Assembly: GCF_003977685.1 (NCBI RefSeq)
Contig: NZ_RYZH01000005.1
Span: forward strand, 1-64,000
DNA length: 64,000 nucleotides
Direction of reading: 5' to 3'
Origin: Tautonia sociabilis
Lineage (GTDB): Bacteria; Planctomycetota; Planctomycetia; Isosphaerales; Isosphaeraceae
The notes beneath the pieces were generated by a model. It was not told where the DNA came from. It saw only the letters and a list, made by a program, of their open reading frames with translations, and ran no database searches. Position numbers and translations under genes: made by a program. Positions 1 to 64,000 of this stretch are shown here, one piece after another; position 1 is the first letter of the stretch; the number at the start of each line of letters is the position of its first letter.

Positions 1-89
1 AAGCTGCGTCGGGCGACGACCTTGAGCTGATCGTCGAGGACGCACAGGACGATGGTCTTCTTGTGGAGGTCGATGCCGACGTGGTGCAC
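1..89 (-). CDS. IS110-family transposase, N-terminal fragment (cut by window edge)
   Basis: Reading the minus strand from a GTG at 89 gives VHHVGIDLHKKTIVLCVLDD, the typical beginning of the DEDD-type IS110 transposase, where the first Asp of the catalytic DEDD set lies in the GIDLHKK motif. IS110 enzymes excise and insert their element without terminal inverted repeats. A GGAGG sequence lies about 8 bases upstream of the GTG, which supports the start. Only about 29 residues are inside the window, so it cannot be told whether the element is intact. Confidence 0.7.
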   Translation of the reverse strand, partial: MHHVGIDLHKKTIVLCVLDDQLKVVARRS

Positions 90-300
90 GGGAGTCCTCC
101 GGTTCGGTGGGGCAGGAGTTCGGTTCTACACCTCCAGTCTTCCACCGGCTCGGGGCCCCGGGCCCCGTCGGCTCGACCTCCCCTCTCATAGTTTCAACGC
201 AATCGACGCAAGACCGCTTCGGCCAAGGGAAATCCCCCGATGCGGCCTCGCGCACCGGAGCGTACCGGCTCGTGCTCGAGCCCGTCGCGGACCGACCGGG

Positions 301-1254
301 TCAGCGTCGGGATCGGCCGCCGGAGCGTCTGGTGCGGCGGGCGAGGTAGTCGAGCAGGATCCGATCAGGGGGCTCGGCGGTCGAGGCAAGCTGGTAGTCG
401 GCATCCATGCCGAGCAGCCGCTCCCGGAGCAGGCGGCGATGGGCGTCGAACCGCTGCCGGTAGACCGCCCGGACGGCGTTCGGGTCGACCCGGAGCCGAT
501 GGCCGTCGGCCTCCAGGTCGAGGAATCGGGTCGGCCCAGGGAAGTCGAACGCCTCCTCCTCGGGGGCCAGGATGTGGAAGAAGAGCACCTCGTGGTGCCG
601 GTGTCTGAGGTGCCGCAGCGACTGGGAGAGGGCGTCCAGGTCATCGAAGCCGTCGGAGAGGATGACGATCAGGCCTCGGCGTCGGATCCGATCGGCCAGG
701 GCGTGCAGGACGCGGTGCAGCGGCGCCTTGCCGCCGGCCCGGGCCCGCTCCATCGCCGAGCAGAGCACGGCGAAGTGCCCCGGGGCCGAGCGTGCCGGCA
801 GCATCGAGCGGAGTTCCCCGTCGAACGTCACCAGGCCGACGGCGTCCCGCTGGCGGATCATCAGGTAGGCCAGCGCCGCCGCCAGCCGCCGGGCGAGCTC
901 CAGCTTCGAGACGGTCCGGCCGGCGAAGCCCATGCTGCCGGAGGTGTCGAGCACCAGGTACGCCTGGAGGTTCGTCTCCTCCTCGAACTCCCGGACGAAG
1001 TAGCGGTCGGTCTTGCCGAAGGCCCGCCAGTCGATGTGGCGGATCTCGTCCCCCGGGCCGTAGGGCCGGTGCTCGGCGAACTCGACCGAGAACCCCTTGA
1101 ACGGGCTGCGGTGCAGGCCGCTCATCACCCCCTCGACCACCAGCCTCGAGAGCAGCTCGAGCCGGCCGAAGCGGGTCAGCGCCGTCGGGTCCAGTGCGGC
1201 GATCGGCGGGTGCGGGGGTGTCGAGGGCATGTCCGGTCCGGGAATTCCAGTCAT
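301..1254 (-). CDS. DUF58 domain protein (von Willebrand A-like fold)
   Basis: This protein of about 317 residues belongs to the DUF58 family, whose genes almost always sit beside a MoxR ATPase; the pair is thought to act in protein or metallo-complex maturation and cell-envelope stress. Visible signatures are SPFKGFSVEFAEHR and DEIRHIDWRAFGKTDR in the first half, then a VWA-like metal site LDTSGSMGF (DxSxS MIDAS motif) and the later SDGFDDLD. No transmembrane segments are seen, unlike longer DUF58 proteins with N-terminal helices. Two ATGs fit, at 1254 and 1230; neither has a strong ribosome site, so the start is uncertain by 8 codons. It follows the MoxR gene by about 100 bases on the same strand, so the two are probably co-transcribed. 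Confidence 0.85.
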   Translation of the reverse strand: MTGIPGPDMPSTPPHPPIAALDPTALTRFGRLELLSRLVVEGVMSGLHRSPFKGFSVEFAEHRPYGPGDEIRHIDWRAFGKTDRYFVREFEEETNLQAYLVLDTSGSMGFAGRTVSKLELARRLAAALAYLMIRQRDAVGLVTFDGELRSMLPARSAPGHFAVLCSAMERARAGGKAPLHRVLHALADRIRRRGLIVILSDGFDDLDALSQSLRHLRHRHHEVLFFHILAPEEEAFDFPGPTRFLDLEADGHRLRVDPNAVRAVYRQRFDAHRRLLRERLLGMDADYQLASTAEPPDRILLDYLARRTRRSGGRSRR

Positions 1255-1282
1255 CGGGAGACGATCGGGCCCGATGATCTTA

Positions 1283-1307
1283 GGGAGGCGAGCCTCCTCG
1301 CCTTCCC
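1283..1307 (-). other. Hairpin between MoxR and DUF58 genes
   Basis: A 7-bp stem (AGGCGAG with CTCGCCT) and 4-base loop, extended by a G/C-run with one bulge, lies in the 98-base spacer between the MoxR stop and the DUF58 start. It could tune relative expression of the two genes or stabilise the transcript. No T-run follows, so it is not called a terminator. Confidence 0.35.
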
Positions 1308-1352
1308 GCAATCGATCGAGATCGATGATCGCCGGGAGGGGCCGCCGGGGGG

Positions 1353-2429
1353 TCAGGCCGGGCCGGCGAGGCGGGAGGCGGCGCGGTCGAGCGGCTCGGG
1401 GACGTCTTTGAGAAGCTGGTCGATCACGCCGTCGGCGTCGATTCCCTCGGCCTCGGCGTGGAAGGTGGTCACGATCCGGTGGCGGAGGACCGGGCGGGCG
1501 ACGGCCCTCACGTCGTCGGGGCCGGCGGCGATTCGTCCCGAGAGCACGGCCCGGGCCTTGGCGCCGAGGATCAGCGCCTGCCCCGCCCTCGGCCCGGCCC
1601 CCCAGGAGACGCTCTTGCGGACGAACGCGGTCGCCTCGGGCTGATCGGGGCGGGTGGCCCGGACCAGATCCCGGGCGTACCGGAAGACGTGGTCCGGCAC
1701 CGGCACCCGGCGGACGAGCCGCTGGAGCGCCAGGAGCTGCTCGGCCTCGAGGAACGCTTCCGGCTCGGGGGACGGCTCTCCGGTCGTGCGCCGGAGGATC
1801 TCCAATTCGTCCTCCGGGGTCGGGTAGGGCACGCGGACGTCGAGCAGGAAGCGGTCGAGCTGGGCCTCGGGGAGCGGGTAGGTCCCCTCCTGCTCGATCG
1901 GGTTCTGCGTCGCGAGGACGAAGAACGGGTCGGGCAGGCCGAAGGTCTGGCCGCCGGCCGAGACGTGCCGCTCCTGCATCGCCTCCAGCAAGGCGGCCTG
2001 GGTCTTCGGCGGGGTCCGGTTCACCTCGTCGGCCAGCACCACGTTGGCGAACAGCGGCCCCTTGATGAACACGAACCTCCGGCGGCCGGATTCGGGGTCG
2101 TCCTGGAGGATGTCCGTGCCGGTGATATCCGAGGGCATCAGGTCCGGGGTGAACTGGATCCGGCGGAAGCTCAGGTGCAGGATCTTCGCCACCGTGCCGA
2201 CCAGCAGGGTCTTGGCCAGCCCCGGCACCCCGACCAGCAGGACGTGGCCCCGGGCGAAGAGGCCGACGAGCAACTGCTCGACCACCTCCTGCTGGCCGAT
2301 GATCACCCGGGCGATCTCCCCCCGCATCCTCCTCGATGCGTCGGCCAGCTCGGCCAGGGCGTCCAGGTCGTTCGACGGCGACTGCGACTGCGACAGCGGA
2401 TGCGGGGCGGGGCCGTCTCCGGCGCTCAT
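1353..2429 (-). CDS. MoxR-family AAA+ ATPase
   Basis: The product (about 358 residues from the ATG at 2429) is a MoxR-type AAA+ ATPase, a chaperone-like enzyme that remodels partner proteins, usually with a VWA/DUF58 partner. Seen in order: Walker A GVPGLAKT near residue 65, Walker B LADEVNR, the sensor region LATQNPIEQEGTYPLPEAQLDRF, and a C-terminal lid domain with VSWGAGPRAGQAL. All key ATPase residues are present. An upstream in-frame ATG at 2543 would add 38 residues of low-complexity Arg/Pro sequence, so the internal MSAGDG start is preferred. It is the first gene of a MoxR-DUF58 pair and stops 98 bases before its partner. Confidence 0.9.
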   Translation of the reverse strand: MSAGDGPAPHPLSQSQSPSNDLDALAELADASRRMRGEIARVIIGQQEVVEQLLVGLFARGHVLLVGVPGLAKTLLVGTVAKILHLSFRRIQFTPDLMPSDITGTDILQDDPESGRRRFVFIKGPLFANVVLADEVNRTPPKTQAALLEAMQERHVSAGGQTFGLPDPFFVLATQNPIEQEGTYPLPEAQLDRFLLDVRVPYPTPEDELEILRRTTGEPSPEPEAFLEAEQLLALQRLVRRVPVPDHVFRYARDLVRATRPDQPEATAFVRKSVSWGAGPRAGQALILGAKARAVLSGRIAAGPDDVRAVARPVLRHRIVTTFHAEAEGIDADGVIDQLLKDVPEPLDRAASRLAGPA

Positions 2430-2738
2430 GCGGACGCTCCCAGACCGATGCGGGCCGATGCGGACCTCGGCCGGCCCCCGGCGCCGGGGCCGCCGGCCGA
2501 TCGGAATCGGACCAGCCTGCCACGCCCCGGGACCCAGCGTCAAGCGGCCCTCGTCCGACCGCCAGGCCGGCCGCTGGACGGGGCGAGGGAGCGGCGGGGG
2601 AGGCTCCCGGGAGCCCGGGACCGGAGATCGGCGGGATCGGAGTCCTCCGACTCGGGCGGCCGGCGGCCGTTGCCGATTCGCGCCCTAGAGTTCCCGAGGC
2701 AGGGACACCACAGAGCCGCCGTTCGCCCCATCTCAGCC
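2430..2738. other. Intergenic region, divergent, no gene seen
   Basis: This 309-base divergent spacer separates the MoxR gene (minus) from the thioredoxin-fold/kinase operon (plus), so promoters for both should lie here. The only clear structure is a perfect 14-bp palindrome, GGCTCCCGGGAGCC, at 2602-2615. No convincing sigma-70 promoter pair or small ORF was found. Confidence 0.5.
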
Positions 2739-3365
2739 ATGCGGACTCCGATCTTGCACATCCCCTTGACCTGGGTCGTGACGGCCTGGGGCCTCACGGT
2801 CGCCTCGGGACTTCTGCTGCTGAGCGTTTATGGCGCTCAGCCCGGTGAGTTGGGCTCCCCCCCGGAACGATGGCCGGAGGAGAGCCGAATCCCCCGGGTT
2901 CCCGGCCGGGTCAATCTGATCCTGTTCCTGCACCCCCGATGCCCTTGCTCCCGGTCGTCCATCGCGGAGCTGGGAACGCTGCTTGAACAGTTCCAAGACC
3001 CGGTCGCGGTCCACGCCGTCTTGCTCCAGTACGAGTCCCTTCCCGGCGAGGAGGAGGACTACCGCCGGCTGATCGCCTCCCGGCTGGGGGTCGAAGCCCA
3101 GGACGACCGCGAAGGAGCGGAGGCCGACCGGTTCGGGGTGTCCACCTCCGGACACCTGCTGGTTTTCGAGGAATCCGGACGGCTGAGTTTCAGTGGAGGC
3201 ATCACTCCGAGCCGAGCACACCGCGGGCCCAACGATGGGAGCCGTTGGCTCCGGTTCCGGTTCGGAGGAGGGCCGCCGGCAAGCCAAGACACACACGCCG
3301 TCTTCGGCTGCGCGCTAGGATCGCCCCGCTTCGCCTGGAAGCCCGCAGGGGAGCCGCTGCCGTGA
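2739..3365 (+). CDS. Membrane-anchored thioredoxin-fold protein (RedB-like), partner of the downstream kinase
   Basis: A 208-residue protein with one N-terminal membrane anchor (about residues 11-31) and a thioredoxin-like domain. The redox motif is HPRCPCSRSS, a CxC (Cys68, Cys70) rather than the classical CxxC, followed by a strand LLVFEESGRLSFSGGIT and a GPNDG turn. Similar proteins recur next to histidine kinases in planctomycetes and are often annotated RedB (recalled, not searched). The stop TGA overlaps the GTG start of the hybrid kinase (GTGA at 3362-3365), so the two are translationally coupled. The inferred job is to sense or relay redox state outside the membrane to the kinase. The Arg-rich region after the GPNDG turn is poorly conserved sequence. 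The start is the first ATG before the anchor; its ribosome site is weak. Confidence 0.7.
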   Translation: MRTPILHIPLTWVVTAWGLTVASGLLLLSVYGAQPGELGSPPERWPEESRIPRVPGRVNLILFLHPRCPCSRSSIAELGTLLEQFQDPVAVHAVLLQYESLPGEEEDYRRLIASRLGVEAQDDREGAEADRFGVSTSGHLLVFEESGRLSFSGGITPSRAHRGPNDGSRWLRFRFGGGPPASQDTHAVFGCALGSPRFAWKPAGEPLP

Positions 3366-6300
3366 ACCCAGGGAATCCGTCCGCCGAAGTCATCGACCGC
3401 CGCGCCGACGTTCTGTTCTGCCAGCACCTGGAGGCCGGTTATCGCCGGATCGACCGCCTCTTCTCCGTGCTGATGCTCCTGGAGTGGCTCGGGCTGATCG
3501 CCATCGCCCTCTGGGTTTCCCCCTACACCTGGTCGGGCACGCGGGGAGCGCTTCACATCCACGTCTGGGCCGCGTTCTTCCTCGGCGGGGCGATCGTGCT
3601 TGTGCCCTCGGCGTTGGGGATGGCCCGGCCGGGCCAAGCGTCGACCCGACACGTCATCGCGATCGGTCAAATGCTGGTCGGGGCCCTGCTGATCCACCTC
3701 AGCGGCGGCCGGATCGAAGCCCACTTCCACGTTTTCGGCTCGCTGGCCTTCCTGGCGCTGTACCGGGACTGGCGGGTACTGGCCTCGGCCTCGGCGGTCG
3801 TGGCCCTGGACCACTACCTCCGGGGCGAGTTCTGGCCCCGATCGATCTACGGCACGGAAACGGTGTCGAGCTGGCGCTGGCTGGAGCACGTCGCCTGGGT
3901 GCTCTTCGAGGACGTCGTGCTGGTGGTCGGCTGCCTCCAGTCAAGACGGGAGTTGGCTGAGGTTTCCTTCCGCCAGGCCGAGGATGAGCTGGATCTCGAT
4001 CGGGTCGAGCGGCTGGTCGCCCAGCGAACAGCCGAACTGGATCAGGCTCGTCGAGAACTGGAGCACCGGGTCCTGGAGCGAACCGCCGCGTTGGAGCGAG
4101 CCAACGCCGCCCTTCAGGACGAAGTCGCCGAGCGGCAGCGCGCCGAGCGCGAGGTCCGCGAGCGCGAGCGGCGCTTCCAGTCCCTGGCCGACTCCATGCC
4201 CCAAATCGTCTGGACGAGCCTGCCGGACGGCCAGGTCGATTACGTCAACGAGCGCTGGCTTGACTATACCGGCCGTCGGCTCCGCGACGGCAGCTGGACG
4301 ACCGCCCTGCACCCCGAGGACCATGACGTCGTCCAGCAACGGTGGGACCAGGCCGTCGCGGAGGGGAGGTCGTTCGAGGTCGAGTGCCGGCTCGCCGACC
4401 GAGCCGGCTCCTTCCGTTGGCATCTGGTGCGGGCGTTGCCGGTCACCGATCGAACCGGGGCCGTGGACCGGTGGTTCGGCACCTGCACCGATATCGACGA
4501 TCGCAAGCACGCCGAAGTCGCCCTCCGAGCGGCCCGAGACGAGCTCGACGCCGAGGTCCGCCGCCGCACCGCCGAGCTTCGCCTGGCCAACGAACAGCTC
4601 CGCACCGAGGTCGCCGAGCGCCGTCGCGCCGAGGCCGAGGCCCTGGAGCGCCGACACTTCGCCGAAGGGATCACCGAGGCCTTGCCGTCGATCCTCTACC
4701 TCTACGACGTCGAGACCGGCGACACCCCTTGGGTCAGCGGCCGGGTGTCGACGCTGCTCGGCTATTCGCCGGAGGAGCTCCAACAATTGGGTCCGGGCGC
4801 CCTCCATCGGCTCGTCCATCCCGAAGACGCCGCGGCGATCGGGCTGAATTCCGACCATCGGTGGTCCACCGACCTGGCCGATGGCGCGATCCGGGAAACC
4901 GAGTTCCGGGCCCTCCACGCCGACCACTCGTGGCGCTGGCTCCGCAGCTACGAACTGGTTTTCCATCGGGACGAGCGGGGAAACCCGCGTCAGATCCTGG
5001 GAGCGGCCATCGACATCACCGACCGCAAGCAGGCCGAAGACACCTTCCGCGTCCTGTTCGAGAAGTCGTCCGATGCCCACCTGCTGGTGGACGAGACCAG
5101 GGGAATCGTCGACTGTAACGAGGCCGCGATCCGGATGCTCCGCTGCCGGGACAAGGCCGACCTGCTTGGCCGACACCCGGCCGTCCTGTCTCCCGAGTAC
5201 CAACCCGATGGCCAACGGTCGCAAGCGAAGGTCGGCCAGATCGAAGCCATCGTCCAGGCACAGGGCTTCCACCGCTTCGACTGGTGGCACCGCCGGTTCG
5301 ACGGCGAGATCTTTCCCTGCGAGGTCACGCTCACTCGGGTCGAGATCGCCGGCCGCTCCCGACTGCTGATCGCCTGGCACGAGCTGACCGAGCGGATCCA
5401 GGCCGAGGAAGCGCTCCGACAGAGCGAAGAGCGGTTCCGCAATGCCTTCGACCACGCCGCCATCGGCATGGCGTTGGTCGCTCCCGACGGCCGCTTCCTC
5501 CAGGTCAACCCGATGCTCTGCGACGCCCTTGGCTATCCCGAGCCCGAACTGCTGGAAACCGACTTCCCGTCCATCACCCACCCCGACGACCTCGACACCG
5601 ATCGCGAGCCAATCCGTCGCCTGCTGGCGAATGAGATTCCCTGCTACCGGATCGAAAAGCGATTCCTGCACCGAACGGGGAAGGCCGTCTGGGGGCTGCT
5701 CAGCGTCTCGCTGGTCCGAGACGCGAGCGGCCAGCCGCTGCACTTCGTCGCGATGGTCGAGGACATCACCCCGCGCAAGCGGGCCGAGCAGGCTCTCCGA
5801 GAGAGCGAACAGCGCTTCCGCGACCTGGCCGACGGCGTCCCCGTGCTCATCCTGATTTGTGAACCGGAGCTGGGTTGCACCTTCGTCAATCAGACAGGGC
5901 TTGACTTCCTGGGGGCCGAGCTGCACCAGGTGCTGGGCACCGGCATGAGCGAGTACTTCCACCCGGACGACCGCGGCCGATGCCTCGCCGACCACCGCTC
6001 GGCCATGGAGGCCCGCCAGCCGCTGGCCGCCGAGTACCGGCTGCGCCGAGCCGACGGCGAGTACCGCTGGATGGAGTTCCGGGGCATCCCCCGAACATTG
6101 GCCGACGGGACTCTGCTCTGCTACCTGACCTCCTGCCTCGACGTCACTGAGCGCAAGCAGGTCGAGGAGTCGCTCCGACGCGCCAAGGAAGCGGCCGAGG
6201 CGGCCACCCGGGCCAAAAGCGAGTTCCTGGCGAACATGAGCCATGAGATCCGGACGCCGATGAACGGCATTCTCGGCATGACGGAATTGGCCCTGGACAC

Positions 6301-8139
6301 GGAGCTGACCCCCCGCCAGCGCGAGTACCTCGGGCTGGCGAAGTCGTCGGCCGAGTCGCTGCTGAGAGTGATCGATGACATCCTGGACTTCTCCAAGATC
6401 GAGGCGGGCAAGCTGACCCTGGTGCCGGCCCCCTTCTCGCTTCGGGAGGAGGTCGAGGAGACGCTCGGCGTGCTCGCCTTGCGAGCGCACGATAAGGGGC
6501 TGGAGCTGGCCGGCCGGATCGCCCCCGAGGTGCCTGACGCCTTGATCGGCGACGCCGACCGGCTGCGGCAAGTGCTCGTCAACCTCGTCGGCAACGCGAT
6601 CAAGTTCACCGAGAGCGGCGAGGTGGTTGTCGAAGCCGAGTTGGACCGGCTCGATGACGATGCGGTCGTCTTGCGCTTCCGCGTCTCGGACACCGGCATC
6701 GGCATTTCTCCGGAGAAACAGACGTCGATCTTTCAACCGTTCGAGCAGGCCGACGGCTCAACGACGCGCCGCTTTGGCGGTACGGGGCTGGGCCTGTCCA
6801 TCTCAGCCAAGCTGGTGGCGATGATGGGAGGGGAGATCACGCTGGAAAGCACTCCGAACGTCGGCAGCACGTTCCTCTTCACCGCCCGGTTCGGCCGAGC
6901 CGCCGAGCCCCCGGCCTCCCGGAGCGCCCCTCAGGTTGCTCCCCTCGACGGCCGCAGGATTCTCGTGGTGGACGACAACGCCACCAATCGGCGGATCCTC
7001 GTGGAGCTACTCTCCGGCTGGGGAATGATCCCGGTCAGCGTCGAGGGAGGTACCGCGGCCCTGGAGACGCTTCGGCGGGCAGTGGCGGACGGGCAGCCGT
7101 TCGACGCCGCCCTCATCGACGGCCTGATGCCCGGCATGGACGGTCTGGAGCTGGCCGCCCAGATCCGGTCGGAGCCGGAAGCGATCGCCGCGACCCCGCT
7201 GCTGCTGCTGAGCTCCGCGGGAAGGCCGGACGATGGCCCGGCGTTGCAACGGCTGGGCCTGGCCGCCTGCCTGGTCAAGCCGGTGCGGCGGTCGGAACTG
7301 CTCGACTCGCTGATGGGGGTGGTCGCCTCCGGGGAATTCGCCTCCGTCTCCGCCCCGAACGGGGGAGAGACCGCCCCCCTCGAGCCGGCCCGCGGCGGAG
7401 CCCCCCTCCGGATCCTGCTGGCCGAGGACCACGTCGTCAACCAGAAGGTCGCCGCCCGGATGATCGAGGGCCTGGGGCACTCGGTCGAGGTCGTCGGCGA
7501 CGGCCGACAGGCGCTGGAGGCCCTGACCCTCGGGCGGTTCGACGTGGTGCTGATGGACGTCCAGATGCCGGTGATGGATGGCTTCGAGGCGATCGAAGCC
7601 ATCCGGGCTCGGGAACGTCTCAAGGGAGGCCGACAGTTGGTCATCGCCCTGACGGCACACGCGATGAAAGGAGACCGCGAACGCTGCCTGAAGGCCGGCT
7701 TCGACGGCTACCTGGCCAAGCCGCTCCGCCAGGCCGAGCTGCGCGCGGTGCTGGCCGAGATCGCCCGACCCGATCGCTCCCAAGACCAAGCTCCAGAGGA
7801 GGATCGACCGGCGACCGACAATTTTATGAAGCTTTGCAATGGCGATGAATGTTTTGCCCGAGAGCTGGCGGTCTCGGTCCTCCAAACCGCCCCGGCGGCC
7901 CTCGCCCGCCTGGAAGAGACGCTGCGGCAAGGCGACCTCGGGGCGGCCGCCGAGACGGCGCACGGCCTGACGGGGATCTTCGCCACGGTCGGGGCCGACG
8001 ACCTGGCCGAAGCCTGCCGGGCGGTCGAACAGGCCGCCCGGAGCGGGTCGCCGGCCGAAGCGGCGGACGCCTGGTCAGCGACATGGTCGGCCTGGGAACG
8101 AACGCGATCATCCCTGCTGGCCTGGTACGAGGTCCTTGC

Positions 8140-8143
<4 letters not shown>
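3362..8143 (+). CDS. Hybrid sensor histidine kinase with five PAS, two receivers and Hpt
   Basis: A 1593-residue phosphorelay kinase. The order is: a membrane domain of about five helices (residues 25-195) with the signature GGRIEAHFHVFGSLAF and LDHYLRGEFWP; a coiled coil (200-265); PAS domains starting near 268, 434, 562, 690 and 816; HisKA with NMSHEIRTP (phospho-His about 961); HATPase_c with NAIKFT, DTGIGI and GGTGLGLSI; receiver 1 (phospho-Asp about 1253, LIDGLMPGMDG); receiver 2 (Asp about 1399, LMDVQMPVMDG); and a C-terminal Hpt domain (TAHGLTG, His about 1534). All catalytic residues are present, so it can autophosphorylate and pass phosphate His-Asp-His-Asp. The GTG start at 3362 overlaps the upstream stop, and its own stop overlaps the downstream ATG by four bases (ATGA). 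The receiver-GGDEF protein behind it is the natural last acceptor. The signal is unknown. Confidence 0.92.
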
Positions 8144-9078
<935 letters not shown>

Positions 9079-9097
9079 TGCATTCATATATGTTTTA

Positions 9098-9113
9098 CCA
9101 ATCGGACGATTGG
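9098..9113. other. Inverted repeat after the diguanylate cyclase gene
   Basis: CCAATCG-GA-CGATTGG is a perfect 7-bp inverted repeat about 20 bases after the stop of the GGDEF gene, in a locally AT-rich pocket. The loop of two bases is short for a terminator, so it may be an operator or a weak terminator. Confidence 0.35.
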
Positions 9114-9597
9114 CCGATCGCTCGGAGCCCGAATCCGAAGAAGGGGCGACCAGGCAGACCGTTCGGATCGGCGATCGTCCGAGCGCCGCTCCGGGCCCGG
9201 GTCCCGGGGCCGAGGCTTCCTCCCCGCTGCCGGGAGATCGATGAGCCGGGCGGGGGAACCGAGGATGATCCCTCGGCGACTCGACCCCGAGGGGAGGCCC
9301 CGGCCCGTCGGAAGGAATCGGGAGGAGGGAACCGCGGTCGGCGGCCTGCTCGATGGGCAGGCTGATCGGAGGAAGGCTCCCTCGCCCCCCCCGATCGGCC
9401 GAGCGGCGCCGACCGCCTCGCCCCCATCGGCGACTCGGCCAATCCGAGGAGGGGCGACGCACCGGCTCCGTCCCCCGCATCCGCGTCGTTCTTCCCGATC
9501 CGGGAGAAATCGCTTGCCGACACGACCAGACCACGGCAGAATTCGATCCGGCAACACTGAACGAATCTTGCGGTGCGATGATCGCACGCGGAGACTT

Positions 9598-9616
9598 CCT
9601 GTCCGTTCGGGACAGG
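9598..9616. other. Hairpin CCTGTCC-GTTCG-GGACAGG
   Basis: A perfect 7-bp stem with a five-base loop. A second perfect hairpin (GTGCGA-TGA-TCGCAC) lies just before it at 9573-9587. Both sit 150-190 bases upstream of the receiver gene at 9765 and could be part of its leader or a regulatory RNA. Confidence 0.4.
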
Positions 9617-9658
9617 CGAGAGATTGGCCTCGGCCCGGAATCGACCCGGCCGAGCCGC

Positions 9659-9705
9659 GTTCTCACGTCGAAGTTCCAATTCCGAACGGATGTTCAGAAC
9701 ATCCC
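9659..9705. promoter_or_regulatory. Candidate operator: GTTC/GAAC half-site array with 17-bp palindrome
   Basis: GTTC or GAAC tetramers occur at 9659, 9674, 9685, 9693 and 9698. The last two form the perfect palindrome GGATGTTC-A-GAACATCC (9689-9705). The sequence CGAAC-GGAT-GTTC (9684-9696) matches the GAAC-N4-GTTC form of LexA boxes known from Gram-positive and some other bacteria. The array ends 60 bases before the receiver gene, a suitable place for a repressor or activator. The binding protein is unknown. Confidence 0.45.
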
Positions 9706-9764
9706 CTTTGTCGGGACTCAGGGCGACGCCGCCTAAACGGCCGGTCCAGTGACCGGGATCGAGG

Positions 9765-10175
9765 ATGATGATGCGTGTCACTCACCCGAGTTCTCAAGCC
9801 ACGGCATGGTCGAAGCTGAGGGTCCTCATCGCGGACGATGACCCGATCCTCAGGATGGCGCTTTCCGGTCTGGTCAAGCGGCTGGGCCATGAGGTCGCCG
9901 TCGCTCGAGACGGCCGAGAGGCGGTCGAGGCGGCTGTCGAACAGGACTTCGACCTTCTGTTGCTCGACCTGCGGATGCCGGGGATGGATGGCCTGGAGGT
10001 GGCGACCCGACTTCGCCGGGGGAACGGGGGACGGAAGAGTCCGTGGATCGTCGGCCTGTCCGCCGAACCGTCGGGCGAGGCCTTCGGCATGGACGCGTTC
10101 CTCCTGAAGCCTGTCCACCTGGGCGATCTGTCCCGGGTGCTGGAACGGTTCGGTCGCGGGCGGGAGCCGTTCTGA
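9765..10175 (+). CDS. Single-domain response regulator (CheY-like receiver)
   Basis: A 136-residue stand-alone receiver. It has the acidic pair DDD after LRVLIA, the phosphorylation site LLLLDLRMPGMDG, and the C-terminal LLKPVHLGDL lysine motif. No output domain follows, so it must act through protein contact or as a phosphorelay intermediate. It lies 50 bases upstream of the second hybrid kinase on the same strand and is probably its partner. Three ATG codons occur within the first few positions (9765 onward), so the exact start is uncertain by one or two codons. A palindromic operator candidate lies just upstream. Confidence 0.88.
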   Translation: MMMRVTHPSSQATAWSKLRVLIADDDPILRMALSGLVKRLGHEVAVARDGREAVEAAVEQDFDLLLLDLRMPGMDGLEVATRLRRGNGGRKSPWIVGLSAEPSGEAFGMDAFLLKPVHLGDLSRVLERFGRGREPF

Positions 10176-10225
10176 CCCGGGGGCCACCCGTCAACCGATC
10201 CCTTCGGATCGAGGAGCAGCCTGCG

Positions 10226-13200
10226 ATGCAGCCCGGTGTCGACTTCATCGGCAATCTGATCCGCACCGGCGGAATCGTGACGGGGCGGGTCCGCGCCCCC
10301 CAGGCGCAATGGCTGGTCGGGGCGCACGTCCTCGGGGATGTTCTGACCGCGCTGGTCTGCATGGCTCTGGTGGTCCTGCTCTGGTCCTTCGGCCGGGAAC
10401 TGGAGAAGAGAAGCTGGTCCCGGGGGGTGATCGTGGCCTTCGCCCTGTTCGTCGGGCTGGTCGGCCTGCGGCACGTTCTCGATCTGGTGACCAGCGTCCA
10501 CCCGGGGGACCGGCTCTCGGGGCTGGTTCTGGTTCTGACGACGCTCGTCTTGTGGTGGACGGCCTGGTCGCCGCCGCGGACCTGGCCGGCACTTCTGGCG
10601 ATGAGGAGTCCCGAGCGACTCAAGCGGACCCATGTCGAGCGGATCGGGCAGGTGTCTCAATCACAGGAGGAGCGTCTCGAACACACGGCCCGCCTCCACC
10701 TGCTTATGGACGCGATGCCGCAGATCGTCTGGACGGCCCGGCCGGACGGATTCATCGATTATTATAACGAGCGCTGGTACGAGTATACGGGAATCGCTCG
10801 CGATGGCGGAGGGGATTCGAGTTGGGAGTCGATCCTCCACCCTGACGACGTTCCGCACTGCCGGGAAGCGTGGTCGCGATCGGTCAAGACCGGAGTGCCT
10901 TATCAGATTGAGTATCGCCTCCAGGATCGGATGTCCGGAGGGTACCGCTGGTTCTTGGCCCGGGCGCTGCCGGTTCGGGACGACTCGGGCCAGATCGTCC
11001 AATGGTTTGGAACATGTACTGATATTGATGAAAAACATCGGGCAATGGAGGCGATCGAGGCGCGGGAGGAGCGGACGCGATCGATCGTAACGCATGTCGC
11101 CGACGGCATCATCACGACCGACGAGGCAGGGATCATCCAAACGGTGAACAGCGCTGTGGAGCGGATCTTCGGCTTCGAGGCGAGTGAGCTGATCGGCTGC
11201 GACGTCTCGATGCTGATCCCTGATTTCGTCGGAACCCGGAACAACGCGCTTCTCGCGTGCCGGCTTCAAGGGGGGGAGGCTCGGCTCGGCGGTTCGAGCC
11301 GGGAGGTGGAGGGAAGGCATCGGGTGGGATCGACCATTCCCCTGGAGCTGACCATCGGCGAATTCAAGGTTGGCGATGAACGATTCTTCACAGGAGTGGT
11401 CCGGGATATCACGGAGAAGAAGAACGCCGAGGCCGAGATCCGGTTGCTCACTGAGGACCTCGAGCGTCGGGTTCGGGAACGGACGCTGGCGCTGACCGCG
11501 GCGAATGAGGCCCTGCGCGAGGGGGAGGAACGCTTTCGGGGGGCGTTCGAGGCCGCGGCGATCGGCATGGCTCTGGTGGCCCCCGATGGTCGGTTTTTGC
11601 GGGTCAATCGCTCGCTGTGCCAGATTGTCGGCTACTGCGAGTCGGAGCTGCTCACAAAGAAATTTCAGGATATCACTCACCCCGACGACCTCGATGACGA
11701 TCTCTCTCTGGTAGGTCGTCTGCTGGCCGGGGCGATTTCGTCGTACCAGATGGAAAAGCGCTACATCCGATCGGATGGGCGGATCGTCTGGATTCGGCTG
11801 AGCGTCTCGCTGGTGAGGAACTCGGTGGGGGATCCGGTGCACTTTGTCTCCCAGATCGAGGACATCACACCGAGAAAGCAGGCCGAGAGCGAACGGGAGC
11901 GGTTCTTCCAACTTTCGCGCGACCTGCTTTGCGTGGCGGGGACCGACGGCTATTTCAAGCTGTTGAACCCGGCCTGGGAGTTGACCCTCGGGTTCTCGAA
12001 CGAGCAGCTGCTGTCCGTGCCCTTCTACGACTTCGTCCACCCCGATGACCTTGACCGGACTCGGGCGGAAGCCGCGAAACTGACCGAAGGCAAGCAGAGC
12101 ATCAACTTCGGCAATCGCTACCGGTGCCGGGATGGCTCGTACCGGGATCTCCTCTGGAATGCGGTGATCGACCCCGAGCAGGGGTTGATCTACGCCGTGG
12201 CACACGACATCACCGAGGTGAAGCAGGCCGAGCTGGAGCGGGAGGCAACGATCGCCGAACTGGCCCGGGCCCGCGACGAGGCCTTGGCGGCCACCCGCGC
12301 CAAGGACGACTTCTTGGCCAATATGAGCCACGAGATCCGCACGCCCATGAGTGGGGTACTCGGCATGGCGGAGCTCCTGCTCGACACCCCGCTCGACGGC
12401 GTGCAGCGCGGCTATGCCAGTGCGATCCGCTCCAGTGGAGAGGCCCTGCTGACGGTGATCAACGATATTCTCGATCTCTCGAAGATCGAGGCAGGGAAGT
12501 TGACGCTGGAGGCGACCCCCTTCGCGTTCCGAGCGCTCATGGAGGAAGTCTCGGTACTGTTGGCCCCGAAGGCCAGCCAGAAGGGGATTCGGCTGTCCTC
12601 CCACGTTGGCCCCGGGGTGCCACCGTGGCTGGTTGGGGATCCCGTCCGAATCCGCCAGGTGCTGACCAACCTGGTCGGGAACGCCGTGAAGTTCACCGAT
12701 CGCGGCTCGGTGATGCTGGAGGCCCGCCTGGCGGGGAGGAGCCCAGGGCGGGCCCGAGTGCGTGTCTCAGTGACCGATACCGGCATCGGCATCCCTGTCG
12801 CGGACCAGAAGCGGATCTTCGAGAGCTTCACCCAGGTCCACAGCGGGAGGGATCGGACCCACGGGGGCACAGGGCTTGGATTAAGCATATGCCAACGATT
12901 AATCTCGCTGATGGGATGCGTGATCAGCGTGGAGAGCGAGCCGAGCGCGGGCAGCCGCTTCTGGTTCGAACTGGAGCTCGACGTGGCCGAGGAGCCTCCC
13001 TCGAGCGCCGTCTTGGCGGCGGAGCAGGCGGAGGTTCCGCCGTCGCTGGCGGTGCTGCTGGCTGACGACAACCCGATTAATCGTCGGGTCGCGCTGGGCT
13101 TGCTCGAGCGCTTCGGGTGTCGGGCTGAGGCCGTCGTCGATGGCCGGGAGGCCGTGGCGGCCTATGCCCGAGGCCGATTTGACCTGGTGCTCATGGATGT

Positions 13201-13876
13201 GCAGATGCCCGGCATGGATGGCTATGCGGCCACCAAGGCGATCCGTCGGCTCGAGGAAGACCTGGGGAGGCATACGCCGATCATCGCCCTGACCGCTCAT
13301 GCGATGCAAGGAGATCGCCAACGCTGCCTGGATGCCGGGATGGACGATTACCTCGCCAAGCCGCTCCGGCCGGGGCCGCTCCGTGAGATCCTGCTGCGCT
13401 GGGCGGGCCGGAGGGAACCGAGAGAGTGGGAGTCCGAGAGCGGCCACCCGCCCGAGACGGCCGTTTTCCGCCCTCGACTGCTCGACGAGTCGAGCGGCGG
13501 GGATTCCGCGTTCGCCCGAGAACTCCTCGGAATGGCGATCGAGGGGATCCCGGAGCGGCTGGAGAAGATCCGGGAAGCCGTCGAGTCGGCCGACAGCGAT
13601 CGGGTCGCTCAAGAGGCCCACAACCTCAAGGGGGTTTGCCTGACCCTCGGCGCCGAGCGGATGGCGGCCGCCTGCCAGGACCTGGTCGATGCGGGGCGGC
13701 TCGGCGTTCAGAACCGGATTGGTTCCGGGGCCCGGATCGTGGACGCGAGCTGGGACCTCTTGCGTCAGGAGGTCCACCGTCATCTGGAGACGCTTCAGGA
13801 AGATGCCAAGGAGTCGGTTGAGTCATCTCGGGTTGGAGCCGCCGAGAGCCAGGAACGCGACGAGCGGCCGGTGTGA
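10226..13876 (+). CDS. Hybrid histidine kinase with ethylene-receptor-like membrane domain
   Basis: A 1216-residue kinase. Residues 28-115 form three membrane helices that align with the ethylene-binding domain of ETR1/SynEtr1: Asp38 in helix 1, then [17 protein letters not shown] in helix 2 and a helix 3 with [10 protein letters not shown]. The copper-ligand His is kept (His83) but the ligand Cys is Val79. Four PAS domains start near 155, 284, 435 and 560, followed by HisKA (NMSHEIRTP, His702), HATPase_c ([21 protein letters not shown]), one receiver ([11 protein letters not shown], Asp991) and a C-terminal Hpt (EAHNLKG, His1132). Start: ATG at 10226 with GAGGAG nine bases upstream. An upstream in-frame ATG at 10043 would overlap the receiver gene and is rejected. 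It probably works with the receiver at 9765. Confidence 0.9.
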
Positions 13877-13964
13877 GTCGTCATCCCCCCTTTGTGCGGG
13901 GGCCGGGCGTTGATTCTCCCCTGGGAGCGACCGGGAGGCGTCAGCCTCGCCAGGCCAGGGCGGG

Positions 13965-15172
13965 CTACTCATGCCGGAGGGCGTCGATCGGGTTGAGCAG
14001 GGCCGCCTTCAGGGCCGGCAGGATGCCGAAGGCGACCCCCGTACCGGCCGAGATGCCGAAGCCAAGCAGGACGGCCCAGGCGGGCACGGCGACGTCGACC
14101 ATCTGCGGGTGCAGGCTGACGATCGCCGTGATCCCGTAGCCGAGCCCCACGCCCAGGCCGCCGCCAAGCAGGCTCAGGCAGACGGCCTCGGTGAGGAACT
14201 GGAGCATGATGTCCCGGCGCCGGGCGCCGACGGCCTTGCGCAGGCCGATCTCCCGGGTGCGCTCGGTCACGCTCACCAGCATGACGTTCATGATCCCGAT
14301 GCCGCCGACCAGCAGCGAGATGCCGACGATGCCGGCCAGGACGGCCGTGGCGACGATGCTGATGGAGTTGAACGCGGTGAGGATCTCGTCCTGGGTGCGG
14401 ATCTGGAAGTCGTTGGGCTGGTAGGCGTCCAGCCGGTGCCGGCGACGGAGGATGCTGACGACCTGGGCCTTGGCCTCGGGCACCTGGGCCTCGTCCAGCG
14501 CCTGGGCGGCCAGGGCGATGGTCGTGCGGGTGCTGGGATACATGGTCAGGGCCATCGTGTAGGGGATGAGCACCAGGTCGTCCTGGCTGTTGCCCAGGAC
14601 GCTCCCCTTCTCGGCGAGGATGCCGACGACTCGGAAGCGTCGGCCGTCAACCAGCAGGGTGCGGCCGACAATGTCGTCCCCGCGTTCTAGCTTGCGGAGC
14701 ACCTCTCGGCCGAGGACGCAGACCGGGTGCCGGCGCTCGATGTCGAGGAAGGTGAACGGGCGGCCGACCTCGACCGGCAGGTTGCGGATGGTGTGGTACT
14801 CGGCCGAGACCCCCTCGAGCTGGGTCGTCACCTCGGTCCGCCCCATCGAAACGGTGGCCGACGGCCTGGGAATCAGCGGAGAGAGGGAACGAAGGGTGGA
14901 GCACTCGGCCTGAAGCGCCTGGACGTCCTTCAGGTCGAGCGTCACCCGGCCGAGCCGCTTGCCGGCCTCGCCGCCGGGGCGCTCGGGCCAGATCCACATG
15001 GCGTTGGTGCCAAGCCCCTGGAGGAAGTCGGAGACATACCCGGTGAACCCCTGGACGACGCTGACCACCGTGATCGTCGAGGTCACGGCAATCACGATGC
15101 CGAGGACCGTGAGCACCGACCGCAGGCGATTCGCCCAGACCTGCTCCAGGGCGCCCCGAACGTTCGCGAGGA

Positions 15173-15179
<7 letters not shown>
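13965..15179 (-). CDS. MacB-type ABC transporter permease
   Basis: A 404-residue MacB/FtsX-family permease. It has an N-terminal helix ([21 protein letters not shown]), a large periplasmic MacB_PCD domain of about 240 residues, and three C-terminal helices with the family hallmark [20 protein letters not shown] and [11 protein letters not shown]. It forms the membrane part of a tripartite-like efflux pump that pushes peptides, macrolides or envelope substrates out using the adjacent ATPase. The start ATG at 15179 overlaps the ATPase stop by seven bases, so translation is coupled. It is the last gene of a macA-macB-like operon transcribed on the minus strand. The substrate cannot be inferred. 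Confidence 0.9.
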
Positions 15180-15930
<751 letters not shown>

Positions 15931-15934
<4 letters not shown>

Positions 15935-17232
15935 GGCGGCGTCCCCGTCTCGGACGCGGTTTCGGGATCGGCCTCGGTGATCGGGTCGCCATCCTTCAGC
16001 TCCTCGAGGGTGCGGAAGGGGCCGACGATCACGCGGTCGTCGGGGCCGAGGCCGGCGAGGATCTCGACGCGGCGCTCGTCGCTGAGGCCGACGTCGACCG
16101 GCCGGGCCCGGGCCTTGCCGTCGACGGCGACGAAGGCGGTGGTGACGTAGCGGGCTCCCAGTTCGCCGATCGCCTCCCCCGGGGCGGGAGGGTGGCGATC
16201 CAGCCAGGCGAGCAGCTCGGGGGAGTCGGGCAGGTCCTTGCGGCGGCGCTGGACGACGGCCTGGATGGGGACGCTCAGGGCGTCGGGGGCGCGGCGGACC
16301 TCGATCTCGACGGTGGCGGTCATGCCGGGGCGGAGGGGGGAATCGGGGCCTCCCTGGTCTCGGATGATCGTCTCGAAGGTGACGACCTCCGCCTCCAGCC
16401 GACCGCGGGGGGCGACGCGCTCGACCTCGCCGGGGATGGCCGTCAGCAGGTCGGCCTGGAGGTAGATGCGGGCCGGCTGGCCGGGGCGGACGAGGGGCAC
16501 GTCCGTCTCATCCACGTCGGCGCGAACCTGCATGCGATCGGGGTCGAGGATCGTCATCAGCTTCGCGCCGGGGAGGTTCGTGGTGCCGGCGATGGCGACC
16601 TCGCCGACCTCGACCTCGCAGTCGGCCACGACGCCGTCGATGGGGGCTCGGATCTCGGTGTAGTCAAGCTCCTGCTGGCTCATGCGGCGCATGGCCTCGC
16701 TCTCCAGCAGGTCGTTGCGGGCGACGTCGAGGGCGGCCTGCACCTTGGCCATGGTGCTTCGGGCGTCGAGCAGCTCGGTCGGGGTGGCGACATTGCGCCG
16801 GGCGAGCTGCTCGGTGCGGGAGAGGTCCCGGGCGGCCTTCTCGACATCCTCCTCCGCGTCGACGATCAGGGCTCGAAGGCGCTCGATGCGGGCCTCCACC
16901 GAGTCGAGGCTGGCTCGGGCGGCGGTGGGGTCGAGCTGGACGAGGAGGTCCCCCTTGGCCACGCGGTCCCCGTCCTCGACGAACACCTCGACCACCCGGC
17001 CGACGACCTGAGGGGCGATCTCGGCCTCCTCGACCGGCTCGACGGTGCCGGCGGCGGAGATCGTCTCGATGATCTCGGCGCGGGCCGGGGAGGCAAGCTC
17101 GACTTCCCTCGGCGGGGTCTGGAGCAGGTCCCAGTCGAGCCGGTACCCGCCCCCTTCCCGCCCAAGGTTGGCGGCCGTCAGGACCGCGACCAGCACGGCC
17201 AGGCCGATCCCCGAGAGCACGAGTCGTCGCAT
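15931..17232 (-). CDS. Periplasmic adaptor (MacA/HlyD-type membrane fusion protein)
   Basis: A 433-residue membrane fusion protein. Residues 5-24 form a membrane anchor. There follow a biotinyl-lipoyl-like hairpin half ([31 protein letters not shown]), a coiled-coil hairpin (about 105-190), the second lipoyl half ([18 protein letters not shown]), a beta-barrel and a membrane-proximal domain. It bridges the inner-membrane MacB complex to outer layers. The ATG at 17232 has GGAGGGG upstream. It is the first of the three efflux genes and overlaps the ATPase start by four bases (GTGA). Confidence 0.9.
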
Positions 17233-17308
17233 CGCTATCGAACCCCCTCCCGTTCGACTCGTCCGGTCGTCCGAGTGATCGATCCCGGCGGGCCGCCGGG
17301 AGGCTCGG

Positions 17309-18016
17309 TCATCCCGGCACGAGCGACGCCCGCATGGCGGCGCCGCAGAGCAATTCGGCGCCGATCCGAAGCGACGCCTCGGCGGCCCAGAGCAGCAGGC
17401 AAATCCCCGAAGCCGAGATCGGGCCGACCAGGCCGAGCCGCCAGCCGGAGCGGCCGACCGCCATCCATCCGAGGATCGCGAACGGGTCGACCTGCCGCAA
17501 GGCGACCCAGGAGGCCGCCGGGTAGGAGCCCGGGGGCATCAGCAGCGCGGCCGAGGTGTCGATGTCCGATCTCCCGGTCGCCGAGGCCAGCCCCACCCGG
17601 GTCGCCATGCCGATCACCCAGAGCCACTGGGCCGAGGCCGCCCCGGCCAGCAGCTCGTTGAAGCGGATCGGCCGGCCGCGCAGGGCGGCGATCGCGGCGA
17701 AGCCGGAGGCGGCCAGCACCACCCGGGCGACGGGGGCGACCGGCTCGACGGCGAAGTCGCCAACCGCGGCCAGGGCCGCCCAGAAGAGGAGGCTGTCCCG
17801 GTGGGCTGCGATCGCCTCGCGGACGTCCGACTCGGACACCTCCCCGACGGCCCGACGCTCGACCCGGGCGGCTCCCGACTCGATGGCCCGGGCCAGGGCC
17901 CCCCCGCGCAGGCCCGAGGCCCAGCCGATCGCCTGGATCAGGACGATCGCCGCCATGATCCCGACAAGCCTCGGCCCGATGGGGGCGGGAGTGCGGTCGA
18001 ACTCGGAAGCGGACAT
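17309..18016 (-). CDS. Yip1-like integral membrane protein
   Basis: A 235-residue protein with about five hydrophobic segments. The pattern (FNELLAGAASAQWLW, then LRQVDPFAILGWMAVGRSGWR and a final long helix) resembles the Yip1 domain proteins that are common in bacteria and often lie beside efflux operons. No catalytic motif is present. It lies 76 bases upstream of the adaptor gene on the same strand, so it may open the efflux operon and help assemble it in the membrane. The long upstream in-frame extension to 18628 is low-complexity and is not included. The family assignment is tentative. Confidence 0.55.
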   Translation of the reverse strand: MSASEFDRTPAPIGPRLVGIMAAIVLIQAIGWASGLRGGALARAIESGAARVERRAVGEVSESDVREAIAAHRDSLLFWAALAAVGDFAVEPVAPVARVVLAASGFAAIAALRGRPIRFNELLAGAASAQWLWVIGMATRVGLASATGRSDIDTSAALLMPPGSYPAASWVALRQVDPFAILGWMAVGRSGWRLGLVGPISASGICLLLWAAEASLRIGAELLCGAAMRASLVPG

Positions 18017-18294
18017 GGGGAGGCTCGGGTTCCGTCTCGTCGCGGGGAGATCGGGCCAGGGGACCGCTGTCGGGAGTGGGGAAGTCGGGCATCTCCCCCG
18101 GGGCGAGGCGAGCCCGGGCCGGGGACGGGTCTTCCAGCGCCTCGTCCTCCCCGGCTCCCCGGCCTCGACTCGGGGTGGATCGCCGGGATGAGCCGGGACG
18201 GCTGAGAGGGGGATCCTCCCGACCTCCCCGGGGAAGGCCTCCGATCGTCCGGGGGACGGGTCCGTCGGGGAGCGATCGGGAGGGTTGGCCAGGG

Positions 18295-18612
18295 CTATTG
18301 TAGGGATACTCCGGGAACTCCCTCGAGGTTTCGACCGGATCGGATCGCGCCGGGGGAGCCGGGTGGCAGCTCGATCGGGACCTCGATCCGGCGCCGGGGT
18401 CGCTTCGCGATCGCCTCTCTGGACTGCAACTGGCAGCAGAGGCAAGACTTCTGGTGCTCCGGATCGTCGAGGATCGCGGCCCGGCCGCCCTCGACCGATG
18501 CCGGTGCGGCGAGTTCTCCGAGTTTCAGCGCCCCCGCGCCGATCGCCACCGAGAGGCCGAGCAGCGGCACGCCGAAAAAGCGGCTCGCGAGCAGCGAGAG
18601 CGTGGATCGCAT
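18295..18612 (-). CDS. Small membrane-anchored protein with CxCC motif, unknown
   Basis: A 105-residue protein not recognised as a known family. An N-terminal hydrophobic stretch (about residues 5-30, FFGVPLLGLSVAIGAGALKLG) could be a signal or anchor. A SCLCCQL cluster follows near residue 57, then a basic C-terminal tail with KRPRRR. The ATG at 18612 has GGAGGA seven bases upstream, which is the main reason for accepting it. It stands alone upstream of the efflux region on the same strand. The three close cysteines could bind metal or carry a lipid. Confidence 0.45.
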   Translation of the reverse strand: MRSTLSLLASRFFGVPLLGLSVAIGAGALKLGELAAPASVEGGRAAILDDPEHQKSCLCCQLQSREAIAKRPRRRIEVPIELPPGSPGAIRSGRNLEGVPGVSLQ

Positions 18613-19147
18613 CGCGATCTTCCTCCAATCAGGGCAAGCGGTTCCTGTCTCGGAGTTCGGGAGAGGACGTCGGACCTTGGGCGAAATCGTTTGGAATCGA
18701 GATCGGGAAGACGGTGAGGCGGCGAGCGATTCGGCGCGCTCGGCGACTTCGGAGGCCGCGACAGGGGAGCGACAGGGGGTTGTCGCGCTCGACTTCTCGC
18801 ACACCCACTGCGCTCGCCAGCCGGCCGATCGAGCCGGTGTTCCAGGAGGAGGCCGGAATCGCCGAGAACGGCCGAATCGACGCCGATCACCGAGCGGTGC
18901 GCGGTCGTCGGCGGCCGTCCGGCGGGGCCCCCGGAATGGTCGGGGTCGTTCCGGCTCGTGGACCTGGAAGACCCCTCCCCGTATATTCTCGCCCTGGAAG
19001 ACCGCGACACGATCGGGCCGAGGGGCCTCGACGCGGGAGCCCTCCGGCTCTTGCTCGCAGGAGTGCTCGAGCCGATGTCCCGCCGCCGCCTCCTCGTCCG
19101 GCGTGGTGATGACGACGCTTGACGGACCGACCCCCGCGAGGACTCCC
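18613..19147. other. 535-base divergent intergenic region
   Basis: No protein-like open frame was accepted. The region must hold promoters for the small CxCC protein (minus) and the FG-GAP gene (plus). One promoter candidate is given separately at 18959-18987; otherwise nothing distinct was seen. Confidence 0.45.
18959..18987 (+). promoter_or_regulatory. Candidate sigma-70 promoter for the FG-GAP gene
   Basis: TGGACC (-35, 4 of 6 consensus) and TATATT (-10) are separated by 17 bases. The distance to the ATG at 19148 is about 160 bases. The TATATT stands out in this GC-rich DNA. Confidence 0.3.
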
Positions 19148-20431
19148 ATGCGACGCCCCCACCTCTCCCCCCCCCTCGTGATGCTCGCCACGATCGCGAC
19201 CGCGACGGCAACCGCGACCGCAGCCGCGTCGGCCCTCGCCTCGATCCCCGAGTTCGAGATGCAGGAGATCGACCCCCACGCCGGCAACGTGGTGTACGCG
19301 GTGACGGTGGCCGACGTGAACGGCGACGGCTCCCCGGACGTGTGCGCCCTGACCGAGGACGCGATCGTCTGGTACGAGAACCCGTCCTGGACCCGGCACG
19401 AGATCCTCAAGGGGGCGACACAGGAGGCCGCCGGCACGGAGCGGGACAACGTGTGCTTCGCCCCGCTGGATATCGACGGCGACGGCGACCTCGACTTCGC
19501 CCTCGGCGCCGACTGGCGGCCGGGCGATACCCAGGAGGGCGGCACCCTCTTCTGGGCCCGCCAGGACGGACCGGACGACTGGACGTTGATCTCCCTGGGC
19601 CGCGAGCCGACCGTCCACCGGATGCGATGGGCGAACGTCAAGGGGGACGAACGGCCCGAGCTTGTCGTCGTCCCGCTGCAAGGCCGGGGGACCTCCGGCC
19701 CGGACTGGGGCCGGGGGAACGGCGTCCGCATCCTCGTCTTCTCGATCCCGGAGGATCCGAGCACGGACGAGTGGCCGGTCGAGGTGGCCGACGACTCCCT
19801 GCACACGACCCACAACGTCCACCCGATCGACCTGGACGGCGACGGGTTCGACGAGCTGGTCGTCGCGTCCTGGGAGGGGGTCTTCCTGTACGAGCGAAGC
19901 GAAGACTCCTGGAGCCGGTCGAAGATCGGCGCCGGCAACCAGGATGCCGAGCCGTTCAAGGGGGCGAGCGAGGTGAAGGTCGGCCGGCTGGGGGACGGAA
20001 GGCGCTATGTGGCGACGATCGAGCCCTGGCACGGGTTCCAGGTCGTCGTCTACGCGAGGCCGGCGGGAGAGGACGGGCTGCTGTCCCGCCAGGTGATCGA
20101 CGAGCCGCTGCGCTGGGGGCATGCCGTCTGGACCGCGGACCTGGATGATGATTCCGATCAGGAGCTGATCATTGGTCAGCGCGACCCGAACCCGGACGGC
20201 TCCGGGAACCACAAGGGCCCCGGCCTGTTCATCTACGACCCGGTCCCCGGGTCTCAGCCGCTCGCCTTCGAGAAGCGGGTCATTGAGGACGGCGGCGTGG
20301 CGGTGGAGGACGCGACGGCCGCCGACCTCGACGGCGACGGCCGGCCCGAGCTGATCGCCGGAGGCCGGGCGACGCACAATGTCCGCATCTACTGGAACCG
20401 CCCCGGCCCGGCGTCCGGCGGCGATCGGTGA
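19148..20431 (+). CDS. Exported FG-GAP/VCBS repeat protein
   Basis: A 427-residue secreted protein. The N-terminus is a signal peptide with an Ala/Thr-rich core (residues 8-32). The rest is a beta-propeller of FG-GAP/VCBS repeats with calcium-loop motifs: DVNGDGSPDV, DIDGDGDLDF, DLDGDGFDEL, DLDDDSDQEL and DLDGDGRPEL. Proteins of this kind are abundant in planctomycetes and are thought to bind ligands or surfaces; no enzymatic site is visible. The ATG at 19148 is preferred over one at 19109 because the signal peptide begins there and a GAGG lies upstream. The Thr/Ala run is encoded by imperfect GCGACC-type hexamers. Confidence 0.85.
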   Translation: MRRPHLSPPLVMLATIATATATATAAASALASIPEFEMQEIDPHAGNVVYAVTVADVNGDGSPDVCALTEDAIVWYENPSWTRHEILKGATQEAAGTERDNVCFAPLDIDGDGDLDFALGADWRPGDTQEGGTLFWARQDGPDDWTLISLGREPTVHRMRWANVKGDERPELVVVPLQGRGTSGPDWGRGNGVRILVFSIPEDPSTDEWPVEVADDSLHTTHNVHPIDLDGDGFDELVVASWEGVFLYERSEDSWSRSKIGAGNQDAEPFKGASEVKVGRLGDGRRYVATIEPWHGFQVVVYARPAGEDGLLSRQVIDEPLRWGHAVWTADLDDDSDQELIIGQRDPNPDGSGNHKGPGLFIYDPVPGSQPLAFEKRVIEDGGVAVEDATAADLDGDGRPELIAGGRATHNVRIYWNRPGPASGGDR

Positions 20432-20506
20432 CCAGGCCGGTTCGGCCGTCCCCGCCCTCCCGGGGCGGCGGGCGGCCTCGATCCGGCTCGGGTGAGAGGA
20501 CCTTCA

Positions 20507-21637
20507 ATGGCGACGGCGCAGGTACAAATCGGCCCCAGGCCGGCCTCGGGGCGGATCGCCTCGCTCGACCAGTTCCGCGGCTACACCGTGGCCGGCATGC
20601 TCGTGGTGAACTTCCTGGGGGGGTACGCCTGGATCGCCCGCGATCTCCCCGTGCTGAAGCACCACAACACCTATTGCAGCTATGCCGACACAATCATGCC
20701 TCAATTCTTCTTCGCCGTGGGGTACGCCTACCGGCTGACCCTGCTGAAGCGGCTGGCCCGGGAGGGGGGGCGAAGGGCCTACGGGCATGTGGTGGCCCGC
20801 TGCCTGGGGCTGATGCTCCTGGCGTTCGTCGTCTACAACCTCGACGGCGAGGCGAAGACCTGGGCCGAGTTGCGGGAGCTGGGCCTCTCCGGCTTCCTGG
20901 CGACGGCCTTTCAGCGCGACTGGTTCCAGACGCTGACGCACATCGCCCTGACCTCGCTTTGGATCATGCCCGTGATCGCCTCGGGCACGGCTGCCCGGCT
21001 GGCGTTCGCGGCCGGGTCGGCGGCGCTGCACCTGTGGCTTTCCGACCGGTTCTTCTTCGACTGGGCCATGTCCCGGCCGGTGATCGACGGCGGCCAGCTC
21101 GGCTTTTTGAGCTGGACGGCACCGATGATCGCCGGCTCGATCGCGTATGATCTCATGGCGTCCCGAGGCCCTCGAGGCGCGTTGCGTCCGCTGTTGCTCG
21201 GGGCGGCCGTGCTGATGGCGGTCGGCTATGGGCTCTCTTGCCTGGGAGGGGCCGAGGGAACCGACGGCGCTCCTCGCCTGGCCTGGGCGGCGCCGCCGTT
21301 CTTCCCGCCGGAGATCGAGCCGAACCTGTGGACGATGAGCCAGCGCTCCGGGAGCGTCAGCTACCTGACGTTCGCCGCCGGCTTCTCCGCCCTGGTGTTC
21401 GCTCTCTTCGTGGTGCTCTGTGATCTGGGCTCCCTGCGGGTGGGGATGTTCCGCACGTTCGGGCGCAATGCGCTGGCGGCGTATGTCATCCATCCGCTCG
21501 TCTTCGGGGCGGTCAAGCCGTACGTTCCGAGGGACGCCCCCGGCTGGTACGCGGCGGCGGGGTTCGGCCTCGCGTTCGCGATCACCTACGCGCTGGTCCG
21601 CCATCTGGAGAAGAACGAGATCTACTTGAAGCTCTGA
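20507..21637 (+). CDS. Membrane acyltransferase-like protein (HGSNAT/DUF5009 type)
   Basis: A 376-residue protein with about ten membrane helices. The opening RIASLDQFRGYTVAGMLVVNFLGG matches the heparan-alpha-glucosaminide N-acetyltransferase-like family (DUF1624/DUF5009), which moves acyl groups across membranes to sugars. Also seen are HHNTYCSYADTIMPQFFFAVGYAYR and, near the end, the family-typical FGRNALAAYVIHPL. The ATG at 20507 has GAGAGGA six to seven bases upstream; an alternative at 20492 is less favoured. It lies 75 bases after the FG-GAP gene and 16 before the oxidoreductase gene on the same strand. The substrate is not known. Confidence 0.8.
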   Translation: MATAQVQIGPRPASGRIASLDQFRGYTVAGMLVVNFLGGYAWIARDLPVLKHHNTYCSYADTIMPQFFFAVGYAYRLTLLKRLAREGGRRAYGHVVARCLGLMLLAFVVYNLDGEAKTWAELRELGLSGFLATAFQRDWFQTLTHIALTSLWIMPVIASGTAARLAFAAGSAALHLWLSDRFFFDWAMSRPVIDGGQLGFLSWTAPMIAGSIAYDLMASRGPRGALRPLLLGAAVLMAVGYGLSCLGGAEGTDGAPRLAWAAPPFFPPEIEPNLWTMSQRSGSVSYLTFAAGFSALVFALFVVLCDLGSLRVGMFRTFGRNALAAYVIHPLVFGAVKPYVPRDAPGWYAAAGFGLAFAITYALVRHLEKNEIYLKL

Positions 21638-21653
21638 TGTGAGGCACGATTCC

Positions 21654-22643
21654 ATGCGAGCCGTCGTCATCGCCCGGATCGGGGGACCGGAGGCGCTGGA
21701 GGTTCGGGACGTCCCCCGTCCCGAGGCGAGGGGGGACCGGATCCTGGTCCGAGTCCGGGCCGCCGGCCTGAACCGGGCCGACACGCTCCAGTCTCGAGGG
21801 ATGTACCCGGCCCCGCCGGGGGATCCGGCCGACATCCCGGGCCTGGAGTTCGCCGGCGAGGTGGAGGAGAAGGGGCCCGACGCGATCGGGCCGCTCCGGC
21901 CGGGGGACCGCGTCTTCGGCATCGTCGGCGGCGGGGGGCTGGCGGAATACGTCGCCCTGCCGGAGCGCATGGCGGTGCCGATCCCCGAGAACCTCGACTG
22001 GGCCGCCGCCTCGGCCGTGCCGGAGGCGTTCCTGACTGCCTTCGACGCGATCGACCACCAGGCCGAGCTCCGATCGGGGGAGGCGGTCCTGATCCACGCC
22101 GTCGGCGGCGGGGTCGGCTCGGCGGCAGTCCAGATCGCGAAGGCGATGGGCTGCCCAACCTTCGGCACGGCCCGGACGGCGGAGAAGCTCGAACGCTTGA
22201 AGGAGTACGGCCTCGACGTGGGGATCGACACCTCGGCGGAGGACTTCGTCGCGGTGGTCCGGGAGCGGACCGACGGCCTCGGTGTGCCGGCGATCATCGA
22301 CCACGTGGGAGGGCCCTACCTGGCGAACGACCTCGCGGCGTTGGCGACCCGAGGCCGGATCGTCGTGGTCGGGCTGCTCGGAGGGCGGAAGGCCGAACTG
22401 GACCTGGCCGCCCTGCTGGCGAAACGGGCGAGGATCGTGGGCACGACGCTCCGAGCCCGGCCGATCGAACAGAAGATCGCCGTGACCCGTCGCTTCGCCG
22501 ACCGGGTCGTCCCCTGGCTGGCCCGGGGGCTCGTCCGGCCGATCGTCGACCGGGCCTTCCCGATCGATCAGGTCGTCGAGGCCGCCCGGCACGTGGAGTC
22601 GAACCAGGGGTTCGGCAAGGTCGTGCTGACGATGGACCCCTGA
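21654..22643 (+). CDS. Quinone oxidoreductase, zinc-independent MDR family
   Basis: A 329-residue NADPH-dependent quinone oxidoreductase of the medium-chain family (QOR/PIG3 type). The catalytic domain has AAGLNRADTLQSRGMYPAPPG and GLEFAGEV. The Rossmann domain has VLIHAVGGGVGSAAVQIAKAMG and later IIDHVGGPYL and VVGLLGG. The structural zinc cysteines of alcohol dehydrogenases are absent, as expected. The ATG at 21654 is chosen because MRAVVI is the usual opening; a GTG at 21639 would add five residues. It converges with the LarA-like gene with only 13 bases between stops. Confidence 0.9.
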   Translation: MRAVVIARIGGPEALEVRDVPRPEARGDRILVRVRAAGLNRADTLQSRGMYPAPPGDPADIPGLEFAGEVEEKGPDAIGPLRPGDRVFGIVGGGGLAEYVALPERMAVPIPENLDWAAASAVPEAFLTAFDAIDHQAELRSGEAVLIHAVGGGVGSAAVQIAKAMGCPTFGTARTAEKLERLKEYGLDVGIDTSAEDFVAVVRERTDGLGVPAIIDHVGGPYLANDLAALATRGRIVVVGLLGGRKAELDLAALLAKRARIVGTTLRARPIEQKIAVTRRFADRVVPWLARGLVRPIVDRAFPIDQVVEAARHVESNQGFGKVVLTMDP

Positions 22644-22656
22644 GCTCCCCGGCGGC

Positions 22657-24030
22657 TCAAGGGCCGGCGACCCCCGGCGAGGGACAGTAGGTCAGCCCTC
22701 CGCTCGGGAAGACCCGGACGATCGGAGCCGACACCCCCTGGGCATCGAGCAGGAGGGAGGCGACCCGCCAGAGGTCCTCCTCGTCCGAGAACAGGCGAAT
22801 GGGGCCGAGGCGAGGGCCGATCCGATCGCGCAGGGGAGGGGCGAAGACGAGCACGTCGCGGTCGACGACCAGTTCCCGAGCCCAGCGGACCATGAACGAG
22901 GCGGCGCTGCCCGAGGCCCGAGCCATCCGGTCGGCCGCCGCCAGCCCTCTCCTCATGATCGCTCCGCCGACCGCTCCGCCAGCGGCGATCGCCCGCAGGG
23001 CGGGCAAGGGGAAGGAGCGGTCGATCTCTCCCGGATCGGTCCAGAAGAGGCCGACGAGGATCCCGCCCGGCCGGCAGCCGGCGCGGTGGTTGAGCAGGAC
23101 CTTGAAGCTCTGCATCGGGTCCCCCGGCCAGGGGGCATTGCCGGCGACGACGACATCGGCCGGGGCCGAGACCGGGGCTCGGTAACGACGGGCGACCTCG
23201 GCGGAGAGCACGTCCTGGACCGCGTCGGGGTGGCCGGTCGCGACCCGGAAGACCAACCCGGGGGGACCGAGAACGTGGCTGATCGAGGCGCAGGGACCGA
23301 GTTTCGCCGCCGCCTCCCGGATGGCTCGGCGCATCGGGTTGGCGTCGGCCGTCGAGCCAAGCAAGCCTCCCGTGTCGCCGCCGAGGCCGACGCGATGAAT
23401 CGCCCCGAGCGTCGATCGGTGGCTTGTGCCGGGGAAAATCAACTTGTACCCGCCGCCGAATCCGGCCTGGAGATGCGGCAACACGGAGCCGATCAAGATA
23501 CGCAGGTCCGCCTGCGCGACCGGCCGAAAGACGAGCACCGGGATGCCGTCGGCCGTCTCGCCAAGGTCCTCGTACTGCGACCGGTCGTCCACCGGCGGAC
23601 TGAAGCAGCGGAAGGACGAGGCGATGGCGTCCCCCACTCGGCGGCGCATCGCCTCGTCGTCGACCGCATGGTGCCGGCCGACCCCAACGCTTATGCTGAT
23701 CCGATCCTCTGAAACGCCCGCCGAGCGCAGGCGGTCGAGCACAATCGGCAGGGCCTCGCGCACGGGAGTCCAGCGCGAGGGGTCGTCCACGACGATCGCC
23801 ACCGACGTCCCGGGACCGACCAGGGTTTCGAGCCTCCCGAGCGGCCCCTCGGGGGCGTCCAGTGCGGCTCGGAGGGCCGAGGGATAGTCGGCGATCGGCC
23901 CGGAGAGGTCGGGGAGGATCACCTCGGGCTCGGGCCACCTGGAAGGAGGCGACAGGGCCATCGGCGGGCCGTCTCCCCAGGGGATGGGGATGGGAATGGC
24001 GGCTCGGGGGTCGGTCGGGGCGGCGTGCAT
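22657..24030 (-). CDS. LarA-like (lactate racemase family) protein
   Basis: A 457-residue protein of the nickel-dependent lactate racemase superfamily (LarA/DUF2088). The N-terminal domain has TSVAIVVDDPSRWTP and VGVGRHHAVDDEAMRRRVG. The hinge carries FGGGYKLIFPGTSHRST with the Lys that in LarA holds the pincer nucleotide. The C-terminal domain follows with DVVVAGNAPWPGD. LarA needs LarB/C/E to make its cofactor, and none of these is in the window, so the substrate and even the cofactor are open. The ATG at 24030 has GGAGG upstream. It lies 35 bases behind the asparagine synthetase gene on the same strand and may be co-transcribed with it. Confidence 0.75.
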   Translation of the reverse strand: MHAAPTDPRAAIPIPIPWGDGPPMALSPPSRWPEPEVILPDLSGPIADYPSALRAALDAPEGPLGRLETLVGPGTSVAIVVDDPSRWTPVREALPIVLDRLRSAGVSEDRISISVGVGRHHAVDDEAMRRRVGDAIASSFRCFSPPVDDRSQYEDLGETADGIPVLVFRPVAQADLRILIGSVLPHLQAGFGGGYKLIFPGTSHRSTLGAIHRVGLGGDTGGLLGSTADANPMRRAIREAAAKLGPCASISHVLGPPGLVFRVATGHPDAVQDVLSAEVARRYRAPVSAPADVVVAGNAPWPGDPMQSFKVLLNHRAGCRPGGILVGLFWTDPGEIDRSFPLPALRAIAAGGAVGGAIMRRGLAAADRMARASGSAASFMVRWARELVVDRDVLVFAPPLRDRIGPRLGPIRLFSDEEDLWRVASLLLDAQGVSAPIVRVFPSGGLTYCPSPGVAGP

Positions 24031-24065
24031 GGGGAAGCCTCCGTGCGGTCGATCGGGCGGACAGC

Positions 24066-26036
24066 CTACGAGATCGGCCGCCCGGCCGCCAGGCCCGCTT
24101 CGGTCGGGGAGGGGGCGGCATCGATGTGGTGGCGGAACCAGAGCTCCAGCATGAGCAGGGCCCAGAGCCGGTAGGCGTGGTCCCGGCGGCCCTCCCCATG
24201 CTCGGCGATCATCTCCTCGACCGCCTCGGGGCGGAACAGGCCGCGGCCGAGGCAGGAGGGGTCGAGCAGCACGTCGCGCAGCTCGTCCTTGAGCTCTCCC
24301 CGGAACCAGCGGTCGATGGGCACGCCGAAGCCCATCTTCGGGCGGGTCCGGATGGCGGGCGGCAGCAGCTCGGCGAAGGCCCGCTTGAGGATCACCTTCG
24401 ACCGCCCCCGGCGGAGCCGGAGCTTGCGGCCGACGGGCATCGCCAGCGCCAGCTCGACGACCCGGTGGTCGAGGAACGGCCCGCGGCACTCCAGGCCGTG
24501 GGCCATGCTGGCGATGTCGACCTTGACGAGCAGGTCGCCGGGCAAATAGGTGATCAGATCGGCGATCATCGCCTGAGTGACCGGATCGCGTCCGGGAGCG
24601 ACGCCGAGGGCTCGGCGGAGCACATCCGCCGGGTCGGCGTCGTCGGGGTCGGCCTCGGCGGCTCGGGAGAGGGTGTCGAGGAAGTCGTCGGCATAGAGGC
24701 CGGCGCGGGTGGCCTCGTCGAAGCTGGTCATCCAGCGGAGGTAGCGGTCGGCCGGCGGCAGGCCGAGGGCCTCGAGCCAGCGTTTCGCCGATCGGAGGCG
24801 GGTTTTGGCCCGGCTCGACGCGGGCACGGCCCTCGCGACCGGGCCGCCGAGCCAGCGGCCGACCCCGCCGGGGAGCTTCGCCACGAATTCGGCCAAGGCG
24901 ACGGCTCGGTAGCGGTCGTAGCCGCCGAACAGCTCATCGCCGGCGTCGCCGGTCAGGGCGACGGTGACGTGTTCGCGAGTCAGCCGGGAGACGTGCCAGG
25001 TGGGCAGCGCGGAGCTGTCAGCGAAGGGTTCGTCGAAGTGCCGGGCGAGGCCGGGGAGCGTCTCCCAGGCCTCGGGGCGGACGACGAAGGCGTGGTGCTC
25101 GGTCCCCAGGTGCTCGGCGGCCATGCGGGCGTAGCCGCTCTCGTCGAAGGCGGGGTCGTCAAAGCCGATCGAGAACGTCTTCACGCGATGGCCCGCGTGT
25201 TTCTGCATCAATCCGACGATGATCGTCGAGTCGATCCCGCCGGAGAGGAAGGCGCCGAGGGGAACGTCGGCGGCCATCTGCTCTCGGACGGCGGCCTCGA
25301 GCGTGGCGCGGAGGCGATCCTCGTCCTCGAGGGCGGGGCGGCGTTCCTCGAGCTCCCAGTCGGGCTCCCAGTAGCGGTGCAGCTCCAGTCGGCCGTCGTG
25401 CCAGACGGCGTAATGGGCCGGCGGCAGCTTGTACACCCCCCGGAGGATGGTTCGGGGATGGGGGACGTAACCGAAGGTGAGGTAGCGGTCGAGCGCCAGC
25501 GGGTCGAGCTCTCGGGGCAGCTCGGATCCGGGCAGGGCGAGCAGCGCTTTCAGCTCGCTGGCGAAGAGGAGTCGGTCGGCCTCGAGGCGGTAGACCAGCG
25601 GCTTCTGGCCGAGGCGGTCTCGGGCCAGGACGAGCCGGCGGCGCGGGGCGTCCCAGACGGCGATGGCGAACATCCCGCGCAGGAGGCGGGCGAAGCCGGG
25701 GCCCTCGTCCTCGTAGAGATGGCTGATGACCTCGGTGTCGCCGGCCGATCGGAGTGAGTGCCCCCGGGCCTCCAGGCGGTTGCGGAGCGAGGGGAAGTTG
25801 TAGATCTCCCCGTTGAAGGCGACCCAGACGGAGCCGTCCTCGTTGCTCATCGGCTGGTGGCCGCCGGGGAGGTCGAGGATCGAGAGGCGCCGGAAGCCGA
25901 GGGAGGCGTGGGCGTCTCGGTACGAGCCGAGGTCGTCGGGCCCCCGGTGCTCCAGCCGGGCGATCATCGCGTCAAGCTGCCCGTCCGTCAGGCCCGCTCC
26001 GGCGTCGGTCCAGGCCGCCCCGCAGATGCCGCACAT
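24066..26036 (-). CDS. asnB: Asparagine synthetase, glutamine-hydrolysing
   Basis: A 656-residue two-domain amidotransferase. The N-terminal Ntn-hydrolase glutaminase starts with MCGICG (Cys2 is the nucleophile) and has RLSILDLPGGHQPM and NGEIYNF. The synthetase domain has the ATP pyrophosphatase loop SGGIDST and ALTGDAGDELFGGYDRY. It converts aspartate to asparagine, or a related substrate: this long AsnB class also occurs in exopolysaccharide and peptidoglycan-modification clusters. Nothing is truncated. Start ATG is fixed by Cys2. The next gene downstream is a LarA-like protein 35 bases away. A DUF4058 gene is divergent 80 bases upstream. Confidence 0.93.
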   Translation of the reverse strand: MCGICGAAWTDAGAGLTDGQLDAMIARLEHRGPDDLGSYRDAHASLGFRRLSILDLPGGHQPMSNEDGSVWVAFNGEIYNFPSLRNRLEARGHSLRSAGDTEVISHLYEDEGPGFARLLRGMFAIAVWDAPRRRLVLARDRLGQKPLVYRLEADRLLFASELKALLALPGSELPRELDPLALDRYLTFGYVPHPRTILRGVYKLPPAHYAVWHDGRLELHRYWEPDWELEERRPALEDEDRLRATLEAAVREQMAADVPLGAFLSGGIDSTIIVGLMQKHAGHRVKTFSIGFDDPAFDESGYARMAAEHLGTEHHAFVVRPEAWETLPGLARHFDEPFADSSALPTWHVSRLTREHVTVALTGDAGDELFGGYDRYRAVALAEFVAKLPGGVGRWLGGPVARAVPASSRAKTRLRSAKRWLEALGLPPADRYLRWMTSFDEATRAGLYADDFLDTLSRAAEADPDDADPADVLRRALGVAPGRDPVTQAMIADLITYLPGDLLVKVDIASMAHGLECRGPFLDHRVVELALAMPVGRKLRLRRGRSKVILKRAFAELLPPAIRTRPKMGFGVPIDRWFRGELKDELRDVLLDPSCLGRGLFRPEAVEEMIAEHGEGRRDHAYRLWALLMLELWFRHHIDAAPSPTEAGLAAGRPIS

Positions 26037-26116
26037 GGCGTTACCGATCCCGAGGAGAATGGTAGGGTCGAGGTCCCCGATCGATCGTCGCCGATTGCCC
26101 GAGAGGAGGCCACGCC

Positions 26117-26935
26117 ATGCCCGGCCGGTTCCCGGGGATGGACCCGGATCTGGAGGATGCCGACCTCTGGCCGGGACTCCACCAGGGGTTCATGACCTTC
26201 TTGTGGTCGACGCTCAACGAACAACTTCCCGACCGCTACGTTGCCAACCTGAACGAACGGCTCGACATCGACGACCCGAACCGGTCGATCATCCCCGACG
26301 CCTCCGTCTTCGAACGATCATCCCTGGGAGGGCCTCCCCGGGGCAACCCCGCCTCGGCGGCGGTGGCCGTGCTTGACCCGCCCTGGCTGGTGGACTGGCC
26401 GGCCGAGGAGATCCGTGAGGGGTTCGTCGAGATCCTTCCCGTGCGAGAGCCGGAACGGGTGGTTGCGGTGATTGAGCTGCTCAGCCCCTCGAACAAGGTC
26501 AGCGGCTCGACGGGCCATCTCTCCTACCACAACACGCAGCGAGAAGTCCTCGGAAGTCCCGCCCACCTGATCGAGATCGACCTGCTCCGGGGAGGGGAGC
26601 ATACGGTCGCCGTTTCGCGATACCAGTTGACCCGGCGGGGATCCTACGACGATCTCGTCTGCCTGAACCGAGGAGGAGGCCCCCGCTGGCGGTCGGAGGT
26701 CTGGGCCCGGACGATCCGGGACCGGCTGCCTCGGATCGCGGTACCGCTGCTGGACGATGATCCGGATCTCGTGCTCGACGTGCAGCCGTTGCTCGATCGC
26801 TGCGACGACGCCGGTGCCTATGCCCGACGGATTGACTCCTCCCGCGAGCCGGTGCCTCCGCTGACGCGGGCCGACGCGGAGTGGGTCGACGACCTGCTGC
26901 GATCGGCCGGGCTGCGCGGTGGCGGGGCCGGCTGA
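26117..26935 (+). CDS. DUF4058 family protein
   Basis: A 272-residue cytoplasmic protein of the DUF4058 family, found widely in planctomycetes and cyanobacteria without known function. Hallmarks are the opening MPGRFPGMDPDLE, the central IELLSPSNKVSG, the IEIDLLRGGEHT block, and QPLLDRCDDAGAY near the end. The acidic/lysine arrangement around ELLSPSNK and EIDLLR recalls PD-(D/E)XK-like restriction folds (own impression). The ATG at 26117 follows GAGAGGAGG. It converges with the GNAT gene (6 bases between stops). Confidence 0.85.
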   Translation: MPGRFPGMDPDLEDADLWPGLHQGFMTFLWSTLNEQLPDRYVANLNERLDIDDPNRSIIPDASVFERSSLGGPPRGNPASAAVAVLDPPWLVDWPAEEIREGFVEILPVREPERVVAVIELLSPSNKVSGSTGHLSYHNTQREVLGSPAHLIEIDLLRGGEHTVAVSRYQLTRRGSYDDLVCLNRGGGPRWRSEVWARTIRDRLPRIAVPLLDDDPDLVLDVQPLLDRCDDAGAYARRIDSSREPVPPLTRADAEWVDDLLRSAGLRGGGAG

Positions 26936-26941
26936 GGCCGG

Positions 26942-27460
26942 TCAGAACGAGGCGAACGCCTCGTGGTAGCGGATCGACCCGGAGCGGCCCGAGAGGGAGC
27001 CGGGACGCAGTTCCAGGGCGAGGAAGACGTCGTCGGGCACGTCGTACTCGCTTCGCAGGCCGAACGAGGAAGCGGGGCGAAAGCCGAAGCGGGGGTAATA
27101 CTCCGGGTGCCCGAGGACGACGACCGCGACAGCGCCGAGCGCCCGGCAGGTGTCGAAGCCGAGACGAACGAGGGCGGAGCCGACCCCTCGGCGCTGGTGA
27201 TCGGGGAGAACGGCCATCGGGGCCAGACCCAGGAGCCGAGGCGATCCCTCGGCCGGTTGGCCGGCGATCGTGACCGGGCTGAAGACGAGATGGCCGACGA
27301 TCACCCCCCCCTGCTCCGCCACGATCGAAACGAACGGCCGGGCCTCGGAGCGGAGGGCGTCGACGAGGTTGGCCTCGTCGGGGCGGTCGAACGCCCGCTC
27401 GTTGACGAGGCGGATGGCGTCGCGATCGTCGGGGCGTTCCTCTCGGAGGATCAGGTCCAT
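26942..27460 (-). CDS. GNAT-family N-acetyltransferase
   Basis: A 172-residue GNAT acetyltransferase of the YhbS type. The opening LREERPDDRDAIRLVNERAF is typical, and the acetyl-CoA loop is LPDHQRRGVGSALVRLG (Q/RxxGxG/A pattern, motif A). It ends with a YHEAF motif seen in this subfamily. The acceptor is unknown. It follows the VOC gene by 13 bases on the same strand, so the two form a small operon. The ATG at 27460 is chosen because the GNAT fold begins there; a longer frame to 27553 overlaps the VOC gene. Confidence 0.85.
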   Translation of the reverse strand: MDLILREERPDDRDAIRLVNERAFDRPDEANLVDALRSEARPFVSIVAEQGGVIVGHLVFSPVTIAGQPAEGSPRLLGLAPMAVLPDHQRRGVGSALVRLGFDTCRALGAVAVVVLGHPEYYPRFGFRPASSFGLRSEYDVPDDVFLALELRPGSLSGRSGSIRYHEAFASF

Positions 27461-27473
27461 TGGCGGTTCGACC

Positions 27474-27845
27474 TCAGCGCACGGCGTTCGGGTCGAAGTG
27501 GGGGTTCTCGATGATCCCGAAGACGTTCCCGAACGGGTCGAGCACCGAGGCAACCTTGATGCCGCCGCCGACGTCGGTCACGGCCTCTCGGGCGGTCGCG
27601 CCTAGCTCCAGGAGCCGGGCGAGGGCCAAGGCGGCGTCGGGCACGCCCCAGTAGGCCACGGCGCCCGAGGCCCCGGGGGAGCCGTCGGGCACGAGGCCCA
27701 GCTCGAAGCCGCCGACGTTGAAGCCGACGTAGAAGGGTTCATCGAAGTATGGGTCGATGTCGAGCACCCGGCAATACCAGTCCTTCCCCGCCCCCAGGTC
27801 GGGCGCCGGGTAGATGACGGTCCGCAGGCCCTGGATCATCGGCAT
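27474..27845 (-). CDS. VOC-family (glyoxalase/bleomycin-resistance fold) protein
   Basis: A 123-residue single VOC module. It has the two beta-alpha-beta-beta-beta repeats, with YPAPDLGAGKDWYCRVLDIDPYFDEPFYVGF in pieces at the start and VASVLDPFGNVFGIIENPHF at the end. Metal-binding His/Glu residues of true glyoxalases are only partly visible, so it may be a non-enzymatic or divergent dioxygenase-like member. The downstream GNAT gene is 13 bases away. Two close ATGs (27845 and 27839) are possible starts. Confidence 0.85.
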   Translation of the reverse strand: MPMIQGLRTVIYPAPDLGAGKDWYCRVLDIDPYFDEPFYVGFNVGGFELGLVPDGSPGASGAVAYWGVPDAALALARLLELGATAREAVTDVGGGIKVASVLDPFGNVFGIIENPHFDPNAVR

Positions 27846-27867
27846 CCCCCCTGCCGGTCTGGGTCCA

Positions 27868-28872
27868 TCAGCCTCGCAGCGACCAGGCGGCGAGTTGGAC
27901 GGTCCCCTTGAATGTCTTCATCGCCTCGGTGACGGCGCTGTGCTCGAAGCCGGAGTGCATCTTGCAGTTCTGGCAGCGGCGGTCCTGGCGGCTCTCCCAG
28001 TAGGCCCAGTCGGTCGTCTCCCAGAACTCCCGCCAGTCGTCGATGTAGCCCTCGCCCTCGATGAGGTAGCAGGGGGCCTTCCAGCCCTTGGGGGTGTAGT
28101 TCACGGTCGACCAGGGGGCGCAGGGCAGTTCCTTCAGGCCGGCGGCGAACTCGAGGAAGGTGGGGGTGGCGCAGATCTTGTACTTGCGGGAGAAGTCCCG
28201 GATGGCGCGGAACTTCTCGTGGATCTGCTCCTTGGTCAGGAAGACGTCGGCCTCCACGCTCTCGTATTCGTAGCCGGGGGAGATGAGGATCCCCTTGGCC
28301 TTCAGCTCGTCGACGAGCTGGCAAAGCTGCTCGACCTCGGCCACGTCCGTTTGCTTGTAGACCGTGGTGTTCAGGTAGATGGTGTAGCCAAGATCGTGGC
28401 CCTGGCGGATGGCATCGATGGCGGCGTCGAAGACCCCGGCGCGCCGGGTGATCGCGTCGTGCGTCTCGCGCATGCCGTCGAGGTGGACCATCAGGAAGAG
28501 GTGGTCGCTGGGGGGGATGACGCCGTAGAACTTGTCGTGCAGACGGAGGGCGTTGGTGCAGATGATGATATATTTGTTTCGAGCGATGAGGGCGTCGATC
28601 AGCTCCTTCAGCTCGGGGTAGAGCGTCGGCTCGCCGCCGCAGATGTTGACGATCGGAGCGCCGCAGTCGTCGACGGCCTTCAGGCAGCGCTCGACGCTCA
28701 TGCGGTCCTTCAGCTTGCCGGTGTAGCGCTCGGTCGAGCAGCCGATGCAGGCGAGGTTGCAGGTATAGAGCGGCTCGAGCATCAAGACCGTCGGGTAGCG
28801 ACGGAGGCCGGCCCGTTCCATGCGGTTGCGGTGCTTGGCCTGGGCCAGGGTGAATCCAAAGGGATAGCGCAT
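27868..28872 (-). CDS. hpnH: HpnH-like radical SAM protein (adenosylhopane synthase family)
   Basis: A 334-residue radical SAM enzyme. The iron-sulphur motif is CNLACIGC (CxxxCxxC) after RRYPTVLMLEPLY. The SAM-binding GGEPTLYPE is present, and the C-terminal half has the DUF3463-type region with PCYLIEGEGYIDDW and CQNCKMHSGFE. HpnH adds an adenosyl group to diploptene, the first step towards extended hopanoids (bacteriohopanepolyols). The ATG at 28872 has AAGGAGG. It stands alone: no other hopanoid gene is seen nearby, so the symbol rests on family similarity. VOC and GNAT genes follow on the same strand 22 bases later. Confidence 0.75.
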   Translation of the reverse strand: MRYPFGFTLAQAKHRNRMERAGLRRYPTVLMLEPLYTCNLACIGCSTERYTGKLKDRMSVERCLKAVDDCGAPIVNICGGEPTLYPELKELIDALIARNKYIIICTNALRLHDKFYGVIPPSDHLFLMVHLDGMRETHDAITRRAGVFDAAIDAIRQGHDLGYTIYLNTTVYKQTDVAEVEQLCQLVDELKAKGILISPGYEYESVEADVFLTKEQIHEKFRAIRDFSRKYKICATPTFLEFAAGLKELPCAPWSTVNYTPKGWKAPCYLIEGEGYIDDWREFWETTDWAYWESRQDRRCQNCKMHSGFEHSAVTEAMKTFKGTVQLAAWSLRG

Positions 28873-29029
28873 CGGCCGCTCGCCTCCTTGCCGAGAGGGA
28901 TCCCCGGCGGCTCCCGATCGGGACGCCGGCTTCCTGATTCCCGGCATCATTCCCCAATCGGCTCGGCTCGACAAGCCCAGCCCGTCCAGGACGATCGTGG
29001 GCCGAGGGCGATTGGGTCGCCTCAGCGAA

Positions 29030-29434
29030 TCAGCGACCGGTTCCCACGACGATCAGGTAGGCCGCCATCGCCACGCCGAGCAGCGCGAGGACCAGGGCGA
29101 CGGCCGTCCCCATCCCGGCGCCGGGCAGAGCCCGATCCCCCCGGGAGAGCGAGCCGAGATAGCACCGGTATCGGATCGTCGAGCCGACGAGCACCCAGAC
29201 TCCCATCCCGACCAGCCCCGTGCCGATCCAGAGCGAGGCCCCCGAGCCGGGCTCGGGAGGGTGGTTCCCGACGGCCGCCATCTCGCGGAGGAACCAGCCG
29301 AACCGGGCGACGACGAAGCCGAAGCCCATCAGGGCCATCCCGGTGCGCATCCAGGCCAGCAGGGTCCGCTCGGCCGCCAGGATGACGCGGGGATCGATCT
29401 CGGGGCCGACAGGCCCGGGCTCGGACTGGCTCAT
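29030..29434 (-). CDS. DUF202 (YidH-like) membrane protein
   Basis: A 134-residue inner-membrane protein with three helices and the DUF202 motif AAERTLLAWMRTGMALMGFGF near the N-terminus. The family is widespread and of unknown function; yeast VTC proteins carry a similar domain. It lies 157 bases upstream of the HpnH-like gene on the same strand, and the divergent glycosyltransferase gene is 295 bases away on the other side. Confidence 0.85.
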   Translation of the reverse strand: MSQSEPGPVGPEIDPRVILAAERTLLAWMRTGMALMGFGFVVARFGWFLREMAAVGNHPPEPGSGASLWIGTGLVGMGVWVLVGSTIRYRCYLGSLSRGDRALPGAGMGTAVALVLALLGVAMAAYLIVVGTGR

Positions 29435-29603
29435 GCGTGATGATCCTCGTGCCGGCCGCCGGGGGTCGAGCCGCTCGCCTGACTCCCTTCCTCCCCGATC
29501 GGCCCGGATTATCGAGAGCGGCCGGGGAAGAGGTCAAGCCAGGCCGCCGCTCCGATCGTCGGGCCGTCGAGGGGAGAGGGGAGGTGGCGCCGGCAGGGCG
29601 GGA

Positions 29604-29657
29604 GCGGATCGGGGGGAGGCCGGGGATCAAGCGGATCGGGGGGAGGCCGGGGATCAA
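29604..29657. repeat. Tandem direct repeat, 2 x 27 bp
   Basis: The 27-base unit beginning GCGGATCGGGGGG and ending GGGGATCAA is present twice, head to tail and identical. It lies in the spacer between the DUF202 gene and the glycosyltransferase gene, 73 bases before the latter. It could be a recent slippage product or a paired protein-binding site. Confidence 0.9.
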
Positions 29658-29729
29658 TTGACGGGCCGGCCCGGGTTGCCCTACGATCTCGACCCTCGGG
29701 AGGGAGCCTGCGAGGGTCGGGGGGTGGCG

Positions 29730-30881
29730 ATGGCGGTCGATGCGGCGATGGCGATGGCCTGGGTCTTCGACCTGAACAACTGCCGGGGGGCCACCGGCGT
29801 CACTCGGCACGCCCTGGCGCAGCTCGATCGGCTGATCGCCCGACCGGAGGTCCGGCTCACCGTCGTCTCCGGGAGGATCGCCGAGCCCGACGGCCTCGCG
29901 TTCTGGGAGACGCTGGAGGACCGGCCCTCCCCTCCTCGTCGCCGGGAACTGCCCATCTCGACGAAGAACGCCCTCCGATTCTGGCGGGTGGTCGGCTGGC
30001 CCCCCCTGGAGCTCTGGACCGGCCGGCTCGACTGGATCTACAGCCCGGCCGAATACTACGTCCCCTCCCTGCGCGCCCGTCGCGCCGTGACCAGCCACGA
30101 CATCCTGCAGGATCTCCGCTACGGCTCGAACAGCCGCCGGGAGCTGCTGGGCCACGCCTTCGGCACGGCCGACCGGATCCTCTCGGTCTCCCGATTCAAC
30201 ACGGAACAATTGCTCGAACGCTTCCCCGAGTGCAAGGGGAAGGTCGCCACCGTGCCCAACGGCGCCGACGACCTCTTCTTCGAACCGGCCTCCCAGGACG
30301 AGCGTGCGGCCGTCCGAGCCGACATCGGGATCCGACCCGGGCAGCCGTACCTGCTCTCGGTGGCCAACTTCCAGCCGAGGAAGAACCTCCCCCGGCTTGT
30401 CCGGGCCGCCGGCACGCTCCCGGAAGTGGCCGGGGGAGAACTCGCCGTGGTGTTGATCGGCGAGGGCTCCGAGTCGCTCGCCGAGCCGATCCGGAGGGAG
30501 ATCGCCGCGCTTGGCCCGAAGGCGAGCGTGGTCATGCCCGGCTACCGCCAGGGGGCCAGGCTGCGGGCCCTCTTCGCCGAGGCCTCGGCGCTGGTCTTCC
30601 CCTCGACCTGCGAGAGCTTCGGCATCCCCGCCGTCGAGGCGATGGCCCAGGGATGCCCGGTCGCCCTGGCCGACTCCACCGCCTTGCCCGAGGTCGCCGG
30701 CGAGGCCGGCTGGTACTTCGACCCCGAGTCGGACGAGGCGATCGCCGCGACCCTGCGAGAACTGCTCGACCGGCCTGAGGAGCGCGCCCGCCGGGTCGCC
30801 CTCGGCCGGGAGATCGCCGCCGGGTTCCGCTGGGACCGCTCGAACGACCTGCTCATGGCCGCCCTCCGGGACGAGGGCTGA
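29730..30881 (+). CDS. GT-B glycosyltransferase (GT4-like)
   Basis: A 383-residue glycosyltransferase with the GT-B fold. The N-terminal half has LNNCRGATGVTRHALAQ and DRILSVSRFNTEQLL with VPNGADDLFF. The C-terminal half has LLSVANFQPRKNLPRLV and the nucleotide-sugar EX7E motif in TCESFGIPAVEAMAQG, followed by GGxP-like VALADSTALPEVAGEAG. It transfers an activated sugar to a lipid or polysaccharide acceptor that cannot be named. ATGs at 29730, 29748 and 29754 are all in frame within a GCGATG-type repeat; the first is listed. Confidence 0.85.
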   Translation: MAVDAAMAMAWVFDLNNCRGATGVTRHALAQLDRLIARPEVRLTVVSGRIAEPDGLAFWETLEDRPSPPRRRELPISTKNALRFWRVVGWPPLELWTGRLDWIYSPAEYYVPSLRARRAVTSHDILQDLRYGSNSRRELLGHAFGTADRILSVSRFNTEQLLERFPECKGKVATVPNGADDLFFEPASQDERAAVRADIGIRPGQPYLLSVANFQPRKNLPRLVRAAGTLPEVAGGELAVVLIGEGSESLAEPIRREIAALGPKASVVMPGYRQGARLRALFAEASALVFPSTCESFGIPAVEAMAQGCPVALADSTALPEVAGEAGWYFDPESDEAIAATLRELLDRPEERARRVALGREIAAGFRWDRSNDLLMAALRDEG

Positions 30882-30970
30882 CAACCAACCGCCCCGGGCC
30901 GGCCTCGGATCGAGGTCCGGTCGCGGCCGAAAGGAATCCCCCGGACGTCCTCGACCCGGGCGGGGCCTCG

Positions 30971-31035
30971 GTGCGGACCGATCCCGTCGTGGCGTCTCGG
31001 GATCGATCCGCACAACGAACCCTCCAGCGGAGGGT
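30971..31035. terminator. Two hairpins between convergent genes
   Basis: A 16-bp stem with one mismatch (arms 30971-30986 and 30998-31013, 11-base loop) is followed by a perfect 7-bp stem ACCCTCC-AGC-GGAGGGT (31019-31035). They lie between the stops of the glycosyltransferase (30881) and the HMA protein (31054), the position of a bidirectional terminator. No T-run is present. Confidence 0.5.
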
Positions 31036-31053
31036 CCGCGGCGCGATTGGGCT

Positions 31054-31602
31054 TCAGTCCTTCTTAACCTTCACGTGGAAGCCGGCCTCGTTGAGGGCCG
31101 AGACGGCGGCCTTCGCGTCGAAGTCGCCGGTGAGGGTGACCGTCTCGGTGCGGGCCTCGGCGGTGATCGACTCGATGCCGTCAACCTCGTCGAGGGCGCC
31201 GGTGATGGCCCGGGAGCAGCCGGGGCAGCAGTTGTGGGCGCCGGTGAGGGTGAGGGACGTGACCTTGCCCTCGGGAGCCCCGGAGTCGTCCTTGGGCTTC
31301 ACGTCGTCGCAGTCGGAGGTGCCGTGGTAGCCGGCGTCGGTGAGGGCGTCGAGGGCGGCCTGCGCGGCCTTCACCTCCGGGGCGACGATGACGATAACGC
31401 CGGCGTCGCGGTCGGCGGTGACCGTGGCGGCCTCGACCTTCGCGGCGGCCTCGTCGACACCCCGGACACAGGCGCCGCAGCAGAGGTGGACCCCCTCGAC
31501 CGTGACCTTGGCCTCGTCAGCCGAGGCGGAAACGGCGAGGGCGACGGCCGGCGCCAGCAGGACGGCCAGGCCGAGGAGAGCGAGCGATCGGATCGGCGTC
31601 AT
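31054..31602 (-). CDS. Exported protein with two heavy-metal-associated (HMA) domains
   Basis: A 182-residue protein with a signal peptide (residues 5-25, ending AVSASA) and two HMA-like ferredoxin folds. Each has a CCxxC metal site rather than the usual CxxC: HLCCGACVRGV (Cys41, 42, 45) and HNCCPGCSRAI (Cys125, 126, 129). Such domains bind Cu(I), Zn or similar soft metals. The location outside the cytoplasm suggests a periplasmic metal carrier or scavenger. It converges with the glycosyltransferase gene. No metal ATPase lies next to it. Confidence 0.8.
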   Translation of the reverse strand: MTPIRSLALLGLAVLLAPAVALAVSASADEAKVTVEGVHLCCGACVRGVDEAAAKVEAATVTADRDAGVIVIVAPEVKAAQAALDALTDAGYHGTSDCDDVKPKDDSGAPEGKVTSLTLTGAHNCCPGCSRAITGALDEVDGIESITAEARTETVTLTGDFDAKAAVSALNEAGFHVKVKKD

Positions 31603-32201
31603 GGTCCCAGTGGTCTCCCGTACCCGACGACTCCGCCGGGGCATCGACGGCGGCGACGCGGCGGCCGGTCCCCCCGGCCCCGCCGCCCCCGTCCCGAGCC
31701 CGACCGGATCGGCCAGGGCCCGGGCCAACCATTGTTCAACATCGCGATCCGTCGGGCAAGCCCGAGCGGCGGTCGCTCTCGTCCCGGGAACGCCCGAGCG
31801 CCCAGGGCTCCCGCGAAGATCGATCGTTGTGCGATCGGGTCGTTTCTCGGCTTCGGTTCGAGTTCGAGGTGGCCTCCGGAATCGGAGGTTGGCCTCGGTG
31901 ATGTCAGGTCCGACTGCCCGGACAGTCGGGGAGCGGCCGGGCATCGAGCCCGACGACGTCCCGGAGAGGACCAACCGAGCACCAGGGTTCCCCCCCCGAG
32001 CAACCCCCTCGCCTCGACCGAGCAATCGACCGGGTCGCTCGACGAGAGGCGAACAACGCATCTCGACCCGCCGGCATCGCGAGATGGGCCAACCCGATGC
32101 CGGGTCGGCCCGTCGTGCGATTGCTCCTCCGAGCCCACGTTGAGGAGGAGCACCGAATCGGGCCACCCCCCTCGCCATCCCCGGAGCTGGCGAGAACCAA
32201 G
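31603..32201. other. 599-base intergenic region, no gene seen
   Basis: This spacer separates two minus-strand genes (methanethiol-oxidase-like upstream, HMA protein downstream). No protein-like frame stands out on either strand. It has two neighbouring perfect hairpins: CCTCCG-GAAT-CGGAGG (31873-31888) and CCGACTG-CCCGGA-CAGTCGG (31910-31929). It should include the end of the upstream transcript and the promoter of the HMA gene. Confidence 0.5.
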
Positions 32202-33419
32202 TCAGTTCACAAGCATATCATGACCGCGAGCGGGCCCTGTTGGGAACCTGGTCAGATCGATGTCGAAGAACGGGTCGACTTTCATGCCGTCCGGGCCAAT
32301 GTGCACCAGCCGGACGCAGAAGTTCTCCGAGCGGTCGAGCGTCGAGAGCAGCGAGTTTGTCACATACATGCGCTTGCCGTCGAAGGTGACGTGCATCATG
32401 TTCGGCTGGACGCATGGGACGACCGTGCTGGTGAGCACCGGCTTCTCCGGGTCGGAGACGTCCCACTGCTGGATCTCGTCCCCACCGAAGCAGGAAACGT
32501 AGAGGAAGCGATCATCGGGGCTCTGCCTCAAATCGGCTGGCAGCGCCGCCGTGTCCGCCACCTTCTTCGCCTCGTAGGTGCCGTCGCCCCGGCCCTGGAA
32601 GAGGTAGAGGGAATTGTCGAGGGCACAGTTGGTGAACCCATAATTCTTTCCGGGAATGAGCGACCAGCGGACCTCCAGCGGGGCGAGGCCCGCCTCCATG
32701 ACCTGGATCGGCCTCCGATCCTTCAGATCCCAGACGATCAGCTCGTTGCCGAAGTCCTCGAGGTCCATCTCGGCGAACGGGCGACCGTAGTTGCGCAGGG
32801 GAGTGAACGAACTGGACACCATGCGGTTGAGCTCGGGTTTGACGGCGACGTCGTAGCCGTAGGGGGCGTCCTCGGGCTGATCGATGCGGCGGATGAAGCG
32901 GCCGTCGTTGGTGAACTCGGCCAGGCCGGCGGGGAGGCCGCCGTCGGCGTCGCCGAGGAAGGTCAGGAGCATCCGCCCCGGCAGCGCGTAGTAGGTGTGC
33001 GGCCCGGAGAGGCCCGTCTGCTCAGGCACGTCGTCGAGCACCTTCTCGATCCTCGGGGCGGCCGGGTCGGTCGCCACGTCGATGATCCAGATCCGGCTGG
33101 AGAACAAGCCGCCGGCCCAGATGCGCGTGCGGTCGTCGGTGAACCCCCAGTGGTGGGTTTCGTTCCCCTTCGAGCCGAGGTCGAGCGTGTGAATGATCGT
33201 CCCGAAGGTCGGGCTGGCACGGTCGACGTCAATGGTGATGACAAAATCATTGTCCTGCGCGTCGGCGTCAACACAGAACACATACAGGTATTTCTCCATC
33301 CGATCGAGCCGCCGGACATAGGGCGAGAGGCACGTCTCGGCCCCGGCCACCGACGGGATGAGCAGGGCCGCCGCGGCGAGGCCGAGGAGCCATCGCAGCC
33401 GGGGGCGTCGCGTGATCAT
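32202..33419 (-). CDS. Exported methanethiol oxidase/selenium-binding protein family
   Basis: A 405-residue protein of the SELENBP1/MtoX family. After a signal peptide (residues 8-26, ending VAGA) come family blocks: DVDRASPTFGTIIHTLDL, NETHHWGF, SSRIWIIDVATDPAAP, LAPLEVRWS, SPDDRFLYVSCFGGDEIQQWD, DVSDPEKP, FDGKRMYVTNSL and a C-terminal GHDML. Bacterial members are periplasmic copper enzymes that oxidise methanethiol to formaldehyde, sulphide and peroxide. The His pairs HH in NETHHW fit metal binding. AAGGAG precedes the ATG. A 65-residue gene lies 47 bases upstream on the same strand. Whether the enzyme uses methanethiol here is inference. Confidence 0.85.
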   Translation of the reverse strand: MITRRPRLRWLLGLAAAALLIPSVAGAETCLSPYVRRLDRMEKYLYVFCVDADAQDNDFVITIDVDRASPTFGTIIHTLDLGSKGNETHHWGFTDDRTRIWAGGLFSSRIWIIDVATDPAAPRIEKVLDDVPEQTGLSGPHTYYALPGRMLLTFLGDADGGLPAGLAEFTNDGRFIRRIDQPEDAPYGYDVAVKPELNRMVSSSFTPLRNYGRPFAEMDLEDFGNELIVWDLKDRRPIQVMEAGLAPLEVRWSLIPGKNYGFTNCALDNSLYLFQGRGDGTYEAKKVADTAALPADLRQSPDDRFLYVSCFGGDEIQQWDVSDPEKPVLTSTVVPCVQPNMMHVTFDGKRMYVTNSLLSTLDRSENFCVRLVHIGPDGMKVDPFFDIDLTRFPTGPARGHDMLVN

Positions 33420-33466
33420 GCGGGATGCTCCTTGCTTCAGAGGGAGGGAGGAGGGTCGGCCGTTGG

Positions 33467-33664
33467 TCAAGAGGCGGGGCCGGCCGCCTGATCGGGTTCG
33501 ATGGCAATGGAATCGAGCCAGCGGCGGAACGTCTCGGCGTCTCCGCCACGAAGGGTGGTGGCCTTCGCGGTGTTGAAGAAGATCTCCACGTCGACCCCCG
33601 TGTCCCGGATCTCCGTGACCATCGCCATATTCAGATACATACCCCCGATCTTCACCAGCATCAT
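33467..33664 (-). CDS. Small conserved-looking protein, 65 aa
   Basis: A 65-residue protein opening MMLVKIGGMYLNMAMVTEI, followed by a second pair of strands (VDVEIFFNTAKATTLRG) and a helix DAETFRRWLDSI. The pattern suggests a compact beta-sheet, similar to small planctomycete proteins and to the FlbD-like fold (recalled impression). GGAGG lies eight bases before the start. It lies just upstream of the methanethiol-oxidase-like gene on the same strand, so co-transcription is likely. No function is assigned. Confidence 0.6.
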   Translation of the reverse strand: MMLVKIGGMYLNMAMVTEIRDTGVDVEIFFNTAKATTLRGGDAETFRRWLDSIAIEPDQAAGPAS

Positions 33665-33834
33665 CGTGGGCCTCCGAGTGAAATCCCCCGGCCGACTCGT
33701 CCTGGAGGGCGATCCCGGCCGGCGCCGAGGGGGACATCGGTCATCACTTTACCATATCCCGGGCCCGCTCACACCGAGCCGTCCGGCCCTCGTTCTTCTC
33801 TTCGCCCTGCTGATCGCTCTTACGCTCTCAGGCT

Positions 33835-35127
33835 TCAACTCCCATCTCGGCCGCAGGAACGAACGGTCGACGAGGCGCCCGGGGCCTCAGCCCCCCGGAT
33901 GCAAGAGGCCCCGTCGGCCGCCCGGCAGACGTAGGCCCGGGCCTCGGCGCCGGTCCTTCGGGAGTAGTCTCGGACCACGGCGGCGGCGAACTCCTCGGCG
34001 CGGTCGGCCCGCACGAGGTTGACCGTGCACCCGGCCCAGCCCGCCCCGCTCAGCTTGCCGCCGAGGAAGCCGGGGGCCGCCTCGGCCGATTCGATCAGGA
34101 CATCCAGCGCCTTCGAGCTATTCTCGAAGTCGTCCCGACTCGAGGCATGAGAGGCCGACATGAGCCGGCCCAGCTCGACCACGTCCCCCCTGCGCAGCGC
34201 CTCGACCCCCTGTCGGACGCGGTCGTTCTCCGTCAGCACGTGCCGGGCTCTCCGGAAGCCGACGGGGTCGAGCCGCTCCCGGTATGCGTTCAGATCCTCG
34301 AGGGTCACGTCCCGCAGCGACTCCACCGGAGGAGGAGGCCGATACGGGTCGGAGCGGGACGACGCCGGCGGATGCTCCCGAAAGTAGGAGACGATCCGGT
34401 CACACTCCTCCCGGCGGCGGTTGTACATCCCGTCGGCCAGCTTCCTGGAGGTCCTCGAGTCGCAGACGACGATCGCCGGCGCCGGCTCCCCCAGCGGCAG
34501 TCGCTCGAAGGTGAAGCTGGCGCAATCAAGCATGAGCGCGTGATCGGTCTTGCCGAACAGGGCGCAGAACTGGTCGAGCAGGCCGGAGGCGACGCCGACG
34601 TACTGGTTTTCCGCCTTCCGGAGCGTGTGCGCCAGCGCCATCCGGTCGTCGACCTCGACCGCCGCCTCCTCCTGTTCCTGGCCCAGCAGGCCGGCCCCCA
34701 GCAGGAAGAGGGCCACGGCGGCCTCCAGGCTCGCCGAGCTGGAGAGCCCCGCCTCCAGGGGCACGTCCCCCGCGACCGCCGCTTCGAAGCCGGACCGGAT
34801 CGGCCCGAGGCGATCGGCCATGGCCAGGCAGACCCCCCGGACGTATCGTCCCCAGGAGCCGGTCGGCTCGGGGCCTGGGGCGTCGATCGGGAAGCCGTAC
34901 AGGTCGTCGAACGGCTCGGAGTAGAGCCAGGCCTCCCGCCCCCCCGCCGGTCTCCCGGCGACGGCGGTCAGGCGGTCGATCGCCGCCGCCAGCACGAGGC
35001 CGTTGTTGTAATCCGTGTGGTTGCCCAGCAGCTCCACGCGGCCGGGGGCGATCCCCACGCAGGTCGCCTCGGCGCCGAAGCGGGAGAGGAAGGCGGCCCG
35101 TGCTCGATCGGCGGGGTGTCCCAACAT
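33835..35127 (-). CDS. galK: Galactokinase (GHMP kinase family)
   Basis: A 430-residue GHMP-family sugar kinase. The galactokinase signature GRVELLGNHTDYNNG is near residue 30. The ATP loop is PLEAGLSSSASLE, and the third motif is GGKLSGAGWAGCTV. The sequence VASGLLDQFCALFGKTDHALMLDC contains the usual catalytic-Asp region. It phosphorylates galactose at C1 in the Leloir pathway; the rest of the pathway is not in the window. GGGAGG lies upstream of the ATG. A C-terminal tail of about 20 residues beyond the fold is Ser/Gly/Arg-rich. Confidence 0.9.
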   Translation of the reverse strand: MLGHPADRARAAFLSRFGAEATCVGIAPGRVELLGNHTDYNNGLVLAAAIDRLTAVAGRPAGGREAWLYSEPFDDLYGFPIDAPGPEPTGSWGRYVRGVCLAMADRLGPIRSGFEAAVAGDVPLEAGLSSSASLEAAVALFLLGAGLLGQEQEEAAVEVDDRMALAHTLRKAENQYVGVASGLLDQFCALFGKTDHALMLDCASFTFERLPLGEPAPAIVVCDSRTSRKLADGMYNRRREECDRIVSYFREHPPASSRSDPYRPPPPVESLRDVTLEDLNAYRERLDPVGFRRARHVLTENDRVRQGVEALRRGDVVELGRLMSASHASSRDDFENSSKALDVLIESAEAAPGFLGGKLSGAGWAGCTVNLVRADRAEEFAAAVVRDYSRRTGAEARAYVCRAADGASCIRGAEAPGASSTVRSCGRDGS

Positions 35128-35328
35128 GGCTCAGGCCCTCCCTCGGCGTCGCTCCGGTTCGTTCCCTCGTCCTCGGTCGGCCGGGAACATCCCGGCCTCC
35201 GCCGCCGAGGAGCCCGACCTCGGGCCGCCGCTGGCGATTGCCTCCCGCTCGCGGCCGTCTCCGGCGAGGGCCGGAGGCGGTCGAGGATGGCGAGCACGTC
35301 GCCGGGCCGCGGGACGACTCGGCGATCG

Positions 35329-35358
35329 GCGATGGCGATGGCGATGGCGATGGCGATG
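35329..35358. repeat. Hexanucleotide repeat (GCGATG)x5
   Basis: Five perfect GCGATG units in tandem in the galK-pfk spacer. The same hexamer occurs as a short run at the start of the glycosyltransferase gene near 29745. Slippage could change the spacer length. Confidence 0.9.
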
Positions 35359-35503
35359 CTCGAGGCGGTCCAGGCCGCCGGCGCGATTCCCCCGGGGCGA
35401 GGGTACGGAGAACCTGTCCCGATTGTATGCCCGGCCCTCCCCTGGCGTCAGCCGGCTCTCCCCTCGGATCGCTTCGACGCCCTCGGATGCCGTGACCCGC
35501 TCC

Positions 35504-35533
35504 TCGACGCGGCTGGTCGAGATCGAGTATAAC
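35504..35533 (+). promoter_or_regulatory. Candidate sigma-70 promoter for phosphofructokinase
   Basis: TCGACG (-35, 4 of 6) and TATAAC (-10, 5 of 6) are separated by 18 bases. The predicted transcript start is about 45 bases before the ATG at 35586. Confidence 0.35.
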
Positions 35534-35585
35534 CACGCTCGGACGAGAGGATTCGGTTGCGGAGCGACACCGGGAGCGGGCCATC

Positions 35586-36698
35586 ATGGAGTCGACGACG
35601 TTCCCCATCCGTCGGATCGGGATCTCGACCGGGGGAGGAGACGCCCCCGGCCTCAACGCGGTGATCCGGGCGGCGGTGGTCTCGGCCGTGAACCGGGGCT
35701 GGGAGGTCGTCGGCATCCGGGACGGCTTCGACGGCGTTTTGACCCCCGAGCGCTTCCCCGACGGCGGCCTGATGCCGCTGGACGCCGATCGGGTCCGGGG
35801 CATTACCCACCTGGGCGGGACGATCCTCGGCACGACCAACAAGAACAACCCGCTGCGCTACCCTGTCCGCCGCCCCGACGGGACCATGGCGACGATCGAC
35901 CGCACCCCGGAGCTGGCCGATCGGCTCAAGGAGAACGTCGACGCGGTGATCTCCGTCGGCGGCGACGGCTCGATGGAGATCGCCCACGCGCTGAGCCGCC
36001 TCGGCGTCCGCATCGTTGGCGTGCCCAAGACGATCGACAACGACCTCGACGGCACGGTCCTCACCTTCGGGTTCCTGACCGCGGTGGACTTCGCCACGCA
36101 GTGCATCGACCGCCTGCACTCGACCGCCGAGGCACACGAGCGGGTCATCGTGATCGAGGTCATGGGCCGCTACGCCGGCTGGATCGCGCTGCACTGCGGC
36201 ATCGCCGCGACGGCCGACGTGATCCTCCTGCCCGAGATCCCCTTCGACCTGGAGCCGGTCGCCCGGAAGATCGCGGAGCGAGATCGCATCGGCCGCCATT
36301 TCTCCCTGGTCGTCGTGGCCGAGGGGGCCCGCCCCCGGGGGGGAGAGGTTTCGCTCGTCCCCGGCGAGCCGGGGCGCGTCGAGCGCCTGGGCGGCATGGG
36401 AGAGAAGGTCGCCGAGGGGATCCGGGCGACGACCGGCAAGGACGTCCGCGTCGTCGTCCTCGGCCACCTGCTCCGAGGGGGCTCCCCCTCCCCCTCCGAC
36501 CGCCTGCTTGCCCTCCGCTTCGGCGCCGCCGCCGTCCGCACCCTCGCCGAGGGCCGCGACGGCGTGATGGTCGCCCTCGACCCCCCCGACGTGAAGTACG
36601 TCCCCCTCGATCTTGCCACCCACCGCATGAAGTCCGTTCCCCTGGACGGCGACACCATCCGCACCGGCCGGGAGCTGGGCATCTGCTTCGGAGACTGA
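35586..36698 (+). CDS. pfkA: 6-phosphofructokinase (group with Gly104/Lys124)
   Basis: A 370-residue phosphofructokinase. The nucleotide site is TGGGDAPGLN with GGDGSM (Gly at the 104-equivalent position). The catalytic loop is PKTIDNDLDGT (Lys at the 124-equivalent). Further sites are MGRYAGWIAL and LGHLLRGGSPSPSDR. PPi-dependent enzymes have Asp104/Lys124, and classical ATP enzymes have Gly104/Gly124. The mixed Gly/Lys type is known from ATP-dependent enzymes such as those of Streptomyces and trypanosomes. ATP use is therefore favoured. It catalyses fructose-6-phosphate to fructose-1,6-bisphosphate in glycolysis. It converges with the YjbQ gene. Confidence 0.9.
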   Translation: MESTTFPIRRIGISTGGGDAPGLNAVIRAAVVSAVNRGWEVVGIRDGFDGVLTPERFPDGGLMPLDADRVRGITHLGGTILGTTNKNNPLRYPVRRPDGTMATIDRTPELADRLKENVDAVISVGGDGSMEIAHALSRLGVRIVGVPKTIDNDLDGTVLTFGFLTAVDFATQCIDRLHSTAEAHERVIVIEVMGRYAGWIALHCGIAATADVILLPEIPFDLEPVARKIAERDRIGRHFSLVVVAEGARPRGGEVSLVPGEPGRVERLGGMGEKVAEGIRATTGKDVRVVVLGHLLRGGSPSPSDRLLALRFGAAAVRTLAEGRDGVMVALDPPDVKYVPLDLATHRMKSVPLDGDTIRTGRELGICFGD

Positions 36699-36849
36699 CC
36701 CCGCCGCCGATCGCCGGAGGGATCGCCAGGAGGCTTCCCTCGGGCGCAAGGGGCCGGGGCGCTCGGGGCCGATCGCCGAGCCCCATCGGACCCCGGCATG
36801 CTCCCGGTCCGTCCCGCTTTGAGAGCCTCCCGGCGACGGCCCCTCTCCC

Positions 36850-37266
36850 CTACGCTCCCATCACGGTCACGACGACCTCCCTCCTCCTCGGCTTGACGTC
36901 GCATTCCAGCAGGAAGACCTGCTGCCAGGTGCCGAGCACCGGGGCCCCATCGGCGACCGGCACGCACAGGGACGGCCCCAGCAGGGTGGCCTGGAGGTGG
37001 GAATGGCCGTTGCCGTCGTGCCAGGCGCGCTCGTGGCCGTACTCGGGGCTCGGGGGGATGAGGCGATCGAGCAGCTCGGGGAGGTCGTCGCGGAGCCCGG
37101 GCTCGAACTCGATCGTGCCCAGCGCCGCCGTGCTGCCGACGACGCACAGATGGGCCACTCCGGTCCGGATCCCGGAGCGATCGATCAGCGAGGAGAGCTC
37201 CTCGGTGAGGTCGATGAGGTCCCGATGGCCTCGGGTCGGGCGTCGGATTCGATCCTGGTAGGTCAT
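36850..37266 (-). CDS. YjbQ/UPF0047 family protein
   Basis: A 138-residue single-domain protein of the YjbQ (UPF0047) family. The signature is NGHSHLQATLLGPSLCVPV with GTWQQVFLLECD near the end. Members have weak thiamine-phosphate synthase activity in vitro and an unclear real role. The His residues of GHSH and the mid-chain EYGHERAWHDGNGH region are available for metal binding. It is divergent from the dipeptidase gene (162-base spacer). Confidence 0.85.
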   Translation of the reverse strand: MTYQDRIRRPTRGHRDLIDLTEELSSLIDRSGIRTGVAHLCVVGSTAALGTIEFEPGLRDDLPELLDRLIPPSPEYGHERAWHDGNGHSHLQATLLGPSLCVPVADGAPVLGTWQQVFLLECDVKPRRREVVVTVMGA

Positions 37267-37428
37267 CGTCGGGCTCCCGGTCGTCGGGCCTCGGCCGACG
37301 ACAGGCCATCTCCGGCCGAGGGGACGCATCCGGGCCGCTTGCTCCCGGCCCCCCGGGCCAATCACAATAGGGCCCGTCCCGGGCCCGCCGCAAGAAGGCC
37401 GGCCCGCACCCGATCGCGGAGCCCTCCG

Positions 37429-38682
37429 ATGCCCCCGAGCCCGATCAGCTGCCTGTCCCCGGCGCTCCTCGCCGCCTGCCTGATCGCCCCCATGCCGGCC
37501 GACGACGACCCGGCGGCCGTCTCCCCCCGCGCCGCGGAGGTCCACGCCGCCGCTCTGCTCATCGACGGTCACAACGACCTGCCCTGGCGGCTCCGCCTCG
37601 ACGGCGACGTCGCCTTCGACTCGATCGACATCGCCGATCGGCTCGACTCCGGCCACACCGACATCCCCCGGCTGTTCGAGGGAGGGGTCGACGCCCAGTT
37701 CTGGTCCGTCTACATCCCCAGCGAGCAGCCCGACCCGGCCCGGACGGTCCTCCAGCAAATCGACCTGGTCTACCGCATGGCCGAACGCTACCCCGAGGCA
37801 TTCGAGATCGCCCGGACGGCCGACGACGTCGAGCGGATCGTCGCTTCCGGCCGCATCGCCTCGCTCATCGGCATCGAGGGGGGCGTGGCCATCGAGGGGG
37901 ACCTGGCGATGCTCCGCCAGTTCTCCCGCCTGGGGGTCCGCTACATGACCCTGACGCACAACAAGAGCCTGCCCTGGGCCGACGCCGCCACCGACGAGCC
38001 GATCAGCGACGGCCTCTCCCCCTTCGGCGAGCGCGTCGTCCGGGAGATGAACCGCCTGGGCATCCTCGTGGACATCTCCCATGTCTCCGAGGCGACCATG
38101 GACGACTGCCTCCGCGTCTCCGAGGCCCCGATCATCGCCAGCCATTCCAGCGCCTTCGCCCTCGCCCCCCACCCGCGCAACGTCCCCGATGCGATCCTCC
38201 GCCGCCTGCCGGAGAACGGCGGCGTGATCATGGTCAACTTCTACCCCGGGTTCATCGTGGCCGGATCCTCGCGCAAGCTCGCCGAGGCCCGCGCCCGCCT
38301 CCGAGCCGAACACCCCGACGACGCCTCTTTCGAGCGCGCCCTCGGCTCCTGGATCGACGAGCACGCCGAGGAGCTGCTCGGCAACGTCTCCGTTGTCGTT
38401 GACCACATCGATCACATCGTGCAGGTCGCCGGCATCGACCATGTCGGCCTCGGCGGCGACTACGACGGCATCGACCGCGTGCCGGTCGGCCTGGAGGACG
38501 TCTCCACCTACCCCCGGATCACCGACGAGCTGCTCCGCCGAGGCTACTCGGACGAGGACGTCCGCAAGATTCTCGGCGGCAATGCCCTCCGAGCGCTCCG
38601 AGAGGCCGAGCGCGTCGCCGATCGGCTCCGAGCCTCGACCCCCCCGGACGTCCAGCAGCCGGAGCGACCGGCGGAGGACTGA
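37429..38682 (+). CDS. Exported membrane dipeptidase, peptidase family M19
   Basis: A 417-residue M19 (renal-type) dipeptidase with a signal peptide (residues 7-24). The zinc ligands are visible as DGHND (His and Asp), Glu in GIEGG, His in IIASHSS and His in APHPRN. The later VDHIDHIVQVAGIDHVGLGGDYDG block and the EDVRKILGGNALR ending are typical. These enzymes cleave dipeptides, including D-amino-acid-containing or beta-lactam-like ones, outside the cytoplasm. The ATG at 37429 has GGAG upstream and begins the signal peptide. A second M19-related protein, lacking zinc ligands, lies at 46319-47284. Confidence 0.9.
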   Translation: MPPSPISCLSPALLAACLIAPMPADDDPAAVSPRAAEVHAAALLIDGHNDLPWRLRLDGDVAFDSIDIADRLDSGHTDIPRLFEGGVDAQFWSVYIPSEQPDPARTVLQQIDLVYRMAERYPEAFEIARTADDVERIVASGRIASLIGIEGGVAIEGDLAMLRQFSRLGVRYMTLTHNKSLPWADAATDEPISDGLSPFGERVVREMNRLGILVDISHVSEATMDDCLRVSEAPIIASHSSAFALAPHPRNVPDAILRRLPENGGVIMVNFYPGFIVAGSSRKLAEARARLRAEHPDDASFERALGSWIDEHAEELLGNVSVVVDHIDHIVQVAGIDHVGLGGDYDGIDRVPVGLEDVSTYPRITDELLRRGYSDEDVRKILGGNALRALREAERVADRLRASTPPDVQQPERPAED

Positions 38683-38723
38683 CCCGGGGGCCTCTCCTCT
38701 CCTCATCCCGGGCCTGCTCGGAG

Positions 38724-38913
38724 TCCGACCGTCGGTCGGAGTTGGCTCGGGGCTGGGTCGACCCCGGCCACCCCGGGGATGAAGATGATCGGAAATCGGG
38801 ACACCTGGGATCACCGGCCGGCGTCCTTCCACCCTCGATCCGATTCCGCCGGGACGCCTCCGGTCCCGGCGAGACGGCCCCGACTCCGAGCCCCTCCGCG
38901 AGACGCCTCGCGG
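38724..38913. terminator. Hairpins between convergent dipeptidase and cytochrome genes
   Basis: TCCGACC-GTC-GGTCGGA (38724-38740) lies 40 bases after the dipeptidase stop. CCGCGAG-ACGC-CTCGCGG (38896-38913), extended by C and G runs, lies 23 bases after the cytochrome stop. Each is well placed as the terminator of its gene. No T-runs are present, as is usual for such GC-rich DNA. Confidence 0.45.
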
Positions 38914-38935
38914 GGGGGGAAGGACGGCCGAGCGA

Positions 38936-40333
38936 TCAGAGGGTCTTCAGGTACTCGATCACCGTGCGCCGATCGTCGTCCGAGAGGAGGTCGCCGAAGG
39001 TGTGCCCCTGGTTGCCAAGCCCGAATCGGCTGGCGTCGAAGATCGACCGATCCGAGTCCCGGGCGGCCTGCTCCGGGGAGACGGGATCGAGCACCTCCAC
39101 GCGCCAGCCGACCGCCTCGGTGTCGTAGTGCTCGAAGCCGGTCGAGGGAGGGCGCCGGAAGCGGCCGGGGCGGGTCGACGAGTCGAGCAGCTGCGCCAGG
39201 GTCGGGACCGAGCCGTTGTGCAGGTAGGGCGCGGTCGCCCAGATGCCGTCGAGCGGAGGGGCCTGGTATCCGGTCAGGACCTCGTCGACGGGGTACGTCT
39301 CGCCGAACCAGCTTGCGTTGAAGTGGGAGACCAGCGCCTCCGTCCCGGCCAGGGCCCGGGCGGGGTCGGTCCCGATCACGTCCAGCTCGATGATCCGATT
39401 CGGATAGGACCGATCCTCGCCGTAGGAGCCGTGGCAGCGAGCGCAATGCTCCTCGAAGACCTCGCGCCCCCGGGCGGCCAGCCCGTCGTCGATCGGAAAG
39501 GGATAGGAGGGGGCCTCGATGCGGTTCAGGTAGGCCAGGATGTCGGCGAAGGTCGGCTCCAGCTCCTCGAACTGCTCCCGGGTCTTCTCTCCCAGGAGGA
39601 ACTGCATGATCGATCGCACGGAGCGGGCGTCGGTACGGCCGTCGTAGTACATCGTGCGCTTGTGCTTGAGCAACCACCAGGCCGGCACGTCGGTCTCGGG
39701 AAACTTGGCCCCATGGGGGAGCGGGAAGAGACGCCGCGAGAGGTCCGGGTTGCGCAGGCTGATCAGGATGGCGGCCATCTGGCCGGCGTTGACCGAACCG
39801 CGGACGGTGTTCACGGTAAAGCCGGTGAAGAAGAGCGGTCGGCCGTCGGCCCGGTAGAAGTCCCGATACAGGCCGATCAGGTCCAGCTGCGTATTGCCGA
39901 GCCCGACGTAGCTTCGGCCTCCGATCGAGCCCCCGTGGCAGGCCAGACAATCGATTTGGAACCCGACGCGGCCGGTCTTGAGATTCTCGGATCGCCGCAA
40001 CCCCATGGGGAGTCCGCCGTTCGGATAAGGAGCCGGATGCAGGCCGTACCGGGAGGCGAACGCTTCGGCGTAGGCCTCCGGGTCGGCGTCGGGGTCGGGA
40101 GCCTTCCCGTCCCAGAGCTCGGCGACCTTCCGGTAGACCTCCTCTCCCCATTCGGGCGAGAGGTAGCCGCGGAAAAGCAACGCCTCCCTGCCCCGCTCGG
40201 CGGCGGGATCGGAAGCGGTCTGGGATGAGGGCGGAGGCGGCTCCTCCGCCTCCGCTCGGCTCCCGGCCGCGGAAGCGACCGCCAGGAGCCCATAACCGAC
40301 GACCCGCCAACTGGTTCGACAATTCGCCAACAT
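38936..40333 (-). CDS. Exported dihaem cytochrome c (peroxidase-like)
   Basis: A 465-residue secreted protein with two CxxCH haem sites: CLACHGG and CARCHGS. The signal peptide (MLANCRTSWRVVGYGLLAVASAAGSRAEA in pieces, residues 8-28) fixes the ATG at 40333; a longer frame to 40528 lacks this feature. The fold resembles cytochrome c peroxidase/MauG-like or DUF1592-type electron carriers: NRIEAPSYPFPID before the second haem and PPLDGIWATAPYLHNGSVPTLAQLL after it. The last phrase is typical of dihaem peroxidase-like cytochromes. It probably moves electrons in the periplasm. It is divergent from the HlyD-type gene at 40743. Confidence 0.85.
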   Translation of the reverse strand: MLANCRTSWRVVGYGLLAVASAAGSRAEAEEPPPPSSQTASDPAAERGREALLFRGYLSPEWGEEVYRKVAELWDGKAPDPDADPEAYAEAFASRYGLHPAPYPNGGLPMGLRRSENLKTGRVGFQIDCLACHGGSIGGRSYVGLGNTQLDLIGLYRDFYRADGRPLFFTGFTVNTVRGSVNAGQMAAILISLRNPDLSRRLFPLPHGAKFPETDVPAWWLLKHKRTMYYDGRTDARSVRSIMQFLLGEKTREQFEELEPTFADILAYLNRIEAPSYPFPIDDGLAARGREVFEEHCARCHGSYGEDRSYPNRIIELDVIGTDPARALAGTEALVSHFNASWFGETYPVDEVLTGYQAPPLDGIWATAPYLHNGSVPTLAQLLDSSTRPGRFRRPPSTGFEHYDTEAVGWRVEVLDPVSPEQAARDSDRSIFDASRFGLGNQGHTFGDLLSDDDRRTVIEYLKTL

Positions 40334-40742
40334 AGTGCCGTTTCTTCCTGGCCGAGCGATCCCTGAGACTCTATAACCCTTATAGGCGGGACACCGGCCC
40401 TCGGGAACGGCCGGCAGGGAACCGGGGACATGCAAGTTGCCCCCGTTGATCGATTGTTGTACAATCCGCACGGTCCGGCCCAGGCCCGCCGCAAACGGTC
40501 GAGAGCCTGGGGCCCGAGTGGTCGACACAAAGAAAACGTCGATGACCTGACCCGGATCGGCTCACCGAAGAGCGGTACGATCCGGCCCGCCTGGCTGTTT
40601 CCTCCTTCGGGTCGACACCCAGGAGCGAGCGACGACCCGGGGCCCGTCGGCCCCGCGACATCCCCCCCCCACCCGCGCCGGCCCCGTCCTCCTGGGGCCG
40701 ACCACCCGCCATCCCTCCCTCCGCCCGACGAGGATCGGTCCC
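40334..40742. other. 409-base divergent region with promoters
   Basis: No gene is seen. Near the cytochrome start is a perfect inverted repeat CTATAA-CCC-TTATAG (40371-40385), which also offers a TATAGG-like -10 on the minus strand. The strongest promoter candidate of the window (40437-40465, plus) is inside the region. The rest, 40480-40742, is GC-rich without clear structure. Confidence 0.5.
40437..40465 (+). promoter_or_regulatory. Sigma-70-like promoter for the HlyD-type adaptor gene
   Basis: TTGCCC (-35, 4 of 6) and TACAAT (-10, 5 of 6) with the ideal 17-base spacer. The predicted start near 40472 would leave a 5' leader of about 270 bases before the ATG at 40743. Confidence 0.5.
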
Positions 40743-42245
40743 ATGAAGACCAGGACGACCAAGCGACGAATCCCCTGGCTCGCCGGCCTGCTCATGACCG
40801 CCGGCGCGGCCGGCGCCGCGGCCTTCCTGCTGCCTTCGGCGTCGTGGTCGAGCGATGCCAAGGCGCTGCTCGAGGGGGTCGCCCGCGTCCCCGTGGTCCG
40901 CACGGATCTGGCCGTCACGGTGACCGCCACCGGCGAGGTCAACAGTGCCTCCAACACGCTCATCGAGTGCGAATTGCAGCAGTTGCAAGAGCGCAGCGCC
41001 GGCGGCCAGCGCATCGGCACCAGCGGCCGATCGATGATCATCGAGATCATCCCCGAAGGCTCGGTCGTCAAGAAGGGGGACGTTCTCTGCCGGATCGACG
41101 GCTCCGAGTACGAGGAGATGATCCGCCAGAAGATCATCGAGAACGAGCAGGAAGGCTCGGAGCTGAAGCAGGCCGAGCTTGAGCTGGAGAACGCCCGCAT
41201 CTCGCTCACCGAGTTCCTCGAAGGGACCCGGATCCAGCAGATCCAGCAGTACGAGGGTCAGATCAAGCTGGCCGAGGCCCAACTCCAGCGTCAGAAGGAC
41301 CGCGTGGCCTGGGCCGAGCGCATGCTCCCCCTGGGCTACATCTCCCAGGCCCGCTATGAGCAGGAGAAGCAACTCCTGCTGAGCGATCAGATCGCCCTGG
41401 ACCGGGTCCAGGAGGCCCTCGCCAACTACGAGCGCTACACCGTCCCCAAGACGGTTCAGACGCTGGAGAGCCAGATCGCCCGCCGGCTTTCCACCGTCAC
41501 GTACATGAGGCGCCGGGCCGAGCGGAATGAGGAACGCCTCCGCGAGTACCAAGAGCAGTTGACGAACTGCACCATCCGCGCCCCTCATGACGGCTACGTG
41601 ATCTACGCCCAGGACGACGACGACCCGCCGCTGGCCGTCGGGGTGGCCGTCCATCAACACATGGACCTCTTCCATCTTCCCGACCTGGGAAACATGCAGG
41701 TTGAGGTCGGCCTGAACGAGACGATTGTCGAGCGCGTCGCCGCGGGGCAGCCCGCCACGGTTCGGGTCGTGGCCTTTCCTGGCGTCGAGTTGAAGGGGCG
41801 TGTGCTCAAGGTCGAGCAGCTTCCGAGGACGACCCGCTACAGCTGGATCAAGGACGATGTCAAGGAGTATCGGGCGGTCATCGCCATGGAGTCGTACCCC
41901 GGCCTGATGCCCAAGATGGAGGCCGAGGTCGAGATCCTCACCGACGAGCGCCCCGGGGCCCTGGTGGTCCCCGCCCGGGCCATCGCCTATGAGGGGGGCG
42001 ATCCCTACTGCCTGGTCGCCCGGGGGGAAGGGGGCATCGAGCGTCGGGTCGTCGACGTCCGGCCCGGGACGATTGACCTGCTCCACGTCCTCGGAGGGCT
42101 CGACGAGGGGGAGCAGGTCGTGCTCGACCCGACCCGGCCCGAGTTGGAGGAGCTGGTCGTCGAACACCGCCTGCCGCTGATCACTCACGATTCGAGCGAT
42201 GCCGGCTCGGCCCAGGCCTCCGCGGGATCGGCCTTGCTGCAATGA
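40743..42245 (+). CDS. HlyD-family periplasmic adaptor, long coiled coil
   Basis: A 500-residue membrane fusion protein with an N-terminal anchor (residues 12-32). It shows the first lipoyl half (TATGEVNSASNTLIECEL, with GSVVKKGDVLCRIDG), an unusually long coiled-coil hairpin (about 120-270), the second half (CTIRAPHDGYVIYAQ), and beta-barrel/proximal domains ending in a strand-rich DPTRPELEELVVEHRLPL. Adaptors of this form serve RND or ABC exporters. No pump gene follows directly: the next genes are two membrane proteins of unknown type. Start ATG has GAGG upstream. Confidence 0.85.
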   Translation: MKTRTTKRRIPWLAGLLMTAGAAGAAAFLLPSASWSSDAKALLEGVARVPVVRTDLAVTVTATGEVNSASNTLIECELQQLQERSAGGQRIGTSGRSMIIEIIPEGSVVKKGDVLCRIDGSEYEEMIRQKIIENEQEGSELKQAELELENARISLTEFLEGTRIQQIQQYEGQIKLAEAQLQRQKDRVAWAERMLPLGYISQARYEQEKQLLLSDQIALDRVQEALANYERYTVPKTVQTLESQIARRLSTVTYMRRRAERNEERLREYQEQLTNCTIRAPHDGYVIYAQDDDDPPLAVGVAVHQHMDLFHLPDLGNMQVEVGLNETIVERVAAGQPATVRVVAFPGVELKGRVLKVEQLPRTTRYSWIKDDVKEYRAVIAMESYPGLMPKMEAEVEILTDERPGALVVPARAIAYEGGDPYCLVARGEGGIERRVVDVRPGTIDLLHVLGGLDEGEQVVLDPTRPELEELVVEHRLPLITHDSSDAGSAQASAGSALLQ

Positions 42246-42423
42246 TCGTCGGGACCGGATGGGGACCCGGGCCGGCTGGCTGAAGCCGGGGGGGCCGGGC
42301 GGCCGAATCCTGGATCGTCGGGCGACGCGCGCCGGGTCCGGCCGGCTCCGGAGCCGTCTCCCTGGCCGATTCAGCGCCGCCCTCCCGAATCGACGCCGGC
42401 CGCCTCGCACCCGGGCCCGAACC

Positions 42424-42954
42424 ATGCCGACGCCGACCAAGCGCGCCCCCTCGCGGGGCCAGGCCCCGAACTCGTCCGCGTCCTCCTCCCCCGCCCTCAA
42501 CGCCGCCCTGGTCCTGGCCGCCGTCGGCTACGGCACCATGCTGCTGGTCGACCGCCGGGAGCTGTCCTGGCCTCCCCGGGAGCTCTTGTCCAGCCTCGCC
42601 ACCCTCGCCGGCTGCCTGGCGATGGTCGGGCCGCTGCTGCTCTGGAGGAAGGGGGCCGGCGAGGGAACCGTCGGCGAGCTGACCTGGATGGTCGGCGGCC
42701 TGATCCTCTGGGCCTTCGACCTCTCGGCCCTGGCCGTCGGCCGAACTCGGGGGATGGACTGGGCCGCCCCGGTCGCCCCCGAGCTGCTCGGCCCGGTCAT
42801 CCTGGCCGTCATGGTCGGCGGCTGGAGAACCGGGCGCACCGCCTGGAGCTGGACCTGGACCAGCGTCACCGGCTGGCTGCTCGGCCTGATCTGGGTCGGC
42901 ATGGGGGCGTTGGCGATGCTTCCCCAGCGTCCCTCGCTGGCCGCCCTCTCCTGA
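42424..42954 (+). CDS. Integral membrane protein, unknown
   Basis: A 176-residue protein with about four hydrophobic helices: residues 24-43, 55-75, 85-105 and 115-160. The N-terminal 23 residues are Ser/Pro/Lys-rich and probably cytoplasmic. It is not recognised as a known family. It lies 178 bases after the HlyD-type adaptor on the same strand and might be part of the same transport system. The upstream in-frame extension to 42199 overlaps the adaptor gene and is low-complexity, so the ATG at 42424 is chosen. Confidence 0.6.
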   Translation: MPTPTKRAPSRGQAPNSSASSSPALNAALVLAAVGYGTMLLVDRRELSWPPRELLSSLATLAGCLAMVGPLLLWRKGAGEGTVGELTWMVGGLILWAFDLSALAVGRTRGMDWAAPVAPELLGPVILAVMVGGWRTGRTAWSWTWTSVTGWLLGLIWVGMGALAMLPQRPSLAALS

Positions 42955-43209
42955 TCCGATCGGCGCCGAGAGGTCCCCCCCCCGCTCCGGTCAGATCCCC
43001 CCCCACCTCCGGGTGGGCGGGGGCTCGCCATCTCGCCGCGATGCTTGACGACCCAAAGCGGCTCGGATTAGCCTGGATGGTGCGTCGTCGCGGCGGTCCC
43101 ACGTCCTCGTCCGTGTCGTCCATCCCGATCACCGCCGCGCCGTCTCCCCTTGCCGGCTGGCCCGCCGCCATCCCCGGCCGAAGTCCAGTTCCAGGAGGAG
43201 CCCCTCGCC

Positions 43210-44010
43210 GTGGCCACCGACCCCCAGACCGCCCCCGACACGGCCCCGACGTGGTCCGCCTCGCCCATCGAGAACGAGTTGCCGACGTATCGGGCGATCA
43301 GCACCTGGGCGATTGGCGCCCTGACGCTGGGCGTCATCTCCGCGGCCACCTTCGCGAGCCTGAATTTCCTGATCGCCTCGATCGGCGCCATCGCCTGTGG
43401 GGCGATCGCCTTGCGGATGATCCGACGCTATCCCGACCTGCTCACCGGGGCGGGCCTTGCCAACGTCGGCATCGCCCTCGGGCTGATTACCGGGCTGGCC
43501 GCGCCGACGATCTCCTTCGTCCAGCACTCGATCCTCGCCCGGCAGGCCCGAGCCTACGGCGACCTGTTCTCCCAGACCCTCCAGGAAAAGGGCCTGGCCG
43601 ATGCGTTCTGGATCGCGCAGCCTCCCTCCCGCCGCGAGCAGACAACCCCGCAGAAGCTCCTCGCCGAGGTGGAAGCCAACTCTCAGCAGCAGATGATGGA
43701 GGGGGGCGACCCGAGGCTCATTGGCCTCCGAAGCATGGCCGAACGCCTCGCCTCCTCGAGCGAGCAGCACATCTACGTCGACGGCATCGAGGCCAAGGGC
43801 TTCGAGGGGATCACCCCCTTCGCCTACATCCGCCTCGGCCTCGACGGGCCGGAGAGCGAGAAATACCCCGCCCTCCAGTACGCCCTGATCAAGGTCGAGG
43901 CGACGAAGCATGACGGCCGTCGCGAGTGGTTCGTCCAGGATCTGACCTTCCCCTACACCTCCGGTTCCCGGGCCAACGTCGTCGAGTCGGCCCACGGCCA
44001 CGACCACTGA
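43210..44010 (+). CDS. Two-helix membrane protein with soluble C-terminal domain, unknown
   Basis: A 266-residue protein. Two close hydrophobic helices (about residues 32-75 and 85-105, resembling the DUF4190 pattern AIGALTLGVIS...LIASIGAIACGAIALRMI) are followed by a soluble domain of about 150 residues with LAEVEANSQQQMMEGGDPR and GFEGITPFAYIRLGLDG. It ends in a His-rich tail ESAHGHDH. The GTG at 43210 has AGGAGG 11 bases upstream; a TTG at 43150 would add 20 residues. No family could be named with confidence. Confidence 0.6.
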   Translation: MATDPQTAPDTAPTWSASPIENELPTYRAISTWAIGALTLGVISAATFASLNFLIASIGAIACGAIALRMIRRYPDLLTGAGLANVGIALGLITGLAAPTISFVQHSILARQARAYGDLFSQTLQEKGLADAFWIAQPPSRREQTTPQKLLAEVEANSQQQMMEGGDPRLIGLRSMAERLASSSEQHIYVDGIEAKGFEGITPFAYIRLGLDGPESEKYPALQYALIKVEATKHDGRREWFVQDLTFPYTSGSRANVVESAHGHDH

Positions 44011-44061
44011 GTCCAACGCTCGTCGGTGCTCGCCTCCCTCGCCTGGGGCCGCCGATCGGAT

Positions 44062-44091
44062 CGATCCCCCTGAAGCGTTCCGGGGGGATCG
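44062..44091. terminator. Hairpin between convergent genes
   Basis: CGATCCCCC and GGGGGATCG form a perfect 9-bp stem with a 12-base loop. It sits between the stops of the two-helix protein (44010) and QueD (44117) and can act as a terminator in both directions. Confidence 0.5.
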
Positions 44092-44116
44092 GCCCGCTCA
44101 GCGGCCCGTTGTTACC

Positions 44117-44518
44117 TCAGTCGCCGAAAATGGCGTGGCACTTCGGCGTCTCCCAGAGCGTCACCCGCACCACCGGCAGGCCCGCGTCCCGGGCCTGGCG
44201 GTAGATCAGGGCCGCGATGTTCTCGGCCGTCGGGTTGGCGTCCATCACGAACACCCGCTCGCCTAGGTCCTGAAGCACCGGGAGGATCGGATCGTCCCGG
44301 CAAAGCAGCATGTTGTGGTCCAGGTTCTCGTCGATCCAGCGCTGGACGTGCTGCTTGATGTCGCCGAAGTCGACGAGCATCCCGCGACGGTCCAGCGCCT
44401 CCCCTTCCAGGAGGATGACCGCCTTGCCGTTGTGCCCGTGCAGGTGCCGGCACTTGCCGTCGTAGTTGATGAGCCGATGGCCGTAGCAGAATTCGATTTC
44501 TCGGGCGACGCGGTACAT
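44117..44518 (-). CDS. queD: 6-carboxytetrahydropterin synthase (QueD)
   Basis: A 133-residue T-fold enzyme. The zinc ligands are His14 (CYGHRL), His27 and His29 (HLHGHN), and the catalytic Cys23 is in GKCRHLHGHN. The LVDFGDIKQ and LDHNMLL motifs and the Glu in PTAENIAALIY are also family marks. It turns dihydroneopterin triphosphate into 6-carboxytetrahydropterin, the second step of queuosine synthesis. QueC and QueE are not in the window. A promoter candidate lies 28 bases upstream. Confidence 0.93.
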   Translation of the reverse strand: MYRVAREIEFCYGHRLINYDGKCRHLHGHNGKAVILLEGEALDRRGMLVDFGDIKQHVQRWIDENLDHNMLLCRDDPILPVLQDLGERVFVMDANPTAENIAALIYRQARDAGLPVVRVTLWETPKCHAIFGD

Positions 44519-44545
44519 AGGGCCTCCTCGCGCGGTACCGTCCCG

Positions 44546-44574
44546 GTTGTATCCCCGCCCTCCGCTCCCGGCAA
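44546..44574 (-). promoter_or_regulatory. Candidate sigma-70 promoter for queD
   Basis: On the minus strand, TTGCCG (-35) and TACAAC (-10) are separated by 17 bases, and the predicted start is about 20 bases before the QueD ATG. Confidence 0.45.
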
Positions 44575-44583
44575 GGCGGCCGG

Positions 44584-45486
44584 TCAGTCGACGACCCGCT
44601 CTCCCTCCGTCGCCGTCAGCTCCCGGAAGAGCCCGGAGAGCCGCCTCGTCATCGCCCCGATCCGCCCATCGCCGACCCGACGGCCGTCGATCTCCAGCAC
44701 CGGGGCGAGTTCCCCCATCGTGCCGGTGCAGAACACCTCGTCGGCGCGGTAGACGTCGGTCAGCGAGAGGTCCTCGATCGCATGGGGGATGCCGTGCACT
44801 CGGCAGATCTCCAGTACCACCGACCGGGTGATCCCCTCGGGGCAGGCGTCGGTACGGCCGGTTCGGACGACGCCCCCGGCGACCAGGAAGACGTGGGTGG
44901 CGTTGGTCTCGGCCACGAAGCCGCGCCCGTCGAGCATGAGGGCGTCGTCGGCTCCGGCGGCGTTGGCCTGGATCTTGGCGAGGATGGAGTTGATCAGGTT
45001 GCAGTGATGGATCTTCGGGTCGAGCACATCGGGCCCGGGCCGTCGGATGGTGCTGGTAACCAGCCGGATCCCTCCCTTGTCGTAGACCGGGGGCTTGTGC
45101 TCGGCAAGGACGATCAGGGTCGGCCCCTTCGTGTTCAGGCGGGGATCCATCCCGGAGGTGTACTTCACTCCTCGGGTCAGGGTCAGCCGGATATGGACGC
45201 CGTCCCTCATGTGGTTGGCCTGGAGGGTCCGGCGGATCTCCTCGGTGATCGCCTCGTGGGTGGGGATCTCCGCGAAGGCCAGCGCCAGGGCCGAGCTGCG
45301 GAGGCGGTCGAGGTGCTCGGTCAGCCTGAAGATTCGGCCGTCGTAAACGCGCAAGCCCTCCCAGACGGCATCCCCCCCCTGCACCGCCGAGTCGAACGGG
45401 CTGATCCCGGCCTCGTCCCGGTGTGAGAGGCGGCCGTTGATGTTGACGATCAGGTTTCGGTTGCGGTCGTCGAAGGTCTGGAGCAT
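44584..45486 (-). CDS. Class IV aminotransferase (branched-chain/D-amino-acid type)
   Basis: A 300-residue fold-type IV PLP enzyme. The opening NINGRLSHRDEAGISPFDSAVQGGDAVWEGLRVYDG (in pieces) carries the substrate loops. The PLP lysine is in LDPKIHHCNLINSILAK, and the phosphate-binding and domain-closing motifs are VAETNATHVFLV and CPEGITRSVVLEI, with TDVYRADEVFCTGTMGE. It may use branched-chain amino acids or be a 4-amino-4-deoxychorismate lyase-like or D-amino-acid enzyme. It follows the sulfotransferase gene by 48 bases on the same strand; such a pairing is also known as a fusion protein (recalled). Confidence 0.88.
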   Translation of the reverse strand: MLQTFDDRNRNLIVNINGRLSHRDEAGISPFDSAVQGGDAVWEGLRVYDGRIFRLTEHLDRLRSSALALAFAEIPTHEAITEEIRRTLQANHMRDGVHIRLTLTRGVKYTSGMDPRLNTKGPTLIVLAEHKPPVYDKGGIRLVTSTIRRPGPDVLDPKIHHCNLINSILAKIQANAAGADDALMLDGRGFVAETNATHVFLVAGGVVRTGRTDACPEGITRSVVLEICRVHGIPHAIEDLSLTDVYRADEVFCTGTMGELAPVLEIDGRRVGDGRIGAMTRRLSGLFRELTATEGERVVD

Positions 45487-45534
45487 CGTCGGGGAGATCC
45501 CGGGGAGCGTTGGGAAGCGAGGGGGCGGGTCGGG

Positions 45535-46284
45535 TCAGGGGAGGAGCCGGTGCTCAAAGAGGGTCGCGTAGCAGTCCTCCGCCCGCTCGAGCACGCCGAG
45601 CAGGCGGTCGGGGACCGCATCGGGTTTGGGCGTGTAGGGCTGGAAGCCGGTCGAGCGCTCGACGCTATCGTACCAGTACTTCGCCCAGATGCCGTCCGTC
45701 TCCCTCGGCCCGGGGGGCCAGGAGAGCATCCGATCGTCGAACGGTACGCCGAGGGACCGGCAGAGGGCCGCGAGCATCCCCCTCGGGTCGTCGAGGACGT
45801 CCTTCGCGTCGACCACCGGCGGGACGGCCCCGGTCCGCTCCCGGACCCGGTTGAAGATCTCCACCTGCTGGGGGAGCCCGGTGTCCTCCAGCCTCGGCTC
45901 GGGCAGCACCTTCAGCAGCGAGGTGAGCATCTCCCGGGGCTCCCGGATCAGAAAGGCGTTGGTCACGCGGTCGAGCCACGATCGGTCGATCGATGGCAGC
46001 AGGTGGTGGGCCATCTGCTTCTGGTAGAAGATCGCCCGCCCCCCCGGCACCGGGCCGACCAACTGTTCGACGACCTTCCGCCAGTCGGCCTCGTGATGGG
46101 CGATCACTTCGGCGGCGCCGGGATGATCGAGCCCGGTTTCCTTCAAGTAGAAGGCATACAAGGGCTCGTCGCAAACCGCCGTGTCCGGCCGGTTTCCCCA
46201 CGACCGCATCATCGCGGTCGAGATGTTTCGGGGCCCGGACCACATGGCGATGCGGGTGGGATGCTCGGCCGTTGGCGCCGTCAT
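45535..46284 (-). CDS. Sulfotransferase-like P-loop protein
   Basis: A 249-residue protein of the sulfotransferase superfamily. The 5'-phosphosulphate loop is IAMWSGPRNISTAMMRSWGNR and the 3'-phosphate motif is FLIREPREMLTSLL. In between lies HEADWRKVVEQLVGP. It should use PAPS or a related nucleotide, but the acceptor is unknown. Members of this subgroup lie next to, or are fused with, branched-chain aminotransferase-like proteins, as here (aminotransferase gene 48 bases downstream). The ATG at 46284 has GGGAGAGG upstream; the in-frame extension to 46368 is rejected as it overlaps the neighbouring gene. Confidence 0.8.
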   Translation of the reverse strand: MTAPTAEHPTRIAMWSGPRNISTAMMRSWGNRPDTAVCDEPLYAFYLKETGLDHPGAAEVIAHHEADWRKVVEQLVGPVPGGRAIFYQKQMAHHLLPSIDRSWLDRVTNAFLIREPREMLTSLLKVLPEPRLEDTGLPQQVEIFNRVRERTGAVPPVVDAKDVLDDPRGMLAALCRSLGVPFDDRMLSWPPGPRETDGIWAKYWYDSVERSTGFQPYTPKPDAVPDRLLGVLERAEDCYATLFEHRLLP

Positions 46285-46318
46285 GATCGGCCTCTCCCGG
46301 GATCGGTCCCCAGACTGA

Positions 46319-47284
46319 TCAACCTCGATGGCTTCCGGCGATCGCCCGGTTGAGCGTCGCCCTCGCATTTTCAGAGGCCAGCCGGGCCGAGGTCTCCTCG
46401 TCGAATCGCCCGGCGAGCCAGGACAGCACGGCGGGGGCAGTCCCGAGGCCCTCGGCCGCCTCCTCGACCCCGAGGAACCCCGTGCCGATCGCCAGTCCGT
46501 CGACGCCCCCGGTCCGGGAGGCGAAGGCGTCGATCTCCCGGGCCAGCGCGTCGGCCCCGGCGACGAACGGGCGCCCCATCCCCAGGCCGACGACCCCCCC
46601 GAGCGACCGGAGCCGCTCGAAGTCCTCGGCCGACAGCCCGCCGGCCTTCCCGTCCTGGAGCGTCCCGAGACTGACGATCGGCACGAGTTCCCCTCCCGAC
46701 TCGCCGCAGGAGGCGATGGCCTCCCCCGCCGCCCGGGGCCCGAGGCCGGCCAGGTCGACCAGGATCCGAGGGCCGCCGAGCCCGGCGAGGGCAGCGAACA
46801 GCTCCCGATCCGATTCCCCCAGCCCGAGATCGTCCGTCGAGCCGGCGGGCCGGTCGACCAGGCCGACCAGCCGGACGGCCCGCACCCCTCGCCCGATCAG
46901 GGCCTCGAGCCGATCCGTGCCGCCTTCCGATCGGCAGATCGCCGCGGCCCCCCGGAGGCCGGCGACGGCCCAGGTCAGGGCCTCGGCCGGCTCGCGATCC
47001 AGGCGGCCCAGGTCGTCCGGGCCCGAGAGGAGCCGGCCGGAGAACTCCGCCTCGACCCGGGACATCAGCCCGGAGACCTCTGCCCAGGGGTCCTCCCCTC
47101 CCTCCGGGGAAGGCCCGAACCAGACCAGGGCGATCGCCGTCGCCGAGAGATACCCCTCGACCTGGGCGAGCCTCCCCCGGACGCCGGGATAGGACGCCTC
47201 GTCGATCCCGACCGATTCGCCGGCGTACTGCAAGGGCCACTCGACGGCCAGGTCGACCAGCCGAGTCCCGCCGAGCTGGGTCAT
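46319..47284 (-). CDS. M19 dipeptidase-like protein without zinc ligands
   Basis: A 321-residue protein that follows the membrane-dipeptidase (M19) plan: an early strand with ALVWFGPSP, then LRGAAAICRSEGG, RLVGLVD, LVDLAGLGPRA, SLGGVVGLGMGRPFV, LAIGTGFLG and the ending ASENARATLNRAI. The metal ligands HxD, bridging Glu and later His residues are absent (for instance the strand that should hold HxD reads DLAVEWPL). It is thus likely a pseudoenzyme or binding protein, or an acyl- or amino-acid recognising relative. Its ATG shares four bases with the upstream stop (ATGA), so it is translated together with the exported protein above it. Confidence 0.65.
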   Translation of the reverse strand: MTQLGGTRLVDLAVEWPLQYAGESVGIDEASYPGVRGRLAQVEGYLSATAIALVWFGPSPEGGEDPWAEVSGLMSRVEAEFSGRLLSGPDDLGRLDREPAEALTWAVAGLRGAAAICRSEGGTDRLEALIGRGVRAVRLVGLVDRPAGSTDDLGLGESDRELFAALAGLGGPRILVDLAGLGPRAAGEAIASCGESGGELVPIVSLGTLQDGKAGGLSAEDFERLRSLGGVVGLGMGRPFVAGADALAREIDAFASRTGGVDGLAIGTGFLGVEEAAEGLGTAPAVLSWLAGRFDEETSARLASENARATLNRAIAGSHRG

Positions 47285-48978
47285 GGTCGGCTCCCCTCGG
47301 GAATCGGCGACGAGCCGGACGGGCTGGGAGCGGCCGGCACCCGGTCGAGGAAGCGACGGATCGGCTCCCGGAGCCCGTCGCATCGGACGACGTCTCTCGG
47401 GCCGTCCTCGCTCTCCCAACCCAACCAGACGATCGGGGGCCCGGCCTCCAACGCCGCCTGGAGCGGCCCACCCTGCTCCGCCTCGATCGGCAGCCTCGAC
47501 GGCCAGGCCGCGGCGACCCGAGCCGGGGGGGCCCCTCCCCAGCCGAGTCTCAGGAGCGGACCGGCGGATCGATCCCGGTCGTCGAGGCTGGCGAGCCCCT
47601 CGTCCAGCACGCCGTCTCCCCACCCGATGAAGACCGAACTCCCTCGGCGGGCCAGGTCCACCGGCTGGCCGGCGATCCGGCCGAGCCGACGGCCGGGGTC
47701 GATCCCCGCCTCCTCCCCCCGGAGGACGATCGGGGACACGATGCGGTCGGCGATCCGGCCGGCCGATCCCTCGTCCCGGGCGTGCAGCGCGAGGAAGACG
47801 CCATCGGCGTCGCCCCCACCGCCGAAGGACGCCCAGCACGTCACCCCCTCGAGCGCCGGCCAGAGCTCCGTCTCGATGCGGGCCCCGTGTGCGATCGCCA
47901 GCAGGGCGAGGCGAGTCCGCAACGGAGCGACCCCGACTCGGGCCGGATCGGCTCGTTCGATCTCGTCGACCGCCGCCAGCAACGCCCCCCAGCCCTCCCC
48001 TCCGGGGCGGACGGCGAGGCAAGCCATCACCGACGCCCGATCGGTCGGGACCGAGTCCAGCCAGTCCGGGTCGATCTCCCCCCAGGGGTCCTTCCGATCG
48101 CCGGAAAACGGCTTCCCCTCGGCGGCCACGCGCAGCGACTCTCCGTCGAGCGACGCCCTCGCGAGGAAGGTCCCGTAGCCGAGGCCCTCCAGCGCCCGGC
48201 CGAGCTGCCGGGCCCGGAGGTTGGCCGAGCGAGCCAGCGCCTCCGGATCGACCCGGACGATCCAGCCCGAGTCGGAGTCGGAGTCGGATCGAGCCGAGTC
48301 CGGCCCCTCCCCCGCCCCCGCGATCGCGGATCGCAGGGCATCGCGGTCGGAGGCGACGACGGCCGGCGTCCCCGGCCCCGCCGTCGCGGACAGCGGGGCC
48401 CCCGGGGGACCAAGCCGGTCGATCTGGAGCGGGCCCTCCGCGTCCTGCGGCATGCCGTCGGTCAGCGTCATCGCGGTCGCCAGCGCCGCGATCGTGCCGT
48501 CGTCCTGAGGAACCAGCAGGGCCCACCGGACGGAGCCCCCCGCCGGAGCCGGATCGATCCGCAACCGGGCTCCGTGGAGCGTGGCCAGTTCTCGGGCCGT
48601 CAGCGGGTTGATCGCGGCGATCAGGGCCTCCAGCGGCTTACCCAACGACCGTTCCTCTCCCGGCGGGGCCGATCGTTTCCAGTCGGCCAGCGCGGCGGCC
48701 GGATGTGGCCAGCGGGCCCCCTCGAACAGGGAGAGAACGCGCCGGCACTGCTCGTCGGGACGGATGGCCACGACTTCCACGGCCGGAACAATCGGAGCAT
48801 CCCCCGCCCCGGCCAGGCAGGAGGGGGGGATCGCCGTCCCGATCGCCACGACTGTCAGGAGCCGGCGGAGCGACCGGCCCGGGGCGGCTTGCCCGGGCTC
48901 GGCCCGTCTCGGTAGGCTGAGAACCGATCGGGGCCGACCGTCCGGAGCCCCGGGTCGATCATCGCAGGAGCATCGCAT
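47281..48978 (-). CDS. Probable exported protein, unknown
   Basis: A protein of up to 565 residues with no recognised family. The N-terminal part contains a signal-like stretch RRLLTVVAIGTAIPPSCLAG, but only the ATG at 48978 gives a start in front of its arginines. That ATG overlaps the start of the divergent ferredoxin gene, so the true start may be a downstream GTG (48849). The mature part has alternating helix/strand units and repeated WxG-like positions; a Ser/Asp run is encoded by GAGTCG repeats. It has the look of planctomycete DUF3352-like proteins (weak impression). The stop overlaps the next gene (ATGA). Confidence 0.55.
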   Translation of the reverse strand: MRCSCDDRPGAPDGRPRSVLSLPRRAEPGQAAPGRSLRRLLTVVAIGTAIPPSCLAGAGDAPIVPAVEVVAIRPDEQCRRVLSLFEGARWPHPAAALADWKRSAPPGEERSLGKPLEALIAAINPLTARELATLHGARLRIDPAPAGGSVRWALLVPQDDGTIAALATAMTLTDGMPQDAEGPLQIDRLGPPGAPLSATAGPGTPAVVASDRDALRSAIAGAGEGPDSARSDSDSDSGWIVRVDPEALARSANLRARQLGRALEGLGYGTFLARASLDGESLRVAAEGKPFSGDRKDPWGEIDPDWLDSVPTDRASVMACLAVRPGGEGWGALLAAVDEIERADPARVGVAPLRTRLALLAIAHGARIETELWPALEGVTCWASFGGGGDADGVFLALHARDEGSAGRIADRIVSPIVLRGEEAGIDPGRRLGRIAGQPVDLARRGSSVFIGWGDGVLDEGLASLDDRDRSAGPLLRLGWGGAPPARVAAAWPSRLPIEAEQGGPLQAALEAGPPIVWLGWESEDGPRDVVRCDGLREPIRRFLDRVPAAPSPSGSSPIPEGSRP

Positions 48979-49300
48979 GCCGACCATCACCGTCGAGGGC
49001 GTCGGAGCGTTCGACGTCGAACCGGGCAAGAAGCTGGTACTGGCCATCGAAGACTCCGGCGTCGACATCCTCCACCGCTGCGGAGGCCAGGCCAAGTGTA
49101 CGACCTGCCGGGTGGAAGTGCTGGAGGGAGACGCCCCGCCGATGGAGGCGGCCGAGCGCGACCGCCTGGCCACCGAGCCGAACCTGCCCCCCAACACCAG
49201 GCTCTCCTGCCAGATCCGGGTCACGGGAGACCTCTCCGTCCGGGTCCTCAACCGCTCCTCGACCACCGGCAAGGAGCCGGGCCCCCGGCCCGCCGACTGA
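48977..49300 (+). CDS. [2Fe-2S] ferredoxin, plant/adrenodoxin-like fold
   Basis: A 107-residue ferredoxin with the 2Fe-2S cysteines Cys35, Cys41, Cys44 (HRCGGQAKCTTCRVEV) and Cys78 (LSCQI). The N-terminal beta-grasp portion is ITVEGVGAFDVEPGKKL. The cluster spacing C-x5-C-x2-C-x33-C fits the family. It carries single electrons to an unknown partner. A GGAG precedes the ATG by seven bases. It is divergent from the exported-protein gene, and L33 lies 119 bases downstream on the same strand. Confidence 0.93.
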   Translation: MPTITVEGVGAFDVEPGKKLVLAIEDSGVDILHRCGGQAKCTTCRVEVLEGDAPPMEAAERDRLATEPNLPPNTRLSCQIRVTGDLSVRVLNRSSTTGKEPGPRPAD

Positions 49301-49302
49301 CA

Positions 49303-49332
49303 TTGCGGCCCGAGCCCCGGCTCCGGTACAAT
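49303..49332 (+). promoter_or_regulatory. Candidate promoter for L33
   Basis: TTGCGG (-35, 3 of 6) and TACAAT (-10, 5 of 6) are 18 bases apart, and the predicted transcript starts about 80 bases before the rpmG ATG. The -35 overlaps the end of the ferredoxin gene. Confidence 0.45.
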
Positions 49333-49419
49333 GTTCCCTTTGCCGATTCACCGATCGCATCGTCCCGATCGATTGCCTGAGGAGAGGACCGTCCGGCGCG
49401 GCCGGCGGGAGAAGGACCC

Positions 49420-49599
49420 ATGGCGAAGAAAGCGGCCGGTCGCGAGTACGTCTGGCTCCAGTGCTCCGAGACCGGCGACCTCAACTACCGGATCTCCGTG
49501 AACACCCGGGGCGGCATTCCCGAAGGGCTCCAGGGCGGCCTGAAGAAGTACTGCCCCCGCGTCCGGCGCCACACCCTGCACAAGATCAAGCGGAAGTGA
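49420..49599 (+). CDS. rpmG: 50S ribosomal protein L33 (bL33)
   Basis: A 59-residue basic protein. VWLQCSETGDLNYRISVNTR in part and the ending LKKYCPRVRRHTLHKIKRK are the L33 hallmarks. Each of the usual two zinc-knuckle pairs has only one cysteine left, so this is a zinc-free (C-minus) or partly degenerate form. A GGGAGAAGG sequence precedes the ATG. It is convergent with the 40-residue zinc ribbon gene, separated by a large hairpin. Confidence 0.85.
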   Translation: MAKKAAGREYVWLQCSETGDLNYRISVNTRGGIPEGLQGGLKKYCPRVRRHTLHKIKRK

Positions 49600-49649
49600 C
49601 CCGAGCCGGCCCCGCCCCGGGGCCGGGCCGCTCAGGCCACGTTCCGCCG

Positions 49650-49714
49650 GAATTCCATCGAGGCGAGGCGTCCCTCCGACCGGTCGGAGAGGCGCCTCGC
49701 CTCGATCCCATTCC
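49650..49714. terminator. Large bidirectional hairpin between rpmG and the zinc-ribbon gene
   Basis: A perfect 14-bp stem (ATCGAGGCGAGGCG at 49657-49670 with its complement at 49693-49706) encloses a second palindrome (CTCCGACC-GGTCGGAG). Outside it GGAAT and ATTCC pair after three-base bulges. The right side continues into GAGAAAAGG. It is well placed to end both convergent transcripts. Confidence 0.7.
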
Positions 49715-49730
49715 TGGAGAAAAGGCCCGA

Positions 49731-49853
49731 TCACGCGTTGCTCTGGTTGCACTTCTTGCAGCGGCCGATCTTGCGGCGCACCTGGCCGCCGCATCGCTTG
49801 CAGCGGATGTACTTGTTCCGGTGCGTTGACTTCTTCCGGGGTCGCAGAGGCAT
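49731..49853 (-). CDS. 40-residue zinc-ribbon protein
   Basis: A very small basic protein opening MPLRPRKKSTHRNKYIRCKR and containing two CxxC pairs (CKRC at 18-21 and CKKC at 32-35), spaced like a zinc ribbon. GGAG lies six bases before the ATG. The sequence resembles the L37e/L40e type of archaeal and eukaryotic ribosomal zinc proteins more than bacterial L36 or L32 (own comparison). Lying next to L33 suggests a ribosomal or translation role (inference). It is convergent with rpmG. Confidence 0.7.
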   Translation of the reverse strand: MPLRPRKKSTHRNKYIRCKRCGGQVRRKIGRCKKCNQSNA

Positions 49854-49984
49854 CGCTTACTCCGGGGATCGAGAAATGAAGGTCTGCGATCGCTGATCGC
49901 GAGACCTCCGATCGTACCCGACCGGCCCCCCGCCACGGAAGCCGTCTTGTCCGCTTGACCGCTGGCCTCGGCCCCTGCCCCGGA

Positions 49985-50680
49985 TCACGACATCGCCTTC
50001 CAGAGCCGCTCGAATTCCCTCACGAAGGCGGCCACGAGGCCCGGCTCCCCCGAGGTGATGAAGTTCTCGAAGTTGTGCTCGGCGGCCCCCCGGGTCCAGT
50101 TGTAGCTGCCGGTCAGCACGGTCGATCGGTCGAAGACCGCGAACTTGTGGTGCATGTGGTTCGGGTCGCGGTCGGTGCGGGTCGGCACTCCGGCCCGTCG
50201 GAGTCGGTCGATGTCCGACCCCGTGTCGTGGGCCTTCTCGTCGTCGGTGATCAGGCGGAGGGAGACTCCTCGGCGGTGCGCGCCGAGGATGGCGGCGGTG
50301 ATCCGGTCGTCGGTGATCGTGAAGACGCAGATCTCGGCCGTCGATCGGCAGCGATCGAAGAGCCAGGCGATCGCCCTCGGGCCGGAGTCGCCCGGAGTGA
50401 AGTAGGCGGCCGATTCGGGAGCCGCCGCCCGGGACTCGGCGCCGCGATGCGCCAGCAGCTTCTCCACCTCCTCCAGCCAGTCGATCACCTCAACCCCGGC
50501 CCCTTCGGCCATCGCCTGCCGGGCAAGGGCGAAGGCGCGGTTGCGCCAGAGGGCCAGCTCCCCCGGGTCGGCTCCCTGGGCGTCGAGGACCTTGTCGATC
50601 AGCGTGCGTTCCCCTCGGGAGAAGCGGAAATCGCTGAGGGTCTGGGAAAGCAGGTCGTCGATGCGAGCGGCGTCGGCCAT
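49985..50680 (-). CDS. Phospholipase D-like protein (single HKD motif)
   Basis: A 231-residue PLD-superfamily protein. A single catalytic motif HHKFAVFD followed by TGSYNWTRGAAEHNFEN matches the small Nuc/ZUC/cardiolipin-hydrolase type, which acts as a homodimer. An Asp/Glu-rich region precedes it (FTITDDRITAAILGAHRRGVSLRLITDDEKA in pieces). It could cleave nucleic acid or phospholipid. The first 85 residues are a helical extension. No signal peptide is seen, so it is probably cytoplasmic. It is divergent from the small basic protein gene. Confidence 0.85.
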   Translation of the reverse strand: MADAARIDDLLSQTLSDFRFSRGERTLIDKVLDAQGADPGELALWRNRAFALARQAMAEGAGVEVIDWLEEVEKLLAHRGAESRAAAPESAAYFTPGDSGPRAIAWLFDRCRSTAEICVFTITDDRITAAILGAHRRGVSLRLITDDEKAHDTGSDIDRLRRAGVPTRTDRDPNHMHHKFAVFDRSTVLTGSYNWTRGAAEHNFENFITSGEPGLVAAFVREFERLWKAMS

Positions 50681-50699
50681 CGGGTCAGGTTCCTTCGGC

Positions 50700-50729
50700 T
50701 TGCGAATCGTCGGTTCGGACTGCTATGAT
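50700..50729 (+). promoter_or_regulatory. Candidate promoter for the small basic protein
   Basis: TTGCGA (-35, 4 of 6) and TATGAT (-10, 5 of 6) are 18 bases apart. The predicted start is about 80 bases before the ATG at 50818. Confidence 0.45.
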
Positions 50730-50817
50730 GTCTCGTTCCAGCCGGGAACGGTTCAGACACGTTACAGGATCGATCGTCGAGCCCCACCGGAGGTCGGCGG
50801 GGGCGGGAGTTGTTCCG

Positions 50818-51021
50818 ATGTCGATGGACAAGAGCTTGAAGAAGGCCAGCGGCCTCGCCCGCCAGCGCAACGTCCAGACGCGCGCCGAGCGGCTGCTGAT
50901 CCTCCAGGACGAGGGCCGCTGGACCCCCGATCAGCCGGTCTACGGCATCCCCAAGACCCGTTACCGCGACCTGGCCGCCGGCCAGTCCGGCCCCCGGCGC
51001 CCGGACTCGTCCCAGGACTGA
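50818..51021 (+). CDS. PVC small basic protein (putative ribosome-associated)
   Basis: A 67-residue basic protein opening MSMDKSLKKASGLARQRNV and continuing with TRAERLLILQDEGRWTPDQPVYGIPKTRYR in pieces. This matches the small basic protein conserved in Planctomycetes, Verrucomicrobia and Chlamydiae (TIGR04137-type family, recalled), which is proposed to be a ribosomal protein. Its presence is the best phylum marker in the window. The MSMDKS start is characteristic. A promoter candidate lies about 80 bases upstream. Confidence 0.88.
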   Translation: MSMDKSLKKASGLARQRNVQTRAERLLILQDEGRWTPDQPVYGIPKTRYRDLAAGQSGPRRPDSSQD

Positions 51022-51085
51022 GCCTCCCCCCCGATCCGATCCAGGCGGGGCGGGACGGGATGGAGAGGACACGGGAGAGCCGTCC

Positions 51086-51373
51086 TCAGCGATCGTCGGG
51101 CAGGCCGTTCAACTCGGCGGCCAGCTCGAAATCCCGATCGGTCAGTCCCCCGGCGGATCGGCTATTGAGCTCGATCCGGACGGTTCGGAATCCCAGGACG
51201 ATCTCGGGATAGTGCCCGAGCCGATCGGCGACCGCCCAGGCCTGGTTGACGAATTCCAGGCCTCGTCGGGCGGAGGCGAATTGCCAGGTCCGCACGAGCA
51301 TGTCGCCCAGGTGCTCCCAGCCGCGGATCGTCGCCAGTCGGGCCTGGATCTCGTCGTCTCTGAGCTTGCCCAT
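51086..51373 (-). CDS. Pterin-4a-carbinolamine dehydratase-like protein
   Basis: A 95-residue protein with the PCD fold. The family sequence FVNQAWAVADRLGHYPEI and the ending GGLTDRDFELAAELNGL are clear. The catalytic triad is altered: the usual HHP is HYP, and the TH before the last loop reads SR. It therefore may have lost dehydratase activity and act as a binding or assembly factor. GAGGAGG precedes the ATG. It is divergent from the ZIP gene. Confidence 0.8.
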   Translation of the reverse strand: MGKLRDDEIQARLATIRGWEHLGDMLVRTWQFASARRGLEFVNQAWAVADRLGHYPEIVLGFRTVRIELNSRSAGGLTDRDFELAAELNGLPDDR

Positions 51374-51575
51374 GGCGCCCTCCTCGCGGGTCGGGTCGAG
51401 TCGCAGGGCCTCAGGCACCGGGCCGGCGGGCAGGCCGACCGAGCCCGATTGATCCATGATTATCCCCCGGGCCGACCGGGCGGGCAAGGGGCACGCCGAC
51501 CGCCCTCCGGTGGCCGACCCCGCTTCGACCCCTCCGCCCGGAATCAGACCGATTCCCCGCAAGGCCGCTCCCCGC

Positions 51576-52493
51576 ATGATCCCCCCCCTGGCCCTCTGCT
51601 GCCTGGCCATCGTCGCCGTCAGCCTGCTGGGCGGCCTCCTGCCGCTGCTCTCCCGGCTGACCCACACCCGGCTGCAGCTCTACCTCAGCTTCGCCGCCGG
51701 CACGATGCTGGGCGCCGCCTTCTTCCACATGATGCCGGAGGCTGTCGCCGCCGGCTCGGTTGGCACGCTGCGCTGGGCCGTTGCCGGGCTGACCGTCCTC
51801 TTCCTGCTCGAACGCTTCTTCGCCTTCCACCACCACGAGGCCCCCTCCCCTGGCGACCGAGACGCCCCCCTCCTCGACCACCCTCACACCCACGACCACG
51901 GCGACCACGGCGACCACGGCGACCACCACCACCCGGCCGACTCCCGGGTCCAGGCCCCGACCCTGAACTGGACCGCCGCGGCCATCGGCCTGGCCGTGCA
52001 CAGCCTGATCGGGGGGGTCGCCCTGGCCAGCGCGGTCGTGGCGGATTTCGATACCCGGGGCGGGTTCGGGGCCGCCGCGGCCGGGGTGCTGCTCGCAACG
52101 ATCGTCCACAAGCCGGCCGACTCCCTCACGGTCGTCAGCCTGATGCTCCGCGCCAGGGCTCCCCAGGTGCTGGCCCACCTGGTGAACTTCGGCTTCGCGC
52201 TGATGATCCCGATCGGCGTGGCGCTGTTCCTCGTGGGCATCCACCTGCTCGACGCCCCGACGTCCGGCTCCCTCACCGCCTCGGCCCTCGCCTTCTCGTC
52301 CGGCACCTTTCTCTGCATCGCCCTGAGCGACCTGCTCCCGGAGTTGCACTTCCACTCTCACGACCGGACGAAGCTTTCGATCGCCTTCCTCCTCGGCCTC
52401 GGGCTGATGTTCCTCTCCTCCTTCGGCGAGGCGGAGCATTCCCACGACCTCGGGCCGGCACTCGACCACGGCGCCCATGCCGAGGCTCCCTGA
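51576..52493 (+). CDS. ZIP-family metal transporter
   Basis: A 305-residue ZIP transporter with about eight helices. Helix 2 has FAAGTMLGAAFFHMMPEA, helix 4 has the signature AIGLAVHSLIGGVALA, and helix 5 has IVHKPADSL. A His-rich cytoplasmic loop (HPHTHDHGDHGDHGDHHHP) between helices 3 and 4 is encoded by repeated GGCGACCAC units. It should import zinc, iron or manganese. In helix 4 the usual HxxxE pattern is H-S-L-I-G, so the metal site may differ. The ATG at 51576 begins the first helix; an upstream ATG at 51456 adds a low-complexity tail. Confidence 0.88.
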   Translation: MIPPLALCCLAIVAVSLLGGLLPLLSRLTHTRLQLYLSFAAGTMLGAAFFHMMPEAVAAGSVGTLRWAVAGLTVLFLLERFFAFHHHEAPSPGDRDAPLLDHPHTHDHGDHGDHGDHHHPADSRVQAPTLNWTAAAIGLAVHSLIGGVALASAVVADFDTRGGFGAAAAGVLLATIVHKPADSLTVVSLMLRARAPQVLAHLVNFGFALMIPIGVALFLVGIHLLDAPTSGSLTASALAFSSGTFLCIALSDLLPELHFHSHDRTKLSIAFLLGLGLMFLSSFGEAEHSHDLGPALDHGAHAEAP

Positions 52494-52672
52494 TCCTCCA
52501 GGGGGACGATGACCGTCGTGTCGGCGGGCTTCAGCGCGATTTCTTGATGCCTGCCCGGGGGAGGCCTGCTACGATCGACTCGGGAAGCCGGGACGATCGG
52601 AGAACCTCGGCCGTTGGTCCTCCGGCCCTGGCTCCCGAGTCTCGAAGGGCCCAAGACGAGGATGCTTGCCGG

Positions 52673-53308
52673 ATGATCGCCCCGTTCACCCTCGCCTCCC
52701 TGCTCGTCGCGCCGCTGCCGATCACTCCGGACGATCCCCCCGGCCCGGATCGCCTCCCGCCGATCGAACTGACCGGTGTGGATGGCGAGCCGATCGTCCT
52801 GAAGGCTCCCGAAGGCGGTGTGCTGGCTGTCGTCTTCCTCTGGACCCCCTGCCCGATCTCGAACCAGTACAGCCCGACGCTGAATGCCATCGCCGGCCAG
52901 GCCGACGCGACCCGGGTCCGGTTCGTCGGCCTCTACGTGGACGCCGACCTGACGGATGAGGAGGTCGCCGACCACGCCCGGGAGTACGCCCTGGAGTTCC
53001 CGATCGGCCGCCGGGGAGCGGTCGGCCTGGCCCGATCGCTCGGCCTGGAAACCGTCCCCTCGGCCATTGTCGTCGACGACCGGGGCCGGATCCGATACCG
53101 GGGCCGGATCGACGACCAGTTCTTCGACCTCGGCCGCCGCCGCCAGATCGTCCGCTCCCATGATCTGAAGGATGCCATCGCCGCCGTGCTCGCCGGCGAG
53201 GCGATCGCCGAGCCTCGCACCGAGGCCATCGGCTGCTCGCTGCCCGATTTCGGCCCGGATGTCGAGAATCGGGTCGAGAATCCGAAGGATCCGGCGAACC
53301 TCCCCTGA
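52673..53308 (+). CDS. Exported AhpC/TSA-type redoxin
   Basis: A 211-residue redoxin with a short N-terminal hydrophobic segment (residues 5-17). The active-site region is VVFLWTPCPISNQYSPTLN, a single Cys60 in a CPIS context instead of CxxC. The later GLETVPSAIVVDDRGRIRYRGRIDDQF block is the thioredoxin-fold cis-Pro strand. Such redoxins precede copper-monooxygenase-like haem proteins in planctomycetes, as here (99 bases downstream). It may reduce or guard that protein. Function is inferred. Confidence 0.82.
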   Translation: MIAPFTLASLLVAPLPITPDDPPGPDRLPPIELTGVDGEPIVLKAPEGGVLAVVFLWTPCPISNQYSPTLNAIAGQADATRVRFVGLYVDADLTDEEVADHAREYALEFPIGRRGAVGLARSLGLETVPSAIVVDDRGRIRYRGRIDDQFFDLGRRRQIVRSHDLKDAIAAVLAGEAIAEPRTEAIGCSLPDFGPDVENRVENPKDPANLP

Positions 53309-53406
53309 TCCCGTCCCGGAAGGCTTGCCCGCCTCCCGACCTCGCCGGGATTCGATCGGCCTCCCCCGCCGATCCCCGGCGTCTCCCCGAAAGGAGTTTG
53401 GCCCTG

Positions 53407-55152
53407 ATGCGACGGTTCGGTCTGCCCCGATCCTCGATCATCGGCACCGTCTTCGGTGCCTCGGCCGTCGTCGGCCTCTCGGCCGTCTACGCCTTCGTCG
53501 ACCCGGACGGCCTCGACCGCCTCCTCGGCCAGGCTCCCTCCGCCTCCTCGAGCGACGGATCGGGAGCCTCCTGCTGCTCGGCCCTGGGGGCCTCCCCCGT
53601 CCCCATGCCCGAGGCCTGCGCGCTGAGTGCGATCGAGGCCTCCGACGCCTCCTTCCACGGAGAGCCGGCCGAGGCCGGAGTCCCCTCCTGCTGCGCAACC
53701 GGAGTGAGCCGGGCCGCCCTGATCGCCTCGGCGTCCTCTCCCGAGGCCGCGGAGGGCGCCTCGGGAGCCATCACCGCGGCGATCAGCCCCGAGGGGGCCG
53801 AAATCGCCGCCGTCGCCGAAGCGGGAGGCGATCGCGTCCCGACCTTCTCGGCCGACATCGCCCCGATGTTACGGAAACACTGCCAGGAGTGCCACCGCCC
53901 CGGCCAGATCGCGCCGTTCCCGCTGCTCTCCTATGAAGACGCCCGCAAGCACGGCCCGGACCTGGCGACCGTGACGCTGGATCGCCGCATGCCCCCCTGG
54001 CTGGCCGCTCCCGACTTCGGGGCCGTGGGCTTCCGCCACGACCGCTCGCTCACCGAGGCCGAGATCGACACCTTCCAGGCCTGGGTCGACGCCGGGATGC
54101 CCGAGGGAGACCCCGCGGACCTCCCCCCCTCCCCCGAGTTCTCCGAGGGCTGGACGCTCGGCGAGCCGGACGTGATCATCGAGATGCCGGAGCCGTTCGA
54201 GGTCCCCGCCGGCGGGCTGGACATCCACCGTTGCTTCGTCATCCCCAACCCGCTTCCCGAGGACGCCGAGATCATCGGTATCGAGTACAGGCCGGGCAAC
54301 CCTCGGGTCGTCCACCATATCCTCGGCTACATCGACATCTCGGGAGCGGCCCGCAAGCGGGACGCCCAGGACGAGCTGGCCGGCTATGAGTGCCAGGGCG
54401 GCCCGATGATCGACATTCGGGGAGACCTCGGCGGCTGGGCTCCGGGCGCCAACGCCGACTTCCTGCCCGAAGGGATCGGCCGCATCCTGCCCAAGGGCTC
54501 CGACATCGTCGTGCAGGTTCACTACCACCCCAGCGGCAAGCCCGAGACGGACCTCACCCGGATCGGCCTGCACCTGGCCCCCAAGAGCTCGCCCATCAAG
54601 CAGGCCCTCCATTGGTGGGCGGCGGGGAACATGGAGTTCACGATCCCCAAGGGCCAGAAGGGGGTCGAGGTCGTCGGCGATACGCTCCCGCTCCCCTGCG
54701 ACGTGGAGCTCCATGCCGTCTCGCCGCACATGCACCTGCTCGGCACCGACATGACCATGTTCGCCGAAACCCCCTCGGGCGATCGGATCGATTTGATCCG
54801 GATCGACCGCTGGGACTTCAACTGGCAGCTCCAGTACATGCTGGAGCGGCCCGTCTTCCTGCCGGCCGGGTCGGTGGTGAAGGCGGTGGCCCACTACGAC
54901 AACACCGCCGAGAACCCGAACCAGCCCGTCTCGCCCCCCGTCGACGTCCACTTCGGCGACTGGACCACCGATGAGATGTGCTTCGGGTTCTTCGCCGCCA
55001 CCAAGGCCGGCCAGGATCTCACCCGGGGCGATCCCGACGACCTGCACCTGCTGTTCCGTAATCAGCTCCGGGACGCCAGCGAACGGCTCGAACAGGAGCG
55101 GCGTTCCCGAGGCACGATCGCCGAGGACGCCGGAGAGGCCGGGCGGGAATAA
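53407..55152 (+). CDS. Exported haem c and copper type II monooxygenase-like protein
   Basis: A 581-residue protein with an N-terminal anchor (residues 10-32) and a Cys-rich segment (SCCSALG, SCCATG). A cytochrome c-like motif is CQECHRPGQIAPFPLLSYEDA (Cys159, Cys162, His163). The C-terminal two thirds resemble the peptidylglycine monooxygenase (PHM)-type copper fold: PRVVHHIL, VQVHYHPSG and SPHMHLLGTDM correspond to the copper ligands. It probably oxidises a small substrate in the periplasm with electrons from the haem. AAAGGAG lies ten bases before the ATG. It follows the redoxin gene. Confidence 0.82.
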   Translation: MRRFGLPRSSIIGTVFGASAVVGLSAVYAFVDPDGLDRLLGQAPSASSSDGSGASCCSALGASPVPMPEACALSAIEASDASFHGEPAEAGVPSCCATGVSRAALIASASSPEAAEGASGAITAAISPEGAEIAAVAEAGGDRVPTFSADIAPMLRKHCQECHRPGQIAPFPLLSYEDARKHGPDLATVTLDRRMPPWLAAPDFGAVGFRHDRSLTEAEIDTFQAWVDAGMPEGDPADLPPSPEFSEGWTLGEPDVIIEMPEPFEVPAGGLDIHRCFVIPNPLPEDAEIIGIEYRPGNPRVVHHILGYIDISGAARKRDAQDELAGYECQGGPMIDIRGDLGGWAPGANADFLPEGIGRILPKGSDIVVQVHYHPSGKPETDLTRIGLHLAPKSSPIKQALHWWAAGNMEFTIPKGQKGVEVVGDTLPLPCDVELHAVSPHMHLLGTDMTMFAETPSGDRIDLIRIDRWDFNWQLQYMLERPVFLPAGSVVKAVAHYDNTAENPNQPVSPPVDVHFGDWTTDEMCFGFFAATKAGQDLTRGDPDDLHLLFRNQLRDASERLEQERRSRGTIAEDAGEAGRE

Positions 55153-55178
55153 GCAACCCAGGCCCAGGGCTGGATCGC

Positions 55179-55230
55179 ACCGAAACCGCCCCCGGAGATT
55201 CCCTCTCGGAGTCCCGGGGGCGGTTTCGGT
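55179..55230. terminator. Strong bidirectional hairpin terminator
   Basis: A perfect 17-bp inverted repeat (arms 55179-55195 and 55214-55230, 18-base loop), beginning ACCGAAACCGCCCCC, lies between the stops of the monooxygenase-like gene (55152) and the NagB-like gene (55290). No T-run is present; the right arm runs straight into the TTCGG repeat. Confidence 0.75.
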
Positions 55231-55264
55231 TCGGTTCGGTTCGGTTCGGTTCGGTTCGATTCGA
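55225..55264. repeat. Pentanucleotide repeat (TTCGG)x6 (TTCGA)x2
   Basis: Six perfect TTCGG units followed by two TTCGA units, starting within the right arm of the terminator hairpin. It looks like polymerase slippage seeded by the hairpin. Confidence 0.95.
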
Positions 55265-55289
55265 TCGCCCGGCTCGGCGGGCCCGGCGC

Positions 55290-56240
55290 TCAGTTCATCT
55301 CGGGCTCGAGCGGACCGGCCAGCTCCTTCAGGAAGAACAGCCGGCCGGGGAGCGTGGGCATGAACGAGCTGGGGACCCACGGGTCCGGCCCGTATCGCAG
55401 GGTCATCCACAGGCTGGTCCCCTGCCACTGCATGCCGCGCCCGAGGACGCCGTCAGCGCCGCCGATGATCCGGTCGGCCTGGAGGAACAGGCCGGGACCG
55501 ATCGTGTTGGCGAAGGCGGGGACGAGCGTCGTCCGGCTCTTGAAGCTGGTGATCGCGTTCTGCTCGATCGTCAGCGGGTGGAGCCGGGCGCCGATGCGGT
55601 GAGTCTGGGCCTTCCAGGAGTCGACGCCGTCGAACTCGGCGGCGAAGTGGGGCTCCCAGAAGGCGATGTGGCAGACCCGGCCGATGCCGAAGATGACGAC
55701 CAGTTCCGCTCCCCCCTTCTTCAGTTCGGCGATGCGATCGCCGTACTCGGGCAGACGATCCGACGTGGCGAACCAGCGCCGCTGCTTCGGCACGCTCGCC
55801 GACCCGAGCGGGCCGTAGAAGGCCGACTCCATCGCGTTGGTGAACGCCCCGGGGTCGTTCCCCGGCAGGGTGTTTCCCTGGGCATCGGACCACTCGTCCA
55901 TGTTGAAGCCATGGCAGTGGTCGGCGGAGACGCCCCACTCCTTCAGGAAGTAGACGGCCCAGCGGTACATCCCCATCGGGCCGACCGGCAGGATCATCGC
56001 CAGCTCCCTCCCCTCCTGCCGGGAGCGACGGATCGCCTGGGCGATCTCGTGCCCCATCATCACGTCGAAGTCCTCGACCGAGGCGCAGGGGACCGGCTCG
56101 AAGCCGTCGTTCCAGAACGGCTGTCGCTCGGTGACGGACCCGGGAGGGTTCGAGCAGCAGGCGTCGATCTTCGAGAGGTCCCAGCCGGAGGGCAGGAAAC
56201 CCTCCATCATCGACCCCTTGAATGTCGTCAGCAGGTTCAT
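55290..56240 (-). CDS. NagB-like (glucosamine-6-phosphate isomerase fold) protein with altered active site
   Basis: A 316-residue protein of the NagB/6PGL superfamily. Sugar-phosphate loop: [15 protein letters not shown]. The proton-transfer Asp is kept in [10 protein letters not shown]. The next motif, GxGxDGHIAFNEP in NagB, reads [13 protein letters not shown]: Asp141 is Val, Gly142 is Cys and Asn147 is Trp, while His143 and Glu148 remain. It may act on another sugar phosphate or lack deaminase activity. The ATG at 56240 has GGAG upstream. It is 55 bases downstream of the giant dehydrogenase gene on the same strand and possibly co-transcribed. Confidence 0.75.
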
Positions 56241-56295
56241 GTCGGGGGGGCTCCGGGGTTGCGGGGGCGGGCGGTCGAGAGGAGGGGAGGACGGG

Positions 56296-59200
56296 TCATT
56301 CCTCGTCGGTCGATCGGGCACCGGTGCCAGCCGGGGAGGAAGCGTCGCCGATCGGCTCGAGGACGAGGTTGCGGAAGCGGACCTCCATCGGCCCGCCGGC
56401 GTGCAGTTGCAGGGCGAAGACGCCGCGACGGGCCCCCTCGGGGTCGTCCAGGTCGACGCACCTCTTCCCGTTGAGGAACGTCTGGATCTTCGACCCTCGG
56501 GCCACGATCTCGTAGGAGTTCCACTGGCCGGGCTTCACGTGCGGTTCGCCGGACTCGTCCCAGAGCAGCCCGCGCCCGAGTTCCTCGTAGAGCTTGCCCC
56601 ACCAGCCGGCGCCGATGTCGGCCTGGTAGCCCTTCACCTCGCCATCGGGCATCGGCTCGCTGCGGAACTGGATGCCGCTGTTCTCGGAGTTCGGGGAGAG
56701 CATCACCTCCAGTTGGAGGCGGAAATCGGTGGCGACCAGCTCGCTCTTGAGGAACTCGTTGTGGTTGAGGCCGTTCGTCTGGCCGACGATCTCGCCGTTC
56801 TCGACCCTCCAGAGCTCGGGGTCGCCGATCCAGCCGGTCAAATCCTCGCCGTTGAAGAACATCGGCGCCGTGTCCTGGGTGAGCAGCACCGGCACCTGCG
56901 ACGGACTGGCAAGGTACGCGACCAGGGAGCGGATCTCATGGTCCGACAGATTCGCCCAGAGGTCGTCGGGCATCATCGACTGGTCGCTGAGCCGGCGTTC
57001 CTCGATCTCGTCGACGGGCAGCGTGATCGTCTCGTTCGCGGTGGCGAGGGTAATCGCGTTCTCATCCTCTCGCTTGATGATTCCGGTAAGAACCCGGCCG
57101 TCGACGGTGGCGACGAGGTGCGCCTGATAATCCTTGCCGATCAGCGCCGAGGGGTCGAGGACGTTCGAGAGAACGTAATCCAGGTCCGACCGATTCGATC
57201 CGGTCAGCTCGGGGCCGATGTCCCCCCCCTGATTGAACAGCTTATGACACTGGGCGCAAGTCTTGACGAAGACGGCCCGCCCGAGCGCGACGTCGGGCTC
57301 CGCCTCGGGAGCCGACGTGAGCATATTTTTGAATTGCGCGATCCGCTCGGCGCGATCGGCCGGGGTGTCCCGGACGGTGCCCCAGACCTCGGTGATTCTG
57401 GCCGTGACCTGCTCGTCGTCGAGGTTGCGGAGCTGTCGCACGATGTCGGCCGACAGGTCGGTGGCGGGCACCTTCCCCTGCCCCACGGCGTCGAGCAGCG
57501 CCCGGGCGGAGAAGGGGCGGGCGGCGAGCGTGTTCAGGGCGTCTCGACGCTCGGCGAGCGCCAGCCTCGGGTAGATCGCCAGGACCGATTCGGGCGTCTC
57601 CACGTCGTCGAAGTCGGCCAGCGCCCGGAGGGAGGCCCCGCGGACGGCGGGATCGTCGAGCAGGTGGCGAAGCTGTCCGGCGAGCCCGGGGGCTCGGGCC
57701 TTGCGCAGCGCCTCCAGGGCGTCGAGCCGGAGGGCGGCATCGGCGGAGCGGTCGGTGAGGACGTCGAGCAGGACCTCTCGGGCGGAGGAGTCGCCAAAGG
57801 TGAGCGCCAGCGCCGTGGCCCGGGAGCGGACGTCGGCGTTTCCGCCTTCGAGCAGTGACCGGAAGACGGCGGGCCAGTTCTCGGGCATCGTCACCTGGCG
57901 ACGGCCCTTGAGCGCGTCGAGCAGGCCGCCGAGAATGGTGACCTGCCCGGCGGTCGACTCGGCCTGGCCGAGCCCGTCGACCAGCAGCGCGAGCGCCTCG
58001 TCGGTGCCGATGGCCCCGATTCGCCTCACGGTGTACTCCAGCAGCCCCGGAATTGGCGACGACGACGCCAGGGCGAGCGCCCGGCCGGGCTCGGCGCCGG
58101 CCTTCGGCTCCAGGGCATACCAGTCCATCAGCGGGAGGTTGTGATCCTCCGCGTCCTCGGCGTGCGCCACAAGCCCTTCGAGGATCGCCCAGCTCGCCGA
58201 CGACTCGGCCGGCATGCGCTGCAGGGCCGAGGCCAGCGCGAGGCGCACGACCGGAGACGGGTCGGCCTTGGCCAGCTCGGCAAAGCGGGCGAGCTCGGAG
58301 TCGGCGGCCTCGCCGTCTTCCATCGCCAGGCGGATCGTCCAGGAGCGGACGTTGGGCTCCGCATCCGAGAGCCCCTGCCGGATCTCGTCTGAGTTCACGC
58401 CTCCCGTCACATGGAGGGCCCACAGGGCCCGAAGTCGCTGGACGGGCTCGGGGGCGAGGCGGAGGAAGGACGCGAGGAGGAATCGGGTGTCATCCTCGAC
58501 CTCCGGCCCGCGTTCGGCGAGGCGTCGGAGGGCATGCTGAGAATGCCAGGCGTTCCGGGACGCGACGGCGACGACGGCAAGGGTGCGGTCGTCCGCCCGC
58601 CGGAGGTCGTCGATCTGGGAGGCGAACTCCTCGGGAGAGACGCCGTCGGGGAGCCCCGCGCGACGGGCCAACGCGTCGAGCAGCCGACGCGCCGAGTCGA
58701 CGATCGGCTCGCCGCCGGAGCTCGGACGCTCGAATGCAATCTTGTAGACACGTCCCTTATTCTTGTCGTGGATGCTCGCATCGGGGACGTGGCACTGCTG
58801 GAGGTCGTACCAGTCGATCATCCAGACGTTGCCGTCGGGGCCGTGCTTCAGGGCGAGGATCTGGGAGGCGCGATCGTTGGCCAGGAGGAAGTCGGGGGCG
58901 TGGCGGCCGACGAAGCCGGAGCCGGAGGGCTGGGCGAGGTCCCGGTTGAGCCGGGCGCCGTGGATGTTGTTCATCAGGAGCGAGCCGCGGTACTCCTCGG
59001 GCCAGGCGTCCCCCTGGTAGATGAGCAGGCCGGAGTGGGCATGGCCGCCGCCGGCGGAGTCGGAGCGGTCGTTGCCGCCGTGGGGAGTGAGGCCGACGTA
59101 GTGGACGTGGTCGGCAATCGTCTTGATATCGTTGTACGTGTGCGGGTTGAAGTGCTGCCCGGCCTGGCGCTGGAAGCGACCGCCCTGGACCATGTGGTAC

Positions 59201-60498
59201 AGGTGGGGGATGACGCAGGCCTCGATGAAGCAGTTGCCGAACTCGTCGAAGTCGACGCCCCAGGGGTTGCTGGTGCCGTGGGCGAAGACCTCGAACTCGT
59301 GGCGGGTGGGGTGGTAGCGCCAGACGCCGGCGTTGATGGGGATGCGTTCCTCGTCGGGCGTGCCTGGCTTGCCGACCCGGGAGTGGGTGAAGACGCCGTG
59401 GCAGCCGTAGAGCCACCCGTCAGGTCCCCAGGTGAAGCTGTTGAGCGTCTCGTGGGTGTCCTGGAGGCCCCAGCCGTCGAGCAGAACGACGGGGGCGCCG
59501 TCGGGTTCGTCGTCGCCGTCCGTGTCGGGGATGAACAGCAGCTCGGGAGCCGCCCCGACCCAGACGCCGCCGAAGCCGAGTTCCAGGCCGGTCGCCATGT
59601 TCAGGCCTTCATAGAAGACCTTGCGGGAGTCGAAGCGGCCGTCGTGGTCCTCGTCCTCGAAGATGAGGATGCGATCGGTCCCCTCCCCCTCCGGGGCGCG
59701 GAAGGGGTAGGTGTGATTCTCCAGGACCCAGACGCGGCCTCGGTCGTCGATCGCCAGGGCGATCGGCCGCACCACGTCCGGCTCACCGGCGGCGAGGATC
59801 ACGCGGAAGCCCTCGGGAACGGTCATCGCGGCGGCGGCCTCCTCGGGGGAGAGGCCGGCGTGAGCGTAGGAGTCGCGCGGGGGGAGCGGCGCTCGGGAGG
59901 GGATGTCGGGCTTCTCGGGATGGAAGCGGAAGTCGTCGAAGTTGAGATGGCCCCAGCCGCCGGACACCTCGTCGACCAGCCGGATCTGGAGGGTGTCGCC
60001 GACGAACGGGGACAGGTCAACGACCACCCGGCTCATGTTCTCGACATTCTCGCCCGTCGCCTCGGCGATGACGATGTTCGAGTCGGCCAGCACCAGCTCG
60101 ACGCAGGTTCTCCGGTGCGCACCGCCGCCGACGAGAAAGCTAGCGAAGGGGTGGGTGACCTTGAAGGGCACGGAGGTCAGCGTGCCTTTCGGCGCGTCCC
60201 CCTTGCGCTCGAAGCTGCCGACCCAGTAGGACCCGGTGTGGTTACTCTTCATGTCCGAGCGGCGGGAGGCGACGGTGTCTCCCTCGATCGGCTGGTCGCG
60301 GAAGGCCTCCCCCTCCGAGGTCCAGTCGGCCAGGGTGCCGGCCTCGAAGTCGAGGTTGAGCGTTCGCCCCGATTCGTCCGTCGGCACGACGCCACCGGGA
60401 TCCTGGGCCCGGGCCCGCGTGCCGGCGAGGGAGGGGAAGAGGCCGCCCGGGATCGCGGCGGCGAGGATCGCGACGACGGCGAGGTGGTTCGACCTCAT
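56296..60498 (-). CDS. PVC-type membrane-bound dehydrogenase with HEAT, haem c and DUF1080 domains
   Basis: A 1400-residue exported protein. Order: signal peptide (residues 5-31); a jelly-roll-like domain (40-195); a PVC-type dehydrogenase beta-propeller (about 230-600), with [22 protein letters not shown] and [16 protein letters not shown]-like repeats (about 620-1040); a haem c domain ([23 protein letters not shown], about 1085); and a C-terminal DUF1080/3-keto-disaccharide hydrolase domain (FNGEDLTGW, 1190-1390). It would oxidise or bind sugars in the periplasm and pass electrons through the haem; the hydrolase domain points to keto-sugar polymers. The ATG at 60498 begins the signal peptide. 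A promoter candidate lies at 60554-60582. The NagB-like gene follows. Confidence 0.9.
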
Positions 60499-60553
60499 GG
60501 CGCGTCTCTCTCGGGTGTCGGGGCGTCGGTGCTCGGCCTGGCGGGATCGGTTC

Positions 60554-60582
60554 ACCATACCAGGCGCCCCGGCCCCGCTCAA
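60554..60582 (-). promoter_or_regulatory. Candidate promoter for the giant dehydrogenase gene
   Basis: On the minus strand TTGAGC (-35, 4 of 6) and TATGGT (-10, 4 of 6) are 17 bases apart. The predicted start is about 50 bases before the ATG at 60498. Confidence 0.4.
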
Positions 60583-60617
60583 TCAACCCCCCCCTCCCGC
60601 CAGCCTCCCGACGCGCC

Positions 60618-60646
60618 TTGCCCCCCGGCCGACCCGGATGGACAAT
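60618..60646 (+). promoter_or_regulatory. Candidate promoter for the prenyltransferase-repeat gene
   Basis: TTGCCC (-35) and GACAAT (-10, 4 of 6) with a 17-base spacer, the same arrangement as the promoter at 40437. The predicted start is about 80 bases before the ATG at 60733. Confidence 0.4.
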
Positions 60647-60732
60647 CAAGCAATCGAGCGGAGCGCCCCGGCGGCATTCGTCCGCGAGTGGACCTCGAAG
60701 TTCGGATGCCTGATTCAATGGAGGGACCAATC

Positions 60733-61767
60733 ATGACGGCGTGGCGGATCGCGCTCGGGATCGCCCTGGCCTCGCTCCCGATGGGCCGCTGCTGGGCCGA
60801 CGACGGCCCGCCGCCGGAGGCGATCCGGGGCGCGGTCGAGCGCGGCCTGATCCGGATCGAGCAGGCGGCCCGGAACTACCCCGACCACCGCGACTGCTTC
60901 TCCTGCCACCACCAGACCCTGCCCGCGATGGCGATGGCGGCCGCCGATCGGGCCGGATTCGAGGTCGATCGGGACCTGCTTGCCGAGATCATCGAATTCT
61001 CGGCCGAATCCTTCCAGGTTCGGATCGAATCTCTGCGGGACGGGGCGGGGATCGGGGGCGGTTCGATGACGGTTGGCTACGGGCTCTGGGCCTTCCTGGA
61101 AGGTGATCGGACGCCGGACGCGCTGAGCGACGCCATGGCCGGGTTCCTGCTCAAGAACCAGCAAGCCTCCGGCCGCTGGTCGAGCAACTCCGGCCGCCCT
61201 CCGCTGGAGGGTTCGCACGTCATGTGCACCGCGCTGGCCGCTTACGGGCTCCGGGAGTTCGCTCCCCTGGCCTATCGATCCCTCTCGAAGGAGGCGATCG
61301 CGAAGGCGAACGCCTGGCTCCTCTCGGTCGAACCCGAGGACCAGGAAGACCGGGCCGCGAAGCTCTGGGGCCTCTGGCTGCTCGATGCGGACGACGAGGC
61401 GATCGCCGAGGCCCGCGCGGCCGTCCTCTCTGCCCAACGGGAGGATGGGGGCTGGGCCCAGCTCGACTCCCTGTCTAGCGACGCCTACGCCACCGGCCAG
61501 GCCCTCACGATCCTCTCTCGTACCGGCTTCCCGACCAACGACCCGGCCTACCGTCGCGGCCTCGCCTTCCTGGTCAACTCCCAGTGCGACGACGGATCCT
61601 GGTTTGTCCAGACCCGGGCCCGAGGATTCCAGACGCCGTTCGACAACGGGGACCCGCACGGCGAGTCCTCCTTCATCTCGGTCGCGGCCACCTGCTGGGC
61701 GGTTGCCGCTCTGGCCGAGGGAATCGATGCCAGGGCCGATCCCACGACGGAGGTGGGGGCGGATTGA
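60733..61767 (+). CDS. Exported prenyltransferase/squalene-cyclase-repeat protein with CxxCH
   Basis: A 344-residue secreted protein. After a signal peptide (residues 5-22) comes a haem c-type motif CFSCHHQTLPAMAM, then alpha-alpha repeats of the prenyltransferase/squalene-oxidase class, with QQASGRWSS, QREDGGWAQL, SDAYATGQAL and SQCDDGSWFV as the QW-like turns. The DxDD catalytic motif of true squalene-hopene cyclases is absent, so it is probably a binding or haem-using scaffold rather than a cyclase. GGAGG precedes the ATG at 60733 by seven bases. It is convergent with the heptahaem cytochrome gene. Confidence 0.8.
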   Translation: MTAWRIALGIALASLPMGRCWADDGPPPEAIRGAVERGLIRIEQAARNYPDHRDCFSCHHQTLPAMAMAAADRAGFEVDRDLLAEIIEFSAESFQVRIESLRDGAGIGGGSMTVGYGLWAFLEGDRTPDALSDAMAGFLLKNQQASGRWSSNSGRPPLEGSHVMCTALAAYGLREFAPLAYRSLSKEAIAKANAWLLSVEPEDQEDRAAKLWGLWLLDADDEAIAEARAAVLSAQREDGGWAQLDSLSSDAYATGQALTILSRTGFPTNDPAYRRGLAFLVNSQCDDGSWFVQTRARGFQTPFDNGDPHGESSFISVAATCWAVAALAEGIDARADPTTEVGAD

Positions 61768-61876
61768 ATCGCGGTTCCCTGGGCCGACACCCGTTCTCTT
61801 CCTGACACGATCGCCGTCGTCCCTCTCCGCTGCGCTCGGCGTCTCGCGTCGGGGAGGGAAGAGACCGCTTCCCGGA

Positions 61877-63118
61877 TCAGTGCGATGGCGGATCGGAGCC
61901 GTCTCCCGTCGCCCCGAGGACCTCGTCTCGGACTCGGATCCAGTGATCCGCGAAGAAGACCTTCTGCCCCGCGTCGACCCGAGGCATGTGGCAGGTCGTG
62001 CAATCGGTCGACGGTGACACCGGGCAGGAGACCTGGGTGGGATGGCTCGACTGGTGGCAGGAGAGGCAGGTGGTGTTGTAGGAGGAGGGGTCGGTCGAGG
62101 GGCGGTCGTGCGGATCGTGGCAGGTGGTGCAGCTCATCGCCCCATCGCTCTCGGTGAAGCAGCGAGACTGCATCAGCCCCACGGGCTGGAAGCGGGCGAG
62201 CTCGATATTGTCGGGCCGGAGCGCTCCCGGGGGTGCCTGGGAGGGATGCCGGTGGCACTCGCCGCAGAGGAGCATCTGATCCTTGGCCGAGGCTCGCCCG
62301 GGCCCGAAGGGCATCGCCAGGGAGGTTGGGTCGGCCCCCCGACGGGCGGCCTCGGCGTGGGTCCGGCCGGGGCCGTGGCAGCGCTCGCAGGAGACGGTCG
62401 GGATCAGCGTCGCCAGATCGACGTGGCCGGCCTCCGAGGCGGAGGTCAAGGTCACGTGGCACTTCACGCAGTCGAACGAGTCCTCGTCCCGGAGCACCCG
62501 GCCCATCGCGTCGGTGCCCGGGGCGGTTTCGATCACCCCCTGCCCCGGCGTGATCCGGATCGAGCCGTCGGCGTAGTAGGTCAGCCGGTGCTCCCGGATG
62601 ACGAAGTCGTGGGGGTCGTCGTTCAGGACGCTGATGAAGGTCGTCGCGTGGTAGCCCGACCCGAGGGCGAAGTCGATCGGCAAGCGATCGACGCGGTCCC
62701 CGGCCTGCCGATCGACGGCAAGGCGGCCGTCGTCCAGCAGGAACCTCCAGGTGACGGCCGGCCGCTCCGGATCGGCAACCACCCGGCCATCGAGGCGGGC
62801 GGCCAGGGCGCGGTCACCGGCCCGGCGGAAGGTGCGGCTGTGACCGTGTCGCTCGTGGTAGACGGCGATGGACGGATGGCATTCGGCGCAGGCGTCCTCG
62901 CCGATGAACTCCTCGATCGCGAAACCCAAAGGGAGCGAGGCGGTGGCCCCCCTCCGTTCGTCGCCGTCTCCGTTCGCCCCCGGTTCCCGGGCGATCCACC
63001 AGAACAGACCCCCGAGCACGATCAGGCCGATCACCCCCAGGGCGATCGCCTCCCCGACCCCGGACGCCGCCCCCGTCGACGGCTGCTCGGCGTTGGACTC
63101 GCAATCGTGCGCGCTCAT
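61877..63118 (-). CDS. Membrane-anchored heptahaem cytochrome c
   Basis: A 413-residue multihaem cytochrome with one N-terminal helix (residues 23-42) as anchor and seven CxxCH sites: CAECH, CVKCH, CERCH, CGECH, CTTCH, CLSCH and CTTCH. Paired neighbouring haems ([19 protein letters not shown]) resemble the NapC/NrfB and cytochrome c554 class. The sequence [13 protein letters not shown] lies between the first two haems and [13 protein letters not shown] after the third. It likely moves electrons between the quinone pool and periplasmic acceptors. The ATG at 63118 starts the anchor; the long in-frame extension upstream is low-complexity. The proS gene is divergent upstream. Confidence 0.88.
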
Positions 63119-63396
63119 CAAAAGACCGCTCCGGCAGGATCGTCCGAAGGAGGACGGGGTCAAGTGTATCGGCCCGCCGAGGCCGCCGTCGATGTCTTCT
63201 TCCTCCCGGTGCCCTTCTGGTAGACTCGACGACCCGACGCCGATTGTCCCGCTCCCGTTCCACGGGAAACGCCGAAGGATCGGATCGGGCCCGGTCCAGC
63301 GCCACCTCCGCGCTCGACCGGCCTCCCGCCCCCCTCGGGGCGATCGTGAATCCGCCTGCGCAACGCAACGCAACGCAGCCACCGGGAGAGCGAGCC

Positions 63397-64000
63397 GTGC
63401 TCTGGTCGAACGCCCTGATCCCGACCCAGAAGGAGTCGCCGGCCGACGCCGTGGCCCCCAGCCACGTGCTGTTGCTCCGCGCCGGGATGATCCGGCAGCT
63501 CGGGGCGGGGACGTACACCTACCTCCCCCTCGGCCTCCGAGTCCTCCGGAAGGCCGAGCGCATCATCCGAGAGGAGATGGACGCCGCCGGCGCGCTCGAA
63601 TTGCTCATGCCGGCACTCCACCCCATTGAGCTCTGGGAGGAGTCCGGCCGCGTCGCGACCATGGGCGATGTGCTCATCAAGTTCGACCTCGGCGGCGACC
63701 GCAAGGTCTGCCTCGGCCCGACGCACGAGGAGGTCATCACCGACCTCGCCCGGTCATACATCACCTCCTACCGCCAGTTGCCGATCACCGCCTATCAGAT
63801 CCAGACCAAGTTCCGCAACGAGCCCCGCCCCCGGTTCGGCATCGTCCGGACCCGGGAGTTCCTGATGAAGGACGCTTATAGCTTCGGCGCCGACGTCGAG
63901 CAGCTCAACGCCAGTTACGACGCGATGTACGAGGCCTACTGTCGCATCTTCGACCGCTGCGGCTTGCCCTACGTCGCGGTCGAGGCCGAGAGCGGCCCCA
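63397..64000 (+). CDS. proS: Prolyl-tRNA synthetase, 5' part (cut by window edge)
   Basis: The first 201 codons of a bacterial-type class II prolyl-tRNA synthetase. From the GTG at 63397: [17 protein letters not shown], then motif 1 region [32 protein letters not shown], and motif 2 [25 protein letters not shown]. It charges tRNA-Pro. GGGAGAG lies seven bases before the GTG. The anticodon and editing domains are beyond the window. A short CAACG repeat lies about 30 bases before the start. Confidence 0.93.

Follow-up and report, generated by a model that had tools for sequence, protein, structure and literature searches.

A 64,000-nucleotide stretch of the Tautonia sociabilis genome (contig NZ_RYZH01000005.1; the whole stretch is referred to here as the window) contains a small open reading frame for which an earlier sequence-only reading had proposed a role as an unrecognised ribosomal or translation protein of planctomycetes. 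Two questions arise: whether this ORF is a gene at all and, if so, whether its product belongs to the ribosome. The ORF lies exactly where it had been placed and runs on the minus strand, from position 49853 to position 49731, with the translation MPLRPRKKSTHRNKYIRCKRCGGQVRRKIGRCKKCNQSNA; the plus strand over the same interval carries an in-frame stop and is not open. At the predicted length of 40 residues, the product falls below a 60-residue cut-off and hence had been missed. The features first singled out, namely a good ribosome site, two CxxC pairs and a basic composition, are all present (Table 1), the protein containing 15 lysine or arginine residues and neither aspartate nor glutamate.

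Table 1. Positions in the window of the zinc-ribbon gene, its sequence elements and two nearby genes.
Feature	Position	Strand	Basis
Zinc-ribbon protein CDS, 40 aa, stop codon included	49731..49853	-	Homologues and dN/dS
Shine-Dalgarno-like GGAG, 6 nt before ATG	49860..49863	-	GAGGTG at a like place in many relatives
N-terminal RPRKK motif, residues 4-8 (family: RPR[K/T]K)	49830..49844	-	Conservation across 78 members
First zinc knuckle CKRC, residues 18-21	49791..49802	-	Both Cys in 78/78 members
Second zinc knuckle CKKC, residues 32-35	49749..49760	-	Both Cys in 78/78 members; invariant R31 precedes
rpmG (bL33), divergent form, only copy found in genome; convergent	49420..49599	+	PF00471 45.3 bits, cut-off 25
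2Fe-2S ferredoxin (Fer2)	48977..49300	+	PF00111 45.9 bits

A single-sequence search of 59 relatives returned matches in 32 genomes, the window itself scoring E 1.8e-22 and a congener E 3.4e-15. A family profile recovered homologues from 30 of the 45 Isosphaeraceae genomes; a broader one recovered them from at least 102 of 298 Planctomycetia genomes, representing 11 family groups. The latter figure, about a third of the class, is a lower bound, and absences in the class-wide survey are unproven because at most 25 candidates were scored per genome. Members from the Isosphaeraceae are alike in length, start position, Shine-Dalgarno-like GAGGTG and sequence; named carriers, taken from a narrower alignment with seven named loci, include Singulisphaera acidiphila DSM 18658 and Singulisphaera sp. 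GP187. Most proteins of the family are 38 to 46 amino acids long.

In an alignment of 78 members, the four cysteines and two arginines (R4 and R31) are invariant, and other positions of the N-terminal tail are nearly so (P5, 99%; R6, 91%; K8, 87%). The knuckles are separated by 10 residues in 46 members, the window protein included, by 9 in 28 and by 12 in 4. The charge bias is likewise a family trait, with 14-18 lysines and arginines and 0-2 acidic residues per protein among 35 members. Most close pairs give dN/dS ratios between 0.06 and 0.1 (Nei-Gojobori method), indicative of purifying selection; higher ratios were obtained for the window versus its congener (0.52) and for one other pair (0.42), where few changes are available. 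A short ORF in G+C-rich DNA, where spurious reading frames abound, could in principle owe its existence to chance. Class-wide homologues of the same length, the invariant cysteines and the selection against amino acid change rule this out for all practical purposes. Thus, neither of the outcomes that would have spoken against the original proposal, a lack of homologues in related genomes or substitutions typical of non-coding DNA, was observed, and the ORF is a genuine conserved gene.

The inheritance of the gene was examined on a tree of the family. The Isosphaeraceae sequences form one clade (SH-aLRT support 99%); few other branches are resolved with the 41 columns available. Taxon labels require 13 changes on the tree, as against 40.3 when shuffled, the pattern expected of vertical descent. 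Carriers have one copy per genome, the exception being G007, an assembly with 9% contamination. In a phylum-wide sample, every full-length match with E < 1e-5 came from the Planctomycetia. A mobile or phage origin was considered and rejected: plasmids, phages and viral contigs gave no match to the protein, and matches in PHROGs, like those in NCBIfam, were weak and confined to the knuckles. In two congeners (G002, locus L143, and G003, locus L144), the ferredoxin and rpmG genes are retained, as is the gene flanking the locus in a third congener (G001), and the zinc-ribbon gene is gone without a trace. These are clean natural losses and, since the locus is otherwise intact, they indicate that the gene is dispensable.

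The protein scores below the cut-off of every Pfam and NCBIfam model, so the family is nameless in these collections, and no name for it, or for the DUF6800 family described below, was found in the literature. The best Pfam match is Zn_ribbon_LapB (PF18073), a rubredoxin-type domain, at 23.2 bits for a cut-off of 25.7; it covers residues 17-39, that is, the knuckles alone without the TPR part. Members from other families match assorted unrelated zinc ribbons. The family is therefore real and unrecognised, as had been supposed; it is specific to the Planctomycetia, vertically inherited, single-copy and nameless.

What might such a protein do? Among bacterial ribosomal proteins, bL32 and bL36 are short, basic, equipped with zinc knuckles and located on the 50S subunit, traits that the zinc-ribbon protein shares except for the demonstrated location. 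However, their models (PF01783 and PF00444, respectively) do not match it, and both have single genes of their own elsewhere in the same genome (bL32 at C57:31877-32044; bL36 at C68:47177-47290). Identity of the protein with bL32, bL33 or bL36 was rejected because the genome has its own copy of each, and the presence of all three also eliminates the replacement of a missing zinc ribosomal protein.

The sequence-only reading had placed the protein closer to archaeal and eukaryotic ribosomal zinc proteins than to L36 or L32. The direction of this claim stood up, as the nearest ribosomal protein by both profile and fold is archaeal eL40, itself a small, basic C4 zinc ribbon; its strength did not, as neither likeness is significant. 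When an Isosphaeraceae-led profile (A1) was compared with all PDB sequences, eL40 proteins scored E values of 0.033 and 0.037, in ungapped alignments over both knuckles; a class-wide profile (A5) gave eL40 at 0.017 and 0.027. The window protein has the C-x2-C-x10-C-x2-C spacing of archaeal eL40 and aligns without gaps with the eL40 of 9znf/9nri. An AlphaFold2 model built from eight sequences has a mean pLDDT of 77.9 and a pTM of 0.40, the ribbon being better predicted than the weak tail. With this model, the top Foldseek match in the PDB was L40e of S. solfataricus (2ayj; E 0.61, TM 0.46, rmsd 7.5), and the further fold matches listed were other zinc ribbons, some ribosomal and some of the RanBP2/NZF type. 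On the other hand, PF01020 (Ribosomal_L40e) finds neither the protein, even at E values up to 10, nor anything in the whole genome at E <= 1, whereas archaeal controls do match. By this test, the protein is not an L40e. A true bacterial eL40, occupying the eL40 site of the 50S subunit and either obtained from archaea or inherited from a shared ancestor, would account for the spacing and for the nearest-neighbour relationship, but the likeness is limited to the knuckles, 32 of the 78 members have a spacing of 9 or 12, the tail (RPR[K/T]K) is different, and the gene is dispensable and was found in one bacterial class only. We regard this origin as highly improbable.

Profile A5 points in a second direction, its best PDB match being archaeal Rpo12 (E 0.00043). 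Taken at face value, this would make the protein an accessory subunit of the transcription apparatus, a zinc ribbon acting like archaeal/eukaryotic Rpo12/RPB12. However, two half matches add up to this score, each knuckle falling on the same few profile columns, and neither A1 nor A5 produces an end-to-end match to Rpo12 (RNA polymerase subunit P). Moreover, A1 finds Rpo12/RPB12 only at E 0.36-2.7 (archaeal Rpo12 at 0.65 or worse), and no Rpo12 appears among the fold matches listed. A polymerase subunit is thus a very unlikely assignment, and working like a small zinc-ribbon ribosomal protein is a reasonable comparison to draw from the resemblances.

The ORF had also been described as next to L33. 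This is true of the window, where the bL33 gene was confirmed, its end lying 131 bp from the end of the zinc-ribbon ORF. The two genes are nevertheless on opposite strands and convergent, and genus g1 is the only one in which the pair was seen, so the adjacency is uninformative and was discarded as a sign of a ribosomal role. The zinc-ribbon gene stands alone, outside any ribosomal operon. As for bL33 itself, this genome and its three congeners yielded a single form, a divergent 59-residue protein without the zinc CxxC pairs. A bL33 with a standard score occurs in most other Isosphaeraceae, and a few genomes (G011, G028, G441 and G443) have both forms. Two further observations concern other neighbours. 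At one locus only (L153, genome G050), the zinc-ribbon gene is followed, about 1.3 kb downstream on the opposite strand, by a gene for a bS21-like protein (TIGR00030, 34.1 bits). In the window, a co-directional gene about 130 bp upstream (49985-50680, minus strand) encodes what appears by eye to be a phospholipase-D-like (HxK) protein; no such neighbour was seen at other loci.

Among Isosphaeraceae loci, the most frequently retained neighbour is a convergent 2Fe-2S ferredoxin gene (15 loci), which in genus g1 is separated from the zinc-ribbon gene by the divergent rpmG. This recurrence might suggest that the protein is a redox partner of the ferredoxin, or else a zinc store or chaperone. Yet the genes converge and so do not constitute an operon, the link to ferredoxin was not seen in other families, and neither function would seem to need a constant, acid-free basic tail. 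A functional link between the two genes is doubtful, and storage, chaperone or redox roles appear altogether improbable.

A different association was found outside the Isosphaeraceae. In 15 genomes from five genera of family group f2, which we infer to be the Planctomycetaceae, the zinc-ribbon gene has a DUF6800 gene (PF20607) immediately downstream in the same orientation, 63-155 bp away from match to match (among them loci L157, L159, L155, L161, L212, L214, L215, L216 and L218). Like the zinc-ribbon protein, DUF6800 is a small, basic planctomycete protein of unknown function; unlike it, DUF6800 has no cysteine knuckles, and is a neighbour rather than a relative. DUF6800 is present in 253 of the 298 Planctomycetia genomes, nearly always in single copy, but in none of the 45 Isosphaeraceae genomes, indicating that the two genes are linked in some lineages only. 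This absence, and the fact that the two genes are unlinked in 18 of 33 genomes checked, exclude DUF6800 as an obligate partner. DUF6800, too, may be an RNA-binding or ribosomal protein.

Taken together, the family is short, basic, conserved, single-copy and vertically inherited. The protein probably binds RNA and may sit on the ribosome. Our tentative proposal, which as a whole we hold with somewhat less than even confidence, is that it binds rRNA as a non-essential accessory protein, either within the planctomycete ribosome or during ribosome assembly. The four cysteines would bind one zinc ion and shape a small ribbon of the eL40/RanBP2 kind, and the basic RPR[K/T]K tail, disordered in the free protein, would sit in a groove of the RNA, a contact modelled on the tails of other zinc-ribbon ribosomal proteins. 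The protein would be added to bL32, bL33 and bL36, not take their place. In favour of the proposal are the conservation and inheritance pattern of the family, its charge bias, the ribosomal and RanBP2-type zinc fingers among the fold matches, the ungapped profile matches to eL40 and, in five genera, the position of the gene upstream of DUF6800, which is likewise small and basic. Counting against this proposal are the non-significant likeness to eL40, the isolated position of the gene, its detection in about a third of the genomes of the class and its loss in two congeners.

A further point against it is that DNA and RNA polymerase, too, are bound by basic zinc ribbons. The protein might instead be a free regulator acting on mRNA, sRNA or DNA away from the ribosome, in the manner of the small CPxCG zinc-finger proteins of haloarchaea. 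Regulators of this sort have been described, such as Brz in Halobacterium (PMC2253796). Size, zinc knuckles and dispensability would all fit. Single-copy occurrence and a vertical pattern do not favour such a role, nor does the lack of a conserved partner gene across families, and the tail appears more constant than would be usual for small regulators. A free regulator appears rather unlikely.

Lineage-specific accessory ribosomal proteins have precedents in bL37 of Mycobacterium (PMC5876184) and bL38 of Borrelia (PMC10618245), both seen in cryo-EM maps. If ribosomal, the zinc-ribbon protein would be of the same kind, a short, lineage-restricted extra protein missed by annotation; the parallel is one of description, and the zinc-ribbon protein is a prediction. 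The accessory ribosomal reading can be pushed further, to an undescribed Planctomycetia ribosomal protein at an rRNA site equivalent to that of eL40, gained convergently, lost in parts of the class and, in some lineages, co-transcribed with DUF6800 as a second undescribed component. So specific a scenario has, in our estimation, little chance of being correct.

A search of the literature found no solved planctomycete ribosome, although one may exist. A basic zinc ribbon encoded in single copy across the class is a candidate for unassigned density in such a structure or for detection by small-protein mass spectrometry. The family can be summarised by the profile RPR[K/T]K, C-x2-C, then 9, 10 or 12 residues ending in R, and C-x2-C, with which annotation pipelines could recover about a hundred genes that may be lost to length cut-offs. 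Should the protein be ribosomal, the Planctomycetia would provide a natural example of a ribosomal protein that is lineage-specific and has been lost repeatedly; otherwise, the family would constitute a new group of small RNA- or DNA-binding proteins.
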